From Bordetella pseudohinzii (GTDB lineage: Bacteria; Pseudomonadota; Gammaproteobacteria; Burkholderiales; Burkholderiaceae_B), in the NCBI RefSeq assembly GCF_000657795.2, contig NZ_JHEP02000001.1, positions 310,001-374,000 on the forward strand: a DNA stretch of 64,000 nucleotides, given 5' to 3'. The notes beneath the pieces were generated by a model. The model saw only the letters and a program-made list of their open reading frames with translations. It searched no databases and had not been told where the DNA came from. How positions within the stretch are numbered: position 1 is the first letter of the stretch; each line of letters opens with the position of its first letter. A program made the translations under genes and the position numbers. This document shows positions 1 through 64,000 of the stretch, piece by piece.

Positions 1-3000
1 TGCGCCGCCTGGCTCGCCACACTCGCGCCCGCCGAGGCCTCGCGCGGCCTGTCCACGAAAGCATCGAACAGCGCCTGCGGCGGCTCGGGCGAAAAACCCT
101 CGTCCAGCCGGTCTCCCTGGCGCGGGTTGTCCGTGGGCTTGCCCATCACGGCCGTCCCCACCACCATGCCAAGCGCGTCAAAGACCACCTCCGCCTGGTT
201 GCGGTTGGGGTCGCTTAGCAACCGCGGCTGCAGCACGCGGTAATCATTGACCTGCACCGTGATACAGTTGTCCAGCGCATCGCGGCTCTCCACCCTCAAC
301 AGGTCATGCCGGTCGAAGTCCACTACGCTGCTCTGGCCGAATGGATCGCGATACCGGCGCGGCAGATAGAAGTGCGCACGCGCCTCGGCCAATTCCACAG
401 GCGCCGCCACCTCGGCCGGGTGAAGAAATGAGCGGCCTGACGGTATCCACCAATGCCCGTCTCCTTCCAGGTCGACGTAAGCGCCCTGATCCGCGCCCTG
501 CCCGCCGAGCACGCTGCTGCGGGCCGGCTCGGCCAACAGGCTCTCCGGAGGAAGGCCTGCCCGGGGCCGCTGAAAGACCTGGTCCAACAGCCCCGGCGTG
601 AAGGCCAGCTTATAGCTTTCGCCGGGCAAGGCCAGCGGCTGCAATTCGCCCAGCGGCAACAGGCCGTCCAGATCGTCGCGCCGATAGCGCGTGCGCTGCC
701 ATTCGGTGCGGCGGCGCCGCCGCTCGCCGGTCGCGAGAGCCTCGTACTGGACTTCGGGAGCATTGAAAATATGCCGATAACGCTGCCGCCCGCCAGACCC
801 GGGCGGGCCCGGCTGAACCAGATCCGACGCCTGGTAACGACGCATCGCCAGGCCTGGATCGGCGGCGGGAGCGATGGGCGGGCCGGAAGCCGCATAACCC
901 GTCAACTCAAAAGTCATGGATTCGCAAGGCAGCGGGGTTCGATAGGCATCATCGCGCTCTATCGCCTCCCCGCCTCCCGCCGCATCCCGCGTGTACCGGT
1001 TTTCCGTATAAGTCAGCAGTGTCGTGGTCTGCCTGGCCTGGTCCGCCTCGTCGAGCCCGGCCAAGCCGGGGTTGGGCCGCCATTGCATGACGCCGCCCGG
1101 CTCGCGCAGCCCAATCTGCCGCCTGCGCCCATAAGCGATGGCCGCCTGCTTGAGCACATTGCCGAAGTCATCCACCTCCAGGGTCAAGACGTGCTGGACG
1201 CGCGGATCGGCGGGGTTGCGCTCATAGTGGTAGGTGATGGCTTCTCGCGCATGAGCCAGAAAGACGGCGTGGCGGTTGTCGCCGCGAGGCTGCAGCCGGC
1301 GCAGCGTGAGATTCTGCTCCGCCACGGAGTAAGGGATGCCGGAGGGGTGGTCCGCGCTTTGGCCCACGCCGTCGAGCGCGTAGACCTCTTTGCGCAGCAT
1401 CGAGCCCCTGAGCGCGCGGCAGGCCTCGCGCGCCTCCGCCAGCGAAAGGCCCGGCGGAAGCGCGGTGTCATCGAGCAACAAAGGCCTTGCCGCTTCGACG
1501 CTCAGCCCGGGCTCGCGGAAATACTCCTCCTCGAAATGGCGCGAGACGCGCCGGCCGCCGAGGTGGGCGCCCGTGTGGAACCAGGTCTTGGTGTACACCG
1601 GCGGCACATGCGAAGCGGCATCGATATTCGCCATGGGAGACGTCCCGGCGGCAAGCGTGGCGTAGGCCTCCGTGTCCCACTGCTCCACCATGCCAAAGCC
1701 GCCAAACTCGCGCTCCTCGTCGTCAAAATAGCCATGATGGTAGGCGTAGCGGCTGACAAAACGGTTGCGCCCGATATGGTCGCGGGTTTCGACGCGCTCG
1801 ACCACGTGCACCGGAAAAGGCAGGCGCGTGATCCAGGGCTTGCCATCGCGCCTATCCTGCAGGTAGAACTTGGTCGACGGCGCGTAATCGATGCGCGTTT
1901 CAGCGCCCAGATTATTGACGACCCCGACCAGCAGATGCGGCTTGCGGCCGCCCATCAGGTTCACATAGCGCATCGCCCGCCGCGCATCCCCCGGCAGGGC
2001 CGATGACCAGACCAGGCAGGCCGTGCCATTGCCCAGCAGGTCAATGGGGACGATGCTCGCCAGATCGTCCAGCCGCGGAAACAGCTTCAATATCCGCGGC
2101 GGGCTCCAGGCATTGCCCGACTGGTTGAAGTACAGGCGCACCCCATCGCGATGCAGGTAAATGATGTCGGTGGTTCCGCTGCCGTCGATGTCGGCGAGGC
2201 GGATGCGCCTATGCTCGAATTGATCGGGGCTGTCGAACCAGGGCGCATGGTCCATCGTCACCTTGGCGCCGAAACGGCCATAGCCCAGGTTGGGCCAATA
2301 GCAGACTTCGCCATTGCGCAAGCGCACGATGTCGGTCAGGCCGTCGCCCGAAAGATCCGCCAGATAGATGGACTGTGCGCCATCGGCGAAAACAATGCGC
2401 GGTCCCTTCTCCTCATCGATCGCCTGGGCCACGCGGCGGGCCGGTCCGAAACCCTCTTCGGCCAGCGAGGCATGCCAGACCAGGGCTTCGTCTTCCGTGA
2501 TGAGCACGTCGGCGCAGCCATCGCCGTCCAGGTCGATGAATTTGAGATTGGGGTCGCCCAGGTCGCGATGCAGGCCGCAAGTGAAGGGCCGGAAAGGCTG
2601 CCAGCCATCGGCCTCGTCGTGTTCGTACAGACCGGGCGCGGGCCCCTCCATCACCACCACCGCCGGCCGTCCCTTGCCGGCAAGATCCATGACCTGCGCC
2701 GCGGCGCCCGGCGCGAGCCCGGGCCTGAGCGCCACCGTCTCCTGTGGAGCGAACATCGCCCGCGCCGCATCGCCGGGCAAGCGAACCGCAATCGGACTCC
2801 AATTACGCTTGTAGTACCAGGCGCCGGCCCGCTCGGCCAGAATGCCGGGGAGACCCTCGCCATGCAGATCAATCCAACGGTACATCGCGCCATCCAGGCC
2901 AACTGGCAGGTTCTCCAGGCTTGACGGATCGATTTCCTCCACGGCATCCTGCACCACGGCCTCGGTGTAAGCGAACTCCACCGGCGGCAGACTGCGCCGG

Positions 3001-4244
3001 GTGATCACCGCCCCATCCTGCCGCCACCCCGTCTGCCCCACCCGCCTGAGAAAAGCGTAGGCAGGCCGGCGGGCAAGCCCGGAATCATCGTCATAGCTGA
3101 ACTCGGTGCTGCGCACCACGCCCTCATAACCGGGCTGCGCCGGACGGTCCGCGACGGCCGGCTGGTCGGGAATATGGTGCAACATGAGCACTCGCTCGCA
3201 GCGGCGGCAAGTGCGTACCTCAAAGCCCGACCGGTAGCTGGAAAACGCATCGGGGCGATACAACCAGGGCTGCTCGGCTTGCCCCATGGGATTGCTTTCG
3301 TCCAGCTCCCCATAATCGAAACGCAGCTCGAACAGCCAGTCGTTGTCCGAGGGCGGATGGGGCAGATCGCTCAAGAAGCGCGGACGGCCGCCCTGGGCAT
3401 CAAGCAGCGGCCTGACGTTGCCATACAGTACCCGGTGCAGATAGCGCTGGGCGCTGCGCCGCGGGTCGGAGGCCGGGCCGCGGTTACGCTGATGAGGTTG
3501 CCTGAAGGGATCGGCCTGGCCCGGCTGCTCCTGATAGACGCCATCCTCTTTTTTGTAGAGATAGCGAATCCCATTGCCCCTGTCATCGCGCGACTCGCAG
3601 ATCAGCCACGAGAAAATACGGCTGGCATCTTGCGGGTCGGCGATGCGCGAATCCGCGTCATAGCCGTAAAGCGTCAGGACATTGTCCTTGGAGATCGAAC
3701 GCCAATGCACATCGGCGGGCGAACCTATCCGCCTCCAGCGCTCGATGCGCGCGAACAGCCCTTCCACGCGAGGACGATAGCGCTCGATGACGAAGCCGGG
3801 CGCGGTCGTATCGTCGCGCAGGCGCGAGCCGTCCGCCCTGAGGACCGGCACAAGGTCTTCCGCGCCAAAAAGAATAAAAACATCGGAATCGATCGCGTCG
3901 CGATACTGCGGCAGACCTTTGTCGGTCTTGCGCGTGACCGACGGCAAGGACAGCCGCCAGCCCAGGCCAAACGGGCCATTGCCCGCCGCCGAATCATAGG
4001 AGAGCGAGAGTTGCGGCCCAAAACCGTCCCGCCCCGGGCTGGCGGCGATGGGCAGCGACATCGAGCCCGCGCCCGTGACGGGATGGGCGGCGAACTTCTC
4101 GCCCATGCCTCGGATGGCGCCGCCTCCCTTGGGCAACTGGATCGTCGAAGCATCCGCTCCGAAAGCGGACAAGGGCGCTCGCACGGTCGCGTCTTGATCG
4201 GCCGCCGCTATCGCTGAATCTGTGGACTGCGTAGTACTGACCAC
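1..4244 (-). CDS. Insecticidal Tc toxin B component (TcdB/TcaC-like, SpvB domain), 3' end outside the window
   Basis: An open minus-strand frame runs from a GTG at 4244 past the left edge (about 1414 codons). The N-terminus carries the SpvB/TcaC signature LPKGGGAIRGMGEKF, then GFGPQLSLSYDSAAGNGPFG-GW. FG-GAP/beta-propeller motifs follow in the middle (ADIDGSGTTDIIYL, DGDGCADVLI, CYWPNLGYGRFG), then the TcdB mid-region (ERVETRDHIGRNRFVSRYAYHHG, split here as RFVSRYAYHHG, and REFGGFGMVEQWDTE). Known TcB proteins are about 1480 residues, so roughly the last 300 are missing, unless this is a TcB-TcC fusion. TcB and TcC together form the hollow cocoon that encloses the toxic C-terminus. The start is chosen on a GGGGGG stretch 5 nt upstream of the GTG; a TTG at 4250 is possible. 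The family call is firm, the start less so. Confidence 0.9.
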   Translation of the reverse strand, partial: MVSTTQSTDSAIAAADQDATVRAPLSAFGADASTIQLPKGGGAIRGMGEKFAAHPVTGAGSMSLPIAASPGRDGFGPQLSLSYDSAAGNGPFGLGWRLSLPSVTRKTDKGLPQYRDAIDSDVFILFGAEDLVPVLRADGSRLRDDTTAPGFVIERYRPRVEGLFARIERWRRIGSPADVHWRSISKDNVLTLYGYDADSRIADPQDASRIFSWLICESRDDRGNGIRYLYKKEDGVYQEQPGQADPFRQPHQRNRGPASDPRRSAQRYLHRVLYGNVRPLLDAQGGRPRFLSDLPHPPSDNDWLFELRFDYGELDESNPMGQAEQPWLYRPDAFSSYRSGFEVRTCRRCERVLMLHHIPDQPAVADRPAQPGYEGVVRSTEFSYDDDSGLARRPAYAFLRRVGQTGWRQDGAVITRRSLPPVEFAYTEAVVQDAVEEIDPSSLENLPVGLDGAMYRWIDLHGEGLPGILAERAGAWYYKRNWSPIAVRLPGDAARAMFAPQETVALRPGLAPGAAAQVMDLAGKGRPAVVVMEGPAPGLYEHDEADGWQPFRPFTCGLHRDLGDPNLKFIDLDGDGCADVLITEDEALVWHASLAEEGFGPARRVAQAIDEEKGPRIVFADGAQSIYLADLSGDGLTDIVRLRNGEVCYWPNLGYGRFGAKVTMDHAPWFDSPDQFEHRRIRLADIDGSGTTDIIYLHRDGVRLYFNQSGNAWSPPRILKLFPRLDDLASIVPIDLLGNGTACLVWSSALPGDARRAMRYVNLMGGRKPHLLVGVVNNLGAETRIDYAPSTKFYLQDRRDGKPWITRLPFPVHVVERVETRDHIGRNRFVSRYAYHHGYFDDEEREFGGFGMVEQWDTEAYATLAAGTSPMANIDAASHVPPVYTKTWFHTGAHLGGRRVSRHFEEEYFREPGLSVEAARPLLLDDTALPPGLSLAEAREACRALRGSMLRKEVYALDGVGQSADHPSGIPYSVAEQNLTLRRLQPRGDNRHAVFLAHAREAITYHYERNPADPRVQHVLTLEVDDFGNVLKQAAIAYGRRRQIGLREPGGVMQWRPNPGLAGLDEADQARQTTTLLTYTENRYTRDAAGGGEAIERDDAYRTPLPCESMTFELTGYAASGPPIAPAADPGLAMRRYQASDLVQPGPPGSGGRQRYRHIFNAPEVQYEALATGERRRRRTEWQRTRYRRDDLDGLLPLGELQPLALPGESYKLAFTPGLLDQVFQRPRAGLPPESLLAEPARSSVLGGQGADQGAYVDLEGDGHWWIPSGRSFLHPAEVAAPVELAEARAHFYLPRRYRDPFGQSSVVDFDRHDLLRVESRDALDNCITVQVNDYRVLQPRLLSDPNRNQAEVVFDALGMVVGTAVMGKPTDNPRQGDRLDEGFSPEPPQALFDAFVDRPREASAGASVASQAA

Positions 4245-4645
4245 GGCCAAGCCCCCCGGCGCCGACCCGCGCGCAAGACGCACTTGCGCGCTACATACCG
4301 CACGGACTCCAGATAAACGCGCGCCACCGACCCGCGCGCCAAGGCCTCATCGGCGCATGGCTGGCGTTTGGCAAGAAAGCTCTTGTACTGTCAAAACCCG
4401 CCAAGGTCCAGATCCCGGGCCGTGGTCACGCGCGCCGCGACGATCTCCGGCGTATCTTCCGGCAAGGGGCCCGGCGCGCAAGCTCGGCTTGCCCGCAACT
4501 CGTGTGCGTTATTATCTAAACACTACTATTTGTGTTCACGAAGCAAGCGCCATCCTGCCCTGCTTCGGCCAGCCAAAAGGCATGCCGCGGGCCGCGATAC
4601 GAGTCGCCAATCATTCCGCCAATCACCCTTTCGCGCACAACCACA
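4245..4645. promoter_or_regulatory. Divergent intergenic region between the toxin gene and the secreted-protein gene
   Basis: These 401 bases separate two divergent starts and hold no convincing gene. A local AT-rich patch (about 4506-4540, TTATTATCTAAACACTACT) stands out in GC-rich surroundings and is the likeliest promoter position for one or both genes. No operator could be identified. Confidence 0.4.
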
Positions 4646-5530
4646 ATGACATTGAAGAAACTCGCGATATCCATGACGGCGGCCCTGGCCGTCTGCGGTC
4701 ACACAGCCCTCGCCTCGCCCGACCCGGCAACCGGGACGAACGCCGGCGTCTCCGGCGCCAGGCCCCTGCTGCCCATCCTCTGGACGGTCCTGAACGACTA
4801 CGGCGGCGAGCGCGTCCTGTTGGGCTCGATGATTGACCAGATCTGCGGCGCGGGCCTGCCGGAACTGGTTTCGGCGGACCAATACCGAGACAAAATCCAA
4901 CCCGCGGCGCGGGCCATGCTCAAGGGCAAACCGGGAGACAGCGAAGGCGTGCGCAAGCTGCTGGCCCCCGTGGCCAACCTCCTTAAACCCCAGCGAGAAC
5001 AGCCGCGCATTTGCGCCGCCAACCTCAGCGGCCCCTTCTCCACCACATGGACTGGCTGGCCGATCGAGGCCAAGGACCTCTGGGGCAAGGAGGCCGACGC
5101 CGAAATCCGCGCCACCATGCAGGCCTGGCTCAATGCCAGCGACCCCACCGTGGCCTATCTGGAGCGTGTCGCCCACGCCGTGACGGCGCGACGGGGGCTG
5201 GACGAAGCCGGCTATCGCGCCCTGATCGAACAAGAACTCATCAAAGCCGGGCCCGACTTCGTGCGCGCCTTGATGCGTCAAATACAAAGCACCCAAGCCC
5301 AGCCCCCCGCCTTCACCACCGACAGCACCGGCTTCAAGGGCATCCGCTTCCTGGCCACCTACAAAGGCCAGAAATACGACTTCCAGGGCACCTCCAGCGG
5401 CACTGTCATCTACAAAAACGGCAGCACCTACCTGGGCAACAACTACATCAACGGCAAGCAATATGTAATCGAAATCGCTCAGGACAAAGCCGCCGCCACG
5501 AGACGGCCCGGCGCGCCGGCAAGCCAATAA
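4646..5530 (+). CDS. Unrecognised secreted protein next to the Tc toxin gene
   Basis: A 294-residue protein with a clear Sec signal peptide: basic MTLKKL, a hydrophobic core, and likely cleavage after ALA around residue 23. The mature part is soluble and mostly helical in the middle. A C-terminal segment rich in Gly, Tyr and Asn (GTVIYKNGSTYLGNNY) could be a small beta-domain. Three cysteines remain after cleavage. The ATG at 4646 is chosen over an in-frame start at 4532 because only it gives a signal peptide directly at the N-terminus. It diverges from the Tc gene, so the pair could share regulation, but nothing shows a functional link. I do not recognise the family. Confidence 0.75.
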   Translation: MTLKKLAISMTAALAVCGHTALASPDPATGTNAGVSGARPLLPILWTVLNDYGGERVLLGSMIDQICGAGLPELVSADQYRDKIQPAARAMLKGKPGDSEGVRKLLAPVANLLKPQREQPRICAANLSGPFSTTWTGWPIEAKDLWGKEADAEIRATMQAWLNASDPTVAYLERVAHAVTARRGLDEAGYRALIEQELIKAGPDFVRALMRQIQSTQAQPPAFTTDSTGFKGIRFLATYKGQKYDFQGTSSGTVIYKNGSTYLGNNYINGKQYVIEIAQDKAAATRRPGAPASQ

Positions 5531-5834
5531 GAGCGGTCAGGTCGGACGAGAAATGACGCGGAGCGCCGCCTCGCTCATCCCATCAGGGCCTCCAGCTCCT
5601 TGGGCGCCAAACGCGACAAGCTCCGCCTGCCGTCCGGCCGCGCGCCTCCAGGATCAGCATCCAAACCTTATCGGTTCCGCCGGCATCTTGTCGCGCACCC
5701 GCTCAATCGCGGCGACATCATCGTCAGAGCCATGCGTTGTCCAAGTTCCGCCAGGGCATCGCCCATACGGATACGCTTTTTCAGTTTCACCGCACCTGGC
5801 TCATCTCATTGAGCGCGGCTCAAGCCGAAAACAA

Positions 5835-5860
5835 AAGAGCCCGCGGTTACGCGGGCTCTT
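5835..5860 (-). terminator. Rho-independent terminator, minus strand (probably that of guaA)
   Basis: A perfect 11-bp stem AAGAGCCCGCG / CGCGGGCTCTT with a 4-nt loop. On the minus strand it is followed by TTTTGTTTTC, a good U-tract; on the plus strand there is none. It lies 46 bp downstream, on the minus strand, of the guaA-like stop codon at 5906. The natural reading is that this is the original guaA terminator left in place when DNA inserted into the end of guaA. Confidence 0.85.
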
Positions 5861-5905
5861 AGATGCTTCAATGCATTTTGGTGCCAGTCCATGTCGGACG
5901 CGGGA

Positions 5906-5920
5906 TCATTCCCACTCGAT
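5906..5920 (-). repeat. Duplicated guaA 3' end: candidate island attachment site
   Basis: On the minus strand the 15 bases read ATC GAG TGG GAA TGA, i.e. Ile-Glu-Trp-Glu-stop, the conserved C-terminus of GMP synthase (GuaA). The codons immediately upstream (Gly-Leu-Leu-Ile) are not GuaA-like, and no guaA body is present. Genomic islands are known to integrate at the 3' end of guaA and restore the gene at one end, leaving a short copy at the other. This copy sits next to an intact terminator, so it is read as the distal att site, with the island extending to higher coordinates. Confidence 0.65.
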
Positions 5921-5980
5921 TATCAACAGGCCACGCAAGCCCGCGTGGTTAAAGGGACTGGCCGTGATCGACATGGGGTC

Positions 5981-6000
5981 TTACCGTCGCTTTTACCGTC
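5981..6000. repeat. Pair of TTACCGTC direct repeats near the att site
   Basis: TTACCGTC occurs at 5981-5988 and again at 5993-6000, 12 bp apart, about 60 bp inside the presumed island end. Short tandem repeats at this distance from a core site are typical of arm-type integrase binding sites. That role is inference from position; no integrase gene is in the window. Confidence 0.35.
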
Positions 6001-6152
6001 ATCCGACAGGAGCTTTTCTTGACGTGGACGACAGAGGTTTGAGGGGCAACGCCGACTTCATATGCCAATCGGGTCAATCATACCAGGCAACTTTGTTTGC
6101 ACGCCTTGAAAAGGTGAGCATGTCGCTGTACTGAACCGAACTCAGGCTGTTT

Positions 6153-7280
6153 CTAACTTGCCAACACGTACGCCTGTTCATGCGACCAACTCATCGCCAA
6201 GCGTGCCCCAGTATGCACCAGGCGTGGATCAAGGTTGACCGCCATTGCCTTGACGTCCTGCTGCCCGACCTTGCCGTGCACCAGCGCCCTGTCTCCAAAG
6301 TTCAGCACACTGCTTACGGTGAACACGCCCCTCTCCTGGGCAGCGTCCCGCAATGGAGCGAACTGAATAGCCTCCGGCCTCACCATGAGGTGCGCCTTGG
6401 TGCCTGCCGAGAGTTTGCTCGATATGGCCCGAACCGCCCCCAACAGTTCGCTATGAACGCGGCCTTCGGCCGGATCGTCGATCACGACGTCGAACAGGTT
6501 GCTGTCCCCGATGAAGGTGGCGACGAAGCGAGTCGCCGGCCGGTCATACACCGTCAGGGGCGCGTCGAACTGCTCGATCTTGCCCCGATTGAACACGGCT
6601 ATGCGGTCCGACATCGCCATCGCCTCGCTCTGGTCGTGCGTGACGAACAACGTAGTCATTCCCAACTCGGTATGCAGCCGCTTGATTTCCAGTTGCATCT
6701 GCTCGCGCAGGTTCTTGTCGAGCGCGCTCAGCGGTTCGTCCAGCAACAGGACGTCAGGCTCGAATACCAGCGCGCGCGCCAGAGCTACCCGCTGCTGTTG
6801 TCCGCCCGACATCTGTGTGGGCAGCTTTTCGAGATGCCCCGACAAGCCCACGCTGGCAAGCGCACGCTTCGCGCGGTCCATCGCGTCCTTGGCATTGAGC
6901 TTGCGCATACGCAGGGGAAATGCCACGTTTTCCTGGGCCGTCATGTGCGGAAACAACGCATAGTTCTGGAATACCACGCCGATATTGCGCTGGTGCACGG
7001 GCGCGCTCACCAGCGAGCGGCCGTTGATGCTGATGTCTCCTTCGCTGGGCGCCTCGAATCCGGCGATCATCGACAAGGTTGTCGTCTTGCCCGATCCGCT
7101 GGGCCCCAGCAAAGTGACGAACTCGCCCTTGCGTATCTGCAAGTCCACGCCGTCCACCGCGCGTCCTTGGCCATCGTAGCTTTTACATAGCCGGGACACG
7201 CACAAGTAGCTCGGCTGCGGCGTCATGCAGGATACATGCGCCCCCTGTACGGCCGGCGCGGCCATGGTAAATGCGGACAT
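6153..7280 (-). CDS. ABC transporter ATPase, PotA-type (last gene of the GntR-headed operon)
   Basis: A 375-residue ATP-binding subunit of a spermidine/putrescine-type importer. Visible motifs: Walker A GPSGSGKTT (about residues 59-67), Q-loop VFQNYALFPHMT, signature SGGQQQRVALARAL, Walker B VLLLDEPLSALD and H-loop TLFVTHDQSEA. A C-terminal TOBE-like region follows from about residue 280. The ATG at 7280 has a GGGG ribosome site 5 nt upstream. It lies 14 bp after the second permease gene, completing a binding protein/permease/permease/ATPase set. PotA similarity defines the subfamily, not the substrate; the hydrolase neighbours argue against plain polyamine uptake. Confidence 0.93.
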   Translation of the reverse strand: MSAFTMAAPAVQGAHVSCMTPQPSYLCVSRLCKSYDGQGRAVDGVDLQIRKGEFVTLLGPSGSGKTTTLSMIAGFEAPSEGDISINGRSLVSAPVHQRNIGVVFQNYALFPHMTAQENVAFPLRMRKLNAKDAMDRAKRALASVGLSGHLEKLPTQMSGGQQQRVALARALVFEPDVLLLDEPLSALDKNLREQMQLEIKRLHTELGMTTLFVTHDQSEAMAMSDRIAVFNRGKIEQFDAPLTVYDRPATRFVATFIGDSNLFDVVIDDPAEGRVHSELLGAVRAISSKLSAGTKAHLMVRPEAIQFAPLRDAAQERGVFTVSSVLNFGDRALVHGKVGQQDVKAMAVNLDPRLVHTGARLAMSWSHEQAYVLAS

Positions 7281-7294
7281 GATTCCCCCTTGGA

Positions 7295-8122
7295 TCAGCT
7301 ATAGGAATTCGAAGTATTCACGGGCCCCGCAGGCGCGGCCTCGCACTGGCGGTGGCGGCCGGATCGGTAGTGTTTGGACACCGCATAGAGAATGGTGAAT
7401 AGCAACACCGCCGCTAACAACAGCGTCGACACGACCGACATCACCGGATCCGATTCCATGCGCAGGCTTTCGAACATCTTTCTGGGAAGCGTGGGCACAT
7501 CGCGTCCAGAGATAAAAAGCGCGACCACCGCCTCATCGAAGGAATGTGCAAAGGCGAACAAGCCGGCCGCCAGAAAGCCTGGGCGCAATATCGGAAACGT
7601 GACCAGCCAGAAAGTCTTCATGGGCGTCGCGCCCAGGCTGCGGGCCGCGCGCTCGAGATTCACGTCGAAATTCTTGAGGTTGGCCTCCAGGATCAGGTAG
7701 GCGATAGGCACGCATAGACATGCATGGGCCAGAATCACGCCCAGGTATGTCTGGGTCAGTTTCAGATTTCCCAGGTAAAGGTAGTAGCCCAATGCCATCA
7801 CGATGTTCGGAACGATCAAGGGAAGAATCACCAATGCCCGTCCCAAGGCGCGTCCCCTGAAGGGGTAACGCACCAATGCAAACGTGGCGGGTACGACCAA
7901 CGACAACGTCAGCAGCGCCGTCGCCAGACCGATCAACAGACTGTTGGCGGTGGGCAGCAGCCATGCGTAGTCCGAAAAGTACGCCGCGTAGTGTTGCAGT
8001 CCATAGCCCGGCGGCGGGAAGATCAGCGACGCCGAGGTGCTGAAAGACACCGGCACCACGATCAGCAAGGGGGCCCCCACGAGCACGACCAGGGGAAAGG
8101 CCAGCCAGTACATCCATCTCAT
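7295..8122 (-). CDS. ABC transporter permease, PotC-type
   Basis: A 275-residue inner-membrane permease with about six hydrophobic segments and the EAA loop (NLERAARSLGATPMKTFWLV) that docks on the ATPase. The start ATG at 8122 overlaps the stop of the preceding permease gene as ATGA, which indicates translational coupling. A longer frame to 8158 exists but would overlap more and lacks a ribosome site. It pairs with the 280-residue permease as a heterodimer in a PotBC-like importer. The substrate is unknown. Confidence 0.92.
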   Translation of the reverse strand: MRWMYWLAFPLVVLVGAPLLIVVPVSFSTSASLIFPPPGYGLQHYAAYFSDYAWLLPTANSLLIGLATALLTLSLVVPATFALVRYPFRGRALGRALVILPLIVPNIVMALGYYLYLGNLKLTQTYLGVILAHACLCVPIAYLILEANLKNFDVNLERAARSLGATPMKTFWLVTFPILRPGFLAAGLFAFAHSFDEAVVALFISGRDVPTLPRKMFESLRMESDPVMSVVSTLLLAAVLLFTILYAVSKHYRSGRHRQCEAAPAGPVNTSNSYS

Positions 8123-8961
8123 TTCTTTGCTCCCTGGCTCTCGTGAGCGTCGAACCACCAGCTATAGATGCCGTAGAGCAGCAGCGTGACCAGGGTCAGC
8201 ACGACCGCCATCGTCGAGGCATCGCCAAAATTCCCCATCTCGTCCATTTGCTGTCCGATCACGCCCGCTATCATCTGCTCGCGCGGCGACCCCAGCAGGA
8301 CGGGAATGACGTAAAAGCCCAGGCAGATAATGAAGATCATGGTGCAGCCGTTGATCACGCCGGGCAGCGTCTGCGGAAAGAACACCTTGCAAAATGCCGT
8401 CCAAGGGCGGGCGCCCAAACTGCAGGCGGCGCGGACATATACCGGGTCGATCTTCTTCATGACCGAGTACAGCGTAATGGCCATTAGCGGAACCAGCACA
8501 TGAACCATGGCGAGCGTGGAACTCAAGCGCGTGAACAGCAGTTCTGGCGGCGAGGACCAGCCCAGCGCCCGCAGAGCTCCCAGCACCGGCCCGTTGTTGC
8601 CCAGCAGGATCATCCAAGCGTAGGTACGCACCAGAAAACTGGTCCAGTAGCTCAACGCGACCACCAAGAGCGCGATGTTGCCGTATCGACGCCGGGCGCC
8701 CGCCATGAAATAGGCCAGCGGATAGCCCGCCAACAGACAGCAAAGGGTCACGATGCCCGCCGTCGAGAACGTGACTCCCAGCACGCGCCAATAGAACGGA
8801 TCGGAGAAAAAGTTGCGGTAGTTTTCCAGGCCGGGCTCGGGGTCCGTGAAACTCAGCGCGAATACTTCCGCCAGCGGAAACAGGAAGAAAACGGCAAGGA
8901 AAACCAGCAGCGGGGCCAAGAGCAGATAGGGTAGCCGCCGGGCGGCAGAGTGAGAATCCAT
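8119..8961 (-). CDS. ABC transporter permease, PotB-type
   Basis: A 280-residue membrane protein starting with a hydrophobic segment (LPYLLLAPLLVFLAVFFLF). The cytoplasmic EAA-type loop is seen as RAACSLGARPWTAFCKVFF. The ATG at 8961 is preceded by GGAGGG and GGAG. It follows the first binding-protein gene by 15 bp and overlaps the next permease by 4 bp. It forms the transmembrane path together with the PotC-type partner. Confidence 0.92.
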   Translation of the reverse strand: MDSHSAARRLPYLLLAPLLVFLAVFFLFPLAEVFALSFTDPEPGLENYRNFFSDPFYWRVLGVTFSTAGIVTLCCLLAGYPLAYFMAGARRRYGNIALLVVALSYWTSFLVRTYAWMILLGNNGPVLGALRALGWSSPPELLFTRLSSTLAMVHVLVPLMAITLYSVMKKIDPVYVRAACSLGARPWTAFCKVFFPQTLPGVINGCTMIFIICLGFYVIPVLLGSPREQMIAGVIGQQMDEMGNFGDASTMAVVLTLVTLLLYGIYSWWFDAHESQGAKK

Positions 8962-8976
8962 GCTCCATACCCTCCT

Positions 8977-10038
8977 TCAGCGCATGACCCAGCGATCGAA
9001 TCGCTGGTTCAATTCCTGCAATTGCGGCGTGAGCTTGGCGAAATCCTGCTGCACGGTCTTGGCGTAATTCTCGGGATACGTTGGCATGTAGCGCGCGGCG
9101 TCTTCCGGGATGTGGGCGAATACCCGCTGGTCGATCGGACTGTAGTCCGCATCCATGCAAAAGCCGGCCAGCCGCTCCGCGCGCAGCGCCGACGCGATGA
9201 AACGCCAACCGGCTTTCGCGCGCGGCGATCCCTTGGAGACTACCCAATAGGCCTGGTCGATCTGGGCCTGGTTCCACACGATCTCGATGGGCACCCCTTC
9301 CTTGGCCATGTGCACGGCACGTCCGTGCCAGATGCCCATGGCGGTCACTTCGCCATCGCGGAGCAGCTGATACGACTGCTGCCCCTGGGTCCACCAAACC
9401 CGGATGTCGGGCTTAATGCGGTCCATCGACGCAAAAGCGCGATCCAGGTCCAGGGGATAGAGGTCCGCGGGCGCAACGCCATCGGCCATGAGTCCCAGCG
9501 GCAATACCCTGGCGGCATAACGCTGCAGGCTGCGCGAGCCGGGGTAGGTTTTGACGTCCCAGAACTGGGCCCAGTTCTGCGGCCCTTCTTTCAGTTTGTC
9601 TTTTCGATAGGCGATCAAGGTGGCGAAAACATGCGAACCGATGCCGTTGCCGAGGCGCTGGCCTGGCGCCAGCGACCCCACGTCCACGATACTCTCGTCT
9701 ATGGGTTCGATCAGGCCGGCGCGCTCGGCGCGTATGAGTTCCGAACCGCTAATGGCCGTCACGTCGAAGTCGTAGACGCCCGTCTTCGCCTGGGCTGCCA
9801 GCCGTGCATAGGAAACGGGAGAGACAGTGCGTATCGGGATGCCCGTCTCCTTGGTAAAGGGGTCGAACAGGTGCGCCTGCGCGGCCCTGTCCCAGATCCC
9901 GCCCCAGGTATTGACGAACAAAGGATCCTGCGCGCGCGCCGTGGACACGTAGGGCGACAACGCCATGCCCAGCGCCGCGGCGCCCAAACGCTTGACCGCC
10001 GAGCGGCGCGCGGGATCGGCCAATGTACTTTGTGTCAT
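8977..10038 (-). CDS. Periplasmic substrate-binding protein 1 (PotD-like)
   Basis: A 353-residue extracellular solute-binding protein. The leader contains a twin-arginine (RRSAVKRLG) before a hydrophobic stretch ending in ARA, so Tat export is likely. The mature protein begins QDPLFVNTWGG, typical of the PotD-like family. The start at 10038 is set by GAGGGGG about 8 nt upstream. Its neighbour at 10080-11141 has the same length and near-parallel sequence (shared stretches such as VWWTQGQQSYQLL/TWWSQGQQSYQLL and VVSKGSPRAKAGW), so the two are tandem paralogues serving one permease pair. They may widen the substrate range. Confidence 0.92.
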   Translation of the reverse strand: MTQSTLADPARRSAVKRLGAAALGMALSPYVSTARAQDPLFVNTWGGIWDRAAQAHLFDPFTKETGIPIRTVSPVSYARLAAQAKTGVYDFDVTAISGSELIRAERAGLIEPIDESIVDVGSLAPGQRLGNGIGSHVFATLIAYRKDKLKEGPQNWAQFWDVKTYPGSRSLQRYAARVLPLGLMADGVAPADLYPLDLDRAFASMDRIKPDIRVWWTQGQQSYQLLRDGEVTAMGIWHGRAVHMAKEGVPIEIVWNQAQIDQAYWVVSKGSPRAKAGWRFIASALRAERLAGFCMDADYSPIDQRVFAHIPEDAARYMPTYPENYAKTVQQDFAKLTPQLQELNQRFDRWVMR

Positions 10039-10079
10039 GATGGTACCCCCTCGAAATAGGTTCTCTTTTGCTTTGTGGC

Positions 10080-11141
10080 TCAGCGCAATACCCAGCGGTC
10101 GAATCGGCTTGTCAGCGCATTGAGCTGCGGCGCCAGAGCGGCGAAATCCTGCTCGATGGCTTGGCGGTAGTTGGCGGGATAGGTCGGCATGGCGACCGCG
10201 CGCGCCTGCGGGATGTGCTCGAACACTCTTGGATCCGCCGGGCTGTAGCCGCCCAGCATGCAGAACTGCGCTGCGCGTTCGGCGCGCAGGATGGATGCGA
10301 TGAACTGCCAGCCTGCCTTGGCGCGGGGCGACCCCTTGGATACCACCCAGAACCCGCGGTCCATCTGCTGCTGATTCCAGGTGAAATCCACCGGCGCGCC
10401 ATCGCCCATGAGCTGCTGGACCCGGCTGTGCCACATCCCGATGGCGCTCACCTCGCCGCCTCCGAGCAATTGATACGACTGCTGCCCTTGCGACCACCAT
10501 GTCCGTATGCTGCTCTTGATGCGGTCCAGGGAACCGAAACCCCGGTCCAGATCCAGCGGATAAAGATGATGGGTATCCGCACCGTCGGCAACCAGGGCCA
10601 GGGGCACGACCCGGGCGGCGTAGCGCTGCAGGCTGCGCCCTCCGGGGAACTGCTGCGTATCCCAGAACTCAGGCCAGGACTGCGGCGGCTGCTGGAACTT
10701 GTCCTTGCGCCAGGCGATGACGGTCGAGAAGGCCATGACCGCGATACCGTTGCCGATAACCTGCCCCGGCGCCAACGATTGCACGGCGACGATGCTGGTA
10801 TCTATGGGTTCCAGCAGGTCGGCATCGATGGCCCGCATGAGCTCGCTGCCGCCGATTTCCGTAACGTCGAATTCGTACACACCCGTGCGCGCCTGCGAAG
10901 CCAGGCGAGAAAAGGAAACCGGGGAAACCGTGCGGATGGGAATGCCGGTATCCCTGGTAAAAGGCTCGAACAGGCTCTGTTGCGCCGCCTTGTCCCAAGG
11001 ACCTCCCCAGGTGTTGATAAACAGCGGCTCGGCGGCCCGGGCGGGCCTGGCCCAAGGCGCCGCTGCGAGCGCGGCCGCGGCGGCCGCTCCCTTCAAGAGG
11101 CTGCGCCGGCTTCGAGAATCCGAAAAAAAGGCTTTGCTCAT
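10080..11141 (-). CDS. Periplasmic substrate-binding protein 2, tandem paralogue
   Basis: A 353-residue PotD-like solute-binding protein with a strong Tat leader (SRSRRSLLKG, then an Ala-rich core, cleavage near ARA). The mature start AEPLFINTWGG parallels binding protein 1. The ATG at 11141 overlaps the amidohydrolase stop as ATGA. It shares SLQRYAARV, SYQLL and SKGSPRAKAGW blocks with its neighbour, while the regions around residues 180-260 differ more, as expected if ligand preference has diverged. Position between the hydrolase genes and the transporter supports a role in delivering a compound for intracellular cleavage. Confidence 0.92.
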   Translation of the reverse strand: MSKAFFSDSRSRRSLLKGAAAAAALAAAPWARPARAAEPLFINTWGGPWDKAAQQSLFEPFTRDTGIPIRTVSPVSFSRLASQARTGVYEFDVTEIGGSELMRAIDADLLEPIDTSIVAVQSLAPGQVIGNGIAVMAFSTVIAWRKDKFQQPPQSWPEFWDTQQFPGGRSLQRYAARVVPLALVADGADTHHLYPLDLDRGFGSLDRIKSSIRTWWSQGQQSYQLLGGGEVSAIGMWHSRVQQLMGDGAPVDFTWNQQQMDRGFWVVSKGSPRAKAGWQFIASILRAERAAQFCMLGGYSPADPRVFEHIPQARAVAMPTYPANYRQAIEQDFAALAPQLNALTSRFDRWVLR

Positions 11142-12094
11142 GCCGGCGTTCCCGTCTGCAGCGCGCGCTCGCCCCTCGCGGACAACCGCGGGAACAGGGC
11201 CTGCGCATTGCCGCGCGATATCGCTTCGCGCTGCGCCCCGTCCAGCGGACAAGCGTCCAGCAAGCGGGTGAAATGGTCTACCCGGCTCGCCGAGGCATGC
11301 GGAAAATCGCTGCCGAAAGTGATCTTGTCCGGATCCGCGAAGGCCAACAGACAGGCAAGCGCGTAAGGGCTGGAGGACAAGGCCGTGTCGAAGTAGAAAC
11401 GGCGCAGATTCGCCAAGCCGGCCTCGTGGTCTCCATCCGGGGAACACTGGCGAGCCATCCGTTCGGCGGCATAGGGCAGGAATCCCCCCGCGTGCGACAG
11501 GATGATCTTGAGATCGGGAAAACGCTGCATGTACCCGGCTCTCGCCATGTTGATCGCCGCGCGCGTGGTATTGAGCAAGAAGTCCGCCGCATGACCCGGT
11601 ATGCCGGGCAGCTCCGGAGCCGGAAGCTCATTGGGATGCACCAGCACGACCGCCGCGCGGCGGTTCAGCTCCGCCATCAAGGGGTCCCATGCGGCCTGGC
11701 CCAGATAGGCATTGCCCACATTGCTCATCAGCACTACGCCGTCCGCCCCCAGCACGTCCAGCGCGTAGACCGCCTCTTCGATAGCCCCGGCAACGTCCGG
11801 CAAGGTCAGCGTGGCGAAGAAACCGAAACGGTCCGGCCGCGCCGCGACGACTTCGGCCGTGTAGTCATTGACCTCCCGCGCCTTGATGCGCGCCTCGCGG
11901 TCGTCGCCCAGATGCACGCCGGGTGTGGACACGGAGAGCACGGCCGAAGCAATACCCTGGCGGTCCATCAGTTCCAGGGCGATGGCAGGCGACCAGCGCG
12001 GATGCGGCATGCCGGGTATACCGTTATCGGTCAACCACGCCGCGTAGGCGGCGGGCACAATATGCTGATGCGTATCGATGCGGGCAAGCGTCAC
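11138..12094 (-). CDS. Amidohydrolase-2 family metal enzyme (ACMSD-like)
   Basis: A 318-residue TIM-barrel metal-dependent hydrolase or decarboxylase. Metal ligands are visible as DTHQH near the N-terminus, LVHPNE in the middle, SHAGGFLPY and TFGSDFPHAS. This pattern fits the ACMSD-like branch, whose members decarboxylate or hydrolyse ring-cleavage products and lactones. The start is a GTG at 12094 with AAGGAA 8 nt upstream. A longer frame to 12250 would run into the preceding peptidase gene. It lies between the M28 peptidase and the binding proteins in one operon. The substrate cannot be told from sequence. Confidence 0.88.
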   Translation of the reverse strand: MTLARIDTHQHIVPAAYAAWLTDNGIPGMPHPRWSPAIALELMDRQGIASAVLSVSTPGVHLGDDREARIKAREVNDYTAEVVAARPDRFGFFATLTLPDVAGAIEEAVYALDVLGADGVVLMSNVGNAYLGQAAWDPLMAELNRRAAVVLVHPNELPAPELPGIPGHAADFLLNTTRAAINMARAGYMQRFPDLKIILSHAGGFLPYAAERMARQCSPDGDHEAGLANLRRFYFDTALSSSPYALACLLAFADPDKITFGSDFPHASASRVDHFTRLLDACPLDGAQREAISRGNAQALFPRLSARGERALQTGTPA

Positions 12095-12125
12095 GATGGA
12101 TTTCCTTGGATTGCCGGCCCGAAAT

Positions 12126-13850
12126 TCAGAGCACGGACTCGATGATCTGGAGCGCATCCCTCGCCGCGTCGGCCACGCGGTTGCGGGTGCGCCAAAACTC
12201 GGTTTCCCTGCGCCACCGCAGCGGGCCAGGCTCCAGCGCGTGCCACTCATGCAGGTCGTGCAACCCGGGCAGCAAGGTGCTCTGGGCGCTCAGGCCGTAG
12301 GGATCATGGCCATAACGGCCGCAGGCGCTGGACTCCAGGTTGATCAGCAAGCGGCTAAGCCGCTTTTGCGCGTCGTCCAGCCGCTCGATACGTCCGTCAC
12401 TGGGATGGCCGTTGCAGGCCTGGACCGCCTGCGCCAAACCGCCGGCCCTATCGGCCAAGCGATCCAGGCCGGCAGCCAGCGGCAGCAACTCCAGGGGATC
12501 GCCCGCGCCCGCCAACGCTCGCAGGCGTTCGGCCAGGCCTAGGGCCACGTCCGAGAAGTCGAAGGGCAATAGCGGCAGCGTGCACAAGCCCCAGAGATAA
12601 GACGCGTAGGCATGCATATGCCGTTCCAGGCTGGCGAAATCGACCTTGTCCAGCGTGTTGCTGGCCGTGTGGTGCCACCAGCCGAAAGGCGCGTTGGCAT
12701 TGGCGCTCAATACCTGCGGCGAATACGAGGCCAGCCCGGCCAGCATGGGTATGCCCAACCCGAAAAAGGAAGCATCGCCAATCTTGGTGGAACGGCGCCA
12801 ACTGCGTTCGGTGTCCTGAAAAAGCCGGGCATCGCAATCCTGGACATAGCGGCGTAGCTGCGTATTCGAATGGCTGCTCCAGCGCGTCGCCCCAAGGCAG
12901 CCGGGCTGGTCGATCTGAAGATAAGCCACGGCGTGATCGCGCAGCCTCTCCCAGTTGCGATCCGCATAATGCGCCGAACTGAGCATCCCTCCCGTCTCGT
13001 GTCCTTCCCAGAAGGCGAAGACCAGCCCCCGGCGCAGCTCGGTACGCTGCGCACCGAACAAGCGCGCCAGTTCCAGCAGACAGGCGCTGCCCGTGGCATT
13101 ATCCGTCGCCGACGGCCCTTGCCAGGAGTCCTGGTGGCCGCCGGCGATGACGAAATCCCGGCCCTGCCCGCCAAGTTCGCCCACGGTGTAATGCACGATG
13201 CGCCAGTCATTATCGGGCCGCACATGCAGGCGCAGCGCCAGCGGCCGGGCTTTGAGCCTGGCCAGCAGATCCAGACCGTCGCGGCGCGAAATTCCGGCCG
13301 CGGGCAAGGCTGCCTCCAGGTCTTCCATATCATGCTGGCTGGCGGGATTGCCCCAGATGCTCTTGACGGACCCATAGGGCAAGGCATCGCCCGCGTCGCT
13401 TCCCCAGTTAATGGTAATAAGGCCGACGGCGCCCGCCGCGCGGGCAAGCCGATGCTTCTCGGGACGCGAGGGCGGCAGGCCCAGATCGACGAGCGCAATC
13501 TTGCCGGCCACTGCCGCCCGCTCCAGCTCTCCGGACGTGCCGCCCCCGGCGTAGACGACCTCCGCCAGCAGGCCGGTGGAAGGCGTCTGGCCGCAATGCG
13601 CGCACGTCTGCAATACGTAGCGCAGGCCCTCCCCCTCCAGGCGGGCGGGACCAGGCACGCTGACCAGACCCGGCGTAGCAACCACGCGCGCATCGACGCC
13701 CGCCTGCGCCAGGCGATCGGCGCTGTAGCGCGCCATCTCCGCGCCCGCGTGTGTGCCGGCCAGACGGGTGGGGATGTGCTGGCTGATGTGCTCGACATCG
13801 CGGCGCAATGCCGCCATATCGATCTGCTGGAGCAAGCGCAGGCGATCCAT
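12126..13850 (-). CDS. M28-family zinc aminopeptidase/carboxypeptidase-like protein with PA domain
   Basis: A 574-residue protein with no obvious signal peptide. A PA-type insert (about residues 95-190) is followed by the M28 catalytic core: metal/catalytic motif GGHQDSWQGPSATDNATGSA, then FAFWEGHETGGMLSS carrying the Glu general base region, and a late His in GWWHHTASNTLDKVD. A C-terminal helical extension (about 430-574) is reminiscent of the dimerisation domain of glutamate-carboxypeptidase-II relatives. It begins 3 bp after the stop of the phosphotriesterase-like gene, so the two are translationally linked. The likely task is removing an amino-acid or amide-linked group from an imported substrate in the cytoplasm. 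Confidence 0.88.
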   Translation of the reverse strand: MDRLRLLQQIDMAALRRDVEHISQHIPTRLAGTHAGAEMARYSADRLAQAGVDARVVATPGLVSVPGPARLEGEGLRYVLQTCAHCGQTPSTGLLAEVVYAGGGTSGELERAAVAGKIALVDLGLPPSRPEKHRLARAAGAVGLITINWGSDAGDALPYGSVKSIWGNPASQHDMEDLEAALPAAGISRRDGLDLLARLKARPLALRLHVRPDNDWRIVHYTVGELGGQGRDFVIAGGHQDSWQGPSATDNATGSACLLELARLFGAQRTELRRGLVFAFWEGHETGGMLSSAHYADRNWERLRDHAVAYLQIDQPGCLGATRWSSHSNTQLRRYVQDCDARLFQDTERSWRRSTKIGDASFFGLGIPMLAGLASYSPQVLSANANAPFGWWHHTASNTLDKVDFASLERHMHAYASYLWGLCTLPLLPFDFSDVALGLAERLRALAGAGDPLELLPLAAGLDRLADRAGGLAQAVQACNGHPSDGRIERLDDAQKRLSRLLINLESSACGRYGHDPYGLSAQSTLLPGLHDLHEWHALEPGPLRWRRETEFWRTRNRVADAARDALQIIESVL

Positions 13851-13853
13851 GTG

Positions 13854-14888
13854 TCAGAACGCCAGCAGGCGCTGGGGATTGTCCACCAGCATGGTGTCGA
13901 GATCTGCGCTGCGGAATCCCTTCTTCTCCAGGCGCGGCAGGAAATCGGTGTAGAGGTAGCCCATCTGCACCTTTTCGTTGAGGAGTTGCGGGTTGAGTTC
14001 CGTGGATCCGCCGCGCGGATTGAAGAACCAGCGGTCGTAGGTAATGACCATCCGGTCCAGATAACCGTCGCTGGCCAGGTCGCACATCAGGTTTGCCAGC
14101 TTTTCGTCCAGCTCGTCCGTATTACCGTGCCGCCAGGGGATGCCCATGTGGTCGATCTGCACCGTCGCGCCCCGGTCGCAGATGTCCTTGATCTGTTGCA
14201 GCGAGCCGTTGACGAAGGCGTGGCCGATGATGATTTTTCCAGGGTCCGCACCCTCATCCACCATGAGCTCGATCTGGTCGATGCCGGGATTGCCGACCGT
14301 GTAGTCGGTGGGGTCCGTGTGCGTATTCACACAGCAGCCCAATGCCTTCTGCGCGCGGCCCGCGCCGCGGATGGCGCGCTCCTCGAACTTGCCCACGCGG
14401 CGCCCGCTGGGCCCGATGGGGCTGGGCCGGGGGTCGACGCTATCCATGCCGGTGGCCACTTTGATGATGCCGGCCTTGATGCCGGTCTTGGTTCCGGCAA
14501 ACACCATGCCGTCAGTGATGTCGCGAATGAAGAACTCGGCGAATTCTTCAATGGATTGCGTGCGCCACCAGTAAGGCAGGCCCAAGTGTTCGGGAAAGAA
14601 TCCCGTGGTGCCGATGATGTTGCAACCCGATTTGAGCGCGACGTCGTGCATCAGCTGGGGGTGGCGGCCGACCTCGCAGGGAGTCAGGTCGACCATGGAC
14701 GTGAAACCGTAGTCCCGCACAGCCGCGCCCAGTTCGGCCGCGATACGCTCGGTGGTTTCGGCCAGATCGAATGCACAGCGATGGTCGACTTCGGAGCCCG
14801 GCGTGCTGTAGAGCAGGTGCTCGTGAGTCAGCGTTCTGCCAAGGGAGGACGGGTCTATGTCACCCGTGACGGTACGGACAATGGCCAT
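13854..14888 (-). CDS. Phosphotriesterase-family hydrolase (PTE/lactonase-like)
   Basis: A 344-residue TIM-barrel protein of the phosphotriesterase-related family. The N-terminal metal motif is TLTHEHLLYS. A conserved mid-region (NIIGTTGFFPEHLGLPYWW) and a later metal-binding His in IIGHAFVNG and QIDHMGIPWRHG are visible. AGGAGA lies 4 nt before the ATG. Most family members are lactonases or act on carboxylic esters; true phosphotriesterase activity is rare. It is the first enzyme gene behind the regulator, 83 bp downstream of it. Confidence 0.88.
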   Translation of the reverse strand: MAIVRTVTGDIDPSSLGRTLTHEHLLYSTPGSEVDHRCAFDLAETTERIAAELGAAVRDYGFTSMVDLTPCEVGRHPQLMHDVALKSGCNIIGTTGFFPEHLGLPYWWRTQSIEEFAEFFIRDITDGMVFAGTKTGIKAGIIKVATGMDSVDPRPSPIGPSGRRVGKFEERAIRGAGRAQKALGCCVNTHTDPTDYTVGNPGIDQIELMVDEGADPGKIIIGHAFVNGSLQQIKDICDRGATVQIDHMGIPWRHGNTDELDEKLANLMCDLASDGYLDRMVITYDRWFFNPRGGSTELNPQLLNEKVQMGYLYTDFLPRLEKKGFRSADLDTMLVDNPQRLLAF

Positions 14889-14971
14889 GCTATCTCCTGC
14901 GAGTTTTATCGGAAAATGAAGCCGGTAGCCGCTCTTGCGCCACCGGGAAAGAGACGGTCCTGGGCTCGCTC

Positions 14972-15679
14972 CTAGCGTGACGGGGCAGCGCCGGACGGCA
15001 GTAAAGAAAAAGAGTTGTCCGCGGCGTTCACATGCGCGGCCATGGCGCGGGCGGCCGCCTCGCCATCCCGCTGCAGAATCGCCTCATAGACCGCGCGATG
15101 CTCCTGGACCGCGGCCGACCGCCGGCCCGGTACCGTGGCCGCCGCGCGCGAATGTTCCTCAAGCACCGTGCGCAGTTCCTCGATGAGCTTGACGAACAGC
15201 GGGTTGCCTGTGGCATGGGCGATGGCCACGTGAAATGCGACATCCAGCTGATTGCGCTTGTAGGCTTCCTCTTCGGTTTCCATCGCATTGATGATCTCGG
15301 CCAGCGTGCCCAGGTCGGCCTGCGACCGGCGTTCCGCCGCGGCGCGCGCCGACGGCACCTCCAGGCAGCGGCGCACCTCGTTGAGCTGCTCCGGCGTGTA
15401 CTGCCCCATCAGCATGGGCGTGGCGACCGTGCGCGAGGCTACGTAACAACCGCGGCCGTTGAGCGTCTTGGTCAATCCGAGGGCCTGCAACCCCACCAAG
15501 GCCTCACGAATGACAGGCCGGCTCACGCCGAAGCTGCGGGCCAGGTCGTTTTCGGAAGGCAGCTTGGAGTCCACTGCCAGTTTGCCCGTTTCTATTAGCG
15601 TAATTAGCCGCGCGCGGACATCTTGCGCGGCGCTGCGCTTAAGGACGGGGGCGAATTCCAAATCATCTACGCGTTGCAT
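14972..15679 (-). CDS. GntR-family regulator, FadR/FCD type
   Basis: A 235-residue regulator. The N-terminal winged helix shows LPSENDLARSFGVSRPVIREAL; the C-terminal FCD ligand-binding domain shows the metal/ligand pattern (LDVAFHVAIAHATGNPL and AVQEHRAVYEAIL). It heads the minus-strand operon and faces the DJ-1 genes. The start codon has no clear ribosome site and lies about 26 nt after the predicted transcription start. An operator CTGTATGACAG lies between that start and the ATG, so autoregulation is likely. Family members usually repress until a carboxylic-acid ligand binds. Confidence 0.93.
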   Translation of the reverse strand: MQRVDDLEFAPVLKRSAAQDVRARLITLIETGKLAVDSKLPSENDLARSFGVSRPVIREALVGLQALGLTKTLNGRGCYVASRTVATPMLMGQYTPEQLNEVRRCLEVPSARAAAERRSQADLGTLAEIINAMETEEEAYKRNQLDVAFHVAIAHATGNPLFVKLIEELRTVLEEHSRAAATVPGRRSAAVQEHRAVYEAILQRDGEAAARAMAAHVNAADNSFSLLPSGAAPSR

Positions 15680-15689
15680 GTCTGTATAG

Positions 15690-15700
15690 CTGTATGACAG
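15690..15700. promoter_or_regulatory. Candidate GntR operator 1, CTGTATGACAG
   Basis: An interrupted palindrome CTGT-ATG-ACAG, 11 bp upstream of the regulator's start codon and just downstream of its predicted -10 box. The same architecture (CTGT-ATT-ACAG) recurs at 15821-15831. FadR-type regulators commonly bind short palindromes with a 3-nt or shorter centre. Assignment to this regulator is inference from position and recurrence. Confidence 0.6.
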
Positions 15701-15711
15701 TTGTTGGACGA

Positions 15712-15740
15712 ATTCTAAACATCGAATTCAATAAAAACAA
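15712..15740 (-). promoter_or_regulatory. Sigma-70-like promoter of the gntR operon
   Basis: Reading the minus strand, TTGTTT (15740-15735), 17 nt of spacer and TAGAAT (15717-15712). Transcription would start around 15705, placing operator 1 over the initial transcribed region. This would drive the regulator and the eight genes behind it. Confidence 0.5.
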
Positions 15741-15790
15741 TAGAACCTAGTGTTTTCACTGAGTTATAGCAAAAAATCACTATCTAGATA

Positions 15791-15819
15791 TTGCCAATCC
15801 TCTTTCTCATCCATACTAT
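15791..15819 (+). promoter_or_regulatory. Sigma-70-like promoter of the DJ-1/C45 operon
   Basis: TTGCCA (15791-15796), 17 nt, TACTAT (15814-15819). Operator 2 begins 2 nt after the -10 box, so a bound regulator would block RNA polymerase. The first start codon follows at 15857. Confidence 0.5.
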
Positions 15820-15820
15820 G

Positions 15821-15831
15821 CTGTATTACAG
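15821..15831. promoter_or_regulatory. Candidate GntR operator 2, CTGTATTACAG
   Basis: The second copy of the CTGT-N3-ACAG palindrome, 131 bp from the first. It sits at the presumed start of the rightward transcript. The matching position at both divergent promoters is the main evidence that one regulator controls both operons. Confidence 0.6.
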
Positions 15832-15856
15832 CTTTACATACAATGAAGAGGAAATG

Positions 15857-16279
15857 ATGAATCAATCCAGCAAAAAGGTAGAGGTATTGCTGCTCCCGGG
15901 CTTCCAGGAACTGGAATTCTGGTATCCAGTGCTGCGCCTACGCGAGGCCGGCGTCGGCGTGAGTGTCGTCGGGCGCGACGACACTCAGACCGTTTTCAGC
16001 CGCCTGGGCTATCCGGTCGTCGCTGAACAGGCGGGCGACGGCGGCGCTGGCGATCTGCTGATCGTCCCCGGCGTCGTGGGAGAGCCTGATGCCGACACGC
16101 GCGAGCGGGCGCTCTCCTCGATCCGCGCGGCCCACGCCCGCGGCGCGCTCATTGCAGCCAGCGGCAGTTCGGTGGCCTTGCTTGCGGAAGCCGGCATGGA
16201 TACGGCCAAGACCATTACCGCCGCCAGCGTGGACGACATGCCCGCATTCATGCAAACCGTGCTGGCCCGGACCTGCTAA
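15857..16279 (+). CDS. Short DJ-1/PfpI-like protein lacking the nucleophile cysteine
   Basis: A 140-residue member of the DJ-1/PfpI fold that parallels the next gene: LLLPGFQELEFWYPVLRLREAG against LAEHQYQELELWYPLMRLREAG (each split here at 20 residues or fewer: FQELEFWYPVLRLREAG, YQELELWYPLMRLREAG). The nucleophile-elbow region reads IAASGSSVALLAEAG where the neighbour has AAICHAGWVLATAG, so the catalytic Cys is replaced by Ser and the following His is lost. About 85 residues of the usual C-terminal part are also missing. ATG 15857 has GAAGAGG 6 nt upstream; ATG 15854 is an alternative. It may be a non-catalytic partner or a decaying duplicate. Confidence 0.75.
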   Translation: MNQSSKKVEVLLLPGFQELEFWYPVLRLREAGVGVSVVGRDDTQTVFSRLGYPVVAEQAGDGGAGDLLIVPGVVGEPDADTRERALSSIRAAHARGALIAASGSSVALLAEAGMDTAKTITAASVDDMPAFMQTVLARTC

Positions 16280-16306
16280 CCCCTGACAGATTGATATAGG
16301 ATCGCC

Positions 16307-16987
16307 ATGAATCTCGCTCAAGCACAAATTGCCGTTCTCGCCGAACACCAGTACCAGGAACTCGAACTCTGGTACCCGCTCATGCGGTTGCGCGAGGCCG
16401 GCTGCAACGTCCTGGTCGTAGGCCCTTCCGATACCCAGGTCTACGGCAGCAAGCTGGGCTATCCCATCGTCGCCGATCTGGCCGCCGAGGAAGCCGATCC
16501 GGCAGATTTCGATGCCGTAATCGTCCCCGGCGGCTTTGCCCCCGAGGGTCTGCGGCGCAATCCCGCCATCGTCAGCCTGGTCAAGGGCATCCACGACCAG
16601 GGCGGGCTCGTCGCCGCCATCTGCCACGCCGGCTGGGTTCTCGCAACGGCCGGCATTGCCCGAGGCCGCAATCTGACATGCGTCTCGCTCATCAAGGACG
16701 ACGTCATCAACGCGGGCGCCAGCTACATCGATCAGCCTGTCGTACAGGACGGCAACATCATTACCTCGCGCCTGCCGGGCGATCTGCCCGAATTCGGCCG
16801 GGCCATCGTGGATTACCTCGTCACCCATCCGTCTACCCGCAGCAGCAACCGCCAACTGCAACCCAGCCGTTCGCGCGGCTTCGCCAGCGCGGCCTACGAA
16901 GCCCCCGCCAAGGTCGTCATGACCGCCCGCGGCAAGGCTTCGGCCAACTACATCATGACAGTCGTCTCCGAGGGAGACGGCAAATGA
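16307..16987 (+). CDS. DJ-1/PfpI-family protein with intact active site
   Basis: A 226-residue protein of the class-I glutamine-amidotransferase-like superfamily. The nucleophile elbow AAICHAGW has Cys followed by His; the upstream Glu occurs in PGGFAPEGLRR. Relatives act as glyoxalases, amidases, hydratases or proteases, so chemistry is not fixed. A roughly 40-residue C-terminal extension (NRQLQPSRSRGF onward) lies beyond the usual core. It ends in an ATGA overlap with the C45 gene, and follows the truncated paralogue by 27 bp. Confidence 0.88.
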   Translation: MNLAQAQIAVLAEHQYQELELWYPLMRLREAGCNVLVVGPSDTQVYGSKLGYPIVADLAAEEADPADFDAVIVPGGFAPEGLRRNPAIVSLVKGIHDQGGLVAAICHAGWVLATAGIARGRNLTCVSLIKDDVINAGASYIDQPVVQDGNIITSRLPGDLPEFGRAIVDYLVTHPSTRSSNRQLQPSRSRGFASAAYEAPAKVVMTARGKASANYIMTVVSEGDGK

Positions 16988-18138
16988 ATGCCCGCGAAGA
17001 AACCGGCTTGCCGCGCATCGTCTTGCGGGGATCTCCCTACGAGCGAGGCTTGCGCTACGGCCAGTTGGCGCGAGACCGGATACGGCGGTCTATGGCGTTC
17101 TACGGCGAAGTCTTCCAGCACCATGCCGGCCTGTCCTGGGAAGACGCCATCCGCATGGCCGGACGCTATCGGCCTTACATCGCCGATTTTTCGCCCGACA
17201 GCCTACTCGAAATGCAGGGAATCGCCGAAGGTGCCGGCCTGACGGCCGACGACATCCTCGTGCTGAACGCGCGCAGCGAGCTGATGTTCTCTTCCGCTAC
17301 CCGCCCAACCGCCGCGGCCGCCGGCGAGTGCACGTCTTTTGCGGTCCTGCCCGATGCGACGGCAAATGGACACACTTACGCGGGGCAGAACTGGGACTGG
17401 ATCCCCACCGCGCTAGAAACGGCGGTCGTACTGGAGGTGCACCGCGACGACAAGCCCAGCTACGTCACGGTGGCGGAGGCAGGGCACTTGGCGAAGGCAG
17501 GCATGAACGACGCGGGCCTGGCCGTCTGCACCAATACCCTGGTGTCCAATCTGGACGGCGACCGCGTCGGCGTGCCCTATCACATCGTTCTGCGCTCGCT
17601 ACTCGACGCCCCGACCATATCGGCAGCCACACGCCTGATTTATGCCGCCCAACGCGCGTTCTCCGCCAACTACCTGCTGGCCCATCGCGACGGACTGGCC
17701 GTCAATATCGAAACGACATCCGGCGATGCGCGCGGCGTTAGCACGCGCCTGCCCAAGGACGGCCTGCTGGTCCATACGAATCATTTCGCGGCCGACGACT
17801 TCAAGCAATACGACATACGCGTCAACCTATATCCGGGCAGCCTGTTCCGCCTTGATGATGTGCGGCGCAGTCTGCGCCGGGAAGGCCGGGCCTTGACGCT
17901 CGAGGGAATCCAACATGCGCTGCGCAGCCATCACAATGCACCGGACTCAGTCTGCTGGCATCCTGACCCTACAAAGCCTGCGTTGGATCGCAGAGCCACC
18001 ATTACCTCCATCGTCATGGACCTGGACGCGGGTGAATTCCTTTTCACCGCTGGCCCGCCCTGTCTCTCGGACTACACCTCGCTACAGCTAGGAGCGCACA
18101 TCGGCGTGCAGGACAAGGCCCCACTGACAGAAGGCTGA
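16984..18138 (+). CDS. C45-family N-terminal-nucleophile hydrolase (isopenicillin N acyltransferase-like)
   Basis: A 384-residue protein of the acyl-CoA:6-aminopenicillanate acyltransferase family. The presumed autocleavage/nucleophile site is GECTSFAV (Cys near residue 114), followed by the family's GQNWDW and AGMNDAGLAVCTNTL blocks. Members are synthesised as precursors that self-cleave before the Cys and then hydrolyse or transfer N-acyl groups. Bacterial copies are mostly amidases of unknown substrate. The ATG at 16984 overlaps the previous stop by 4 nt, with GGGAG upstream. Together with the amidohydrolase and M28 enzyme it suggests an N-acyl or amide substrate for the locus. Confidence 0.85.
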   Translation: MNAREETGLPRIVLRGSPYERGLRYGQLARDRIRRSMAFYGEVFQHHAGLSWEDAIRMAGRYRPYIADFSPDSLLEMQGIAEGAGLTADDILVLNARSELMFSSATRPTAAAAGECTSFAVLPDATANGHTYAGQNWDWIPTALETAVVLEVHRDDKPSYVTVAEAGHLAKAGMNDAGLAVCTNTLVSNLDGDRVGVPYHIVLRSLLDAPTISAATRLIYAAQRAFSANYLLAHRDGLAVNIETTSGDARGVSTRLPKDGLLVHTNHFAADDFKQYDIRVNLYPGSLFRLDDVRRSLRREGRALTLEGIQHALRSHHNAPDSVCWHPDPTKPALDRRATITSIVMDLDAGEFLFTAGPPCLSDYTSLQLGAHIGVQDKAPLTEG

Positions 18139-18159
18139 CAGCCGCTGCAGGCCCACAAC

Positions 18160-18177
18160 GACCTTCGGGCGAAGGTC
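18160..18177. repeat. Perfect hairpin GACCTTCG-GG-CGAAGGTC
   Basis: An 8-bp perfect stem with a 2-nt loop, 21 bp after the C45 stop and just before a C9 run. It is not followed by a T-run, so a rho-independent terminator is doubtful. It may cap the mRNA end or act with the C-tract in the next gene's leader. Confidence 0.5.
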
Positions 18178-18181
18178 ATTG

Positions 18182-18190
18182 CCCCCCCCC
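18182..18190 (+). repeat. C9 homopolymer in the leader of the TPP-enzyme gene
   Basis: Nine consecutive C residues end 23 nt before the ATG at 18214 and adjoin the hairpin at 18160-18177. Runs of C this long are prone to slippage, and C-tracts in fimbrial promoters of Bordetella are known to vary phase. Any such role here is inference. Confidence 0.6.
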
Positions 18191-18213
18191 ATTTTCCCGA
18201 TAGGAAACTGCTC

Positions 18214-19761
18214 ATGAACGGCGCAGAAAGCCTGGTTCACTCGCTGCTCGATAGTGGCGTGGACACTTGTTTTGCCAACCCAGGAACCAGTGAAATGCAC
18301 TTCGTCGCAGCCTTGGATCGCATCCCAGGAATGCGCTGTGTGCTAGGTTTGTTCGAGGGCGTCGCGACCGGCGCGGCAGACGGTTACGGACGCATGCTGG
18401 ATAAGCCAGCAGCGACGTTACTTCATTTGGGTCCCGGGCTGGCAAATGGATTGGCCAATCTGCACAATGCCCGGCGCGCCGGCACGCCGGTAGTCAATAT
18501 CGTGGGCGAGCATGCATCCTGGCATCTGGCCGCCGACGCGCCATTGCATACAGAAATCGCCGCGCTTGCGGCGCCGATGTCAGGATGGACCCGCACAACC
18601 GCTGGCAGCCGGCATCTCGGACAGGACGCGGTCGATGCGGTCTATGCCAGCATGGCAAAAGGTGGCCAGGTTGCCACATTGATTGCACCTGCCGATGCCG
18701 CGTGGCAACCGGGCGTTATCGGTGCCAGACTGGCGCCTCCATCCCAAGCTCCTGCGGAAGCCACAGCCATTGAAGCTGCGGCGCGGGTCCTGCGTACGCC
18801 CGGTCGCCGCATGCTCATGGTGGGCGGACGCGCCTTGCGGGCGTCCGCTTTGCAAGTCGCGGCGCGCATCGCCGCACACACCGGAGTCCGGTTGGCCTGC
18901 CCGACCTCCAACGCACGCATCGAGCGTGGAGCTGGGCGCGCATCGATTGAACGCATGCCCTATTCCCTGCCACGCGCGATGGAATTTATGCAAGGGCTTG
19001 AACGATTGGTCCTAATCGGAGCACGCGCTCCGGTAGCGTTCTTTGGCTATCCTGACGGCCCCAGCAGTCTCGTGCCGTCAGGGTGCGACGTACTCGAAGT
19101 GGCCGATGCCGGCTGCGACTTGCTGGCAACGCTTGAGCTACTAGCGCAGCGCTTGGGTGTGCCAACTAAGCCGCCCTGCCGGACCACTGAAGCGCTATGG
19201 CAAGAATGCGAACCGCGCTGGGACCCTGAGGGCATTATGCGAACGATCGCCGAACTTCTGCCTGACCAGGCCATCCTCGTAGACGAAGCGCTGACGTCTG
19301 GTCATACGCTATTCAAGCACACCGCACACGCCGCGCCGCACGATCATTTGCAACTGACCGGTGGAGCGATTGGGATGGGGCTACCTCTAGCAACCGGCGC
19401 AGCCGTGGCATGTCCCACTCGCAAAGTGATATCCCTAGAAGGCGATGGCAGCGGCATGTACACGGCACAGGCACTTTGGACACAAGCTCGGGAGCGCCTA
19501 GACATCCTGACGCTAGTGTTCGCCAATCGCGGGTACCAAATTCTACGGGGCGAAATGGCCGGCATGGGCATCGCCTCCATGGGGCCGCAGGCCAGCCGTA
19601 TGCTGGACATCGAAGATCCAGAAATCAATTGGGTGCAATTGGCCAACGCCATGGGCGTCGACGCGGCACCAGCAGCTTCGATCGCGCAACTGCGCGTCCT
19701 GATACAGAGCGCCCTGAACAAGACCGGTCCGTTTCTCATCGAAGTACGCCTCAACCAATAG
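18214..19761 (+). CDS. Thiamine-pyrophosphate enzyme, acetolactate-synthase/benzoylformate-decarboxylase superfamily
   Basis: A 515-residue TPP-dependent enzyme. The N-terminal PYR domain has the catalytic Glu region GLFEGVATGAADGYGR, a central TPP_M domain is present, and the C-terminal PP domain has the Mg-TPP motif GDGSGMYTAQALWTQ ending in FANRGYQIL. It lacks an obvious FAD-binding signature, so a decarboxylase or lyase role on a 2-oxo acid is as plausible as acetolactate synthesis. The ATG has AGGA 9 nt upstream. It may be in a separate transcript from the C45 gene because a hairpin and C9 tract intervene. Local GC is lower than in the genes before it. Confidence 0.88.
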   Translation: MNGAESLVHSLLDSGVDTCFANPGTSEMHFVAALDRIPGMRCVLGLFEGVATGAADGYGRMLDKPAATLLHLGPGLANGLANLHNARRAGTPVVNIVGEHASWHLAADAPLHTEIAALAAPMSGWTRTTAGSRHLGQDAVDAVYASMAKGGQVATLIAPADAAWQPGVIGARLAPPSQAPAEATAIEAAARVLRTPGRRMLMVGGRALRASALQVAARIAAHTGVRLACPTSNARIERGAGRASIERMPYSLPRAMEFMQGLERLVLIGARAPVAFFGYPDGPSSLVPSGCDVLEVADAGCDLLATLELLAQRLGVPTKPPCRTTEALWQECEPRWDPEGIMRTIAELLPDQAILVDEALTSGHTLFKHTAHAAPHDHLQLTGGAIGMGLPLATGAAVACPTRKVISLEGDGSGMYTAQALWTQARERLDILTLVFANRGYQILRGEMAGMGIASMGPQASRMLDIEDPEINWVQLANAMGVDAAPAASIAQLRVLIQSALNKTGPFLIEVRLNQ

Positions 19762-19817
19762 TCTTGCCTTGCGCGCTCGTCGCACAGCCGTGCCGCCCCC
19801 TACCCCCATCTCGATCC

Positions 19818-20147
19818 ATGGAGTGCAACCAATCCTGGTTCGGCGCGCTGATGGAGATTGTCAACACCGTCACGATTGTTTTTTTTGTAACCCAGCTTCC
19901 TGATCTGGAATTTATGGAAAGGATACAGAGACATGCCGAGTCGGCTGGCGTAACTCTACACATCCACGTCAAGGGCCGAGATCCGCGCCTGACCGGCGAG
20001 GTTGTGCGCGAAATGTTGCCCGATTGGCAATCCGCGAGCATCCGGTTCTGCGGTCCTGCCGGTATAGGCGACGCAATCGAGGCAAACATGCAGGAGTGGG
20101 GAATGGATCCAACTGCATTCCACCGAGAACTCTTCCAAATGCGCTAA
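19818..20147 (+). pseudogene. Truncated ferric-reductase-like protein (C-terminal NAD-binding part only)
   Basis: The 109 codons end with SIRFCGPAGIGDAIEAN and FHRELFQMR, the typical C-terminus of membrane ferric reductase/ferredoxin-reductase proteins (NAD_binding_6). The haem-binding membrane domain and the FAD domain, some 300 or more residues in intact relatives, are absent, and no in-frame coding remains upstream, where the TPP-enzyme gene lies. A start at 19818 or 19851 is formally possible. I take it as a remnant left by a deletion or transfer junction between the TPP gene and the pilus cluster. Confidence 0.65.
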
Positions 20148-20175
20148 TCGTGCCCGTCGCATCTATGCCCCTGGC

Positions 20176-21174
20176 TCAGTAGTAAAGCGTCGCGACGATT
20201 GTGTCGCTGTAACTGCCGATGGCGAGGTCGGGCTGCGGAGGCACTTCGCCATACACAGTAAGCGTAACAGTGTTGCCCGCAATATCGGTGGTACCCGTGG
20301 CTCTGTTGGTTTCGTCATCGTCGCCCCAGACCTGGGTATGCGCTTCGTCTAGATATAGCTGGTACTGCACATTCCCGGCGGGCCCGATCATTCTGCGCAT
20401 GACGCCGTCAAAGTTCTGGCCATTGTTCAAACCAACTTTCCACGGCGTGCCCGGCGCGCACTGAACGCGAATAGATCCATGCTCTCTCAGTGCCTGCAGC
20501 GGCGGCGGTGTGGCCCCAAAATCAATGTCAGTTGCTACAATCCAGCATGCATTGTCGTAGCTAGCAAGTACGCCCGAAGAGTTGAACGTGACCGCCCCCC
20601 CGCCGCTACCGCCGGTTGCACAGTCGGCCGAGTTGGGATAGTCCACGTTGCTGTAACGGTATCGAAGTACCCCCTGGATACCTTGTTCCTGGTAATTTCT
20701 CGATGCGGACACAGCTTGGCCAGGATAGACCCAGCCGTATATAGGCGCATGTGTCGACAATGGTGAGCCGGCTGCTACGGCGGCTTGAAATTGGTAGACG
20801 GGAGTCGTCCCAGGCGCTCCGATTATCTGCGTGTGCGCGGGATCGGAAAATAGATCGTAATTGAGATAACCACCATTGTAATTCGTCATGCGCCGTGTGG
20901 GTTGACCTGCGCTCCAGTCACCCGGGCTGAGATAGAGACAGATCTGATAATACAGTGTCGTGCCGCCGGCGTAATCCGGTGCACATGTGTACTTTAAGTT
21001 ACTGGTCGTAGCACGACCTGCCCCAGTGACGGTTCCAAAATTCATCGAAAATGAACCTTCGACATAGCACGTTTGCGCCTGGGCGCCTTGGCTACCAAAT
21101 AGGAATAGACCTATGGCGATCAGTCTGGCCAGCGCGTAGGCGCCCCCTGGCGGCAGGAAACTCCCTATTGACAT
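20176..21174 (-). CDS. csuE: Csu-like pilus tip adhesin, two spore-coat-U (SCPU) domains
   Basis: A 332-residue exported protein with signal peptide (core ALARLIAIGLFLFG, cleavage after AQA). Two SCPU domains follow: residues about 33-190 (starting QTCYVEGSFSMNFG) and about 210-332 (CWIVATDIDFGATPPP to a C-terminal TIVATLYY). Two-domain SCPU proteins at the end of such operons are tip adhesins, as in Acinetobacter CsuE. Its start overlaps the usher stop by 10 bp, with GGAG upstream. Being last of the operon fits the tip role. Confidence 0.82.
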   Translation of the reverse strand: MSIGSFLPPGGAYALARLIAIGLFLFGSQGAQAQTCYVEGSFSMNFGTVTGAGRATTSNLKYTCAPDYAGGTTLYYQICLYLSPGDWSAGQPTRRMTNYNGGYLNYDLFSDPAHTQIIGAPGTTPVYQFQAAVAAGSPLSTHAPIYGWVYPGQAVSASRNYQEQGIQGVLRYRYSNVDYPNSADCATGGSGGGAVTFNSSGVLASYDNACWIVATDIDFGATPPPLQALREHGSIRVQCAPGTPWKVGLNNGQNFDGVMRRMIGPAGNVQYQLYLDEAHTQVWGDDDETNRATGTTDIAGNTVTLTVYGEVPPQPDLAIGSYSDTIVATLYY

Positions 21175-23576
21175 GTAAGCTCTCCAAGATCAAATCGGCC
21201 GTGCTGAGGGAGATCCGCGGGCAGATCGACCACACACCGTGATCCTCTTTCGAGGACTATTATTTGTGCGCCTTGTGGAGGATCCTCCATATAGACGCGG
21301 CCGTCATAGCCGACGATGAGTGTTTGATCGCCTGGACTTAGTTTTGCTTCCGTGCCCGGCAGGATCAAGGCGCCATTGGCATGTCGAATCGCAAGTTCGA
21401 CTGCAAGCGTCACCTTCATCGGAAAACGCGCGTACATTCCGCTACCTGTGGAAGGGACCGCCTTCATCCGTACCCGCTCGACACTCACATCCGCCGGCAG
21501 CACTAACGGGTCAATAGAGACGTCGTTTTCCTGCCACGCGTTTAGCGGCGTAACTAGCAGCAGACCTTTATCGTCTGTAGTTCCGATCAGACGATTTTCT
21601 AGCTTAACGGGAACGTTCGCGATGCCATCGGTAGACACCACCGCGAACGAGTCATACACTCGTCGCATCGGAAAGACACTTCCCTTCATGAGCAGAAGGC
21701 CTCCGGTCGCGCCAGCATAAACGGTCGTGTTACTGGGAGACCCTTGATTGTGCCAGTACTGAGAGCCCGCCCGCCACTCTCCATAGCGACTTAGTTGATT
21801 GATTTCGGCCTGCCCACCAGCTTCTTGGCCCACGCTGGCTTGCGTCCGCCATCCCCAGCCATCTGCGTCACCCGGCAGATTACGGGAAGCCCCTGCTGTG
21901 ACGGTATTCCCGTGGTTTTGGTGTTCAATGCTGGTCCACGCTTGAACCTTGCCACCGAGTGGCAAGGACCAGTAAAAGAACGCGCTTGTGCCGCCGTTAC
22001 CGTCTAAGTCGCGATTGCCACCTATGCTCACGTGGCCGTATTTGCCCAAGGATTGGGACCAGCTCAGTCCAACGTAGCTTGCGCGAGGACTGTCGCGATA
22101 GTCCTGCCGGACATAGCTTGCACCCAACTGGCCTCTGCCAATGCTCCAACCCAGGAACGCCTGCGAGGTACGCAGCGGGAGTTGGGATCCTTGAAGTGTT
22201 CCTATGTCTCGGAATGACGAGTCTCGATGCAACGTTGACATGTTCACACTGAAACGCTGGCCCTGCCATTGATAACCAACACCGTATTGTTTGCCGCGCC
22301 GAGAATCTTGGTTGCTCGATGCGTGCGAGACATTTATCACACCAAGTTGGCCTAATCTAAACAGGGCGCCGATGCCGCCCATGGCCAGGGCGTCCGATCG
22401 TTCACCATGCGCCTCCAGCGTTACATAATTACTCAAACCATAGCGGACGCTGGCACTGTACATGACCTCGTCTGCATACGAGAAAGAACGCAGGCCATAG
22501 TCGTCGCGTAATTTCCCGACCTCCAACGACCAATCTCCGAGGCCCTGCTGCAATAACTGGGCACTGCTGTAGATAGAAAAATTGACAACGCGCCTCTGCC
22601 CGGTGATGTCGGTGATGACCATCTGCGCTGTGCCCGCACCAGTAATAACGGGAGTGCTCACGATTTGAAACTGGCCAGGTGGCACTCGGCTTTGTGCTTC
22701 TCGTATGCCGTTGACGTACAGATCCACGACAGACGGCAATGCCGTTTCTCCGGCGAAGGACGCTAGCGGCACCGTTAAACGATAGGGCTGGAGATCGAAA
22801 TTGCGCGAGACACGCAATCCACCGAACCGCATGGTCCGAGTCCAAGATAGCGCGCTAGTGAACGCGTCGCCCATGGTCACTGTGATCATCGGGTCCGGGA
22901 AGTCCAGTTGCCACGAGGTGTCCAACCGCGTGCTAGTGAATGTACTCTCACCGCCACTGCCACCGACCGATTGCATCAGGTTGCTGGTTCTCCATAAGCC
23001 GGGGCCTACGCCAAACATCCTAAACTCAGTCCAGCCGCTGATGCTTCGTGAATTCTGATCTTTCTGACCATAAAGATCGTAGTTAAGAAGCAATCCTGGT
23101 GCTTGAGTCGCGGGATCTAGACGAGGCGACGCAGGAGTTCGATAGCCCAACTCGGTAGTCGGCCTATCCAGCGCACTTAAGGGAACGACCAATGCAAGTC
23201 GCTGATTTGCGACGTCATATTCTTGTCTGAGCCCCGGCACATCGTCCAATCTGACAAGACCCGAGGCCGATGCCGCGCCAGGCCAAGTCAAACCGAGATC
23301 AAACAGCGTCGTTGCGTCGGCAAGGAGTTGCCCATTTCGCAGTACGAAGTGCGCTACCTGCCTCAATTGAGCGCGGTTAAGCACGACCTCCAAATAGAGG
23401 TGTTCGTCTTGCCAAGGGCTGGCCGCCGGCTCTACCGACGATCCTTGGAGCGGATTTTCGAGACCCGCATGTACAGCCACCTCGGCAGCCCACGCGGGTT
23501 TCCACATCAAAATTACAACGACAACGTTACCGACAAGTTCCTTCCAAGGGCACCGCTTGTGCGTCAGTGTCATCAT
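21165..23576 (-). CDS. csuD: Outer-membrane usher of an archaic chaperone-usher pilus
   Basis: An 803-residue FimD/CsuD-type usher with an N-terminal signal (MWKPAWA cleavage region), a periplasmic N-domain (LYLEVVLNRAQ), a 24-strand beta-barrel region with a plug, and a C-terminal domain (AKLSPGDQTLIVGYDGRVYM). The usher receives chaperone-subunit complexes and threads the fibre through the outer membrane. Its 5' end overlaps the chaperone gene by 50 bp; starts at 23576 or 23573 are possible. Lower GC and different codon use from the upstream catabolic locus suggest a separate origin. Confidence 0.88.
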   Translation of the reverse strand: MMTLTHKRCPWKELVGNVVVVILMWKPAWAAEVAVHAGLENPLQGSSVEPAASPWQDEHLYLEVVLNRAQLRQVAHFVLRNGQLLADATTLFDLGLTWPGAASASGLVRLDDVPGLRQEYDVANQRLALVVPLSALDRPTTELGYRTPASPRLDPATQAPGLLLNYDLYGQKDQNSRSISGWTEFRMFGVGPGLWRTSNLMQSVGGSGGESTFTSTRLDTSWQLDFPDPMITVTMGDAFTSALSWTRTMRFGGLRVSRNFDLQPYRLTVPLASFAGETALPSVVDLYVNGIREAQSRVPPGQFQIVSTPVITGAGTAQMVITDITGQRRVVNFSIYSSAQLLQQGLGDWSLEVGKLRDDYGLRSFSYADEVMYSASVRYGLSNYVTLEAHGERSDALAMGGIGALFRLGQLGVINVSHASSNQDSRRGKQYGVGYQWQGQRFSVNMSTLHRDSSFRDIGTLQGSQLPLRTSQAFLGWSIGRGQLGASYVRQDYRDSPRASYVGLSWSQSLGKYGHVSIGGNRDLDGNGGTSAFFYWSLPLGGKVQAWTSIEHQNHGNTVTAGASRNLPGDADGWGWRTQASVGQEAGGQAEINQLSRYGEWRAGSQYWHNQGSPSNTTVYAGATGGLLLMKGSVFPMRRVYDSFAVVSTDGIANVPVKLENRLIGTTDDKGLLLVTPLNAWQENDVSIDPLVLPADVSVERVRMKAVPSTGSGMYARFPMKVTLAVELAIRHANGALILPGTEAKLSPGDQTLIVGYDGRVYMEDPPQGAQIIVLERGSRCVVDLPADLPQHGRFDLGELTCQ

Positions 23577-24345
23577 TGAATCGAGCCTTGAGAGTAAGGC
23601 CTGCCGTCAACTGTGTGGGCGACTTGATTGCCCATTCCATTTGCTTTCCGGGTAGAACATAGCCAAGCAGGCCATCTTCAAGAACTTGTGTTTGACCGTT
23701 GGCCGAGACCGCAGTCAGCGAACTTATCCGCAAGGATTGTGGGCTCCTATTGCTGACGCGCAATTCGGACGCACCCTCTTTTCGGGGAGCCAATTGAGCA
23801 CACACCAAACTGAGATCAGTCTTGGGTGGGCCTTGTTCTTCGTGAGGGGCGTCAGGACTCTTGGTTGAGCTCGCCGCGATAAATACAGGAATGGAGTATC
23901 GCAGTAGGACCTTCAATTCGACGCCCTTGGGTGGTTCCTTTGGAGGCAGCTCGTCAATCAGAATTCGATAAGTTTGCTCGTCTGGGGATGGAGAAGGGTG
24001 AAGCCGCACGATACGTACCGTTTGCCGCTCACCAGGCGCCACTCGCATAATTGCTGGGCTGGCAACGACCTCCTTTGCGGGAACAAGGCGATCTTCGCCG
24101 TTTTCCTGCGTCCAACGCATGACGCGCACCTGGGCCTCCAGGGCATTCTGCCCGCTGTTGAACACTTGCAGCGCCTGTGCAGTCTGAGCAGACTCAAAAT
24201 GCAGACGCACGGGCGACACCTGAAGCACTGCAGCCTGCGCAGCTTGAATACCCCCAAACGTGAGCCAAGTCGCTACCATGCCTATGATGGCGGCAGCTAC
24301 ATGTAGGCGCAGACAGCGGTGCGTCGGATACCTTACTGAGTCCAT
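23527..24345 (-). CDS. csuC: Periplasmic pilus chaperone (PapD-like, Csu type)
   Basis: A 272-residue exported protein with a signal ending near AAQA. The chaperone N-domain shows LQVSPVRLHFESAQTAQALQV and the conserved APGERQTVRIVR segment; the C-domain shows LRVSNRSPQSLRISSL. The chaperone donates a beta-strand to SCPU subunits. ATG 24345 has GGAGG about 6 nt upstream. It lies between the major subunit gene and the usher gene, the usual order of a small Csu operon. Confidence 0.88.
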   Translation of the reverse strand: MDSVRYPTHRCLRLHVAAAIIGMVATWLTFGGIQAAQAAVLQVSPVRLHFESAQTAQALQVFNSGQNALEAQVRVMRWTQENGEDRLVPAKEVVASPAIMRVAPGERQTVRIVRLHPSPSPDEQTYRILIDELPPKEPPKGVELKVLLRYSIPVFIAASSTKSPDAPHEEQGPPKTDLSLVCAQLAPRKEGASELRVSNRSPQSLRISSLTAVSANGQTQVLEDGLLGYVLPGKQMEWAIKSPTQLTAGLTLKARFNDDTDAQAVPLEGTCR

Positions 24346-24361
24346 TTAGGCCTCCAGTTTT

Positions 24362-24880
24362 TTAATAAGTGATAGTGGCCGTGATTATGTCGAGATAGTT
24401 GCCGACGGGCTCGTTACCTGCCATCGTCGTCCTCGCATATACCGTAAGGGGAATGGTGTACTCAGCACCCATTCCAAGACCGATACCCGAGTACCATGAG
24501 GTGGAATCATTGCCCCAGTTTTGCGTACGCCCAGCATCGTGAGACAGTCTATAAGGGATGGTTATGCTGGAGCTTGAATGCAACATAGCTCGTGCCGTGG
24601 GATCACCAGAAGTTGTCCCCCCATCAAGGCCCAATGTGAATGGTAGATCCTTGGTGCACTGAACCTGAATGGTGCCGATCTGATCCACGTCGAAATTTGC
24701 GGCGGCGGGGTGGGTTCCAAAATCTATATCGGTGGCGGAAACAATCAGGCAGGTGCCTTGAATTGTGATTCGAACTTGGAAGGTCGTGTCCCCTGTTTGA
24801 GTTTGGGCTAATGCACCACCAGTTGTTGCGGCAATGGCGCTTGCCACAAGCGATCTTGATAACCAACGAAAACCGTACAT
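24362..24880 (-). CDS. csuA/B: Csu-like major pilin subunit, single SCPU domain
   Basis: A 172-residue exported protein: signal peptide to ALAQ, then one SCPU domain (TCLIVSATDIDFGTHP, VQCTKDLPFTLGLDGG, closing ITATITY). The start is ATG 24880 with AGGG 8 nt upstream; an in-frame GTG at 24895 is less likely. It is the first gene of the operon and the shortest SCPU protein, consistent with the shaft subunit. The CsuA and CsuB adaptor genes of the Acinetobacter prototype are absent. Confidence 0.82.
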   Translation of the reverse strand: MYGFRWLSRSLVASAIAATTGGALAQTQTGDTTFQVRITIQGTCLIVSATDIDFGTHPAAANFDVDQIGTIQVQCTKDLPFTLGLDGGTTSGDPTARAMLHSSSSITIPYRLSHDAGRTQNWGNDSTSWYSGIGLGMGAEYTIPLTVYARTTMAGNEPVGNYLDIITATITY

Positions 24881-25371
24881 AAGGTCAACCCTCACAGAAA
24901 GTCAATGAGTCCGTTGCTTAGATCTCGTCAAGCGCGTTGTATTCCGTCCAGTGCCAACGACTGCTCAAGCTAGCCCATCAGTGCGAAACGTTGCGGCGAG
25001 ATGCCTGGCACGAATAACGCATGGACGATCAGGCTAGGAGGCATCCTATAGGACTAGACCTTTGGCGGCAACACATTCGAAGAACAGGCGCGCAACCGTG
25101 GTTAATTGTGATGTTTGCGCAACGGGGGCTTGGTTGGCATAAAGAGCGCTTGCCCCCGCGAAGGAAGGCATCATAATGATCATGGCCCAGCGCGCATCAT
25201 ATTATGATTCATTTTAACACTTTTAATTACATACTAAATTGTCTTGGTACCGTTTGTTCAAGGCCCGTGCACCCTAACGTCATTCCCGCAAGAGCTACCG
25301 AATTACGGATAAACTAAAAATTCCCTCTTACGATATGCGCAAGTACCGAGCGATCCACGCACTTTGTCAAT
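24881..25371. promoter_or_regulatory. AT-rich intergenic region upstream of the pilus operon
   Basis: These 491 bases hold no gene. The most AT-rich patch (25195-25260) contains, on the minus strand, TTAAAA (25226-25221), 16 nt and TAATAT (25204-25199), a possible promoter some 300 nt before the pilin gene. No C-tract like that of Bordetella fim promoters is seen here. An H-NS-type silencer target is possible but not shown. Confidence 0.35.
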
Positions 25372-25398
25372 ATGGCCTACTCTACAGCGCGAGATGCA

Positions 25399-25653
25399 AT
25401 GATTGAAGTCAATTGGACGTCATATGCGACGAGGACTCTTCTAGATCTGGATTATTCGGATCTCAAGCGGTTGGTGTTAGCGGTAAGTGAGCTCCGTAGC
25501 TTCCGCTCTGGCATAAGTGCCCTATGTTGTGAGACTGCGGGTGCAAGGCGGAATATTGAGGTGGAGGGGTTTGAGCTCCATTTGCTAGCAGGAGTGCACG
25601 TCGTTGAGATTTGTGAAGTACGGGTCAGAGCGCCCAAAGGGCGCGCTTCATGA
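25399..25653 (+). CDS. Small protein, candidate toxin of a type II toxin-antitoxin pair
   Basis: An 84-residue protein (start 25399; 25372 is an alternative) ending in a 4-nt ATGA overlap with the next gene. I see no firm family motif. Size, a helical N-terminal half (RTLLDLDYSDLKRLVLAV) and a beta-rich C-terminal half (NIEVEGFELHLLAGVHVVEICEVRV) are compatible with a RelE/ParE-like fold. The coupled antitoxin-like partner is the main argument. It lies between the pilus operon and the ICE, a usual place for such pairs. Confidence 0.5.
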   Translation: MIEVNWTSYATRTLLDLDYSDLKRLVLAVSELRSFRSGISALCCETAGARRNIEVEGFELHLLAGVHVVEICEVRVRAPKGRAS

Positions 25654-26156
25654 AGAATTTCAAGACGACGATCCTGCACTTGGATGGAGAACCGACATTT
25701 GCCATTCTGCACTACGCTGATTACCAGCGACTCTTGGCCATTGCATCATCAACCGAAGAGCCTCTTTCCTTGCCGGCAACCAATCGAGACTTACAAGAGA
25801 GCTTGGAGATCGCAGCCGACCTTTTGGCATCGCCCTCGTGTGCCGAGGCCGCCGTTAGTCTCGCAGAGCGCCCTCCCCGTCGAATCCCTGAGAATGGCAC
25901 TATTCCCCATGAAGTCATCGAAAGCGCGGTGCACAACCATTGGCTGTTGGTTCGCGCCTGGCGGGAATACCTTGGCGTTACTCCTTCCATGATGGCACAC
26001 CGCCTTACCGTTCCAGCCGTAGTTTATTTGGACATGGAAGCCAAGTTCAATCGCCTATCAAATGAGGCTCGCCAAGATATTGCCGACGTGTTGGGTCTGA
26101 AGCCTGAACAGCTCATCGTAGCGACTAACCGTAGACTGCGGCGCGAGTTCCCTTAG
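25650..26156 (+). CDS. Phd-like/helix-turn-helix protein, candidate antitoxin
   Basis: A 168-residue protein. The N-terminal part (ILHLDGEPTFAILHYADYQRLL) recalls the beta-hairpin start of Phd/YefM antitoxins (split: DGEPTFAILHYADYQRLL). The C-terminal part (residues about 100-160) resembles an XRE-type helix-turn-helix: LVRAWREYLGVTPSMMAHRL, then DIADVLGLKPEQL. Fused DNA-binding antitoxins of this layout occur with RelE-type toxins. Translation is coupled to the upstream small gene. The assignment rests on layout and weak motifs. Confidence 0.55.
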   Translation: MKNFKTTILHLDGEPTFAILHYADYQRLLAIASSTEEPLSLPATNRDLQESLEIAADLLASPSCAEAAVSLAERPPRRIPENGTIPHEVIESAVHNHWLLVRAWREYLGVTPSMMAHRLTVPAVVYLDMEAKFNRLSNEARQDIADVLGLKPEQLIVATNRRLRREFP

Positions 26157-26740
26157 AGCTAACCGTTAACGGAAACGGCGGCATTCGGTCTATAACCAGG
26201 ACACGATATCCCTCATCCTCACGATAGCGTGGCCAAGAGCCTGGTTAATCCAGGTACCGTGCAGATACCGAGTGCAGTGTTTCCAGAATAGGGGCGACAC
26301 TCGCAATGCGTGCGTGCAGATTAGTCCCCCTCAACAGTAGCCCCACAATCAGCAAAGCTGGTCGCGCAAAGGGAACGGCGGCTTCACGCTTACTCATTGA
26401 TAATTCCAGCAAAACAAGGCAGACTCCGCGACCGCGGCTCTGGACACTGCCGTATATCATCTCTACGACAGGAATCAGCACCGTCCGCGAACACCATCTT
26501 TTCTATGGTTCCCGCCCTTGGCGTCAGCACCAACGCTCGTTAACCACCATATTTCGGGGCTCAGGGTAAGAAAAGTGACAGGAATGGCACCGCCCTTCCC
26601 TGCGCGGAATACCCAACATACGCAGCGCGCAGCCGCAGCAATCATTGAGGCCGAGCACGGGTTCCGCGGCACATTGAGTCTGACATGTGCCGCCACTGTG
26701 CCATGCACTGCAGCGCAATCCGCGGACGGCCCGCGCGGCA
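26157..26740. other. Non-coding junction between the toxin-antitoxin pair and the ICE
   Basis: There is no intact gene in 584 bases. Positions 26245-26534 are a decayed relic of ICE cargo, described separately. The stretch 26535-26740 should contain the ICE end, because the trb operon ends at 26741. I searched by eye for the TTTTTCAT attachment sequence reported for Tn4371-family elements and did not find it, so the exact boundary is unknown. Confidence 0.5.
26245..26534 (-). pseudogene. Relic of a NimT-like MFS gene joined to a FecCD permease fragment
   Basis: On the minus strand, 26397-26245 encodes about 50 residues (ARPALLIVGLLLRGTNL, then VAPILETL) matching the N-terminus of the MFS gene at 41552-42757 (ARPALLIAGLLLIATNL, VAPVLETL). 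Immediately upstream, 26534-26413 matches an internal part of the FecCD permease gene around 49259-49319 and 49385-49431, with about 65 bases missing between. Gene order and orientation equal those of the intact cluster, so this looks like a deletion derivative of a second, diverged copy. A frame of 78 codons spans the join but is not a functional gene. Confidence 0.8.
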
Positions 26741-26986
26741 TCAAGTGTCCTTCAGCAGTACGCCCTTGCTCGCAGTGCCTCGCCGGAATCCCCGATCTCC
26801 TGCCATGAATGCCTCCAGCATATAGGGGATCAGCATCATGGCATCGACAGCCTCGCCATATGCCTGCGCGTGCAGCGCGGCGTAGCGGTCGAGGTCGGCT
26901 TTCAGGCTGGCCGGGCAAGCGAAGGTCAGCTTGACGCTCTCGGTCTTGGGCAGCGGCCCGAGCCGCAGCTTCTTGGCCGTGCTCAT
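26741..26986 (-). CDS. DUF2274-family protein, end of the trb operon
   Basis: An 81-residue protein with the family's pattern LRLGPLPKTESVKLTFACP followed by ASLKADLDRYAALHAQAYGE. It is regularly the last gene after trbI in Tn4371-type elements. The start overlaps the trbI stop as ATGA. It may be a ribbon-helix-helix DNA-binding protein, given the short size and SVKLTF strand. No function is established. Confidence 0.8.
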   Translation of the reverse strand: MSTAKKLRLGPLPKTESVKLTFACPASLKADLDRYAALHAQAYGEAVDAMMLIPYMLEAFMAGDRGFRRGTASKGVLLKDT

Positions 26987-28254
26987 TGCGAAGCTCCCCG
27001 GTTGAAGAACAGCGGCTGGTACGGCCGCAGCACAAGATCTCGATTAACGATGATCCGCAACGGCAGGCCCGGCCGCTCGGTCAGCGTCGGCTGGATGTTC
27101 ATGTTGCGTCGGGTGATCTCCTGGCCCACCTGATTGATGCTGTCTTGGGCGCTGTCACGCCCGGCGATGACGACGCGGTTGCCGTCCTGGCGGTTCTCCG
27201 GCGCGGCCAGCTCGGCACCCACGCCCAGCAGCGTCGTCAGCACAGCGCCCGCGACGATGCGCTTCCAGTGCCACTCCACGTCGTCTTCCAGACCCGAGTA
27301 GCCCGCAGGGTCTGTGCCCACAAGGTTGTCGAGCGTCAGCGAGGACGTGTCCGGCAGGATGACCCGGTTCCATACCACCTGTACGCGACTCTGCCCGTAG
27401 CTGACCTGGCTGTTGTAGCGCCCGAGGATGCGCGATCCCTGCGGGATCAGCAGGAACTTGCCCGTGGCCGTGTCAAAGACCGGCTCCGTCACCGTGGCGA
27501 TCACGTCGCCCGGCAAGTCCGACTTGATACCTGTCACCAGCGCTCCGGCGATCACCGTGCCCGCCATCACCTGATAAGGCGATGCCGGCAGCGCCAAGTT
27601 GCCTGAGTTGCGGGTTTCCGTAGCGCCGCCTTTCAGGAATGCCTCTTTCTGGTCTTGCCGGTTCTGCACGGCGGTCGCGTCGGCTGGCTGCGCCGCCGTC
27701 GAGGCCGGCCCGGCAGCGAGTGGGTCGAAGGCCGCGAGCGCGCTGGCAGCGTCAGGCGCCCCCGGCGCCGCCTGCGCCACCGTGACGGCGGCCTGGCCTT
27801 GGCCCCCCGAGCGGAAGAACACCGACGAAGCCGCCGCCGCATCAGCCTCCTTGCGCAAGGCGTCATTGGGATCGTGGCCGGGAGCCGCGTAAGCGGCCAC
27901 GGCCGGCTGCTGTGAGTTCACGATAGCCGGGCCAAGATCGCCCGGTAGTGGCGGCCCCAGCTCGGGCACCTGCGGCGGTAACTTCGAGTAGTCGGCCGGC
28001 AGGCTGTCCAGTCCTTCGGACTTCGAGACGCGATCGACGTTGTAAAGCTCAGTCTGCTCGTTGGCGCCGCGCCGCTGCGGTTGCAGCGACCAGATCGTGG
28101 CCCCCAGCACGGCGATCGACAGGCTGCCGACGAGGATGGCCAGTGTGCGCCGGTTCAGGCGCGTGACCGGGCGCGGCTGGGCGCGCAGCGCCACCGCCTC
28201 CGGCGCAACCTTGCCCGCTTGCGGCGCAAGGTCAGGGGAATCGTCCTGGCTCAT
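26983..28254 (-). CDS. trbI: TrbI, mating-pair-formation protein (VirB10-like)
   Basis: A 423-residue protein: a short cytoplasmic N-terminus, one membrane anchor (LAILVGSLSIAVLGATIW, about residues 45-62), a Pro/Ala-rich periplasmic linker, and the VirB10 beta-barrel domain (GSRILGRYNSQVSYGQSRVQ; GAELAAPENRQDGNRVVIAG, shown to 20). The start at 28254 is 2 bp from the trbG stop. VirB10-type proteins span inner and outer membrane in the conjugation channel. Confidence 0.93.
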   Translation of the reverse strand: MSQDDSPDLAPQAGKVAPEAVALRAQPRPVTRLNRRTLAILVGSLSIAVLGATIWSLQPQRRGANEQTELYNVDRVSKSEGLDSLPADYSKLPPQVPELGPPLPGDLGPAIVNSQQPAVAAYAAPGHDPNDALRKEADAAAASSVFFRSGGQGQAAVTVAQAAPGAPDAASALAAFDPLAAGPASTAAQPADATAVQNRQDQKEAFLKGGATETRNSGNLALPASPYQVMAGTVIAGALVTGIKSDLPGDVIATVTEPVFDTATGKFLLIPQGSRILGRYNSQVSYGQSRVQVVWNRVILPDTSSLTLDNLVGTDPAGYSGLEDDVEWHWKRIVAGAVLTTLLGVGAELAAPENRQDGNRVVIAGRDSAQDSINQVGQEITRRNMNIQPTLTERPGLPLRIIVNRDLVLRPYQPLFFNRGASQ

Positions 28255-28256
28255 GG

Positions 28257-29258
28257 TCAGTTCCTCCGCGTGCCATCCGTTCGCTCGATCCGCACCACGT
28301 CGCCCTTGTCGCCACCCAGGCGCAGCTCGGCCGCGCCGAACAGGCGATCGACGATGTAGTACGGCGCACGGAAACGGTAGTTCACCAGTTGCCCGCCGCC
28401 CTGCGCGCCAATCACGAACAGCGGCGGCAGCTCGCCTTGGGCGATGCCGGCGGGGAACTGGATATAGACTTTCTGCCCGTCGTCGAACGCGCGCAGCGGC
28501 TTCCACGGCGGATTGCTGCCGCTGACCGCGTAGCGGAAGCGCAGGTTCTCCAGCGCCAGCCCAGTATCGACCGGCGCGGCGGCGCTGGCCGCCTGCGCTT
28601 GGCGCTGCAAAGCCAGTATCCGGTCGCGCGGATACTCCCAGGACACCGACGCCATCCACGTCTTCTCCGTCGAAGCCAGTTCCAGCAGGTACGTCCTGCG
28701 GCTGGTGGTGATGACGAGATTGGTCTTGAGTCCCGAGCGGATCGGCTTGACCAGCACGTTCACGCGCAGCTCGGCACCGCTGCCGCTGGACGTGTCGCCC
28801 ACGATCCAGCGCACGGTATCTCCGGCGGCGACCGTCACCAGCTCCTCGCCCGGCTGGAGCGAAACCACGGTCACGCGGCCCACGGCCGCATAGACCTGAT
28901 ACAGCGCGCCATCGGTAAAGGGCCACACTTGAATCGCGTTGACGTATCCCTCGCGCGTGGGTGCGACGCGCGCATCGGCATTGGCCCGTGAGACGCGCAC
29001 CTTCTCGGCGGCTGGCTCCGGCGTGGGCTTGGCGTCCTCGGCTTCGGGCAACGGCTTCAACTGCGCCGGCATCGGCAGCACCTCGGGCACGGCCACCACC
29101 TCCACCGGCACCGGCGGCTCTGGCAGCGGCTGGGCCTGCACCGGCTCATCGAGCGAGATGGTTGGCGGTGGCTTGCCCTGAGAGGCGCAGCCCGTGAACA
29201 GAACAGTCGATGCAAGCAGGATCACCGGCAAAGCGGCTTTGCGGAAAAGATCATTCAT
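28257..29258 (-). CDS. trbG: TrbG, outer-membrane channel component (VirB9-like)
   Basis: A 333-residue protein with a lipoprotein signal (ASTVLFTGC lipobox), a Pro/Glu-rich linker, and the CagX/VirB9 domain: VNAIQVWPFTDGALYQVYAA, VNVLVKPIRSGLKTNLVITT (each 20 or fewer), and a C-terminal YIVDRLFGAAELRLG. Start ATG 29258 overlaps the trbF stop by 4 bp. It works with TrbI to form the outer-membrane part of the secretion channel. Confidence 0.92.
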   Translation of the reverse strand: MNDLFRKAALPVILLASTVLFTGCASQGKPPPTISLDEPVQAQPLPEPPVPVEVVAVPEVLPMPAQLKPLPEAEDAKPTPEPAAEKVRVSRANADARVAPTREGYVNAIQVWPFTDGALYQVYAAVGRVTVVSLQPGEELVTVAAGDTVRWIVGDTSSGSGAELRVNVLVKPIRSGLKTNLVITTSRRTYLLELASTEKTWMASVSWEYPRDRILALQRQAQAASAAAPVDTGLALENLRFRYAVSGSNPPWKPLRAFDDGQKVYIQFPAGIAQGELPPLFVIGAQGGGQLVNYRFRAPYYIVDRLFGAAELRLGGDKGDVVRIERTDGTRRN

Positions 29259-29959
29259 GGCTTGGTTCCTTCGGAAGAATCCAGTTCGCGGCTCCACGAC
29301 AAGCCGTTGACGTAGATGCCCAAGGGGTTCTTGCGCAGGCGTTCTTCGGTGCGTGGCGGCTGGAGCACGATGGACACCACCGCCGTCCACCTCTCCAGGC
29401 CCGCCGCGGCGCCGTTGACGTAGCGGCGCTCCGTCCAGCGCACGTTGAAAGACGTATCGCTGGCGCGCACGACACTGGTGATCTGCACCGTCACCGACTC
29501 CTTACCGATGCGCGCGAACGGATCGTTGAGCCGTGCGTAGTCGTTGAGCACGGCCGCGCCCTTGTCGGTCGTGTAGTCGTAGGCGTCCAGCCAGTTCTGG
29601 CGGACGACGATGGGGTCGATGGACAGCGAACGCACCAGCGTCACGAAGCGCGCGATGTGGTGCGCGGTCTGCGCGTCGTTGGGCCGGTACGGCGTGGCGG
29701 CCTCCCCCACGGCGCGCACCTGGCCTGCGTTGTCCACCTCCACGACGTAGGGCGTCACGAAGGACTGCGCCGAGCGCCACACCAGGCCGCAGGCCATCAA
29801 CAGCGCGAGCGTCAGGCAGCCGAAGGCCATCAGGCGCCAGTTCTTCGCCTGCACGCGCGGCGAGCCGATACGGTCGTCCCACACCTGGCCGGCAGCTTGG
29901 TACGGCGTGGCAGGCTGCGGCGTGTCGGCATAGCGCACCTGCGGTTTTCTGAATCGCAT
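29255..29959 (-). CDS. trbF: TrbF, inner-membrane assembly protein (VirB8-like)
   Basis: A 234-residue protein with one N-terminal membrane segment (RLMAFGCLTLALLMACGLVW) and a periplasmic VirB8-like domain (TPYRPNDAQTAHHIARFVTL; RWTERRYVNGAAAGLERW). The C-terminus retains NPLGIYVNGLSWSREL, a family hallmark. It lies between trbL (24 bp gap) and trbG (4-bp overlap). Confidence 0.92.
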   Translation of the reverse strand: MRFRKPQVRYADTPQPATPYQAAGQVWDDRIGSPRVQAKNWRLMAFGCLTLALLMACGLVWRSAQSFVTPYVVEVDNAGQVRAVGEAATPYRPNDAQTAHHIARFVTLVRSLSIDPIVVRQNWLDAYDYTTDKGAAVLNDYARLNDPFARIGKESVTVQITSVVRASDTSFNVRWTERRYVNGAAAGLERWTAVVSIVLQPPRTEERLRKNPLGIYVNGLSWSRELDSSEGTKP

Positions 29960-29983
29960 GGTCAGTTCTCCTTGTGAATCGCC

Positions 29984-31363
29984 CTAGTCGTCGGAGCCGC
30001 GCAGGCTCGGGCCTTGCCCCGAGCCGCCACCGTCGCCGCCGCGCAGCGTGTGCGCGGCGGTGGTCGCGGCGTGGGTGAGTTGCTGGCGGCGATGCAGCCG
30101 CTTGGCCCAGGCGGGTTGTTCCGGCTTCTGTGCAGCGACGCCGCCTGCGGGGGCTTCTCCTGCGGAGGCTTGGCCGGTTGACGCGCCAGCGTCGGCCGTC
30201 GAGCCATTCCAGCCAGCACGGAACGGAGCGGCCATCCGCTGCCCGGCAGCGGAAGCACGCGACGCAACCGCGCGTCCGGCCGACTGCGCGCCGGTCTTGG
30301 CGACATTTCCCAGGCCCGCCATCGCGCCCTTTGCGCCGCCGCCAGCGGCGGCGGAACCGGCCTGAAACGCCGACTTCGCACTGCTGGCCGCCGACGTGGC
30401 GGCGCGCGCGCCGCTACCGGCCAGCTTGGCGGCAGCCGGGGCCATGCGCGCGCCAGCAGCCACGGCGCCACCCACGCCCGTCGCAGCGGCGCCGATGGCG
30501 ACCGCCGTGCCGGCAGCGCCGACAGCAGCACCGGCCATTGCGCCCGCGCCGAGCTGCGGCGCACCGGACACGAGGCCCGTGGCGATGCCGGGGCCGAAGA
30601 TCCCGAGCGCCAGCAAGGTGAGCGAGGCCAGCATGATGACCAGCGCGTGGTCGATGGACGGCTCATCGGGATGAACTTGGAACTCGGCGAACAGGCCCGA
30701 GCCGATGCCGACGATCACGGCCAGCACCAGTACCTTGACGCCGGACGACACCACGTTGCCCAGCACCTTCTCGGCGAGGAACGCGGTCTTGTTCCAGAGC
30801 GCGAATGGCACCAGCACGAATCCGGCAAGCGTGGTCAGCTTGAACTCGATCAGCGTGATGAACAGTTGGATCGCCAGTACGAAGAAGCACAAGACCACGA
30901 CCAGCCATGCGAGGAACATCACCACGATGGGGTCGAGGTTCACGAACACTTCGGGAAAGCCCGCCATCTCGCCGATCTGCTCCAGAATCGGCGCCCCGGC
31001 GTCGATGCCGGTTTTCGCTAGCCGGCCCGGTTGCAAGAAGTTCTCCATCGTGATGGCTGAGCCGGTGGAGGTGATGCCCAATCCCGCAAATGAGCGGAAC
31101 ACGATGCTGGCCAGCCAGTTGAAGTTATTGATGATGTAGGCGAAGGCACCGACGTAGAGCACCTTGCGCAGCAGCTTGGCGATCACGTCCTCGCCCTGGC
31201 CGGTGGCATGGCTCATGGCCCAATACAGGCCGGCGATCGTCATGTCGATGACGATCAGCGTGGCCGTGAGGAACGCCACTTCGCCCCGCAGCAGCCCGAA
31301 ACCCGAGTCGATGTAAGCGGCAAAGGTGTTGAGGAACTGGTCGATGATGGTCACGTCATTCAT
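29984..31363 (-). CDS. trbL: TrbL, polytopic membrane protein (VirB6-like)
   Basis: A 459-residue membrane protein. The N-terminal third has several hydrophobic segments (TATLIVIDMTIAGLYWAM, then VLYVGAFAYIINNFNWLAS and more). The C-terminal part is a long Ala/Gly-rich soluble tail (residues about 270-459), normal for TrbL. The ATG at 31363 overlaps the stop of the lipoprotein gene. TrbL/VirB6 proteins form the inner-membrane passage for the substrate. Confidence 0.92.
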   Translation of the reverse strand: MNDVTIIDQFLNTFAAYIDSGFGLLRGEVAFLTATLIVIDMTIAGLYWAMSHATGQGEDVIAKLLRKVLYVGAFAYIINNFNWLASIVFRSFAGLGITSTGSAITMENFLQPGRLAKTGIDAGAPILEQIGEMAGFPEVFVNLDPIVVMFLAWLVVVLCFFVLAIQLFITLIEFKLTTLAGFVLVPFALWNKTAFLAEKVLGNVVSSGVKVLVLAVIVGIGSGLFAEFQVHPDEPSIDHALVIMLASLTLLALGIFGPGIATGLVSGAPQLGAGAMAGAAVGAAGTAVAIGAAATGVGGAVAAGARMAPAAAKLAGSGARAATSAASSAKSAFQAGSAAAGGGAKGAMAGLGNVAKTGAQSAGRAVASRASAAGQRMAAPFRAGWNGSTADAGASTGQASAGEAPAGGVAAQKPEQPAWAKRLHRRQQLTHAATTAAHTLRGGDGGGSGQGPSLRGSDD

Positions 31364-31680
31364 GGCGTGTCCTCCGGTTCGGCGGGAACGGCCGGCGCCA
31401 TGCCATCGGCCGGCTCCTCGAAGCTCGGCGGGATCGGCGGCAGGTCGGCCAGCGTCTGGTATTCGTCCGGCCCGGCCTCGCCGGAAAAGAAGCGCCGCCG
31501 GAAGGCTTCGGCGGCGGCAAGGCAAGCGTCCTCGCCCGTGGCCTGCCGGTCGATCGCGCATTGCGCGCGCAATGTCTTCAGCCGCACGGGATCAGCAGCC
31601 AGGGCATCGGCAAGGTTGTCGGCCGGCTGCTTGCCGCAAGCGGCCAGCAGCGCGGCACACAGGACGAGGGCGCATCGCAT
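31360..31680 (-). CDS. trbK: TrbK-like entry-exclusion lipoprotein
   Basis: A 106-residue lipoprotein with signal MRCALVLCAALLAAC (lipobox LLAAC). The mature domain carries a conserved Cys pair (RAQCAIDR and DACLAAAEAFRRRFF) shared with the protein at 39305-39583, and a Pro/Glu-rich tail. Position between trbJ and trbL is where trbK-type exclusion genes lie in this ICE family. Such proteins block redundant conjugation into a cell already carrying the element. Confidence 0.78.
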   Translation of the reverse strand: MRCALVLCAALLAACGKQPADNLADALAADPVRLKTLRAQCAIDRQATGEDACLAAAEAFRRRFFSGEAGPDEYQTLADLPPIPPSFEEPADGMAPAVPAEPEDTP

Positions 31681-31692
31681 GGCGGCCTCCCG

Positions 31693-32436
31693 TCAGTTGC
31701 CGTAGAAGTTCACAGACTGCGGCGTGTACGGCGTGCCTTCGCCCAGGAAGCGCCGTCGCACCTCGCGGGCGCGCTCGGTGGCCGCCGCCTGCCTCGCCAG
31801 CTCCACCGACGCCGCCCGGTCTTGCGTGATCTGGAGCCGCTGCGACTGGATGGATTGCTTGGCCTGCAAGGCCAGCAACTGATTCATGGCCTGCATCGCT
31901 TGCAGCGCGCCCTCGGCCGACTGGCTCTTGCCGACGAGATCGGCCAGCACGCTTTCGTCTTCGCCCAGGTTCTGCGACACCTGCGCCTGCATCTGCATGG
32001 TGGTCTGCAAGCCGTTGAGCGTGTTCCGCCAACGCTCCTGCGCGTCGCGGTACATCTGGTCGCCGCTGACGGTGGCGGCGTACTGCTCGGGATACAGGCG
32101 CGCGAACTCCCGATCGAGGTTCGTCACGTCATAGGCCAAGCCTCGGGCCTGCGCGATCAGCCGCTCGGTCGTCGCCAGGTTGGCGCGCAACTGGTTCACC
32201 ACGTTGGACGGCAGGCTGGTGAGATTCCGCGCCTGGTTCATGAGCATCCGTGCTTCGTTCTGGAGCTGGTTGATCTGGTTGTTGATCTGTTCCAGGGTGC
32301 GCACGGCTGTAAGCGTGTTCTGCACGAAGTTCGACGGATCGAACACAGTGATGGCTGCCGCCGGCTGTGCGAGCATCAGCGACACAGACAGCGCGGCAGC
32401 GAGCGAGGCGGACAGCAAACGGGGCTTGATCTTCAT
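31693..32436 (-). CDS. trbJ: TrbJ, conjugal transfer protein (VirB5-like)
   Basis: A 247-residue exported protein. The signal peptide ends near QPAAA. A long helical/coiled-coil region (residues about 30-215) is rich in Gln/Asn/Leu (TLEQINNQINQLQNEARMLM). The closing FLGEGTPYTPQSVNFYG motif is typical. The start overlaps the trbE stop by 4 bp. VirB5-type proteins sit at the pilus tip. Confidence 0.9.
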   Translation of the reverse strand: MKIKPRLLSASLAAALSVSLMLAQPAAAITVFDPSNFVQNTLTAVRTLEQINNQINQLQNEARMLMNQARNLTSLPSNVVNQLRANLATTERLIAQARGLAYDVTNLDREFARLYPEQYAATVSGDQMYRDAQERWRNTLNGLQTTMQMQAQVSQNLGEDESVLADLVGKSQSAEGALQAMQAMNQLLALQAKQSIQSQRLQITQDRAASVELARQAAATERAREVRRRFLGEGTPYTPQSVNFYGN

Positions 32437-34883
32437 GGTGAAACCTCCAATGGTTGGGGGTTGAGGAACGAAGCAGCCGCCGGTGCGGACGGCAGCAGGT
32501 CAGCGGCCCATTCAAGGCCGCGATGGCGCAGCCACGCGCCGGCGAAGCCGGGTGCGCCGGCCTGCGTCAGCACGCGGTCGATGTCGCGTTGGTCTTGCGG
32601 TGTGGATGCGCCCGCGAAGGCGAGCGCGGCTGACCCCAGGTCGAGGTCGAACAGGCGATTTCCGAGGCGCGATTGGTAGTAGTAGTCGCGCTTGGGCTGC
32701 GCAGCGGCGACGATTTCGATCTGACGCCTGTTGAGGCCGAAGCCCTCGTAGATCGTGCGAATCTGCGGCTCGATGGCCTGCGGGTTAGGCAAGAAAATCC
32801 GACTCGCGCAGCTCTCGATGATCGCGGGCGCGATGCTCGAATCCTTGATGTCGGCGAGGCTCTGCGTGGCGAAGATGACGCTGACGTTCTTCTTGCGCAG
32901 GGTCTTGAGCCACTGGCGGATACGCGCGGCAAACACCGGGTCGTCGAGGAACAGCCACGCTTCATCGAGGATCAGCAGCGTAGGCGCCCCGTCGAAGCGT
33001 TCATCGAAACGCGCAAAGAGGTAATGCAGCACGGCCATGACGGCGGCCTTGCTGTGCATCAGCTCCTCCATCTCGAAGCACTGCACGTCAGCCATGCCCA
33101 GCCGGTCGTGGTCGGCGTCCAGCAGCTTGCCGTGGGCGCCACCTAGCACATAGGGGGACAGCGCCTGCCGCAGCGTGTTCGATTGCAGCAGCACTGAAAG
33201 TCCCGTCATCGTGCGCTGCTCCACCGGCGCACCGGCGAGACTTCCCAGCGCCGACCAGATAGCCGCCTTCTCGTCGGGGTCGACCGCCACGCCTTCGTGC
33301 AGCAAGCGGCCTTCGATCCATTCGGCGGCCCAGGTGCGGTAGCCCTCACGGTCGATGCGCGCGAGTGGCTGGAAGGCGATTTCGCCATCCGTGCCCAGGT
33401 CGTAGTGTTCGCCGCCCTGGCCGAGGATGGCGGCCCGCATGGAGCGGCCCATGTCGAAGGCGAAGATGCGCGAGCCGCGATAGCGGCGAAATTGCATCGC
33501 CAGCGTGGCGAGCAAGACCGACTTGCCCATGCCAGTCGGCCCCGCGACCAGCGTGTGGCCCACGTCGCCGATGTGCGTCACCAGCCGGAACGGCGTGGCG
33601 CCATCGGTGCGCGTGACGATCAGCGGCGGGCCGTCCAGGTGCTCATTCTTCTCCGGCCCGGCCCATACCGCCGACAACGGCATCATGTGCGCCAGGTTCA
33701 GCGTCGAGACGATGGGCTGACGCACGTTGGCGTATGCGTTGCCCGGAATGGACGAAAGCCACGCATCCACGGCGTTGAGCGTTTCGGGGATGGTCACGAA
33801 ACCTCGGCCCTGGATAACACGCTCCACCATGCGCAGCTTCTCGTCTGCGACGGCGGCGTCCTCGTCCATGACGGTGACGGTCGCAGTCAGATAGCCGAAG
33901 GCGACTTGATCGCTGCCCAGCTCCTGCAAGGCGGCGTCGGCGTCGGCGGCCTTGTTGTTGGCGTCGGTATCGACCAGCGGGCTTTCCTGCTGGAAGATCG
34001 TTTCGCGCAGCAGCGCGATGACGTTCTTGCGCTTGGCGAACCACTGGCGGCGCAGGCGTGAGAGTTCTTTTTCCGCCTCTGCTTTATCGAGGCAGAGAAA
34101 GCGCGTGCTCCAGCGGTACGCAAAACCGAGGCGGTTGAGGTCGTCCAGAATTCCCGGCCAGGTCGAGGTCGGGAAGCCCCGCACCGACACTACCCGCAGG
34201 TGCTGATCGCCCAGCATGGGCGCCAGGCCGCCGACCAGCGCGGAATCGGTCAGCAGCGCGTCGATGTGGAACGGCACTTCGGGCACGCCCACGCGATAGC
34301 ACCGCGTCGAGATGGTCGCGTGCAGGTAGGTCAGCGTCTGCGCGTCATCGAGCCAGTCAATTTCCGGCATCACGCCGTCGAGCAGGTCAAAGACACGATC
34401 TGTTTCCGCGACGAAGGTTCGCAGCCGCTCGCGCCAGTCCACGCCATTCGTCGGCGTGTTCTCGTAGAGCATCTTGGCTGCACGGGCGCGGGATTCTTCC
34501 GGCGGCAGGTAAAGCAGCGTCAGGTGATAGCCGCTCTCGAAGTGACTACCCGATTCCTCGAAAGCGGCCCGGCGTTCTTCCTCCACCAGCCACGAAAGCG
34601 GTTCGGGAAACTCCGAGTGCGGATAATCGGCCGCAGGCCGGCGCTCGGCTTCGATGAATAACGCCCAGCCCGATCCCATGCGGCGCAGCGCGTTGTTCAA
34701 CCTCGCCGACGTGGCGATCAGCTCGCCTTGCGTCGCGCTGTCGAGGTCAGGCCCGCGAAACTTGGCCGTGCGTTGGAAACTGCCGTCCTTGTTCAAGACG
34801 ACGCCCGGCGCGACCAGCCCGGCCCAGGGCAGCCAGTCGGCAAGCAAGGCCGGGCGCTGGCGGTATTCGGCGAGGTTCAGCAT
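32433..34883 (-). CDS. trbE: TrbE, conjugation ATPase (VirB4-like)
   Basis: An 816-residue ATPase with Walker A AGPTGMGKSVLL (about residue 450) and Walker B PTLLILDEAWLFLDD (about 640), followed by the KTLRKKNVSVIFATQSLADI segment. The N-terminal CagE/VirB4 domain (GPDLDSATQGELI onward) is complete. VirB4 ATPases power pilus assembly and substrate handling at the inner membrane. It lies 15 bp after trbD and overlaps trbJ. Confidence 0.94.
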   Translation of the reverse strand: MLNLAEYRQRPALLADWLPWAGLVAPGVVLNKDGSFQRTAKFRGPDLDSATQGELIATSARLNNALRRMGSGWALFIEAERRPAADYPHSEFPEPLSWLVEEERRAAFEESGSHFESGYHLTLLYLPPEESRARAAKMLYENTPTNGVDWRERLRTFVAETDRVFDLLDGVMPEIDWLDDAQTLTYLHATISTRCYRVGVPEVPFHIDALLTDSALVGGLAPMLGDQHLRVVSVRGFPTSTWPGILDDLNRLGFAYRWSTRFLCLDKAEAEKELSRLRRQWFAKRKNVIALLRETIFQQESPLVDTDANNKAADADAALQELGSDQVAFGYLTATVTVMDEDAAVADEKLRMVERVIQGRGFVTIPETLNAVDAWLSSIPGNAYANVRQPIVSTLNLAHMMPLSAVWAGPEKNEHLDGPPLIVTRTDGATPFRLVTHIGDVGHTLVAGPTGMGKSVLLATLAMQFRRYRGSRIFAFDMGRSMRAAILGQGGEHYDLGTDGEIAFQPLARIDREGYRTWAAEWIEGRLLHEGVAVDPDEKAAIWSALGSLAGAPVEQRTMTGLSVLLQSNTLRQALSPYVLGGAHGKLLDADHDRLGMADVQCFEMEELMHSKAAVMAVLHYLFARFDERFDGAPTLLILDEAWLFLDDPVFAARIRQWLKTLRKKNVSVIFATQSLADIKDSSIAPAIIESCASRIFLPNPQAIEPQIRTIYEGFGLNRRQIEIVAAAQPKRDYYYQSRLGNRLFDLDLGSAALAFAGASTPQDQRDIDRVLTQAGAPGFAGAWLRHRGLEWAADLLPSAPAAASFLNPQPLEVSP

Positions 34884-34898
34884 CTCGGGGGCCTCCCC

Positions 34899-35171
34899 TC
34901 ACACGTCCAGCAGCGGGTGGTGCTTGATGTGCCGGGCGAAGACCTGCATGAACTGCGGATCGACGCGCGCACCCCACACCGCCAGCGAATGGCCGACGAT
35001 CCAGAGCACCACGCCGGGAATCCACAGTTGCAGGCCCAGGCCGACAGCGGCGGCCAGCGTGCCGTTGGCGATCGCCACGGTGCGCGGCGCACCGCCAAGC
35101 AGAATCGGCTCGGTCAGCGAGCGATGCAGCGGCACCTCGAAGCCGTCCGCGAAGGTGTCCGAGGTACTCAT
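34899..35171 (-). CDS. trbD: TrbD, small inner-membrane protein (VirB3-like)
   Basis: A 90-residue protein beginning with the TrbD pattern VPLHRSLTEPILLGGAPR, followed by two hydrophobic segments (TVAIANGTLAAAVGLGLQLW and PGVVLWIVGHSLAVWG). A conserved DPQFMQVFARHIKH tail is present. The ATG at 35171 overlaps the trbC stop by 4 bp; a longer frame to 35564 is out of context. Confidence 0.92.
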   Translation of the reverse strand: MSTSDTFADGFEVPLHRSLTEPILLGGAPRTVAIANGTLAAAVGLGLQLWIPGVVLWIVGHSLAVWGARVDPQFMQVFARHIKHHPLLDV

Positions 35172-35551
35172 ACGACGGCTCCGCCGGAGAAGCTGAAGAA
35201 TGACAGGAAGAAGCTCGAAGCGGCGAACGCGATGGACAGACCGAAGACGATCTGGATCAGCTTGCGGAATCCGCCGGACGTGTCGCCGAACGCGAGCGCG
35301 AGGCCCGTGGCGATGATGATGATGACCGCGACGATGCGCGCCACCGGCCCCTGGATGGATTCGAGGATGGATTGCAGCGGGCCTTCCCACGGCATCGAGG
35401 AACCGGCGGCCTGCGCGGTTCCGGCCAGGAACAGCAGCAGCGCGGCCAGCAGCAGCCCTTGCCCCGCAGGGCGGGCCAGGCTGCGCAGCCGCGCAAGAGG
35501 CAAAGCCGGATTTGCAGAAAAACGGAAAGCAGGAATGGTCATCTGCGTCAT
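35168..35551 (-). CDS. trbC: TrbC, prepilin (VirB2-like)
   Basis: A 127-residue pilin precursor with a long N-terminal leader, a hydrophobic stretch (GLLLAALLLFLAGTAQA) with a processing site near AQA, then the two-helix pilin core (SIQGPVARIVAVIIIIATGL and IQIVFGLSIAFAASSFFLSF). It overlaps trbB and trbD by 4 bp each. TrbC-type pilins are often cyclised after cleavage. Confidence 0.9.
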   Translation of the reverse strand: MTQMTIPAFRFSANPALPLARLRSLARPAGQGLLLAALLLFLAGTAQAAGSSMPWEGPLQSILESIQGPVARIVAVIIIIATGLALAFGDTSGGFRKLIQIVFGLSIAFAASSFFLSFFSFSGGAVV

Positions 35552-36600
35552 GGCAGTTCTCCAAGTGAGTCAGGGGATGGGGAAGTCGCTGCAGCGGATG
35601 CGGCTTTGGGAAATGGCGGCAGCTCGGGAAACGGCGTTTCCAGCGCGTCCGCCAGTTGGTAGCCCACGCCGTCGAAGCCGACGACGCGGGCGATGCTCTC
35701 GATGCGGCGCTTGCGTCCGCGCCCAGCGATGTGGATCAGCACGTTGACCGCCTCGGCGATCAGCGCACGGGGCGGATTCACCGCCACTTCGAGAATCAGT
35801 TGCTCCAGGCGCAGCAGCGCGCCGAGCGCGGAGCCCGCATGGATCGTGGCGATGCCGCCGGGGTGCCCCGTGCCCCACACCTTGATGAGATCCAGCGCCT
35901 CGGCGCCGCGCACCTCGCCGACGACGACACGATCGGGCCGCAGGCGCATGGACGAACGCACCAGCTCCGTCATCGACACCACGCCCGCGCGTGTGCGCAG
36001 CGGAACGTGGTCGCGGGCCGCGCATTGCAGTTCCACCGTGTCTTCGAGCACCAGCACGCGGTCGCCCGTGGCGGCTATCTCGGCTAGCAGCGCATTGGCG
36101 AGCGTGGTCTTGCCGCTGCTGGTGGCGCCGGCGATCAGCACGTTCTGCCGCTCGCGCACGGCGCGAACGAGAAAGCCCGCCTGCGCGCTGGTCATCATCC
36201 CGTCGATGACGTACCGCTCCAGCGGAATCACGCCGATGGCGCGCTTGCGCAACGCGAAGGCCGGCCCCGGCGCTGCCGGCGGCAAGATGCCCTCGAAGCG
36301 TTCGCCCGTTTCGGGCAACTCGGCGGACAGCAGCGGCTGGCCGCGATGGACTTCTGCGCCAACGTGGGCCGCGACCAGTCGGATGATTCGCTCTCCGTCC
36401 GCCTCGGGCAGTTCCACGCCCATCGGCGCGCGCCCGCTGGAAAGCCGGTCCACCCAAAGGGTGCGATCAGGATTCAGCATCACCTCCACCACATCCTGGT
36501 CTTCGAGCGCAGCGGCGATCAGCGGCCCCATTGCCGTGCGCAGCATCTGGATGCGGCGGTCGAGCGACGTGGCACTCATGGACTGCGGAACGGCGCTCAT
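35548..36600 (-). CDS. trbB: TrbB, conjugation ATPase (VirB11-like)
   Basis: A 350-residue secretion ATPase with Walker [16 protein letters not shown], Asp box [12 protein letters not shown], Walker [21 protein letters not shown] and the His box [18 protein letters not shown]. It is the first trb gene after the CopG-like gene, with a 4-bp overlap. Hexameric VirB11 ATPases act at the cytoplasmic base of the channel. Confidence 0.94.
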
Positions 36601-37061
36601 GACGAACGCTCCTGCGCTTGCGCGGCTGCCGCCGCGTCTTCCATCCGCATTGGGTCGGGATGCAGTTCCTCCACCACGTCGCGCACCAGGCTCCGGCCCC
36701 GTAGCAGGTGACGGCCCAACTGTTCAACGAACTGCTCGAACCGCGCCTTGCCCTGGGCGCGTGCGGCCTCTTGGTGCGCCTCGGGGATTGGTGTGCTAAC
36801 CGTGAGGTAGTAGCGAACGAACAGCGCCAGCGTCTCGATCTGGATGTTCTGGTCGCGCTCCATGCGCTCGGCCTGGCGCGACAGACGATCAAGCCGCTTG
36901 GCTATGGCGGCCTCGCGCTGGTCGGCGGCATCGGGCGACAGCCACGATGCGAGCGCCGCCGCGACGATGGATGACTTGGACACGCCTTTCTTGGCGGCAA
37001 GCTCGTCGAGCCGCTTGGCGTGCTCGGGCTGGATAAAGAGGTTCAGGCGATAGTGGCTCAT
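36597..37061 (-). CDS. CopG-like ribbon-helix-helix protein between traG and trbB
   Basis: A 154-residue protein whose first 45 residues match the ribbon-helix-helix pattern ([19 protein letters not shown], then [18 protein letters not shown]). The rest is helical. Its place between traG and trbB is fixed in Tn4371-like ICEs. It is probably a DNA-binding transcriptional regulator of the transfer operon or a relaxosome accessory. Overlaps on both sides place it in the same transcript. Confidence 0.82.
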
Positions 37062-39067
37062 AGCTCGATTCCGTCGTTGGGGTCGAGGGAAGCCAGCCGA
37101 GCCGTGCGCTGCATGGCTGGATCGAGCTGGCGAGGAAGCGGAAGCGGCAGGTCGTCGTCATCATCGAGCAGCCCAAGGTCGGCCGCGGGAGCGGCCAGCT
37201 CGGGGTCGTAGGCGAAGGTTTCAGATAGCTCGGACTGGCGGCGCGGGCCGCCGTCGTCGGCCGTACCCAAGTTCTCCAAGCCATCGGCGGATGCCGTGGC
37301 TGGTGCGGCAGGCACGGCGGGAATCGCCAGCCCGCTCCAGTCGTCGGCGCGTGCCGGCGGCGCGTCGGCATACTGCCCGTCCGCCAGCGCGGGCGGCGGC
37401 AGAACGCGACGCTTGAAATTGGCGTCCGCGTAGTAGCGCAGCTTCTTCGCCTTGATCGGCGCTACGCTGGACACCATCACCACGGCCTCGTCGGGCGGAA
37501 GCTGCATGACTTCGCCCGGCGTCAGCAGCGGGCGCGCGGTTTCCTGGCGCGACACCATCAGGTGGCCCAGCCACGGCGCGAGCCGGTGGCCCGCGTAGTT
37601 GCGCTGGGCGCGCAGCTCGGTGGCCGTACCCAGCGTCTCGGAAATCCGCTTGGCGGTGCGCTCGTCGTTCGTTGCGAACGTCACGCGCACATGGCAGTTG
37701 TCGAGGATGGAGTGGTTCTGCCCATACGCCTTGTCGATCTGGTTGAGCGACTGCGCGATGAGGAAGCTGCGGATGCCGTAACCCGCCATGAAGGCCAGCG
37801 CCGTCTCGAAGAAGTCGAGGCGCCCCAGCGCCGGGAACTCGTCGAGCATCAGCAGCAGCTTGTGGCGGCGCTCGATGCCGTCGGAGCCGTCGAGCGATTC
37901 GGTGAGGCGCCGGCCGATCTGGTTGAGGATCAGGCGAATGAGCGGCTTCGTCCGCGATATGTCCGAAGGCGGCACCACCAGATACAGCGATACCGAATGC
38001 TCGGCCGCGATCAGGTCGGCGATGCGCCAGTCACAGCGCGAGGTGACTTCGGCCACCGTGGGATCGCGGTACAGGCCGAGGAACGACATGGCCGTGGATA
38101 GCACGCCCGAGCGTTCGTTGTCGCTCTTGTTGAGGACTTCACGCGCCGCCGATGCGACGACCGGATGCGGCCCATCGCCGAGGTGCGGCGTAGTCATCAT
38201 CCGGTGCAAGGTCAGCTCGAAGGGGCTGGCCGGGTCGGACAGGAAGTTGGCGACGCCGCGCAGCGTCTTGTCTTCGCCAGCGTAGAGGACATGCAGGATG
38301 GCCCCGACCAGCAGCGCGTGGCTGGTCTTCTCCCAATGGTTGCGCTTCTCCAGCGCGCCTTCAGGATCGACCAGAATGTCCGCAATATTCTGAACGTCGC
38401 GCACTTCATGCGCGCCGCGCCGCACCTCCAGTAGCGGGTTGTAGGCCGCCGACTTCGCATCGGTCGGGTTGAACAGCAGGCAGTGGCTGAACCGGCTGCG
38501 CCACCCGGCGGTGATGCTCCAGTTCTCGCCCTTGATGTCATGAATGACGGCGGATGCGGGCCACGAAAGAAGCGTTGGAATGACAAGGCCAACGCCCTTG
38601 CCAGAGCGCGTGGGAGCGAAGGTCAGGACGTGTTCGGGGCCTTCGTGGCGCAGGTATTGGCGATCATGCTGGCCGAGGAATACGCCTGCCGGTTGCGACA
38701 GGCCCGCCTTGCGAATGTCCTGCGCATTCGCCCAGCGGGCCGATCCGTATGTCGTGACCAGGCGCGACTGTCGCGAGCGGCAGATGGACATGCCGATAGC
38801 GACGACCACCGCCAGTAGCCCACTGCCGCCCGCGATGGTGCCGCCGGAATCGAACACGCGCGGCGCGTAAGCATCGAAAACGAACCACCACTCAAATAGC
38901 TTCCACGGGTGGTAAATCGGCGTACCAAGAAAATCGAACCAGGGCGAGCCAAGGCGTACTTGATAGCCAAGGGCCGCTGCCGTCCATTGTGTGGCACCCC
39001 ACACGCCGGCGATCACGATGCCGAATACCACGGCGATCTGACCGAACAACACATTCGTCCCTTGCAT
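37058..39067 (-). CDS. traG: TraG, type IV coupling protein (VirD4-like)
   Basis: A 669-residue coupling protein. Two N-terminal membrane segments (about residues 10-30 and 60-105) precede Walker A FAPTRSGKGVGLVIPTLLSW and Walker B HKLLLMLDEFPALGRLDFF, with LIAQSLNQIDKAYG. The C-terminal region (about 550-669) is acidic and variable. TraG links the relaxase-DNA complex to the Trb channel. It is the first gene of the traG-trb transcript; 237 bp separate it from the lipoprotein gene upstream. Confidence 0.94.
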   Translation of the reverse strand: MQGTNVLFGQIAVVFGIVIAGVWGATQWTAAALGYQVRLGSPWFDFLGTPIYHPWKLFEWWFVFDAYAPRVFDSGGTIAGGSGLLAVVVAIGMSICRSRQSRLVTTYGSARWANAQDIRKAGLSQPAGVFLGQHDRQYLRHEGPEHVLTFAPTRSGKGVGLVIPTLLSWPASAVIHDIKGENWSITAGWRSRFSHCLLFNPTDAKSAAYNPLLEVRRGAHEVRDVQNIADILVDPEGALEKRNHWEKTSHALLVGAILHVLYAGEDKTLRGVANFLSDPASPFELTLHRMMTTPHLGDGPHPVVASAAREVLNKSDNERSGVLSTAMSFLGLYRDPTVAEVTSRCDWRIADLIAAEHSVSLYLVVPPSDISRTKPLIRLILNQIGRRLTESLDGSDGIERRHKLLLMLDEFPALGRLDFFETALAFMAGYGIRSFLIAQSLNQIDKAYGQNHSILDNCHVRVTFATNDERTAKRISETLGTATELRAQRNYAGHRLAPWLGHLMVSRQETARPLLTPGEVMQLPPDEAVVMVSSVAPIKAKKLRYYADANFKRRVLPPPALADGQYADAPPARADDWSGLAIPAVPAAPATASADGLENLGTADDGGPRRQSELSETFAYDPELAAPAADLGLLDDDDDLPLPLPRQLDPAMQRTARLASLDPNDGIEL

Positions 39068-39304
39068 GACCTGGCCTCCGATTTCTCCTGCGCTGATTCC
39101 TCATGGAAAGAGCGGCACATGGGCGTGCCGCAGGCGTCAGGATCGGAGTCGGGTCAGTGCCGGTCAAAGACCGTTTCAAGCAGAAAGGTCGAGCAAAAAG
39201 ACAGAATGAGTGCGGCAGCGAGCCAAAGAAAAACGCCGCAAGCGAAGGCACATTGCGGCGTGTTGAACAGAAAAAAGGAAGGCGAGGCGGTGAGCCGCCA
39301 ACGG

Positions 39305-39583
39305 TCATAACTTAGGCGATTCTATCGGCGGCGTGTAGGGTGTTTCGCCGTCGCCATAGAACTGCTTGCGCATGGCTTCGGCGACCCGGTTGCACAACAC
39401 ATCACCCAGCTTGGCGCGGTCGGTCTTGCACTGCTGGCGCAGTTCCTTGAGCCGTTCGGGGTCGGCTACAAGTTCTTTCACTGTCGGGATGCTTGCCCGC
39501 GAATCGATGGCTTTCTGCGGTGCCTCAGACTGTCCGCAGGCCGTCAATTCCACGACCAGCAGGAATGGAACTATCATTTTCAT
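39305..39583 (-). CDS. EexN-like lipoprotein, second exclusion-type protein
   Basis: A 92-residue lipoprotein with the signal MKMIVPFLLVVELTAC. The mature part shows TVKELVADPERLKELRQQC and a second Cys in GDVLCNRVAEAMRKQFYG. It ends with GETPYTPPIESPKL, similar to the tail of TrbJ. The pattern matches EexN-family entry-exclusion proteins and parallels the TrbK-like protein at 31360. It overlaps the traR stop by 4 bp. Confidence 0.75.
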   Translation of the reverse strand: MKMIVPFLLVVELTACGQSEAPQKAIDSRASIPTVKELVADPERLKELRQQCKTDRAKLGDVLCNRVAEAMRKQFYGDGETPYTPPIESPKL

Positions 39584-40524
39584 AACGTAGGCTTCTCCGG
39601 GGGATCAAGACTACAGCTGGGGAATCGTCTCGGGCACTCCAGTGATTCGATGGCCTGGACTCGCTCAATGAAGCGCAGCAGCACATCAGAGGGCTCGCCT
39701 TCGGGACGCAACAGGTAGGTCGTCAGTGGCGGCACACGCGCCGCCAGCGGCCGGGCAACCACGCCTGGTTCACGACTGGCGGCAATATGCGCTGCGCCTG
39801 CCAGCCCCAGTGCGAAACCAGCCGATACAAGTGCCATCATCAAGTCGCAAGAAGCGACTCGCTCCGCAATGAGCGGTTCCACGTCCATCCGGCGTAGCAC
39901 CCGATCAACATGTCTGGCATGACCCTCGCACGCATGTGGATCGCACAAGACAAGCGGATAGCGCAGCAATTCTTCCAGGGGAATTCGCTTGTGGGCCAGC
40001 AGCGGATGCCGTGCCGGCACCGCGACCATGAGCGTATCGCTCCAGGCTGGCATGGCGACGATGCCATCGCCTACCTCATTCGACTGTGCAAATCCAACGT
40101 CGTATAGATCATCGTGCAATCCCTTGATCTGCTGTGATAAAGGGATTTCGAAGAGGCGTATATCGACGTCGGGTTCTTCCTGCCGGCATAGAGCCAGTAG
40201 CGCTGGTAGGCGAGATGGAGAGATTCCATCCGACAAGGCAACACGCAATTGACGGTGAAATCCATTCGCAGCAGCCTTCACACTGTCTCGCGCCTGCTGC
40301 AACGCTGAAAATACACGTGGAACATGCTCTAGGAACATATTTCCAGAACGGGTCAGCCGAGTATTTCGGGTAGTTCGCACGAAAAGCTGGGCACCTAACT
40401 CCTCTTCCAACTCTTTGATAGTCCGCGACAAGGGCGATTGCTCGATGTGCAGTCGTTCAGCCGCGCGTGCAAAGTGCAGCTCTTCGGCCACGGCGAGAAA
40501 GCATCGCAGGTGCCGCAGTTCCAT
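39580..40524 (-). CDS. traR: LysR-family regulator TraR of the transfer region
   Basis: A 314-residue LysR regulator. The N-terminal helix-turn-helix is clear (RHLRCFLAVAEELHFARAAE, HIEQSPLSRTIKELEEELG), followed by an effector domain. A LysR gene here, just upstream of traG, is a constant feature of the Tn4371 family, named traR. It starts 5 bp after the stop of the 137-residue gene, so it may be transcribed together with that cargo gene as well as from its own promoter. Confidence 0.88.
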   Translation of the reverse strand: MELRHLRCFLAVAEELHFARAAERLHIEQSPLSRTIKELEEELGAQLFVRTTRNTRLTRSGNMFLEHVPRVFSALQQARDSVKAAANGFHRQLRVALSDGISPSRLPALLALCRQEEPDVDIRLFEIPLSQQIKGLHDDLYDVGFAQSNEVGDGIVAMPAWSDTLMVAVPARHPLLAHKRIPLEELLRYPLVLCDPHACEGHARHVDRVLRRMDVEPLIAERVASCDLMMALVSAGFALGLAGAAHIAASREPGVVARPLAARVPPLTTYLLRPEGEPSDVLLRFIERVQAIESLECPRRFPSCSLDPPEKPTL

Positions 40525-40529
40525 GGAGA

Positions 40530-40943
40530 CTACTTACCTGAGGATCGCTCGGAGGCCAAGCGTTGGGCAAGCGTTCGGGCCTCGGCTTGCGATTCGACCG
40601 CCTCATGTTGCATGCCGAACGCTCTTGCCAGCATCAACCCCATCTGCCTTACCTCTTCTCGGCGCACAGGGTCGGGCTCAATACTGATGAATCCTTTGCA
40701 CACACGGTTCATCTCCGCCTTGTTTTGCTTGAGCCAAAGCGCCCTATGCTTGCGATCCTCGTGATCTTCATCGCCCCGAAGTTGGTCATACACAATGACG
40801 AAGGGGACCCCGTGCCGAATAAGAGAAGCCGTTTCCACCTCCCATTGCTTTGCGTAGCCAGGTCTTGCAGCGTTGTTCCTGAAGACGACCATTGGATGTT
40901 GGCTAATGTCATGCACCAGGAAGTCCTGAGGATTAAGGTTCAT
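40530..40943 (-). CDS. Unrecognised small cytoplasmic protein in the NimT/NADAR-like operon
   Basis: A 137-residue soluble protein without signal or membrane segment. Visible blocks are HPMVVFRNNAARPGYAKQWE, GVPFVIVYDQLRGDEDHEDR, ALWLKQNKAEMNRVCKGFIS and VRQMGLMLARAFGMQHEA. The alternating strand/helix order suggests a small alpha/beta fold. I do not recognise a family. It follows the 161-residue gene by 48 bp and precedes traR by 5 bp. Confidence 0.65.
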   Translation of the reverse strand: MNLNPQDFLVHDISQHPMVVFRNNAARPGYAKQWEVETASLIRHGVPFVIVYDQLRGDEDHEDRKHRALWLKQNKAEMNRVCKGFISIEPDPVRREEVRQMGLMLARAFGMQHEAVESQAEARTLAQRLASERSSGK

Positions 40944-40991
40944 AATCAGTCTTCTCCTCTAAATGATTGAGTGCCCGAGCGCGCCTGGGAA

Positions 40992-41477
40992 TCACGGTGC
41001 TGTCAGGCGTGCACGCAACAGCTCCTCCCGGATGGCCGTCAGAATTCGGCAGAACACGGTGGCGGGCAGCGACGTCGTCGGCGCCTCTTTCCGCCCCGTA
41101 TCGTGGACCAGATCCAGCCCATTCGTAGACAGCAGCGCCCTCTGCAGTCCTATGCATTGCTCGATCCGCACCCGGATTGCAGTTTCGATGAGTCGATGGT
41201 GCTGCGTTGACCCGTAAGGCAGGCGCTGCCCATTCCAGTAGGCACCGCTGCGATCCGCCTGATCGCCGAGGTGTTTTGCTTCCCATCCACTCAACTGAAA
41301 GGCTTGCAGACGGCGAGGATCGTTCTCCGCAAACTTGATACCTTGGACGAATCCCTCAACGGATGCGAACAGCATGTCGTCGAGTACGAACGGCGAGAGC
41401 CCGAAGTTGGAAAGCGCCAGCCCGCGCCAGTCAGCGGAGGTACTGGAGATATTCAGAGAGTTCGTCTTGTTGCTCAT
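40992..41477 (-). CDS. Possible NADAR-like protein (weak similarity) in the NimT operon
   Basis: A 161-residue soluble protein. The order 'vEGFVQGIKFAENDP', 'RLQAFQLSGWEAKHLGDQAD', 'HHRLIETAIRVRIEQC' and 'LLSTNGLDLVHDTGR' recalls NADAR/YbiA proteins, which cleave N-glycosidic bonds of ADP-ribose or riboflavin intermediates. The expected Asp-Trp near the end is not obvious, so it may be a divergent or inactive relative. GAGG lies 6 nt before the ATG. It follows the MFS gene by 74 bp. Confidence 0.5.
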   Translation of the reverse strand: MSNKTNSLNISSTSADWRGLALSNFGLSPFVLDDMLFASVEGFVQGIKFAENDPRRLQAFQLSGWEAKHLGDQADRSGAYWNGQRLPYGSTQHHRLIETAIRVRIEQCIGLQRALLSTNGLDLVHDTGRKEAPTTSLPATVFCRILTAIREELLRARLTAP

Positions 41478-41551
41478 TTCTTTACCTCACAAACCTGTAA
41501 TTGCGAGCGCGGGCTGCTCCCGGATAGCCACGGACCGCGCACGCGAAAACA

Positions 41552-42757
41552 TCAATGACGAGCTTGCGGATGCTCGCCCCCGATCGTTCGAGAACGACCT
41601 GCTAGCAAGCCAAAGATCACCATGACAATTGAGAGCACTGCGCCGATGTACAGCACGGCGATCCAGCTACCAGTAAGGTCGTGGAGCTTTCCTGCAAGCG
41701 TCGGACCGCACGCAGCCAGAAAGTAGCCAACGCACTGCGCCATACCTGAAAGCGAAGCGGCCTGATGGGCGCTGTTAGCTCGCAGGCCCATGAACATCAG
41801 CGCCAGCAACACGCCACCACCGGAGCCCAGGCCGAAGCAGAACGCCCACAAGGAGGCCCAGGACGGCGCCATGCAGAACCCGAGAAGGGCCACGGTCATC
41901 AACCCGCCCATGGTGGCGGCGACCAGCCTTTGATCCCGCATGCGGCTGACAATAGGGCCAAGCAAGAGACCAGGCACTGCTGAAGCGAGCTGCATGACGC
42001 CGTGAAGCGAGCCGGCGACCTCTGGAGCAATCCCCGAGGAAGTAAGAACAGACGGTAGCCACGCGACCAAGACGTAGTACACCAGCGAATTGATGCCCAT
42101 GAACAAGGTGACCTGCCACGCCAACGCGGAATGCCACACCCGTCCACCGTGAGGGGCCGATGCGGTTCCCTTGGCCGGCGCAGTATGACCGCTCAGTTGG
42201 CTGGTCCACACCAGCGCAGCAACCAGCGGAAAGACTGCCGTGGCGCCAAGCGCACCTTGCCATCCGAACGCATTTCCCAGTGGAACGGCGCTCGCCGATG
42301 CCAACGCTGCTGCGCCGCCTATGGCGATGGAGCAGACTCCCATGACGGTGGGCACTTTCGCCGGGAAGTCGCGTTTGACCAGGCTCGGGAGCAGTACATT
42401 GCCTACGGCAATGCCGGCGCCGATGGTGGCCGTACCCAGATACAGGGTCCAAACAGGACCAATAGATCGGACGACCACGCCGGCAGCGATCAGTAGCAGC
42501 GCCCCGAACAGCGAACGCTCCAGGCCGTATTCCCTCGCGAAAATCGCGGCCAACGGGGAAATGATGCCGAACGCCAACAACGGTAGCGTCGTCAAGAGCC
42601 CCGCTTGCGCCGGCGACAGCGCAAACGCCGACTGCAGTGTCTCCAGAACGGGAGCAACGCCCGTAATGGGCGCACGCAGGTTAGTCGCGATCAAAAGGAG
42701 CCCTGCTATCAGCAAAGCTGGTCGGGCAACCGCCAAGGCTGCATCACGATTACTCAT
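41552..42757 (-). CDS. nimT: MFS transporter, CynX/NimT family
   Basis: A 401-residue transporter with 12 predicted membrane segments, beginning ARPALLIAGLLLIATNLRAP, the CynX/NimT family signature. It is divergent from the NimR-like AraC regulator (107 bp apart), exactly as nimT/nimR in E. coli, where NimT exports 2-nitroimidazole. Here the pair is embedded in a siderophore-uptake module, so the physiological substrate may differ. GGAG lies 7 nt before the ATG. Confidence 0.85.
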   Translation of the reverse strand: MSNRDAALAVARPALLIAGLLLIATNLRAPITGVAPVLETLQSAFALSPAQAGLLTTLPLLAFGIISPLAAIFAREYGLERSLFGALLLIAAGVVVRSIGPVWTLYLGTATIGAGIAVGNVLLPSLVKRDFPAKVPTVMGVCSIAIGGAAALASASAVPLGNAFGWQGALGATAVFPLVAALVWTSQLSGHTAPAKGTASAPHGGRVWHSALAWQVTLFMGINSLVYYVLVAWLPSVLTSSGIAPEVAGSLHGVMQLASAVPGLLLGPIVSRMRDQRLVAATMGGLMTVALLGFCMAPSWASLWAFCFGLGSGGGVLLALMFMGLRANSAHQAASLSGMAQCVGYFLAACGPTLAGKLHDLTGSWIAVLYIGAVLSIVMVIFGLLAGRSRTIGGEHPQARH

Positions 42758-42815
42758 TCATAACTCCAAAAACAGACAATCAGTACCGCAATCTATCGCT
42801 TGGACCTAAATATGA

Positions 42816-42846
42816 ATTTAGCTAGAATGACAACAGATCGCTAAAT
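42816..42846. promoter_or_regulatory. Inverted repeat in the nimT/nimR intergenic region
   Basis: ATTTAGC (42816-42822) and GCTAAAT (42840-42846), a perfect 7-bp inverted repeat with a 17-nt spacer. It is centred in the 107-bp divergent promoter region. The right arm is part of the 21-bp element shared with the ferric-siderophore operon. It is a likely binding site for the NimR-like regulator, judged only by position and symmetry. Confidence 0.5.
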
Positions 42847-42854
42847 TATGCCAA
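42834..42854 (+). promoter_or_regulatory. Shared element, copy 1 (CAGATCGCTAAAT-TA-TGCCAA)
   Basis: This 21-bp stretch recurs with two changed bases at 49820-49840 upstream of the FecCD operon. It lies 77 bp upstream of the MFS start and 10 bp before the nimR start. Conservation between two promoters of the same module is unlikely by chance and points to a common regulator. Confidence 0.65.
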
Positions 42855-42864
42855 GGTAATTCCA

Positions 42865-43668
42865 ATGGCCATGTCGCTAGAACCGTCGTTGAAAAATTTC
42901 GACGAAACCAAGGTGCGCGGCCCGGTAGTGGGGATGCGTGTGGACATCGCCGAGCAAAAGAGCGAAGTCCCGGTACATCAACATCGACAAGGACAGCTAG
43001 TCCTTGCTCTGAAGGGTGGCGTGACCTGCGAAGTACCTAATGCTATTTGGATGGTTCCCCCGCGCTGTGCCGTGTGGATTCCAGGACAAATGCCCCACAG
43101 TGTTCGCGCCACCGCAAACGCACGGATTTGTTACCTCTTCGTGCAACCAGGTGCAGCGCAATTGCCGGACCAATGCTGCACGCTCTCCATCACTCCCCTG
43201 GTGCGCGAGTTGGTGCTGCACATGGCTGACCAGGCTCCCGAATACCTTCCAGACAGCCGAGTGGGACGCAAGGCCGTCGTGCTTCTGGAGGAACTCGCAC
43301 AAATGCCGGTCGAGCAGCTATACCTGCCAACATCGAACGAACCGCGGATGCGCAAGATCGCGAAGATGCTCTCGGACGATCCGGCGGATCGAAGGACACT
43401 TGCCGATTGGGCCAAGCTGGTCGCCATGAGCGAACGCTCGCTAGCCCGCCTCGTCCAACAGGAGACAGGCCTAACGTTCGGCCGCTGGCGCCAGCAACTG
43501 CACTTGATCGTTGCCATGCGCCAGCTTTCCTCCGGGCAGACGGTGCAGCGAGTAGCGGACCAATTGGGCTACGACTCGGTCACCGCCTTCATCACCATGT
43601 TCAAGAAGGCGGTCGGAAAGCCCCCTGCGCGATACTTCGCTGAACTCACACAAGGCGAAGAGCCGTAG
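42865..43668 (+). CDS. nimR: AraC-family regulator, NimR-like
   Basis: A 267-residue regulator. The N-terminal cupin has HQHRQGQLVLALKGGVTCEV and VPPRCAVWIPGQMPHSVRAT, close to NimR/YeaM. The C-terminal AraC DNA-binding domain has two helix-turn-helices (LADWAKLVAMSERSLARLVQ; VADQLGYDSVTAFITMFKKA). AAGG lies 8 nt before the ATG. It faces the NimT-like MFS gene and converges on the TonB receptor gene 11 bp away. Confidence 0.88.
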   Translation: MAMSLEPSLKNFDETKVRGPVVGMRVDIAEQKSEVPVHQHRQGQLVLALKGGVTCEVPNAIWMVPPRCAVWIPGQMPHSVRATANARICYLFVQPGAAQLPDQCCTLSITPLVRELVLHMADQAPEYLPDSRVGRKAVVLLEELAQMPVEQLYLPTSNEPRMRKIAKMLSDDPADRRTLADWAKLVAMSERSLARLVQQETGLTFGRWRQQLHLIVAMRQLSSGQTVQRVADQLGYDSVTAFITMFKKAVGKPPARYFAELTQGEEP

Positions 43669-43679
43669 GGACGTTCGGA

Positions 43680-45920
43680 TCACTCGAACTTGTACGTCAT
43701 ATTCACCATGAAATTACGAGGCTCGCCGTACAGGTAGTGGTTGTAGAACCCCGTCATCGTGTAGTACTTGCGATCAAACAGGTTGTTGACGTTCGCCGTG
43801 ATGGTGGTGTTTTTCGAGACGTCGTAGCGTGCCATCAACGAGGCGAGCGCATAAGAAGCCTGGCCAACTTGGACTTCTCCTTGAGGTCCCGTCGCCGTCC
43901 CATAAAAGCGGCTCTGCCAGTTCACCCCACCGCCGATCGTCAAGCGATTCCAGTCACCCGGTAACCGGTAAGTGGTGAACAGGCGCGCCGTCGTTCGAGG
44001 AATCTGCGTGCTCAAGCGCTGGCCGTCGCCTTGCGATGCTGTGAAATGAGAGATGCCCGCGTAAAGGTTCCAATCACGCGCAATCTCGCCCTGAACATCG
44101 ATGTCAAATCCTCGCGACTTGGTGCCGTTGGCCGCGTAATACGCCTGAGAACCGTCGGGAAGCAGATGGCCGCTGTCAATCTGCGGCACACCGTCTAGTC
44201 GAGCCTCGAACACTGCGAAGGACGCGTTCAGACGCCCGTCCAGATACTCACCCTTGATGCCAACCTCGGTATTTTTCCCCTTGGTCGGCCCAAGCACCTT
44301 ATCGTTGCGGTCGCGATCGGTCTGCGGCTTGAAGATTTCCGTGTAGCTGGTGTACACCGAGTAGGTATCGTCAATGTCGTAGACCAACCCCGCGTACGGG
44401 ATCAGCTTGTTGTCCTTCTTATAGTGAAATGGCTCCCCCCTGCTGCTGTCCCGCTCCATTTCGTAGTTGCTCAGCCGAGCACCGACAATCAGCTTGAGCG
44501 GGTCAGCCAACGAGAAGCGGGCCGCGCTATAGAGGCCGGTCTGCTTGATGGTCGTACTGGATGCGTCGTGCGGAAAGCTGGCGAAGTCGGGCTTTGGATA
44601 GTTGCCACTCCAGTCGTAGATGCTACCGATAGGGTCCGTCGGGAAGATGAAAGCAGAGTTGTCATGTGCACGGAGCCGGGACGTTGACGCGCCTACCATC
44701 AGTTCGTGATCGCGCCCGAACAACGCAAACGGTCCAGAGGCCATAACGTCAAAATTGTTCTGCCGACTATTGCTGCGGCCTCCCAGGGCAATCGGCCACA
44801 AACCTTCCCCCGAGGCGCGATCCGGATAGCCGTTCATCGAGAACAGCTCGTTTGAGCTGTCCACACGTCGGTGCTCCGCGTTGACGCGAACGCTCCATCC
44901 GTTATCGAACTCATGTTCCAAGTGCGCGAAGGTCGTATTGATCCGGTTGCTCCAATGGCTCCAACGCGGCGCGGTGTTCTTGGACCGGGACCAATCGGTG
45001 CGCGAGCCATCGGAATAGAACAGCGGCTGGCCACCCCAGGTAATCCCCTTCGGGTCGCTATCCTGGTATTCGTGGCCCAGGCTCAGGGTCGTGCTCGACG
45101 TCAGATCTGCCTCGACCACACCGTAGAAGGCCTGCCGACGCTGCTGGTAATAGTCGAGGAAGGAATTGCGGTCCTGATAGGCACCTACCACCCGTGCACG
45201 GACATTGCCGGAGGTGGTGAGCGGCGTGGACACGTCCAATACCCCCCGATAGTTGTCCCAAGAACCAGCCCCCAGCGAACCAGTCAGAGAGAACTCACGC
45301 AACGGCCGCTTGCGAACGAGGTTGACCGAGGCTGACGGATCGCCGACCCCCTGCAGCAGACCAGTGGCGCCACGTACCACCTCGACCCGATCGTAAAAGG
45401 CTGTGTCCAGCACTCCCTCACCTGGCAGGAACGATCCGGGAATGTATGTCGTGGGCACGCCATCGTACTGAAAGCTGTCGATACTGAAACCACGCGAATA
45501 GTAAGAAACGCGCTCCGTGTCCAATGTGGTCGAGCTGATCCCGGTCGTGTTTTCCAGAACATCCTTCACGGAGTTCAACTGCTGATCGTCCATGCGCTGG
45601 CGCGTCACGACGGTAACCGACTGGGGGGTTTCTCGCGGCGACAGGCTCAGTCCCGTGGCCGCTTTGGTCGTGCCAGTGGTGTATGAGCCGGTCCCCTCTG
45701 TATCGGCTCCTGGTCTTTGCGCAGAGACCGTCACTGCGGGAAGAACCGCAACACCGCCTCTTTCCTCCCTGCTTTGCGGCGATACCGCAGCGGGCTCTTC
45801 CGTTTCCGTGGAAGCCGCATATGCAGGTAGAACGGTTGGCAGGAGCAAGGCGCAGAGCCATGTCATTGGGTTGCGATGCGTTTTTTGGGCGCAAGCGGGC
45901 CCCTGGCGATGAATAGCCAT
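43680..45920 (-). CDS. TonB-dependent ferric-siderophore receptor
   Basis: A 746-residue outer-membrane receptor. The signal ends near AYA. A short N-terminal extension, then a plug with LSPRETPQSVTVVTRQRMDD (a TonB-box/plug start seen in FhuA/FpvA-like receptors), VKDVLENTTGISSTTLDTER and DRVEVVRGATGLLQGVGDPS. The barrel ends YLYGEPRNFMVNMTYKFE with terminal aromatic-x residue. The start is ATG 45920 with GAGGA upstream. It lies 126 bp after the binding-protein gene and completes the uptake path across the outer membrane. The siderophore is not identifiable. Confidence 0.92.
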   Translation of the reverse strand: MAIHRQGPACAQKTHRNPMTWLCALLLPTVLPAYAASTETEEPAAVSPQSREERGGVAVLPAVTVSAQRPGADTEGTGSYTTGTTKAATGLSLSPRETPQSVTVVTRQRMDDQQLNSVKDVLENTTGISSTTLDTERVSYYSRGFSIDSFQYDGVPTTYIPGSFLPGEGVLDTAFYDRVEVVRGATGLLQGVGDPSASVNLVRKRPLREFSLTGSLGAGSWDNYRGVLDVSTPLTTSGNVRARVVGAYQDRNSFLDYYQQRRQAFYGVVEADLTSSTTLSLGHEYQDSDPKGITWGGQPLFYSDGSRTDWSRSKNTAPRWSHWSNRINTTFAHLEHEFDNGWSVRVNAEHRRVDSSNELFSMNGYPDRASGEGLWPIALGGRSNSRQNNFDVMASGPFALFGRDHELMVGASTSRLRAHDNSAFIFPTDPIGSIYDWSGNYPKPDFASFPHDASSTTIKQTGLYSAARFSLADPLKLIVGARLSNYEMERDSSRGEPFHYKKDNKLIPYAGLVYDIDDTYSVYTSYTEIFKPQTDRDRNDKVLGPTKGKNTEVGIKGEYLDGRLNASFAVFEARLDGVPQIDSGHLLPDGSQAYYAANGTKSRGFDIDVQGEIARDWNLYAGISHFTASQGDGQRLSTQIPRTTARLFTTYRLPGDWNRLTIGGGVNWQSRFYGTATGPQGEVQVGQASYALASLMARYDVSKNTTITANVNNLFDRKYYTMTGFYNHYLYGEPRNFMVNMTYKFE

Positions 45921-46046
45921 CTTAAAAAATCCTCGAAGTCCGAAGCGCAACGGAAGCCGAGGTACTAGCTCTCAGGGATTTCCGTTAGCGTGGTAGGCAC
46001 TGGGGTGTAGCAGCGTCGCTGGAGACAATGCGCAGGCGCGGTCCTA

Positions 46047-47051
46047 TCAGCCGGTATAGCCCTTCAGAACTTCGTCGATGAGCATTTCCAGGGAAGTGAC
46101 GCCGGCCCCGGTGAGATACCAAACATCCGGATTCACGAAGACCACATGGCCGGTCTTCCACGCCTTTGTCTGCCGCAGCAATGGATTGTCCAGCGCCTTG
46201 GGATCCACCGGCTTGCGGTCATGTGCGGCGGTCCGATCTACGACGTAGATGATGTCAGGATCAGCATCGTGAATGAACTCGTTCGAGATCGGCTGGCCGT
46301 GCAGTCCGGGTTCGATGTGCTGGCTTGCAGGCTTGACACCGAGGGTATCGAAGATGAACCCATAACGGGATTGAACACCGAAGGCGGTGAACGCGCCGTT
46401 GTTGTGCATCACGATGAGCGCCTTCTCCGGCCGGCCCTTGATAACCGCACGCGCGTCCTCGACCTTGGCTTCGATTTCATGGATCTTCTTGCGCGCCTGG
46501 TCTTCCACTCCAAACACATGTCCCAAGGTCATGAGCTGCTTTTTGACGCCACCGATGTAGTCGCCGTGTTGGTTCATGTAGTCCACATCGAAGTAGATTG
46601 TTGGCGCGATCTGGGACAGCTCCTGATAGCTACCAGCCTCCAGAGGGGAAATCAGCACCAGGTCAGGCTTCACTGCATGAAGTTGTTCGAGATTGGGCTG
46701 CAGGACCCCGCCCACATCCTGAATTGCCGGATTTTCCTGATACTTCGAGAGAAACTGGGGAACATAGTCCTTCGGCATACCGACAATCGGAATGCCAAGC
46801 TGGTCCAGAGAGTCGAGTACGCTCATGTCATAGGGAACGACCCGTTTCGGCCGAGCCTTGAGAACGGTGGTTCCCAACTCGTGCTGCACCGTGATGACGT
46901 TTGAATCTGAAACGGCATGCTCTTGCGCAGCCACAGCTTTCGCTTCCGTTTGCGCCGACTTCCCGGCTTTGCCATCGCAGCCTTGCAATGCGGTCAATGA
47001 CACCAAGAGCAAGGCCGCGGCCCACCGATACCTGCTTCTATTCGACTTCAT
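46047..47051 (-). CDS. Siderophore-binding lipoprotein (CeuE/FatB-like)
   Basis: A 334-residue periplasmic binding lipoprotein with lipobox LTALQGC. The mature domain shows TVLKARPKRVVPYDMSVLDS, VGGVLQPNLEQLHAVKPDLV and a C-terminal WYLTGAGVTSLEMLIDEVL. This is the Fe(III)-catecholate/hydroxamate cluster of CeuE-type proteins. ATG 47051 overlaps the ATPase stop. It captures the ferric complex for the two FecCD permeases. Confidence 0.9.
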   Translation of the reverse strand: MKSNRSRYRWAAALLLVSLTALQGCDGKAGKSAQTEAKAVAAQEHAVSDSNVITVQHELGTTVLKARPKRVVPYDMSVLDSLDQLGIPIVGMPKDYVPQFLSKYQENPAIQDVGGVLQPNLEQLHAVKPDLVLISPLEAGSYQELSQIAPTIYFDVDYMNQHGDYIGGVKKQLMTLGHVFGVEDQARKKIHEIEAKVEDARAVIKGRPEKALIVMHNNGAFTAFGVQSRYGFIFDTLGVKPASQHIEPGLHGQPISNEFIHDADPDIIYVVDRTAAHDRKPVDPKALDNPLLRQTKAWKTGHVVFVNPDVWYLTGAGVTSLEMLIDEVLKGYTG

Positions 47052-47824
47052 CTTAGTTCTCCTGCTGGTTTGAAGTAGTTGCATACGCAGCCGCGAGTGG
47101 TGCGCATGATCTCGAAATCCAACTCGTACAGTTCACGCAGCCTTTCCTCTGAAATGACTTCGTCAGCCGGGCCGCTGAAACAGATCAAGCCGGACTTCAT
47201 TGCAACGATGTGATCCGAATAGTTGGCGGCAAAGTTGATGTCATGGACCACCATCACCACCGTACGGCCGCGTTCGTCACACAGACGGCGCAGGGCCTGC
47301 ATGATCTGTACGGAATGCTTCATGTCCAGATTGTTGAGTGGTTCATCGAGCAATAGGCAGTCGGTCTGCTGTGCCACCGTCATCGCCAGAAACGCCATCT
47401 GGCGCTGACCGCCGCTGAGTTCATCGAGGTAGCGCTCTCTCAATCCTTCCAGGGAGAGAAAGGCCAAGGCTTCATCGATCTCCCTTTGGTCACGGGCATC
47501 GAGTGATCCACGGGTATAGGGGAATCGCCCGAAAGCCACCAGCTCCTCGACCGTCAGCCGAAGATTGATGTCGGGCGACTGACGCAGCGTGGCGACACGC
47601 GTTGCATATTCCCTGGGACGAAAATCCGAAACGGGCCTATCGCCGATCCTAATCGCGCCGCTCGCGGGTTCCAGCAAACGTGCGACCAGCATCAGCAAGG
47701 TGCTCTTTCCGGCGCCATTGGGCCCAATAAGGGAGGTCAGTTTCCCGGCGGGAAACCGAACGCTCACGCTGGAAAGCACCGGTTTGCCGTTGTATGCCTT
47801 GCAAAGGTCTTCTGTCGTGATCAT
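47048..47824 (-). CDS. Siderophore ABC transporter ATPase (CeuD/FecE-like)
   Basis: A 258-residue ATPase with Walker A IGPNGAGKSTLLML, signature LSGGQRQMAFLAM and Walker B CLLLDEPLNNLD, plus VVMVVHDINFAANYSDH. Both neighbours overlap it by 4 bp, so the set is translated as a unit. Confidence 0.93.
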   Translation of the reverse strand: MITTEDLCKAYNGKPVLSSVSVRFPAGKLTSLIGPNGAGKSTLLMLVARLLEPASGAIRIGDRPVSDFRPREYATRVATLRQSPDINLRLTVEELVAFGRFPYTRGSLDARDQREIDEALAFLSLEGLRERYLDELSGGQRQMAFLAMTVAQQTDCLLLDEPLNNLDMKHSVQIMQALRRLCDERGRTVVMVVHDINFAANYSDHIVAMKSGLICFSGPADEVISEERLRELYELDFEIMRTTRGCVCNYFKPAGELR

Positions 47825-48771
47825 GCATTACCTCGTGTACGCACCATCAGCATGAGGAAATAGGCCCCGCATACGAGGTTGACGAGAATGCTGACGGTGG
47901 TCGTGTAGTTGAAGACGTGCTCGACCAAGAGCTGGGCGACGATGAAGATGCCGACTGCCACCGCGCATCCGGTGGGTAGCGTCAAGCGATGCCATGTGGA
48001 TTTGGTCATCGAGTACGTGATGTTCGCGACGAAGATCCCCATGAAGGCTGTCGGCCCGATCAGGCTGGTAGAGACAGCCACCAATGCCGCGATGAGGGAT
48101 AGGTAGAGCCTCACACTCCGCTTGTAGTCCAACCCGAGAGATAAAGACTGCTCGCGGCCCAACGCTAGAACGTCCAATGAAGGAAGTGTTTTCGCCAATA
48201 CGATGGCGATGGCGACGACCAGCAATGCCGCGTAGGCCAGTTGCTCGGGTTGCGCCCGATTGAATGACGCATAGATGAAACCCTGGACGATGCCGAAGTC
48301 TCCTGGGCTGATCTTGAGCTGGATGAACTGGATCATCGTGCCGAACAACATGGTCAGCACCAGCCCCAGCAGCAGCAGGAAATACACGTTGCGCCTGGTA
48401 TCCTTGAAGAAATAGCGATGCACAGCCCACGAGTAGGCCAGCATGAGGATGATCGACAGAAAGAAGCTCTCGTTGCGGCCGATGGCGATCAGGCCATGCC
48501 CGCCCAGAACCAGCGTCAGCAACGATTGAAGAAGCAAGTAGACCGCTTCGTATCCCATGACCGCAGGGGTAAGTATCCGGTTACCCGCAATGGTCTGAAA
48601 CACGATGGAAGAGACTGCGACGCAGACTCCGCCGATCACGATGGCTCCCAAACGGTTCAGGCGCTTGGGAATGACATATTCAAAGTCGAAACCCGATTGG
48701 ACGAAGATGAAAGTCAACGCAGCCGCGATGACCAGGGCCCATAGCCAGTACCTGTTGTCCACGCGCGTCAT
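47821..48771 (-). CDS. Siderophore ABC permease 2 (FecCD family, CeuC-like)
   Basis: A 316-residue polytopic FecCD permease: multiple membrane segments, SLDVLALGREQSLSLGLDYK and ALVAVSTSLIGPTAFMGIFV in the conserved core. It overlaps the first permease and the ATPase by 4 bp each. The pair makes a heterodimeric inner-membrane channel. Confidence 0.92.
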   Translation of the reverse strand: MTRVDNRYWLWALVIAAALTFIFVQSGFDFEYVIPKRLNRLGAIVIGGVCVAVSSIVFQTIAGNRILTPAVMGYEAVYLLLQSLLTLVLGGHGLIAIGRNESFFLSIILMLAYSWAVHRYFFKDTRRNVYFLLLLGLVLTMLFGTMIQFIQLKISPGDFGIVQGFIYASFNRAQPEQLAYAALLVVAIAIVLAKTLPSLDVLALGREQSLSLGLDYKRSVRLYLSLIAALVAVSTSLIGPTAFMGIFVANITYSMTKSTWHRLTLPTGCAVAVGIFIVAQLLVEHVFNYTTTVSILVNLVCGAYFLMLMVRTRGNA

Positions 48772-49712
48772 TTGAGTTTCCTCAGCAACAGCACGAGGAA
48801 CAGCAATCCGCCCAGGCCGCCTGCGGTCATACCGATGGGTACTTCAAACGGATAGATCAGAACGCGGCCAACGATGTCGCACCCGAGCAGCAATGACGCA
48901 CCCGATAGCGCAACGGTGGGTAGAGTTCGGCGCAGGTTTTCACCGCAGCGCAGCGCCACCAGATTGGGAATCACCAGCCCGACGAAGGGAATGGCCCCCA
49001 CCGCAATAACGGAGGCGGATACAGTGACCGCGACCAGCAGCAATCCCACGGCGGCAGTCCCCGAATAGTTCAAACCCAGACTGGTCGCTGCGTCTTCCCC
49101 CATTCCCATTACCGTGAAGCGATGGGCAAACAGGTAAGTAAGCGAAACGATGGGGACGATCAGATAAATAATCTCGTAGTTGCCCTGAACGATCTTGGAG
49201 AAATCACCCAGCAACCAACCCTGCATGCTTTGAACAATGTTGTGGCGATAGGCGTAGAACTCTGCGACCGCGCTCAGGACACTGCCGTACATCAGCCCTA
49301 CGACAGGAACCAACACCGTGTTCCTGAACTTTATTCGCCGGATAATCGCGACATAAAGCATGCTCGCCGAGAAGCAGAACAGCAGCGCGAACAACATCTT
49401 TCCTATGGTTCCCGCCCCTGGCGTCAGTACCAGCGAAAGCAGAATTCCCAGTTTCGCTGCATCCAGGCCGCCAGAGGTCGCAGGCTCGGCAAACTTGTTC
49501 CGAACGATCTGCTGAAGAATCACGCCGCAAATGGATAGCCCCACCCCGGTCAAGACGAGTGCTGCCAAGCGGGGAATGCGGCTTACCGTTAGCGTCAGCC
49601 AGGAATCACCGGAAGCTGCGAAAACCTGCGACCACGAGAGGTGCGTCACGCCGACGAACAGCGACCCAACACAAAGGAGTCCAAACAAGCTGAAAAGACG
49701 CACACGAGCCAC
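48768..49712 (-). CDS. Siderophore ABC permease 1 (FecCD family, CeuB-like), first gene of the operon
   Basis: A 314-residue FecCD permease starting at GTG 49712 with AGGG 8 nt upstream. The conserved RIPRLAALVLTGVGLSICGV, VLVPVVGLMYGSVLSAVAEF and VGAIPFVGLVIPNLVALRCG blocks are present. It heads the uptake operon, preceded by a Fur-like box and the 21-bp shared element. An internal stretch of this gene is the source-type sequence of the relic at 26413-26534. Confidence 0.92.
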   Translation of the reverse strand: MARVRLFSLFGLLCVGSLFVGVTHLSWSQVFAASGDSWLTLTVSRIPRLAALVLTGVGLSICGVILQQIVRNKFAEPATSGGLDAAKLGILLSLVLTPGAGTIGKMLFALLFCFSASMLYVAIIRRIKFRNTVLVPVVGLMYGSVLSAVAEFYAYRHNIVQSMQGWLLGDFSKIVQGNYEIIYLIVPIVSLTYLFAHRFTVMGMGEDAATSLGLNYSGTAAVGLLLVAVTVSASVIAVGAIPFVGLVIPNLVALRCGENLRRTLPTVALSGASLLLGCDIVGRVLIYPFEVPIGMTAGGLGGLLFLVLLLRKLK

Positions 49713-49791
49713 GAAATTGCCCTGACAGAGTTCGTTTCAGGCCGGCGTTCGATACGCGCAGCCATAGGACGTCTATGGTAGTTTTTGTGAT

Positions 49792-49810
49792 GATAATGAT
49801 TGCTATTAAC
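49792..49810. promoter_or_regulatory. Fur-box-like site upstream of the siderophore operon
   Basis: GATAATGATTGCTATTAAC matches the 19-bp Fur consensus at 14 positions. It lies 80 bp upstream of the first permease start, in an AT-rich patch. Iron-dependent repression of a ferric-siderophore uptake operon is the expected logic. Confidence 0.65.
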
Positions 49811-49819
49811 AGCGGACTG

Positions 49820-49840
49820 CAGATCGCTAAATCCTGCCAA
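49820..49840 (+). promoter_or_regulatory. Shared element, copy 2 (CAGATCGCTAAAT-CC-TGCCAA)
   Basis: 19 of 21 bases equal copy 1 at 42834-42854. It begins 108 bp upstream of the permease start and 10 bp beyond the Fur-like box. This spacing would suit an activator acting upstream of a promoter around the Fur site. Confidence 0.65.
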
Positions 49841-49916
49841 TCGCAACGGTCCGTGAGGATTCCAAAAGGGCCGCGCTCGGGGTAGCCGAGCGCACGCAAC
49901 TCGAACTGTGCCCTAG

Positions 49917-50341
49917 CAGGCTGCTGAAATAGCCGCCCAGCCGAAGTCAGCTCGGTGGCGTGCCGAAGCGTTGATTACACGACCCCGCTCAGTCTGAGAT
50001 TCATGCGCGGCGCCGACACTTTCACCGAAGGCCTGTTCACCATGCGGCGGCTCGAAGATTTCGTGCCGAAATCGCATCCGTTGCGCCCGATTAGCTCCAT
50101 GGTCAACCAAGCGCTGGCGAAGATGGACCGGCTCTTCGCCGGCATGTATGAAGCCGACATCAAGGGCGGACGCCCGGGCATTGCGCCGGAAAAGCTACTG
50201 CGCGCGATGCTGCTGCAGGTGCTGTACAGCATCTGCTCCGAGCGCCAACTGATGGAGCGAACGCAGTACAACTTTCTGTTCCGCTGATTCATCGGCCTGT
50301 CGATGGACGACGCAGTCTGGGTAGCGTCACTATGGGCGGTG
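49917..50341 (+). pseudogene. Broken IS5-family transposase (5' part, with internal stop)
   Basis: From ATG 50003 the frame encodes an IS5-type N-terminus (RRLEDFVPKSHPLRPI, PEKLLRAMLLQVLYSICSER, RTQYNFLFR), then TGA at 50285-50287 where the family has Trp, then FIGLSMDDAVWV in the same frame. Homology stops soon after 50323, so more than two-thirds of the transposase is missing. GGCTGCTGAAAT at 49918 may be a remnant of the left terminal repeat. It marks the border between the iron module and the second cargo module. Confidence 0.75.
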
Positions 50342-50675
50342 GAGAAAAAAATAACGAAGGCGCCATTCAATCGCTGGCGCCTGCGGCACCAGGCTGAACC
50401 CTATTGTCGTCATCAAGTATGGTCTATCTCCGCCTGGGGAGCATGGCGCTGCGTCGGGCGATACCGGCCACGCACTACCCGACGCACGAGAAGAACTTAT
50501 AGGCCACCCTATGAGGTCGATCTATCCGGGGCCAGAACCGCCATATGGATTTTTCAACGCAATTTTAGGGTTGAGCCAGAATCTCTGTCTCACTTGAAAC
50601 TGCTGCTTCGGGGTAGTGCCTACATGCGGGTCACGCCAGCGCTGATGACTGGCGCCTTGTTTCGCGGCCGGGTAG
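50342..50675. other. Intergenic stretch after the IS fragment
   Basis: This is a 334-base stretch with no gene. It contains a minus-strand terminator (separate entry). The remainder looks like degenerate IS or flanking DNA, and no terminal repeat could be fixed. Confidence 0.4.
50358..50382 (-). terminator. Minus-strand terminator downstream of the aldehyde dehydrogenase gene
   Basis: A perfect 8-bp stem AGGCGCCA / TGGCGCCT with a 9-nt loop. On the minus strand it is followed by TCGTTATTTTTTTC. It lies about 290 bp past the dehydrogenase stop, in the correct direction to end the aldolase-dehydrogenase transcript. Confidence 0.65.
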
Positions 50676-52127
50676 CTACAGAAGAATGTTGATTACCTTC
50701 TTCTCCACATAGCTGTACAGCTCCTCTATGCCTTCCTCCCGGTCGATGCCGCTGTTCTTGAATCCGCCCCATGGCACGCCAAGGAAATGGGTATTGCTAC
50801 CGTTGAGGAAGATGCTGCCGGCCCTGATGCGCTTCGCGGTATTCAGCGCCTGCTTGATGTCATTAGTCCATATGGCGGCGGAGAGGCCGTATTCGGTATC
50901 ATTGGCCATCGACACCATCTGCTCAACGTCGCGCCACTTGGCAACGGCGAGAATCGGGCCGAACACTTCTTCACGCCAGAGCCTCATCGACTCCGTGATA
51001 TCTGCGAACACGGTAGGTTCGATCCAATATCCCTTCTTGAAGGCGTCACCCGGAGGTCGCTTGCCGCCGGTCATCAGCCGCGCGCCTTTCGTCTGGTCGG
51101 GATCAAGAAAGCTTGTGACATGTTGATAGCTGCGCAGCGAGTTGATGGGTCCCATGCCGGTATCTGGCGACATGGGATCGCCGACGCGTATCGCCGCGAC
51201 AAGCGCGACCACACGTTCCAGGACGGGCTCGTAAACGTCTTCATGGATCAGCAGCCGCGAGTTCGAACCGCATGACTGGCCCTGCCACGAAAAGTTCATG
51301 CCCTGCACGGCACTGGCGGCTGCCATGTCAAGGTCCGCATCGGGAAAAACGATCATCGGATTCTTACCGCCGAGTTCGAGCGTGACATGCTTGACCGCCG
51401 TCTCGGCCGCACTTCGCTGAATGGCCATGCCCGTGGGGACTGAGCCGATCAAGGCCAGACGCTTCACGTCCGGGTGACGAACCAAGGCGTCGCCCACTTC
51501 CGCACCGGTACCATTAACGATATTGAAAACACCTTTGGGAAACACCTCACGCGCAATCCCACCAAGCAAAAGTACGGATAGCGGTGAGGTTTCCGGCGGC
51601 TTGACCACGACGGTGTTGCCCGCGACCAGTGCAGACGCGGTGCGTGCAGCGGAGAACATGGCCGGATGGTTGTACGCAGCAATGCGTCCAACTACGCCAT
51701 ACGGCTCGTACACGGTCAGGTGCAAGTGACGGCTGCTAGCAGGTATGGTCTCGCCGTGCAGACTATAGGCCAGGCCTGCGTAGTAACGCAGGCTCCTGAC
51801 CGTTTCACGCATGCTCGCCAGGGTCGGGCCATAGGTATTGCCGGAATCCAGCACCTCGACACGCGACAATTCCTCGGCTCGCTCCAAGATCCGATCGCCA
51901 AACGTACGTAAGATCTCGCCGCGCTCTTCTCCGGTACGCTCGGCCCAGGCTGGCCATGCGCGCTTCGCCGCAGCGACAGCCCGGGCCACGTCTCCGTGCG
52001 TCCCCGCCGGCGCGCGGCCGATCACGTTCTCGTCGGCTGGATTGATGGAGTCAATCCAGTTGCCGCTCTCGCTGTCTACGAGCTCGCCATCGATGAGATG
52101 CTGCCCCTTCGACCAAGGTTCGTTCAT
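50676..52127 (-). CDS. NAD(P)-dependent aldehyde dehydrogenase
   Basis: A 483-residue ALDH with NHPAMFSAARTASALVAGNT, the catalytic-Glu motif LELGGKNPM, the catalytic Cys in WQGQSCGSNSRL, and EEVFGPILAV near the C-terminus. ATG 52127 has GGAG 7-8 nt upstream. It follows the aldolase gene by 54 bp. It would oxidise an aldehyde produced by the aldolase or by side-chain degradation of an aromatic acid imported by the nearby MFS. Confidence 0.93.
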   Translation of the reverse strand: MNEPWSKGQHLIDGELVDSESGNWIDSINPADENVIGRAPAGTHGDVARAVAAAKRAWPAWAERTGEERGEILRTFGDRILERAEELSRVEVLDSGNTYGPTLASMRETVRSLRYYAGLAYSLHGETIPASSRHLHLTVYEPYGVVGRIAAYNHPAMFSAARTASALVAGNTVVVKPPETSPLSVLLLGGIAREVFPKGVFNIVNGTGAEVGDALVRHPDVKRLALIGSVPTGMAIQRSAAETAVKHVTLELGGKNPMIVFPDADLDMAAASAVQGMNFSWQGQSCGSNSRLLIHEDVYEPVLERVVALVAAIRVGDPMSPDTGMGPINSLRSYQHVTSFLDPDQTKGARLMTGGKRPPGDAFKKGYWIEPTVFADITESMRLWREEVFGPILAVAKWRDVEQMVSMANDTEYGLSAAIWTNDIKQALNTAKRIRAGSIFLNGSNTHFLGVPWGGFKNSGIDREEGIEELYSYVEKKVINILL

Positions 52128-52181
52128 TTTCTCACTCCACATGCTTCGTATTGTTAGTCTTTAGGCCGTGTCTGGCCGCCA

Positions 52182-52949
52182 CTATTGGACGCGCTTTTTC
52201 CACATCTCCCATGGACGGTCAATCTGGGTCTCGATGTGACGTTGCGCAGTTTCCGCTTCCTTGTCGCTCAGGTATGTCACCTCTCCTAGGCGCAGGGCAT
52301 CTACCTGCAACCGGGCATTCACTTCAGCATAAACGGCACGATAGACGGCATGTTTGAGCGAAGGCCCCACTACGGTGGAGCCATGGCCTCGCATCAAAAC
52401 GACGGAGGATTTCCCCAACCTTTGTGCCAGCGCGGCACCCAAGCCCTGATTGCAAATCAGCAGATCCGTACCATCCCCGGCCGCCTCCCTGATCTCGAAG
52501 ACCGGAGTTCCGCCGCCCAAGAAGCCACTCATGTGGCAGATGGGCCTCAACCGGGTGCGTTGCGATACGCTGAATGGCAGGACGCTTGGCGAGTGGCTGT
52601 GAACAATGGCCTGGACATCCGGGCGAGCCTTGTAAATCTCGCCGTGGATGAAGCGTTCCAAGTAGACCGCCCTGCCGGCGGCATTGACCGGCGTGCCATC
52701 CAGCAAGAACTCAACGATGTCATCGGCACTGACCGTGGCCGGCGCCATGTTCCTCGTCAATAGGAAGCGATCGGGGTTCTGGTCGTGGCGAACGCTGACA
52801 TGACCAAAGGCGTCTACGATGCCCTGATCAAAAAGAATATGGTTGGCGATGACGAGATCTTCGATCAGCTCGCGGCTCGCTGCAGGGCCGACTGCCGCCA
52901 CGTCATCGGCATATGCCGCGACACCAACGTCTATTTGAGAGTTGCACAT
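52182..52949 (-). CDS. Class II aldolase/adducin-family protein
   Basis: A 255-residue metal-dependent aldolase-type protein. DAFGHVSVRHD, the zinc ligands AIVHSHSPSVLPFS, and MRGHGSTVVG are visible. Similar proteins next to ALDH genes cleave or decarboxylate hydroxy-acid intermediates (for example vanillin/syringate or phthalate pathways), but the substrate is open. It lies in a minus-strand pair with the ALDH gene. Confidence 0.88.
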   Translation of the reverse strand: MCNSQIDVGVAAYADDVAAVGPAASRELIEDLVIANHILFDQGIVDAFGHVSVRHDQNPDRFLLTRNMAPATVSADDIVEFLLDGTPVNAAGRAVYLERFIHGEIYKARPDVQAIVHSHSPSVLPFSVSQRTRLRPICHMSGFLGGGTPVFEIREAAGDGTDLLICNQGLGAALAQRLGKSSVVLMRGHGSTVVGPSLKHAVYRAVYAEVNARLQVDALRLGEVTYLSDKEAETAQRHIETQIDRPWEMWKKRVQ

Positions 52950-53080
52950 GTTCTAGCTCGACTCCATCGACGACAAACAGGCACCATCCCTCGGTCTGCT
53001 CGACGATTCGCGTTGCGGGGCATCATCAACGCCGAGGGATAGCATCCTTGGGAGGATAGGCCTGCCCAATCAATAGGTCT

Positions 53081-53094
53081 ATTAGCTATTAATA
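53081..53094. promoter_or_regulatory. ATTAGCTATTAATA motif upstream of the aldolase gene
   Basis: It nearly repeats ATTAGCTAATTAATA at 54083-54097 upstream of the LysR gene, differing by one inserted base. It lies about 130 bp before the aldolase start. A shared LysR-regulator site is plausible but unproven. Confidence 0.4.
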
Positions 53095-53135
53095 AACAAA
53101 TCCATACTCAAACAGCTATATATTGTCCCGATCCA

Positions 53136-54050
53136 TCAGCGTCCCGAAGACTCAAGCAAGAACTGCACAAGGCCAGACTGATAAGCAGAAAAGCGCTTGT
53201 CCTCCCTGTGCACCAGGTATGTGGGAATCTTCATGGACATTCCGGGCCACTCCAAGGCGACCAGGTCGCCTCGCCGGATATCATCACGAACTGAACAGGC
53301 CAGCATGAAGCTCAAGCCGATGTCCTCGCGGACTGCGTGCTTCGCCGCCTCAGGATGCCCAAGCTCCATCACGACATGGCGCGTCTCTAACCCGTACTTG
53401 CGCAACTGCATGTCTTCGAGTTCCCGGCGTGCCAGGTTCTTCGGGGTGCTGATGAACGGTACGGCTTGCAGGTCCACGTCCTGCGGTCCGCCGCGCGTCC
53501 ATTGGCTCGACGGTGCACACACTAGTAGTAGATCGTCTTCCCAGAGCGGAATTGCCATGAGCCCCCCAAGATCCTGGGTTGGGGCAAGAAGAATCACGGC
53601 GAAATCGCAGCCGCCGATCCGGGTGGCGTCCAAAGCAGCTTGCGGGTTGGAGATCTGGACCGTGATCAGCCCATCAGGATGCTTGCGGTGGAACGCCGAG
53701 ATGAGGGGCGGCAGGGAATATGAGCCCACCGACATAGACGTCGCAATCACTGCATTGCCGGCACTGCCTTTTTCCATGCCGGCAAGCTCCCGCTCAATTT
53801 CCCGCGTTCTGGATATGACTTCCGCTGCCCACCGATACACCCTTTCGCCCGCCTCGGTGAGCGCAATATTGCGTCCGGACCGCGCAACCAAGCTATAGCC
53901 AAGCCTGGACTCCAGGCTGCGCAAGTGTGCCGTGACGACCGGTTGTGCAATGCAAAGCCTGTCCGCAGCGCGCGTCACGCTTCCCAATTCAGCCACCGTA
54001 CAAAAGACCTCAAGCTTCTGGAAGGTTAAGTAGGAATCAAACCCCCGCAT
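53136..54050 (-). CDS. LysR-family transcriptional regulator of the aldolase module
   Basis: A 304-residue LysR protein. The helix-turn-helix reads LEVFCTVAELGSVTRAADRL, then CIAQPVVTAHLRSLESRLGY; the effector domain begins around residue 90. The ATG has GGGGGAG directly upstream. It lies 186 bp upstream of the aldolase gene on the same strand and diverges from the MFS gene, so it probably controls both. Confidence 0.9.
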   Translation of the reverse strand: MRGFDSYLTFQKLEVFCTVAELGSVTRAADRLCIAQPVVTAHLRSLESRLGYSLVARSGRNIALTEAGERVYRWAAEVISRTREIERELAGMEKGSAGNAVIATSMSVGSYSLPPLISAFHRKHPDGLITVQISNPQAALDATRIGGCDFAVILLAPTQDLGGLMAIPLWEDDLLLVCAPSSQWTRGGPQDVDLQAVPFISTPKNLARRELEDMQLRKYGLETRHVVMELGHPEAAKHAVREDIGLSFMLACSVRDDIRRGDLVALEWPGMSMKIPTYLVHREDKRFSAYQSGLVQFLLESSGR

Positions 54051-54776
54051 AGCTCCCCCAATTCATATCCATATGACTATAAATTAGCTAATTAATACGT
54101 ATTTGAAGATATGGTTTAGCTTACGCACAATTACCGCATCAGACAACATGCGGCCGTGCAGAAGACTCTCCAATCGGGGAGGCGCTCTCTTCTCGTTGAT
54201 TGCTGCAGCTCTGCGGCCTCGGTCCGTCATTCGTCTGCAGCGCACCGCCAACAAGGGACTTCTATTGCCTTCCCCTACGCCAATACCACGGACCGGCTGG
54301 CCCGTGCACAAGCATCCAGGCGCCCGTCTAGGCCCTGTGCTCGACCACAAGCCTGTCGGCACTCTCCGCCTTTTTCACGGGAAGCTCGTCCGTGTCAGCG
54401 TTCCGTTTCCGGAGCACGATGGCATCGACATCATCGCCCGTTCACTCGCCACCCAATTCTTGCTGACCACAGGACTCTCGATACGCATGTGGTTGGAGCT
54501 GGTGGCTCCCGCTGGTTTATCTGAAGACGTTTCACAACGTCCGTTCCCTTGCGTCCCTCGCCCTACGGACGCCGGAGCCGCGCCTGCCCCTAGCGGAACA
54601 CAGCTACGAGGCCGTTCACAGTGGCCCAGAAGCCCTTGCGGCAAGAATCCGCCAACGAGATTCCGAGATGGAAGCAACTTTCAGCGAAATACAGCATTTC
54701 TCGACTGACGCAGGCTCGAGAGCAGGCGAACGGTAGAGCTTCTACCTGAAGCCGAACAGACAAGGAGGAGACAATC
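54051..54776. other. 726-base region without an intact gene
   Basis: AT-rich near the LysR start (54060-54115, with ATTAGCTAATTAATA at 54083-54097), then GC-rich. Several overlapping frames are open, none convincing. The last about 50 codons of one plus-strand frame (…AEHSYEAVHSGPEAL…EATFSEIQHF, ending near 54739) have coding-like composition and may be the tail of a decayed gene. I could not assign a family. Confidence 0.4.
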
Positions 54777-56105
54777 ATGGAAGCCCACGGATCTATCGAC
54801 CCGACACACCTGATCAACACACGGCCGCTTGGTCGATACCAGGTCAGTGTCATCCTGATGTGCACGTTAAGCATGATTCTGGACGGCTATGACGTACAGG
54901 TGATGAGCTACGTCGCCCCCGCGCTATTGGCTGAATGGGGTTTTCAAAAGACGGCATTGACACCCATCTTCACCGCCAGTGTCGTCGGTATGCTGGCCGG
55001 ATCCTTGCTGTCAGGACTGGCTGCGGACAAGTATGGCCGGCGCGCCGTGCTACTCGCCTCGACTCTCTGGGTCACCGTCGGCATGCTCGCGGCTTCCTTT
55101 GCCGGCACGCTCACGCAATTGATAATCGCCCGCTTTCTTACAGGGTTGGCCATGGGTGCGATCGTGCCGAACGCAGTCTCGCTCGGCGGCGAATACAGTC
55201 CGATTCGGCTACGTGCAACGCTGGTAATGATGATAGCCTGCGGGTACCAGGTCGGCGCCATGCTTTGCGGGTTCATTGCTGCGGTCATACTGCCCGAGTT
55301 CGGCTGGCGTGCCGTACTTGTTGCAGGAGGTGCGGCGTCCCTGCTCCTTAGCATCGCCATGGCGGTCTGGATGCCCGAGTCCCTCCAGTTCCTCGCGCTG
55401 CGGCCTGAGCGGCGTCAGGAAGCCTTGCGCCGCTTGCGGCAGCTTTGTCCGGAATTATCAATCAGGCCCGATGCGACACTGAGCGGCATACCTCCGATAA
55501 TTCATGGAGGCCGGCTCGCCGAGCTGTTCCATCAGCGGTACCGGCGAAACACATTGCTGCTGTGGAGCACCTACTTTATGAACTTGCTTGCGGTATTTTT
55601 TCTGGCCAGTTGGCTGCCAATTCTACTCAGAGATGCAGGCCACTCCGCCCAGCAGGCCATCTTTGCCAGCGCAGCGCTATGGGGAGGCGGCATCGTCGGA
55701 ACGCTTTCACTCGGCTGGGTGATCGACAGATTCGGATACGGCAGAGTGCTGGCGGGGGTCTATCTGCTGGCGACCTCCGGCATCTTCGCCACCGGAGTGT
55801 TTCTCTCCCAACTTCCGCTCTCGATGCTGGCAATCGCGATTTCAGGATTCTCCGTCATGGGTGCGCAAGCCGCCCTGAACGCACTCGGGGCGACACTCTA
55901 CCCGACTCACATCAGGGCCACCGGCATAGGCTGGGCATTAGGGATGGGCCGTCTCGGCTCTGTTGTAGGGCCGATTGTAGGCGGGCAACTGATCAGCATC
56001 TACTCGGATTCCACAACTTTGCTAGCGGCTGCCGCGATCCCGACATGCATTGCGATGTTTGCCGTGTTCCCTATTGGCGACCGGCGTCGCGCCAGCTCAA
56101 ACTAG
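54777..56105 (+). CDS. MFS transporter, aromatic acid:H+ symporter (AAHS) family
   Basis: A 442-residue transporter with 12 membrane segments. LDGYDVQVMSYVAPAL matches the AAHS signature in helix 1, GLAADKYGRRAVLLAS the loop 2-3 motif, and GLAMGAIVPNAVSLGGEY the helix 4 motif. A strong AAGGAGGAG precedes the ATG. PcaK/BenK/GenK-type symporters take up hydroxy-aromatic acids, which fits the neighbouring ALDH and aldolase. It ends 29 bp from the convergent relaxase gene. Confidence 0.92.
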   Translation: MEAHGSIDPTHLINTRPLGRYQVSVILMCTLSMILDGYDVQVMSYVAPALLAEWGFQKTALTPIFTASVVGMLAGSLLSGLAADKYGRRAVLLASTLWVTVGMLAASFAGTLTQLIIARFLTGLAMGAIVPNAVSLGGEYSPIRLRATLVMMIACGYQVGAMLCGFIAAVILPEFGWRAVLVAGGAASLLLSIAMAVWMPESLQFLALRPERRQEALRRLRQLCPELSIRPDATLSGIPPIIHGGRLAELFHQRYRRNTLLLWSTYFMNLLAVFFLASWLPILLRDAGHSAQQAIFASAALWGGGIVGTLSLGWVIDRFGYGRVLAGVYLLATSGIFATGVFLSQLPLSMLAIAISGFSVMGAQAALNALGATLYPTHIRATGIGWALGMGRLGSVVGPIVGGQLISIYSDSTTLLAAAAIPTCIAMFAVFPIGDRRRASSN

Positions 56106-56134
56106 GCAATGAGCAACGTCTAGGCCGACCACCG

Positions 56135-58123
56135 CTATACCCCGCGGGAACGCCCAACATCCCATGAGACTTCGCTGTGGAACACCGTGGCGGCAATTTT
56201 CTGCCCCAACTGCTGCTCAATCACGGGCTTCCACGGTACGAGGCTGAACCCCATTCCGTCATCGAGCATCGCGTAGCGCCCGCAGGCGAGCATCACGCTG
56301 CGCCGGTAGATTCCGACCACGCGCTGACCGTCGGCCACGGGGCGATGCACCAGGCCTGTATCGGCGGTAATGTCCTTCGCAGCCTCCATCAGTTCCCGGT
56401 TGCGCAGCATCGCCAGCAGGTTGCGGGGGAGGATCACGCGCTGTCCGCGCCGCTCGGCCAGCCCTTGTGCGGCAAGGAAGTCGGCGCGCTGTTGCATGGC
56501 CTGCTTGGCATCACCCCCAAAGCCTAGGTCGCCCAGCCCTCGGCCGCCGCCGATCAGTTGCTGGTCGAGCCAGGTCGCGCCGATGACGCGGGCCTGCCGC
56601 TCGATGGGCAGGTGCGATTTCAGCTCTACGGCCACGCTACCAAGGCGCTGTGCGTCGTACCGGCGGCCACATTCAGCCAAGTCGTCCGGCACCTTCCATA
56701 AGCCATCGGCCACGCGCTCCACGATGCCGGCTCGGCGCAGCGCTTCCAGCCGGCGGACGTGGGCCGCGACGACTTCTTGCGGGTCGCGGCCGGGCCTGGT
56801 CCGGCCCTGCTCGATCGCCAGGTGATGATCGGTGCGGTACAGGCCATCGCTCGCCAGCGTGGCGATGTTCTTGTCGGCGGCGCGGACATCCGCGGAACCG
56901 CGCACCTCCACCACCGATCCGGTGGGATAGTTCGCCAGTTCGTCGCGGGCGTTCAGCGCAACGTAGTGGGCCTTGCCGTCGGTGCCGTCGATGACTAGAT
57001 AGCCGCGGTCGTACAGCTCGTCGGCCAGCCCCTTTGCAGCCACGCGGCCGACGATGGTGCGGCCGTCATCGCCCGGTTCGAAAACCGCCAGCTCGCGCGG
57101 CTGGCCGCTCATGGCCCGCTGCATGGTTCGGATGATGTCGCCACGCTCGCCCAGGGCGCGCAAGGTCTTCTCGGCATAGGCATGAATAGTCCAAGTGCCG
57201 GGCTGCGTTTCGTCGGCCAGCCCCATGCGCTGCAAGCGTTGCAGCCGGCCGACCAGCAACAGGCGCTGGCGTTGCAGCCGGGTTTCGTTGAAGCGCTCGA
57301 TCTGCACCCGACCACCCTCGCCGGCCTCACGTTGCAGCGTGCGGTCGAGGCTCGTCCAGCGCTCTTGCTCCACTTCGCGCTGCAAGGTCTGCTGGATCTC
57401 CAGTTCGGTGCGCGGCCCCAGCCATTCAGTCGCCAGTTCGGCGGCCCGATGGCGGAAGCCGTGGGCGATGTAGTCGCCGGCGATGATGAGGTCTTTTCCG
57501 GTATCGTCCTTGCCCCGCACGATCAGGTGCGTGTGCGGGTTGTCGGTGTTCCAGTGGTCGACCGCCACCCAATCGAGCCGCGTTCCTAGGTCGGCTTCCA
57601 TGCGGTTCATCAGGTGCCGGGTGTAGGTGCGCATGTCGTCCAGCTCGGCGCCGTCTTCAGGTGAGACGATGAGGCGGAAATGGTGCCGGTCGTCGACGCA
57701 GCGCTCTTTGAAGGCGTAGAGGTCGGCTTCATCCGCCTGCGGCCCGTAGGCCCGGCCCGGTTCGCCATCGCGGCCCGCGCCGTCGCGCTCGATGTAGCGC
57801 AGGTGCTTGGCGAGCGACTGCGGGCTGGCATTGCGTTGATTGACCAGCAGGGTCTTGATGGTCACGCGCCGCGACATGGGCGTGAGCTTCGCCCCGGCGA
57901 AGCGCGCTGCCGTATGGCCGCGCCCAAGCCGTGAGCTGGGTCGCTGGCCAGCGCGCTGGCCCTGGCCGCCGGACGCGGCGGAATGGCGCACCGCCGACTT
58001 GCCGCCGCCGGCCTTTCCAGCCTGCTTGAGCACCTTGGAAACGAAGCTCTGGCCCTGGCCCTTGCCACGGTTCTTCGGGGCGCTCGGACGCACCCGGAAA
58101 TCGTCGTCGCGGCGATCGGTCAT
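56135..58123 (-). CDS. rlxS: Relaxase of the ICE (TraI/RlxS-like, DUF3363)
   Basis: A 662-residue relaxase. The N-terminal nicking domain has an early Tyr region (QSLAKHLRYIERDG) and the metal-binding His cluster WNTDNPHTHLIVRGK. A long DUF3363 C-terminal region follows. It cleaves one strand at oriT and leads it to the coupling protein TraG. The upstream region 58124-58571 is the likely oriT. The 3' end is close to the cargo MFS gene, showing cargo was inserted between rlxS and traR. Confidence 0.92.
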   Translation of the reverse strand: MTDRRDDDFRVRPSAPKNRGKGQGQSFVSKVLKQAGKAGGGKSAVRHSAASGGQGQRAGQRPSSRLGRGHTAARFAGAKLTPMSRRVTIKTLLVNQRNASPQSLAKHLRYIERDGAGRDGEPGRAYGPQADEADLYAFKERCVDDRHHFRLIVSPEDGAELDDMRTYTRHLMNRMEADLGTRLDWVAVDHWNTDNPHTHLIVRGKDDTGKDLIIAGDYIAHGFRHRAAELATEWLGPRTELEIQQTLQREVEQERWTSLDRTLQREAGEGGRVQIERFNETRLQRQRLLLVGRLQRLQRMGLADETQPGTWTIHAYAEKTLRALGERGDIIRTMQRAMSGQPRELAVFEPGDDGRTIVGRVAAKGLADELYDRGYLVIDGTDGKAHYVALNARDELANYPTGSVVEVRGSADVRAADKNIATLASDGLYRTDHHLAIEQGRTRPGRDPQEVVAAHVRRLEALRRAGIVERVADGLWKVPDDLAECGRRYDAQRLGSVAVELKSHLPIERQARVIGATWLDQQLIGGGRGLGDLGFGGDAKQAMQQRADFLAAQGLAERRGQRVILPRNLLAMLRNRELMEAAKDITADTGLVHRPVADGQRVVGIYRRSVMLACGRYAMLDDGMGFSLVPWKPVIEQQLGQKIAATVFHSEVSWDVGRSRGV

Positions 58124-58571
58124 GGCTGCGCTCCCCGCAAGCTACGGCGTGTCCTGTCGTGCGAAGCACGCGGACATGCCTGCATTAGCGCGGGCCTCGC
58201 GCCCCACGCGGCACGGCGGCGAAGCCGCTCCGTGCCGCGCCACCCCCATGTGCAGACAGACTTTCGACGCGGCCCGGTGCCGCGTCCTTTTGTCTTGCCT
58301 TCCGCCTTTGCCCCTCGCTGGCGCTCCGAGCAGCGGCGGCCCGGCTGCGCTGCTGCGCGAGCAGCCAGCGCGCCGGCGAACGCGGACACGGCCGCAGGCC
58401 GAGCGCGTTCGAGGCAAGACGCCTGCACGTTGGACGGCTGCGCCGGAGGCAGCGCGAAGTGCGGCGCGGATGCGCTCGCACTGCACGCGCGACGACACGG
58501 CGACGAACAGCAGAACGACACGCCCGATGGCGCGATGAGATGCACGGCAACGTGCAGCGAATCGGCGGCCA
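58124..58571. other. Non-coding region upstream of the relaxase gene, probable oriT
   Basis: 448 bases between traF and rlxS. Open frames here are compositionally driven and match nothing. The relaxase-proximal part contains an inverted repeat (58151-58175) and a TCCTG stretch; both are listed as candidates. Such a gap upstream of the relaxase is where MOBP origins of transfer usually lie. Confidence 0.5.
58151..58175. repeat. Inverted repeat GTCC-tgt-CGTGC-gaa-GCACG-c-GGAC, candidate oriT hairpin
   Basis: A 5-bp core stem CGTGC/GCACG with a 3-nt loop, extended by GTCC/GGAC outside small mismatches. It starts 28 bp before the relaxase ATG. The left arm contains GTCCTGT, similar to the TCCTG core of IncP-type nic sites. 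Location next to the relaxase supports an oriT role. Confidence 0.45.
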
Positions 58572-59159
58572 TCATCGGCGGGACTCCAGCCAGACCGGAT
58601 GCGCGACGCCGATCACGGCGGATGGGCTGACCGGCCCGAAATACCGGCTGTCGAACGACGCCGGGTTGGTCACACTGAGCAGGAACAGTTCGCCGGGTTC
58701 AAGGCGGCGGCATTGCTGCCAGGATGGCAGTGGCCGGCCCCAGCGGTCAGCAGGCAGCACGGCGGCCGAAGGCACGCCGTCGATGCGGACGACGCGGCCA
58801 GTGATGCACACCTCCTGCGGCGCGACGGCGCCCACGCGCTTGAGCAGCGGCACGCGCGCCGGCAGGTAGCCGCGCTGCGCGGCCAGCGCGACAGCGTCTG
58901 GCGGCAGCGCGGTCAGGACGATGCTGCCCACGGACAAGGGACGTGGCGGCGACCCGGCACCGTGGTCCAGCGGATCGACGCGATACCAGCCGACCGCCAC
59001 GCTGTCGGACGGGTTGTAGATCAGGCGCGGCAGCGGCTGCACGAAGGACGCCCAGGCGAGCGCAGCGAGGCCGCAGGCGGACAGGCCCGCCAGCACGAGG
59101 CGAGCGCGCAGGCGCGAGCAAGGTCGCGGCGCGGTGCCAGCAGTCGAAACGGCGGTCAT
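58572..59159 (-). CDS. traF: TraF, S26-type conjugative transfer peptidase
   Basis: A 195-residue membrane-anchored peptidase. One N-terminal membrane segment (LVLAGLSACGLAALAWASF), then NPSDSVAVGWYRVD with the catalytic Ser and PLLKRVGAVAPQEVC with the catalytic Lys. TraF matures the TrbC pilin. It overlaps the DUF2840 gene by 4 bp, the standard order in Tn4371 relatives. Confidence 0.9.
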   Translation of the reverse strand: MTAVSTAGTAPRPCSRLRARLVLAGLSACGLAALAWASFVQPLPRLIYNPSDSVAVGWYRVDPLDHGAGSPPRPLSVGSIVLTALPPDAVALAAQRGYLPARVPLLKRVGAVAPQEVCITGRVVRIDGVPSAAVLPADRWGRPLPSWQQCRRLEPGELFLLSVTNPASFDSRYFGPVSPSAVIGVAHPVWLESRR

Positions 59160-59689
59160 GGCAGTGCCCTCCCGGTCAGCCAGGCAGCGTGCCGCTCGGC
59201 GGTGTATTCGGGCAGCGGCAGGCGCGCAGCGAGCCGGTTAGCGAGCGTGCGCCAGTACGCGGGCGAGACGGCGACGGGGGCGATGCCCAGCGCCTCGAAG
59301 GCGTCGATGCGCTCCAGCACCGCGCGCACCTGGTTCTCCCCTTCGGCGTGGAGCAGCAAGCGCGCCCCCGGCTGCACGCTGGGGATGCGTTGCGCTGCAT
59401 CCAGCGGCGTGCAAGCCTGCATCACCATGAGCTGCCAACGCACAGTGCCGTAGTCGTTGGCCTGCCAGCGGATACGGCACAACATGGCGCCTGGTAGGAA
59501 CACCGCGCAGCGCCGCCAGCGGTCGAAGTGGTGCGTGCGCGCGGGTTCGCCGAAGCGCAGATAGAGCTTGAAGCGCGGTTCGATGTAGGCCAACGCCACG
59601 CGCGTCAGCGGCGCGCTGGCAGGCTGGCCGGATGGTGCTGCTAGCGCGGCCGTGGCCGCGCCAGCGGCAGGCGAAGCGGATGCCGTCAT
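59156..59689 (-). CDS. DUF2840-family protein of the ICE core
   Basis: A 177-residue protein: TRVALAYIEPRFKLYLRFGE, HFDRWRRCAVFLPGAMLCRI, WQANDYGTVRWQLMVMQA and RIDAFEALGIAPVAVSP are the family blocks. Start ATG 59689 has GGGAG upstream and overlaps the previous gene by 4 bp. The function is not known; it is conserved beside traF and may belong to DNA processing. Confidence 0.8.
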   Translation of the reverse strand: MTASASPAAGAATAALAAPSGQPASAPLTRVALAYIEPRFKLYLRFGEPARTHHFDRWRRCAVFLPGAMLCRIRWQANDYGTVRWQLMVMQACTPLDAAQRIPSVQPGARLLLHAEGENQVRAVLERIDAFEALGIAPVAVSPAYWRTLANRLAARLPLPEYTAERHAAWLTGRALP

Positions 59690-59970
59690 GGGGTGTTCTC
59701 CCTGCGTTGCTCGGAAAACTCGCGCTCCAGCAGGCCGCGCAGCAGATCGGCCACCGTCACGCCTTGACCGAAGGCGGCGATCTTGATGCGAGCGCGTAGC
59801 GCGGGCGTCACGTCGAGGGTCAGGCGTGCCGTGTAGAGGTCTCCCTTGTTCAGCGCATCGGCGTCGCCCTGGCGAATCCACGCCTCGGCGTGCGGATTCG
59901 CGGGCGGACGCGCGCCGATGCCAACGCGCTTGGCCGTGCGTCTCCCGTTCGGTGGCGGCTTCGCTGTCAT
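59686..59970 (-). CDS. Small ribbon-helix-helix-like protein after parA
   Basis: A 94-residue basic protein. The C-terminal half (LYTARLTLDVTPALRARIKI, GVTVADLLRGLLEREF) fits a ribbon-helix-helix fold. In plasmids and ICEs such a gene directly after parA often acts as the DNA-binding ParB/ParG-type partner. Overlaps on both sides (4 bp) support co-translation with parA. That role is inference. Confidence 0.65.
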   Translation of the reverse strand: MTAKPPPNGRRTAKRVGIGARPPANPHAEAWIRQGDADALNKGDLYTARLTLDVTPALRARIKIAAFGQGVTVADLLRGLLEREFSEQRRENTP

Positions 59971-60605
59971 GTCGGCCACCGCAACAGTTCGTCCACCAGC
60001 GCGGTGATTTCGCGGGCGGCGGTGCTGTCCGGCGCCGTTTCGCGTGCAAGCCGGCCAGCGGCCACGCTGTCGGCGAACACGATGCGCTGATGCACTTCCG
60101 CGCGCAGCGCAGGAAGAGGCTGGTCGGCGAGCGCCTGGCGCGCTTCGCGCCCGATGACGGTGGTGCTGACGCGCCGGTTGATGACGAAGGCCGCGCGCAG
60201 CGCAGGTCGAAAGACTTGCGCCTCGCGGATCAGCGCCACCATCTCGGCGCTGGCCCACAGGTCGTAAGGGCTGGGTTGCACGGGGATCAGCACGCGCTCG
60301 GCTGCTAGCAGCGCGGAGCGCGCCAAGGCGGCGATCCTGGGTGAGCCGTCGATGATGACGTGATCGGCCCGCCTGGCGAGTTCTGGCGCCTCTTGGTGCA
60401 GCGTTTCGCGTGCGAGCCCTACGGCGCTGAACAACCGTGGCAAGCCTTGCTGGCTTCTGCGTTGCGTCCAGTCCAGAGACGAACCCTGCGGGTCGGCGTC
60501 CAGCAGCACGACATGCTGGCCGCGCATCGCCAGCTCGCCGGCGATGTGCGTGGCGAGCGTGGTCTTGCCCACGCCGCCTTTCTGGTTGAGCAAAGCGACG
60601 ATCAT
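59967..60605 (-). CDS. parA: ParA-type partition ATPase
   Basis: A 212-residue ParA/MinD-type ATPase with the deviant Walker A LNQKGGVGKTTLATHIAG, the A' motif VVLLDADPQGSSLDW and Walker B DHVIIDGSP. GGAGGG precedes the ATG. It lies 254 bp downstream of repA with the iterons between. ParA-like proteins help keep the excised, replicating form of the element. Confidence 0.93.
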   Translation of the reverse strand: MIVALLNQKGGVGKTTLATHIAGELAMRGQHVVLLDADPQGSSLDWTQRRSQQGLPRLFSAVGLARETLHQEAPELARRADHVIIDGSPRIAALARSALLAAERVLIPVQPSPYDLWASAEMVALIREAQVFRPALRAAFVINRRVSTTVIGREARQALADQPLPALRAEVHQRIVFADSVAAGRLARETAPDSTAAREITALVDELLRWPT

Positions 60606-60769
60606 GGCCTGGCCCTCCATGTTGGAAAGCCGGGCTGTTGCTGTTGCGCTTCGTGCCAAGTGGCAGTTATCCACTGTGGCGCGGAGCTTCTTCTAAAAGT
60701 TAATGAATTTAAGTTAGGGAAGTTAGACGGCGTGAAAACCCAGTGCTGGCGCTGGTTTGCGGCCGATCG

Positions 60770-60834
60770 GCACGCCTGATAGCACGATAGTCGCACGCCT
60801 GATAGCACGATACCCTGCACGCCTGATAGCACGA
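60770..60834. repeat. Three iteron-like 18-bp repeats between repA and parA
   Basis: GCACGCCTGATAGCACGA occurs exactly at 60770-60787, 60793-60810 and 60817-60834, with periods of 23 and 24 bp (two helical turns plus). Such regularly spaced repeats beside a replication-initiator gene are the hallmark of an iteron origin. They also sit in the upstream region of parA, so RepA binding could regulate partition genes. Confidence 0.75.
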
Positions 60835-60858
60835 CGCCGTTCACAGGTTTTCTCCGAG

Positions 60859-61716
60859 TTATCCCCGTGCCGTATGCGGCACGGGCCGGAAGGTCAGCAG
60901 TTCCGTTCCGTCGTCTGGCATTCGCTCGATGCCCAAAACGTAGCCGGGCAGTGACTGCCGCGCGACGAGCGCGCGCAGATCGCAGGCGAAGTCGTAAGGC
61001 TTCGCCGTGCTGCCGGATTTCTGATGCAGATAGCGAAAGTCGAATTGCCAGCCGTGCTCCTGCTTGCCGCCGTGCTTGCGCACCAGGCGGTACAACCATC
61101 GCTCGATACCGCCGGTCAGCTTGAAATACCCTGGGTCGATGGTCAGCACCAAGGCGGCGTCGAGTACGCCCGCATAGAACCAGTCCGGCAGAATCAACTC
61201 GATGCCCAGCGGCGCGCCGCTGGCATCGGCCAGTTCCTTCCATTCGTTGATCCACGAGAAGCGATGCAGGCGCCGCCCGGTCGTCTCGCGGATGGACGTG
61301 GCCACCGTGGTGGATTGCAGCCGGTCGAGCGCGGCCTTGAGGCGCTGGTAGTCGCGCAGCGACTTGCCGCGCCCGATGAAGCGCAGGATCTCGTAGGGTG
61401 TGGCGCGCATCAGCCGCGTAGGGCGCAGGCCCGCGTCCTTCGCCTCCACGATTTGCGAGGCCGCCCAGATCAGTATGTCTGCATCCCAAATCGTGGCGAT
61501 GCCATGTTCCTGCATGCCTTCCACGCGGATCGTTACGTTGCCCGCGCGGAAGTCGATGGGCTTGACCCGCTTCGACTTGGCGAGCGAGAAGAACGGATAG
61601 GCCATCAGGTCCTGGCTGTCGCGCGGTGCCATGTCGCCGGGCAAGGCGCGGAACAGGTCGAGCTGTTCGCGCTCCTGTATCGGCCGCTGCCCGGACGGCA
61701 GCGCAGAGCTGGGCAT
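60859..61716 (-). CDS. repA: Replication initiator protein RepA of the ICE
   Basis: A 285-residue protein of the RepA family found in Tn4371-like elements and some broad-host-range plasmids. Blocks: AYPFFSLAKSKRVKPIDF, IATIWDADILIWAASQIVEA, TPYEILRFIGRGKSLRDYQR, TSIRETTGRRLHRFSWINEW and LTGGIERWLYRLVRKHGG. A winged-helix DNA-binding role is expected. The iterons lie just downstream. Confidence 0.85.
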   Translation of the reverse strand: MPSSALPSGQRPIQEREQLDLFRALPGDMAPRDSQDLMAYPFFSLAKSKRVKPIDFRAGNVTIRVEGMQEHGIATIWDADILIWAASQIVEAKDAGLRPTRLMRATPYEILRFIGRGKSLRDYQRLKAALDRLQSTTVATSIRETTGRRLHRFSWINEWKELADASGAPLGIELILPDWFYAGVLDAALVLTIDPGYFKLTGGIERWLYRLVRKHGGKQEHGWQFDFRYLHQKSGSTAKPYDFACDLRALVARQSLPGYVLGIERMPDDGTELLTFRPVPHTARG

Positions 61717-61742
61717 GGCGATGACCTGGCGCGCGCCGCCGA

Positions 61743-62024
61743 TCAGCGCCCACGGCTGTCGGCCGAGTGGTGCTCGGCGTATTCGGGGTCGGAAGTCGTC
61801 TCGAAGCTACGGTCGGCGGCCCAGGCATCGAGGTCAGCCACGGCGTACATGACGCGGCGGCCGAACTTACGAAAGCGCGGACCGCCGCCGATCACGCGCT
61901 GCTTTTCCAGCGTGCGCGGCGACAGCCGCAGGTACTCGGCGGCTTCATCGTTGGTGAGATAGCGTTGGGGCTGCGCGGCAGCGGTCGAGACAGCGGCGGC
62001 AGGCCGCAAGGGAGCGGGACGCAT
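61743..62024 (-). CDS. AlpA-like excisionase/HTH-17 protein
   Basis: A 93-residue protein with a MerR-like helix-turn-helix: RYLTNDEAAEYLRLSPRTLE, KQRVIGGGPRFRKFGRRVMY, AVADLDAWAADRS. ATG 62024 has GGAGG at 8 nt; earlier in-frame starts lack a site. Proteins of this type act as recombination directionality factors or regulators in ICEs. It lies 26 bp upstream of repA on the same strand. Confidence 0.82.
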   Translation of the reverse strand: MRPAPLRPAAAVSTAAAQPQRYLTNDEAAEYLRLSPRTLEKQRVIGGGPRFRKFGRRVMYAVADLDAWAADRSFETTSDPEYAEHHSADSRGR

Positions 62025-62107
62025 GGTGAGAACCTCCATCGTTTGGAAACGCCCGGCCACACAGCGCGACCGGATGGAGGCAGTCTCAGAAAACCAAGCT
62101 GTCCTGC

Positions 62108-62878
62108 TCAGGGTCGTTTTGCGTCGTACTCAAAACGACCCTTCTCAAGCGACGGAAGCTGTGCTAGCCGGCGATAGCCGCCGCGCATCAACTCATCGCC
62201 ACGCCGTACCAGGCGGCGCACCTTCGAGCGCAGCCCGCCGTCGCTGTACCAATCGGCCACGGCGTCCACGCCGAACAAGCCTTCGCCGACCTCGCGCAAA
62301 GACGCGCCAGCCAGGGTCGCGTCGAGCGCCTGCAGGGTGTGCAGCTCCAGCAGCACGGCCGGTGTTGGTCTGGGCTTGGCATCGGCCAACGCCGACCCGG
62401 GAGCATGGCGACGCACAGGCGCGGTAGCGCCGCGATGGGCAAAGGCGACCGCCATGCCGTCCTCCACGCCAGGGGCTAGCGCGAAGCGCAGGCAATGGCC
62501 GGGGCTGTGCGCGATCAGTGCCAGCCCTTTCCCGTCATGGAGCAGTTGCTTATGACCTGGCAGGCTCCAGAACGCGAATGCCGCGGCGTCAGGTGGCGGG
62601 TCGGTATCGGGATGGAGTTGCACCACGGCAGAGTGACCCGGGAGCCAGGACGGATGCGCATCGCGCGCATCCAAGTCCGGGTCTTCCAGCAGGCGCAGCC
62701 CCCAGTAAAACGCCGCGTGCTGTGCAGCCTGCGGGCGGCGATGGTGGTGCAGCCAATCGAGGCGGTAGTCGGGATGCCTACGTAGGTACTCCCAAGCCAG
62801 CGCGAGCTTATCCAGCCATAGGATGTAGAGGTACGCCGCAGTCGGATACCAATGCGCGACGTGATGGGGATCGACCAT
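62108..62878 (-). CDS. DUF6499/DUF2285-type regulator-like protein
   Basis: A 256-residue protein. The N-terminal block LALAWEYLRRHPDYRLDW is the DUF6499 pattern; the C-terminal LHTLQALDATLAGASLREVG and WYSDGGLRSKVRRLVRRGDE form the DUF2285 domain, thought to bind DNA. It is a constant neighbour of the AlpA-like gene in Tn4371-type and Mesorhizobium symbiosis-island-type ICEs. ATG 62878 has GGGAGGG at 8 nt. Confidence 0.82.
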   Translation of the reverse strand: MVDPHHVAHWYPTAAYLYILWLDKLALAWEYLRRHPDYRLDWLHHHRRPQAAQHAAFYWGLRLLEDPDLDARDAHPSWLPGHSAVVQLHPDTDPPPDAAAFAFWSLPGHKQLLHDGKGLALIAHSPGHCLRFALAPGVEDGMAVAFAHRGATAPVRRHAPGSALADAKPRPTPAVLLELHTLQALDATLAGASLREVGEGLFGVDAVADWYSDGGLRSKVRRLVRRGDELMRGGYRRLAQLPSLEKGRFEYDAKRP

Positions 62879-63189
62879 GACGCAACCCTCCCGCAAACAG
62901 GAATGGCCGCCACGGCAGGGCTACGCATTACATCGCCTTCATCGGAACGTCATGGGGTAAAACGGTGAGTGGTGCTGTCAAGACCGATTGGCTCCGATGC
63001 GTTGCAGTATGCGTCTCAATGCTGGGGCGGCAGCGCCCCAACCGTGGGACACCCGTGCAAGCCAGCGTGCCGCAGCCTGCGCCGGGCATCATGTCTATTT
63101 GGATCAGACTTGCAGGGCTGCGCCGCAAGAATCTCGATTGAGACTTGTTCGGTATGAAATCAGACTGAAAAAGTCACAGTGGGCCGTCG
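62879..63189. other. Intergenic stretch between DUF2285 and DUF2958 genes
   Basis: 311 bases. A 66-codon minus-strand frame (62928-63128) is present but has no ribosome site and no family resemblance. I see no repeats or RNA gene. It probably holds the promoter for the repA-side operon. Confidence 0.4.
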
Positions 63190-63540
63190 TCAGTCCGGGA
63201 TTGCCCCGTCTTGCTCGGCAAGCCTGGTGTATTCCGACAGCGTGCGCGTGGGACGGAAATAGCAGTCGCGCATCACAGGTTGCTGGCGTGGCCCGACGAT
63301 GCCGGCTAGCTCGGACAGCTTGACGGTGCCCTGCGCCGGCATCCCGAATCCCAGGTCGATGAGGCCCCAGGCGGTGTCGCCGTCGGCGGGATCGAGCGCG
63401 GCCAGCAACCAGGTCACATGCGCATCCGGCGTGAACAGCCGCACCACAGGCAGCGGGTCGATGGCTTTGCCTGCGGCGCGGGCCTCGCCATTGGCGAGTA
63501 ATTGCGCTCGCTCCGGGGCGGTGGCGAGTGGCTGAGGCAT
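63190..63540 (-). CDS. DUF2958-family protein
   Basis: A 116-residue protein with the family's core VRLFTPDAHVTWLLAALDPA, GDTAWGLIDLGFGMPAQGTV, KLSELAGIVG and DCYFRPTRTLSEY. It is common in the replication/maintenance region of ICEs. The function is unknown. The start at 63540 is preferred over a longer frame to 63744, whose N-terminus is unlike the family. Confidence 0.8.
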   Translation of the reverse strand: MPQPLATAPERAQLLANGEARAAGKAIDPLPVVRLFTPDAHVTWLLAALDPADGDTAWGLIDLGFGMPAQGTVKLSELAGIVGPRQQPVMRDCYFRPTRTLSEYTRLAEQDGAIPD

Positions 63541-63780
63541 GGTCGGCAATCCCACAAATCCAATGATGCACGAATGATGTTTCACGCCAAGAACAGAACC
63601 GCCAACGTCTCCGTGCTTCTGTGCGTAAGCACGGAGGCGATTATGCGACTTTGCGGGAATCCGTCGATGCGGATTTCCGTAAAGGCACAAATACAGAGAA
63701 CAACACCAAATGAACACTATAGATTGTAGCCCTATAGGGCGCAATGGGCTGTCATCTTGGTTTTTGAGAGGAAACCATAG
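63541..63780. promoter_or_regulatory. Divergent promoter region with perfect palindrome GCCCTATAGGGC
   Basis: A 240-base divergent region. The 12-bp perfect palindrome GCCCTATAGGGC lies at 63729-63740, 40 bp before the XRE start and flanked by TTGTA and GCAA. It is a good operator candidate for the XRE regulator, which would then control itself and perhaps the leftward operon. Confidence 0.5.
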
Positions 63781-64000
63781 GTGGCGGCAGGAAGCTCATT
63801 GGCGAAGGCGTTGAAGACGGTCAGGAAGGCGCGTGGCTTGAGCCAGGAAGCCTTCTCTGACGTGTCCAGTCGCACCTACATGAGCACCCTCGAACGCGAC
63901 CTCAAAAGCCCGACCCTGCATAAGCTGGCCGAGCTGTGCGAAGTGATGGAAGTCCACCCGCTCACACTGCTGACGCTGGCCTATGCGGGCGACAGCCCGC
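63781..64000 (+). CDS. XRE-family regulator, truncated by the window edge
   Basis: 73 codons from GTG 63781 (GAGG 8 nt upstream) run off the right edge. The helix-turn-helix is clear: LKTVRKARGLSQEAFSDVSS, RTYMSTLERDLKSPTLHKLA, LCEVMEVHPLTLLTL. XRE genes at this place in Tn4371-type ICEs lie toward the integrase end. It is divergent from the DUF2958 gene. Confidence 0.85.
   Translation, partial: MAAGSSLAKALKTVRKARGLSQEAFSDVSSRTYMSTLERDLKSPTLHKLAELCEVMEVHPLTLLTLAYAGDSP

Follow-up and report, generated by a model that had tools for sequence, protein, structure and literature searches.

The 15 bp at positions 5906 to 5920 of the window, i.e., of the whole 64,000-nucleotide stretch of DNA analyzed, appear to be the far attachment site of a 70.5-kb ICE that inserted in GAGTGGGA at the 3' end of guaA, and we consider this mechanism as a whole to be about 90% probable. 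This reading fixes the borders of a catabolic and conjugative element, termed element A, and assigns the right part of the window to mobile DNA. The terminator beside the guaA scar is not necessarily native.

Two guaA ends on the same strand

The window corresponds to C1:310001-374000 of a draft genome (G000) with 48 contigs. Its minus strand reads ATCGAGTGGGAATGA from 5920 to 5906, i.e., ATC GAG TGG GAA TGA (Ile-Glu-Trp-Glu-stop), as at the C terminus of GuaA, and the codons directly before this site, GCGTGGCCTGTTGATA, are not those of GuaA; the guaA-type stop remnant described in an earlier note on this DNA is thus real. A 17-nt pattern derived from the displaced site and searched with up to 2 mismatches matched the window only at the site itself. 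A single copy of guaA was found in the draft genome; it is intact (530 amino acids) and lies on the minus strand at C1:386416-388008, 12.4 kb to the right of the window. The degenerate guaA-end pattern ATHGARTGGGARTRR had two matches in the 48 contigs, one at window positions 5906 to 5920 and one at the end of the real guaA; they are 70.5 kb apart and share the minus strand.

The real guaA end, ATT GAG TGG GAG TGA, is equal to the displaced copy in 13 of 15 bases. The identical run comprises exactly the 8 bp GAGTGGGA (window positions 5910 to 5917, minus strand), with a mismatch at once on either side: ATT-GAGTGGGA-GTGA at guaA versus ATC-GAGTGGGA-ATGA in the displaced copy. guaA islands are reported to have GAGTGGGA as their core (PMC9376610, PMC7775301). 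The two differences are expected to flank a crossover core, yet they keep the repeat short. Since the direct repeat is no longer than GAGTGGGA, it falls below the 15 to 30 bases that the earlier note had expected to recur in the full replicon; the second site on the same strand was found as anticipated, but the identity extends over 8 bp. In these 15 bp we see a duplicate of the attachment core together with the stop codon of guaA from before the insertion of element A; they are not a fragment lost from today's guaA.

Integrase, conjugation genes, and cargo of element A

Judged from its sequence, the DNA from window position 5921 to C1:386430 is a single ICE of 70,510 bp, a class-A guaA ICE, because two guaA-end sites with the GAGTGGGA core enclose an integrase and tra/trb genes and because its far end recurs elsewhere. 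Within the window it covers positions 5921 to 64000, and it runs on to C1:386430, beside its integrase and the intact guaA. Both the integration at the guaA 3' end and the assignment of the catabolic and conjugative genes right of 5921 to an insertion whose other end is at guaA were thus borne out. A number of features correspond to those by which guaA-associated ICEs and genomic islands are recognized. (i) guaA remains an open frame with the insertion at its 3' end, and the GAGTGGGA core is present at both ends of the element. (ii) Beside guaA there is a tyrosine integrase with arm, central, and catalytic domains (PF00589, PF13356, PF22022); it was assigned by these Pfam domains, and the label "P4-type" for guaA-island integrases is taken from the literature. 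Its homology-based start is at C1:386114, about 300 nt past the guaA stop, and the gene is codirectional with guaA. (iii) alpA (PF05930; L003:9546-9977, i.e., C1:383546-383977) is located about 0.9 kb from the integrase on the opposite strand. (iv) IncP-like tra/trb genes indicate an ICE rather than an IME. On the minus strand of the window these are TrbI (26983 to 28926; PF03743), TrbL (29984 to 31561; PF04610), a TrbE/VirB4-like ATPase (32433 to 34883; PF03135 and PF19044), and an IncP-type TraG coupling protein (37058 to 39067; PF02534, and NF010450 over its cutoff).

A relaxase-like protein (RlxS/DUF3363) is encoded at 56135 to 58123 (minus strand; PF11843), with a score of 646.7 bits for NF041267 that is under the cutoff of 850, and a ParB-like protein is also found inside the element. 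The cargo includes an ABC uptake system, an amidohydrolase, a phosphotriesterase-family protein, a thiamine-diphosphate enzyme, and a siderophore receptor; an IS3-type transposase and similar cargo may be later additions. In backbone and integrase, element A may resemble Tn4371-type ICEs. Near guaA, it also contains a gene for a caspase-domain protein that is flanked on each side by a gene for a TIR-domain protein, identified as ThsB-like by PADLOC and by Pfam (L003:5694-8013, i.e., C1:379694-382013); this is a putative Thoeris-type defense set with a caspase effector. ARAGORN reported a 95-nt tRNA-Cys at window positions 16346 to 16440 (minus strand), which overlaps an ORF in element A and is possibly spurious.

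It is improbable that the stretch between the two guaA-end sites arose by accretion of several insertions at guaA rather than as one element. Among 60 relatives searched, 6 (G002, G013, G018, G019, G020, and G046) have a displaced guaA end close to guaA on the same strand; the stretch itself contains, at C1:331954, a plus-strand site with 3 mismatches in 15; and the array in G633 (L229 plus L250) looks like a mirror image of the present one. Against this, no third minus-strand guaA-end site with up to 3 of 15 mismatches was found between the two, and the class-A arm and the class-A far end are each represented once, as they would be in a single unit.

The far end of element A in other genomes and plasmids

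To locate the border, window positions 5906 to 6130 were used as a query against 399 genomes of the order and a plasmid collection. Matches were obtained in four of the genomes, our own included, and in two plasmid records, both from Salmonella. We inspected five copies outside our own genome (two in G772 and one each in G039, G613, and one of the Salmonella plasmids) with the query extended to 5835, through the terminator. The alignments span 92 to 148 bases, so that the last 80 to 130 bases of the element (within 5921 to 6130, minus strand) recur, and they stop at query position 220, 221, or 225, i.e., window position 5911, 5910, or 5906. All five thus come to an end within the attachment site, short of the spacer and the terminator, which places the border of element A within 5906 to 5920. 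In all five copies, the element ends with a motif near CCTGTTGATR, after which come ATNGANTGGG and then differing DNA. At its guaA, G039 carries an integrase of class A with 95% identity, and one of the two guaA-end sites of G039 is at the far end, on another contig.

These data bear on the possibility that 5906 to 5920 are merely 15 unrelated bases beside an ordinary terminator. The match is short, as chance would allow, but the genome has just two such sites, the second of which is guaA itself, the far end recurs in five places with a stop in the attachment site each time, and an integrase of the right type is at guaA. With no occurrence in 100 shuffles of the window and none genome-wide with the reversed control, a chance match was rejected as practically negligible in probability.

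DNA to the left of the junction

The reading of the left side as plain chromosome was not borne out. The stretch C1:266119-296203 shares four main blocks, about 26 kb in all and 81 to 84% identical, with C1:336750-380025 (26750 to 70025 in window numbering); it is a second ICE backbone in the same contig and orientation as element A. A second, distant tyrosine integrase (23% identity) is encoded at C1:304126-305355. It is adjoined by a gene on the minus strand for a 2,789-amino-acid SpvB/TcdB-like protein (L004:9915-18284, i.e., C1:305914-314283, reaching window position 4283). No convincing direct repeat was found beside the second integrase, the best one having 13 bases, and the left-hand ICE could not be delimited on its outer side within C1:136000-315905; the sole minus-strand guaA-end-like site in that range with up to 3 of 15 mismatches, C1:282298, is inside the left-hand ICE. 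Element A ends at position 5906, but with this backbone and the second integrase further left, the foreign DNA may extend beyond it.

Between the second integrase and the junction, left of the terminator and outside element A, a decayed stretch at 5647 to 5795 resembles toxin-antitoxin loci, with 70 to 75% identity to plasmid stretches among the matches listed, some of which are annotated as Arc-type DNA-binding protein or VapC. The left-hand gene P0004 was found in only 1 of 41 genomes, its own, when relatives were searched. The segment C1:263-268k, a homologue of which adjoins guaA in G003, was considered as a native neighbor of guaA and was rejected: the gene concerned is located in the part of the left-hand stretch that matches the trb region of element A, and its copy in element A is TrbI by Pfam. 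This homology implies that the guaA neighborhood of G003 is itself mobile DNA.

A terminator in the arm of one class of guaA elements

The hairpin at 5860 to 5835 on the minus strand has a perfect 11-bp stem, with a loop of 4 nt, and is followed by a T-rich tail; it starts 60 nt from where the displaced guaA end begins and 45 nt past the displaced stop. The terminator scan of the window retrieved two terminator-like sites, versus 0.6 expected from shuffles, and a 101-nt RNA at this site folds with -41.7 kcal/mol (z = -3.72), a value equaled by none of 200 shuffles. The existence of a perfect terminator downstream of the remnant, as noted earlier, is in agreement with these results. That it is guaA's own chromosomal terminator did not find such support: the spacer and terminator together (5828 to 5905, minus strand) match the integrase-proximal arm of another group of guaA elements, with 43.3 bits and an E value of 1.9e-12 in an nhmmer search of 125 sequences, and the similarity ends just past the terminator. 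We refer to the group of element A's integrase as class A and to the other one as class B, both groupings being coined in this analysis. The spacer alone scored 19.6 bits against the class-B arm model (E = 8.8e-5). Characteristic of class-B arms are repeats of the CTGGCA type and, at a distance of about 60 nt past the guaA end, a terminator; our stretch has an offset of 60 and a single exact CTGGCA. A class-B integrase, which would be expected about 320 nt from the guaA end, was not detected in the draft genome.

In relatives, sequences like 5905 to 5828 directly follow guaA. In six of these genomes (G002, G004, G009, G013, G018, and G019), this stretch leads, after about 320 nt, to another integrase that is about 60% identical to that of element A. 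The direct junction of guaA with the terminator region that the earlier note had expected in genomes lacking the island does therefore occur, but in these six genomes the stretch of stop, spacer, and terminator belongs to a different guaA element, of which it forms the integrase-proximal arm. The class-B arm can be aligned right up to its integrase, including those of a Pseudomonas (L144) and of L119.

A comparison of distinct arms showed that a terminator-like hairpin with its start 50 to 69 nt from the guaA end is present in 24 of 26 class-B arms versus 2 of 22 class-A arms, with a Fisher P value of 3.3e-9 that overstates independence because the arms are related. The exceptions are the class-B arms L218 and L235, which lack the hairpin, and the class-A arms L239 and L240, which have it and whose integrases are also rather near class B (65%). 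The comparison comprised 75 rows: the 26 class-B arms, the 22 class-A arms (our own element and the displaced L250 included), and 27 that belong to neither class. The latter were 13 duplicate arms; 5 with fewer than 280 aligned residues (L036, with terminator; L020, L170, L103, and L104, without); 5 with intermediate or distant integrases (L013 and L167, without terminator; L241 and L242, with a terminator at 59 to 61; L077, with a hairpin at 157); and 4 without a guaA end upstream (L168, L169, L171, and L172). L105, L026, L076, and L099 match the class-A arm model and are outside the 75 rows. G633 contains, on two contigs, a class-A integrase behind a displaced guaA end (L250, C57) and a class-B integrase after the GuaA-coding end (L229, C22). 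A further guaA-adjacent arm type, around ATCAATGGCATTTTTCATGG and partly terminator-like, was observed in L010, L039, L049, L176, and L191.

Stem covariation was analyzed in 22 of the 25 distinct class-B fragments plus our own, with L164, L165, and L226 omitted as near-identical to others. Four of nine pairs were altered on both sides, which 2 of 500 shuffles reached, and the covariation score was above those of all 500; the count of further pair types, reached by 150 of 500 shuffles, was not clearly above them. When the partner was shifted by 1 to 3 columns, just 0 to 2 pairs were altered on both sides.

The difference between the classes bears on whether the entered gene, or the element's own integrase, is shielded from read-through. 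Most class-B elements have a terminator-like hairpin between guaA and the integrase. In element A, no terminator-like site was found between the guaA stop and the integrase start (C1:386050-386450), so guaA transcription may run into the codirectional integrase gene if nothing else stops it.

Origin of the displaced terminator

The displaced spacer and terminator probably remain from the arm of a class-B element that occupied guaA earlier, as suggested by the fact that class-B integrases carry such a terminator as part of their arm. The rival explanation, that 5828 to 5905 are the native region downstream of guaA in this lineage, of which class-B elements took a copy, is doubtful and finds arguments in several data. 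G005, G017, G047, and G048 have a similar stretch after guaA without a detected class-A or class-B integrase, and weaker arm matches at guaA without a detected integrase nearby (L072, L115, L123, L137, L140, and L089) may represent a native terminator. In our own genome, moreover, neither a class-B integrase nor a remnant was detected, including the 55.9 kb left of the junction, where a search for a decayed class-B integrase returned only the distant second integrase with 23% identity, and the similarity ends right past the terminator. At guaA, the arm match extends to the hairpin end or beyond in L034, L050, L194, L195, L015, and L115, where neither a class-A nor a class-B integrase was detected (about 1.5 kb only being in view for L015, L194, and L195). 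In L072 and L051 the arm match stops within the hairpin, L139 ends with its contig, and weaker or partial matches at guaA are L123, L130, L137, L140, L089, L085, L030, and L028.

Three observations speak against a native origin. (i) guaA was detected in 12 of the 14 genomes of the same genus, of which four have a class-B arm with integrase, one a class-B arm with a broken integrase, one an arm alone, and one a class-A arm; in the other five (G003, G006, G007, G010, and G011), the sequence after guaA did not match the arm model at an E value of 1. From this mixed occurrence it follows that the arm is no constant native feature. (ii) Across different hosts, among them L144, a Pseudomonas, and L119, a distant betaproteobacterium, the arm follows the class of the integrase. 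(iii) In G017 and G047, the similarity continues past the terminator into further arm repeats.

Proposed history of the locus

The following order of events would account for these data. Before element A, guaA would have ended in GAA TGA, followed by the spacer and terminator; an older class-B element at guaA would have decayed, with its arm remaining. Element A would then have entered between guaA and the remaining arm by tyrosine-integrase recombination within GAGTGGGA, and the mismatches directly flanking GAGTGGGA fit a crossover within the core. guaA would have kept its own ATT, and the integrase-side arm of element A would have supplied the new last codon and stop (GAG TGA). At the far junction, ATC would stem from element A, and the last bases of GAA TGA would go back to the earlier guaA end. 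The old GAA TGA, spacer, and terminator would thereby have been shifted by 70.5 kb, to window positions 5911 to 5828.

In more general terms, we lean slightly toward the view that one branch of guaA integrases carries a structurally conserved terminator in its arm, so that insertion would provide guaA with a new stop and a terminator and insulate the integrase; such an arm would outlast the decay of its element, and later elements of the other branch, mostly terminator-less, would insert between guaA and the arm and displace it. guaA sites are repeatedly reoccupied, and islands therefore stack.

Comparison with known guaA elements

guaA as an insertion hotspot, the GAGTGGGA core, and catabolic or conjugative content at guaA are already known from four reports (PMC9376610, PMC7775301, PMC10386936, PMC7419628). 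Element A itself belongs to a known type of guaA ICE, and the fresh point is the terminator-bearing arm: a search of titles and abstract beginnings gave no mention of a terminator in the arms of guaA elements. In one relative, G018, the displaced guaA end (L044, position 14003) continues as GGGAGTGACGGGCACTGGC, which has been named the putative terIS of CR2 (PMC9376610).

The guaA islands and ICEs of Song et al. (2012), as cited in PMC7775301 and PMC7419628, share with element A the same guaA 3' end, a P4-type integrase, AlpA, GAGTGGGA, and an intact guaA; they differ in that they carry other cargo and in that element A adjoins an older terminator-bearing stretch. ICERspD18B, for which transfer into Escherichia coli guaA has been shown, has the same site and core, conjugation genes, and alpA beside the integrase, but it is 28.5 kb long and its cargo confers antibiotic and arsenic resistance (PMC7775301). 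ICE6775 resembles element A in its RK2-like conjugation genes, P4-like integrase, and guaA site, where a 12-bp duplication, GAGTGGGAGTGA, contains GAGTGGGA; its cargo, in contrast, is for mercury resistance (PMC7419628). GIsul2 has the same GAGTGGGA core at guaA and an extra internal att site, and its integrase-dependent recombination has been shown; unlike element A, it is thought to be mobilizable and not self-transmissible, and it carries resistance cargo (PMC9376610). The 76-kb beta-myrcene region of Pseudomonas sp. M1 is located directly 3' of guaA, with an integrase on one flank, Tra/Trb on the other, and catabolic cargo, and differs from element A in the nature of that cargo and in its host (PMC10386936).
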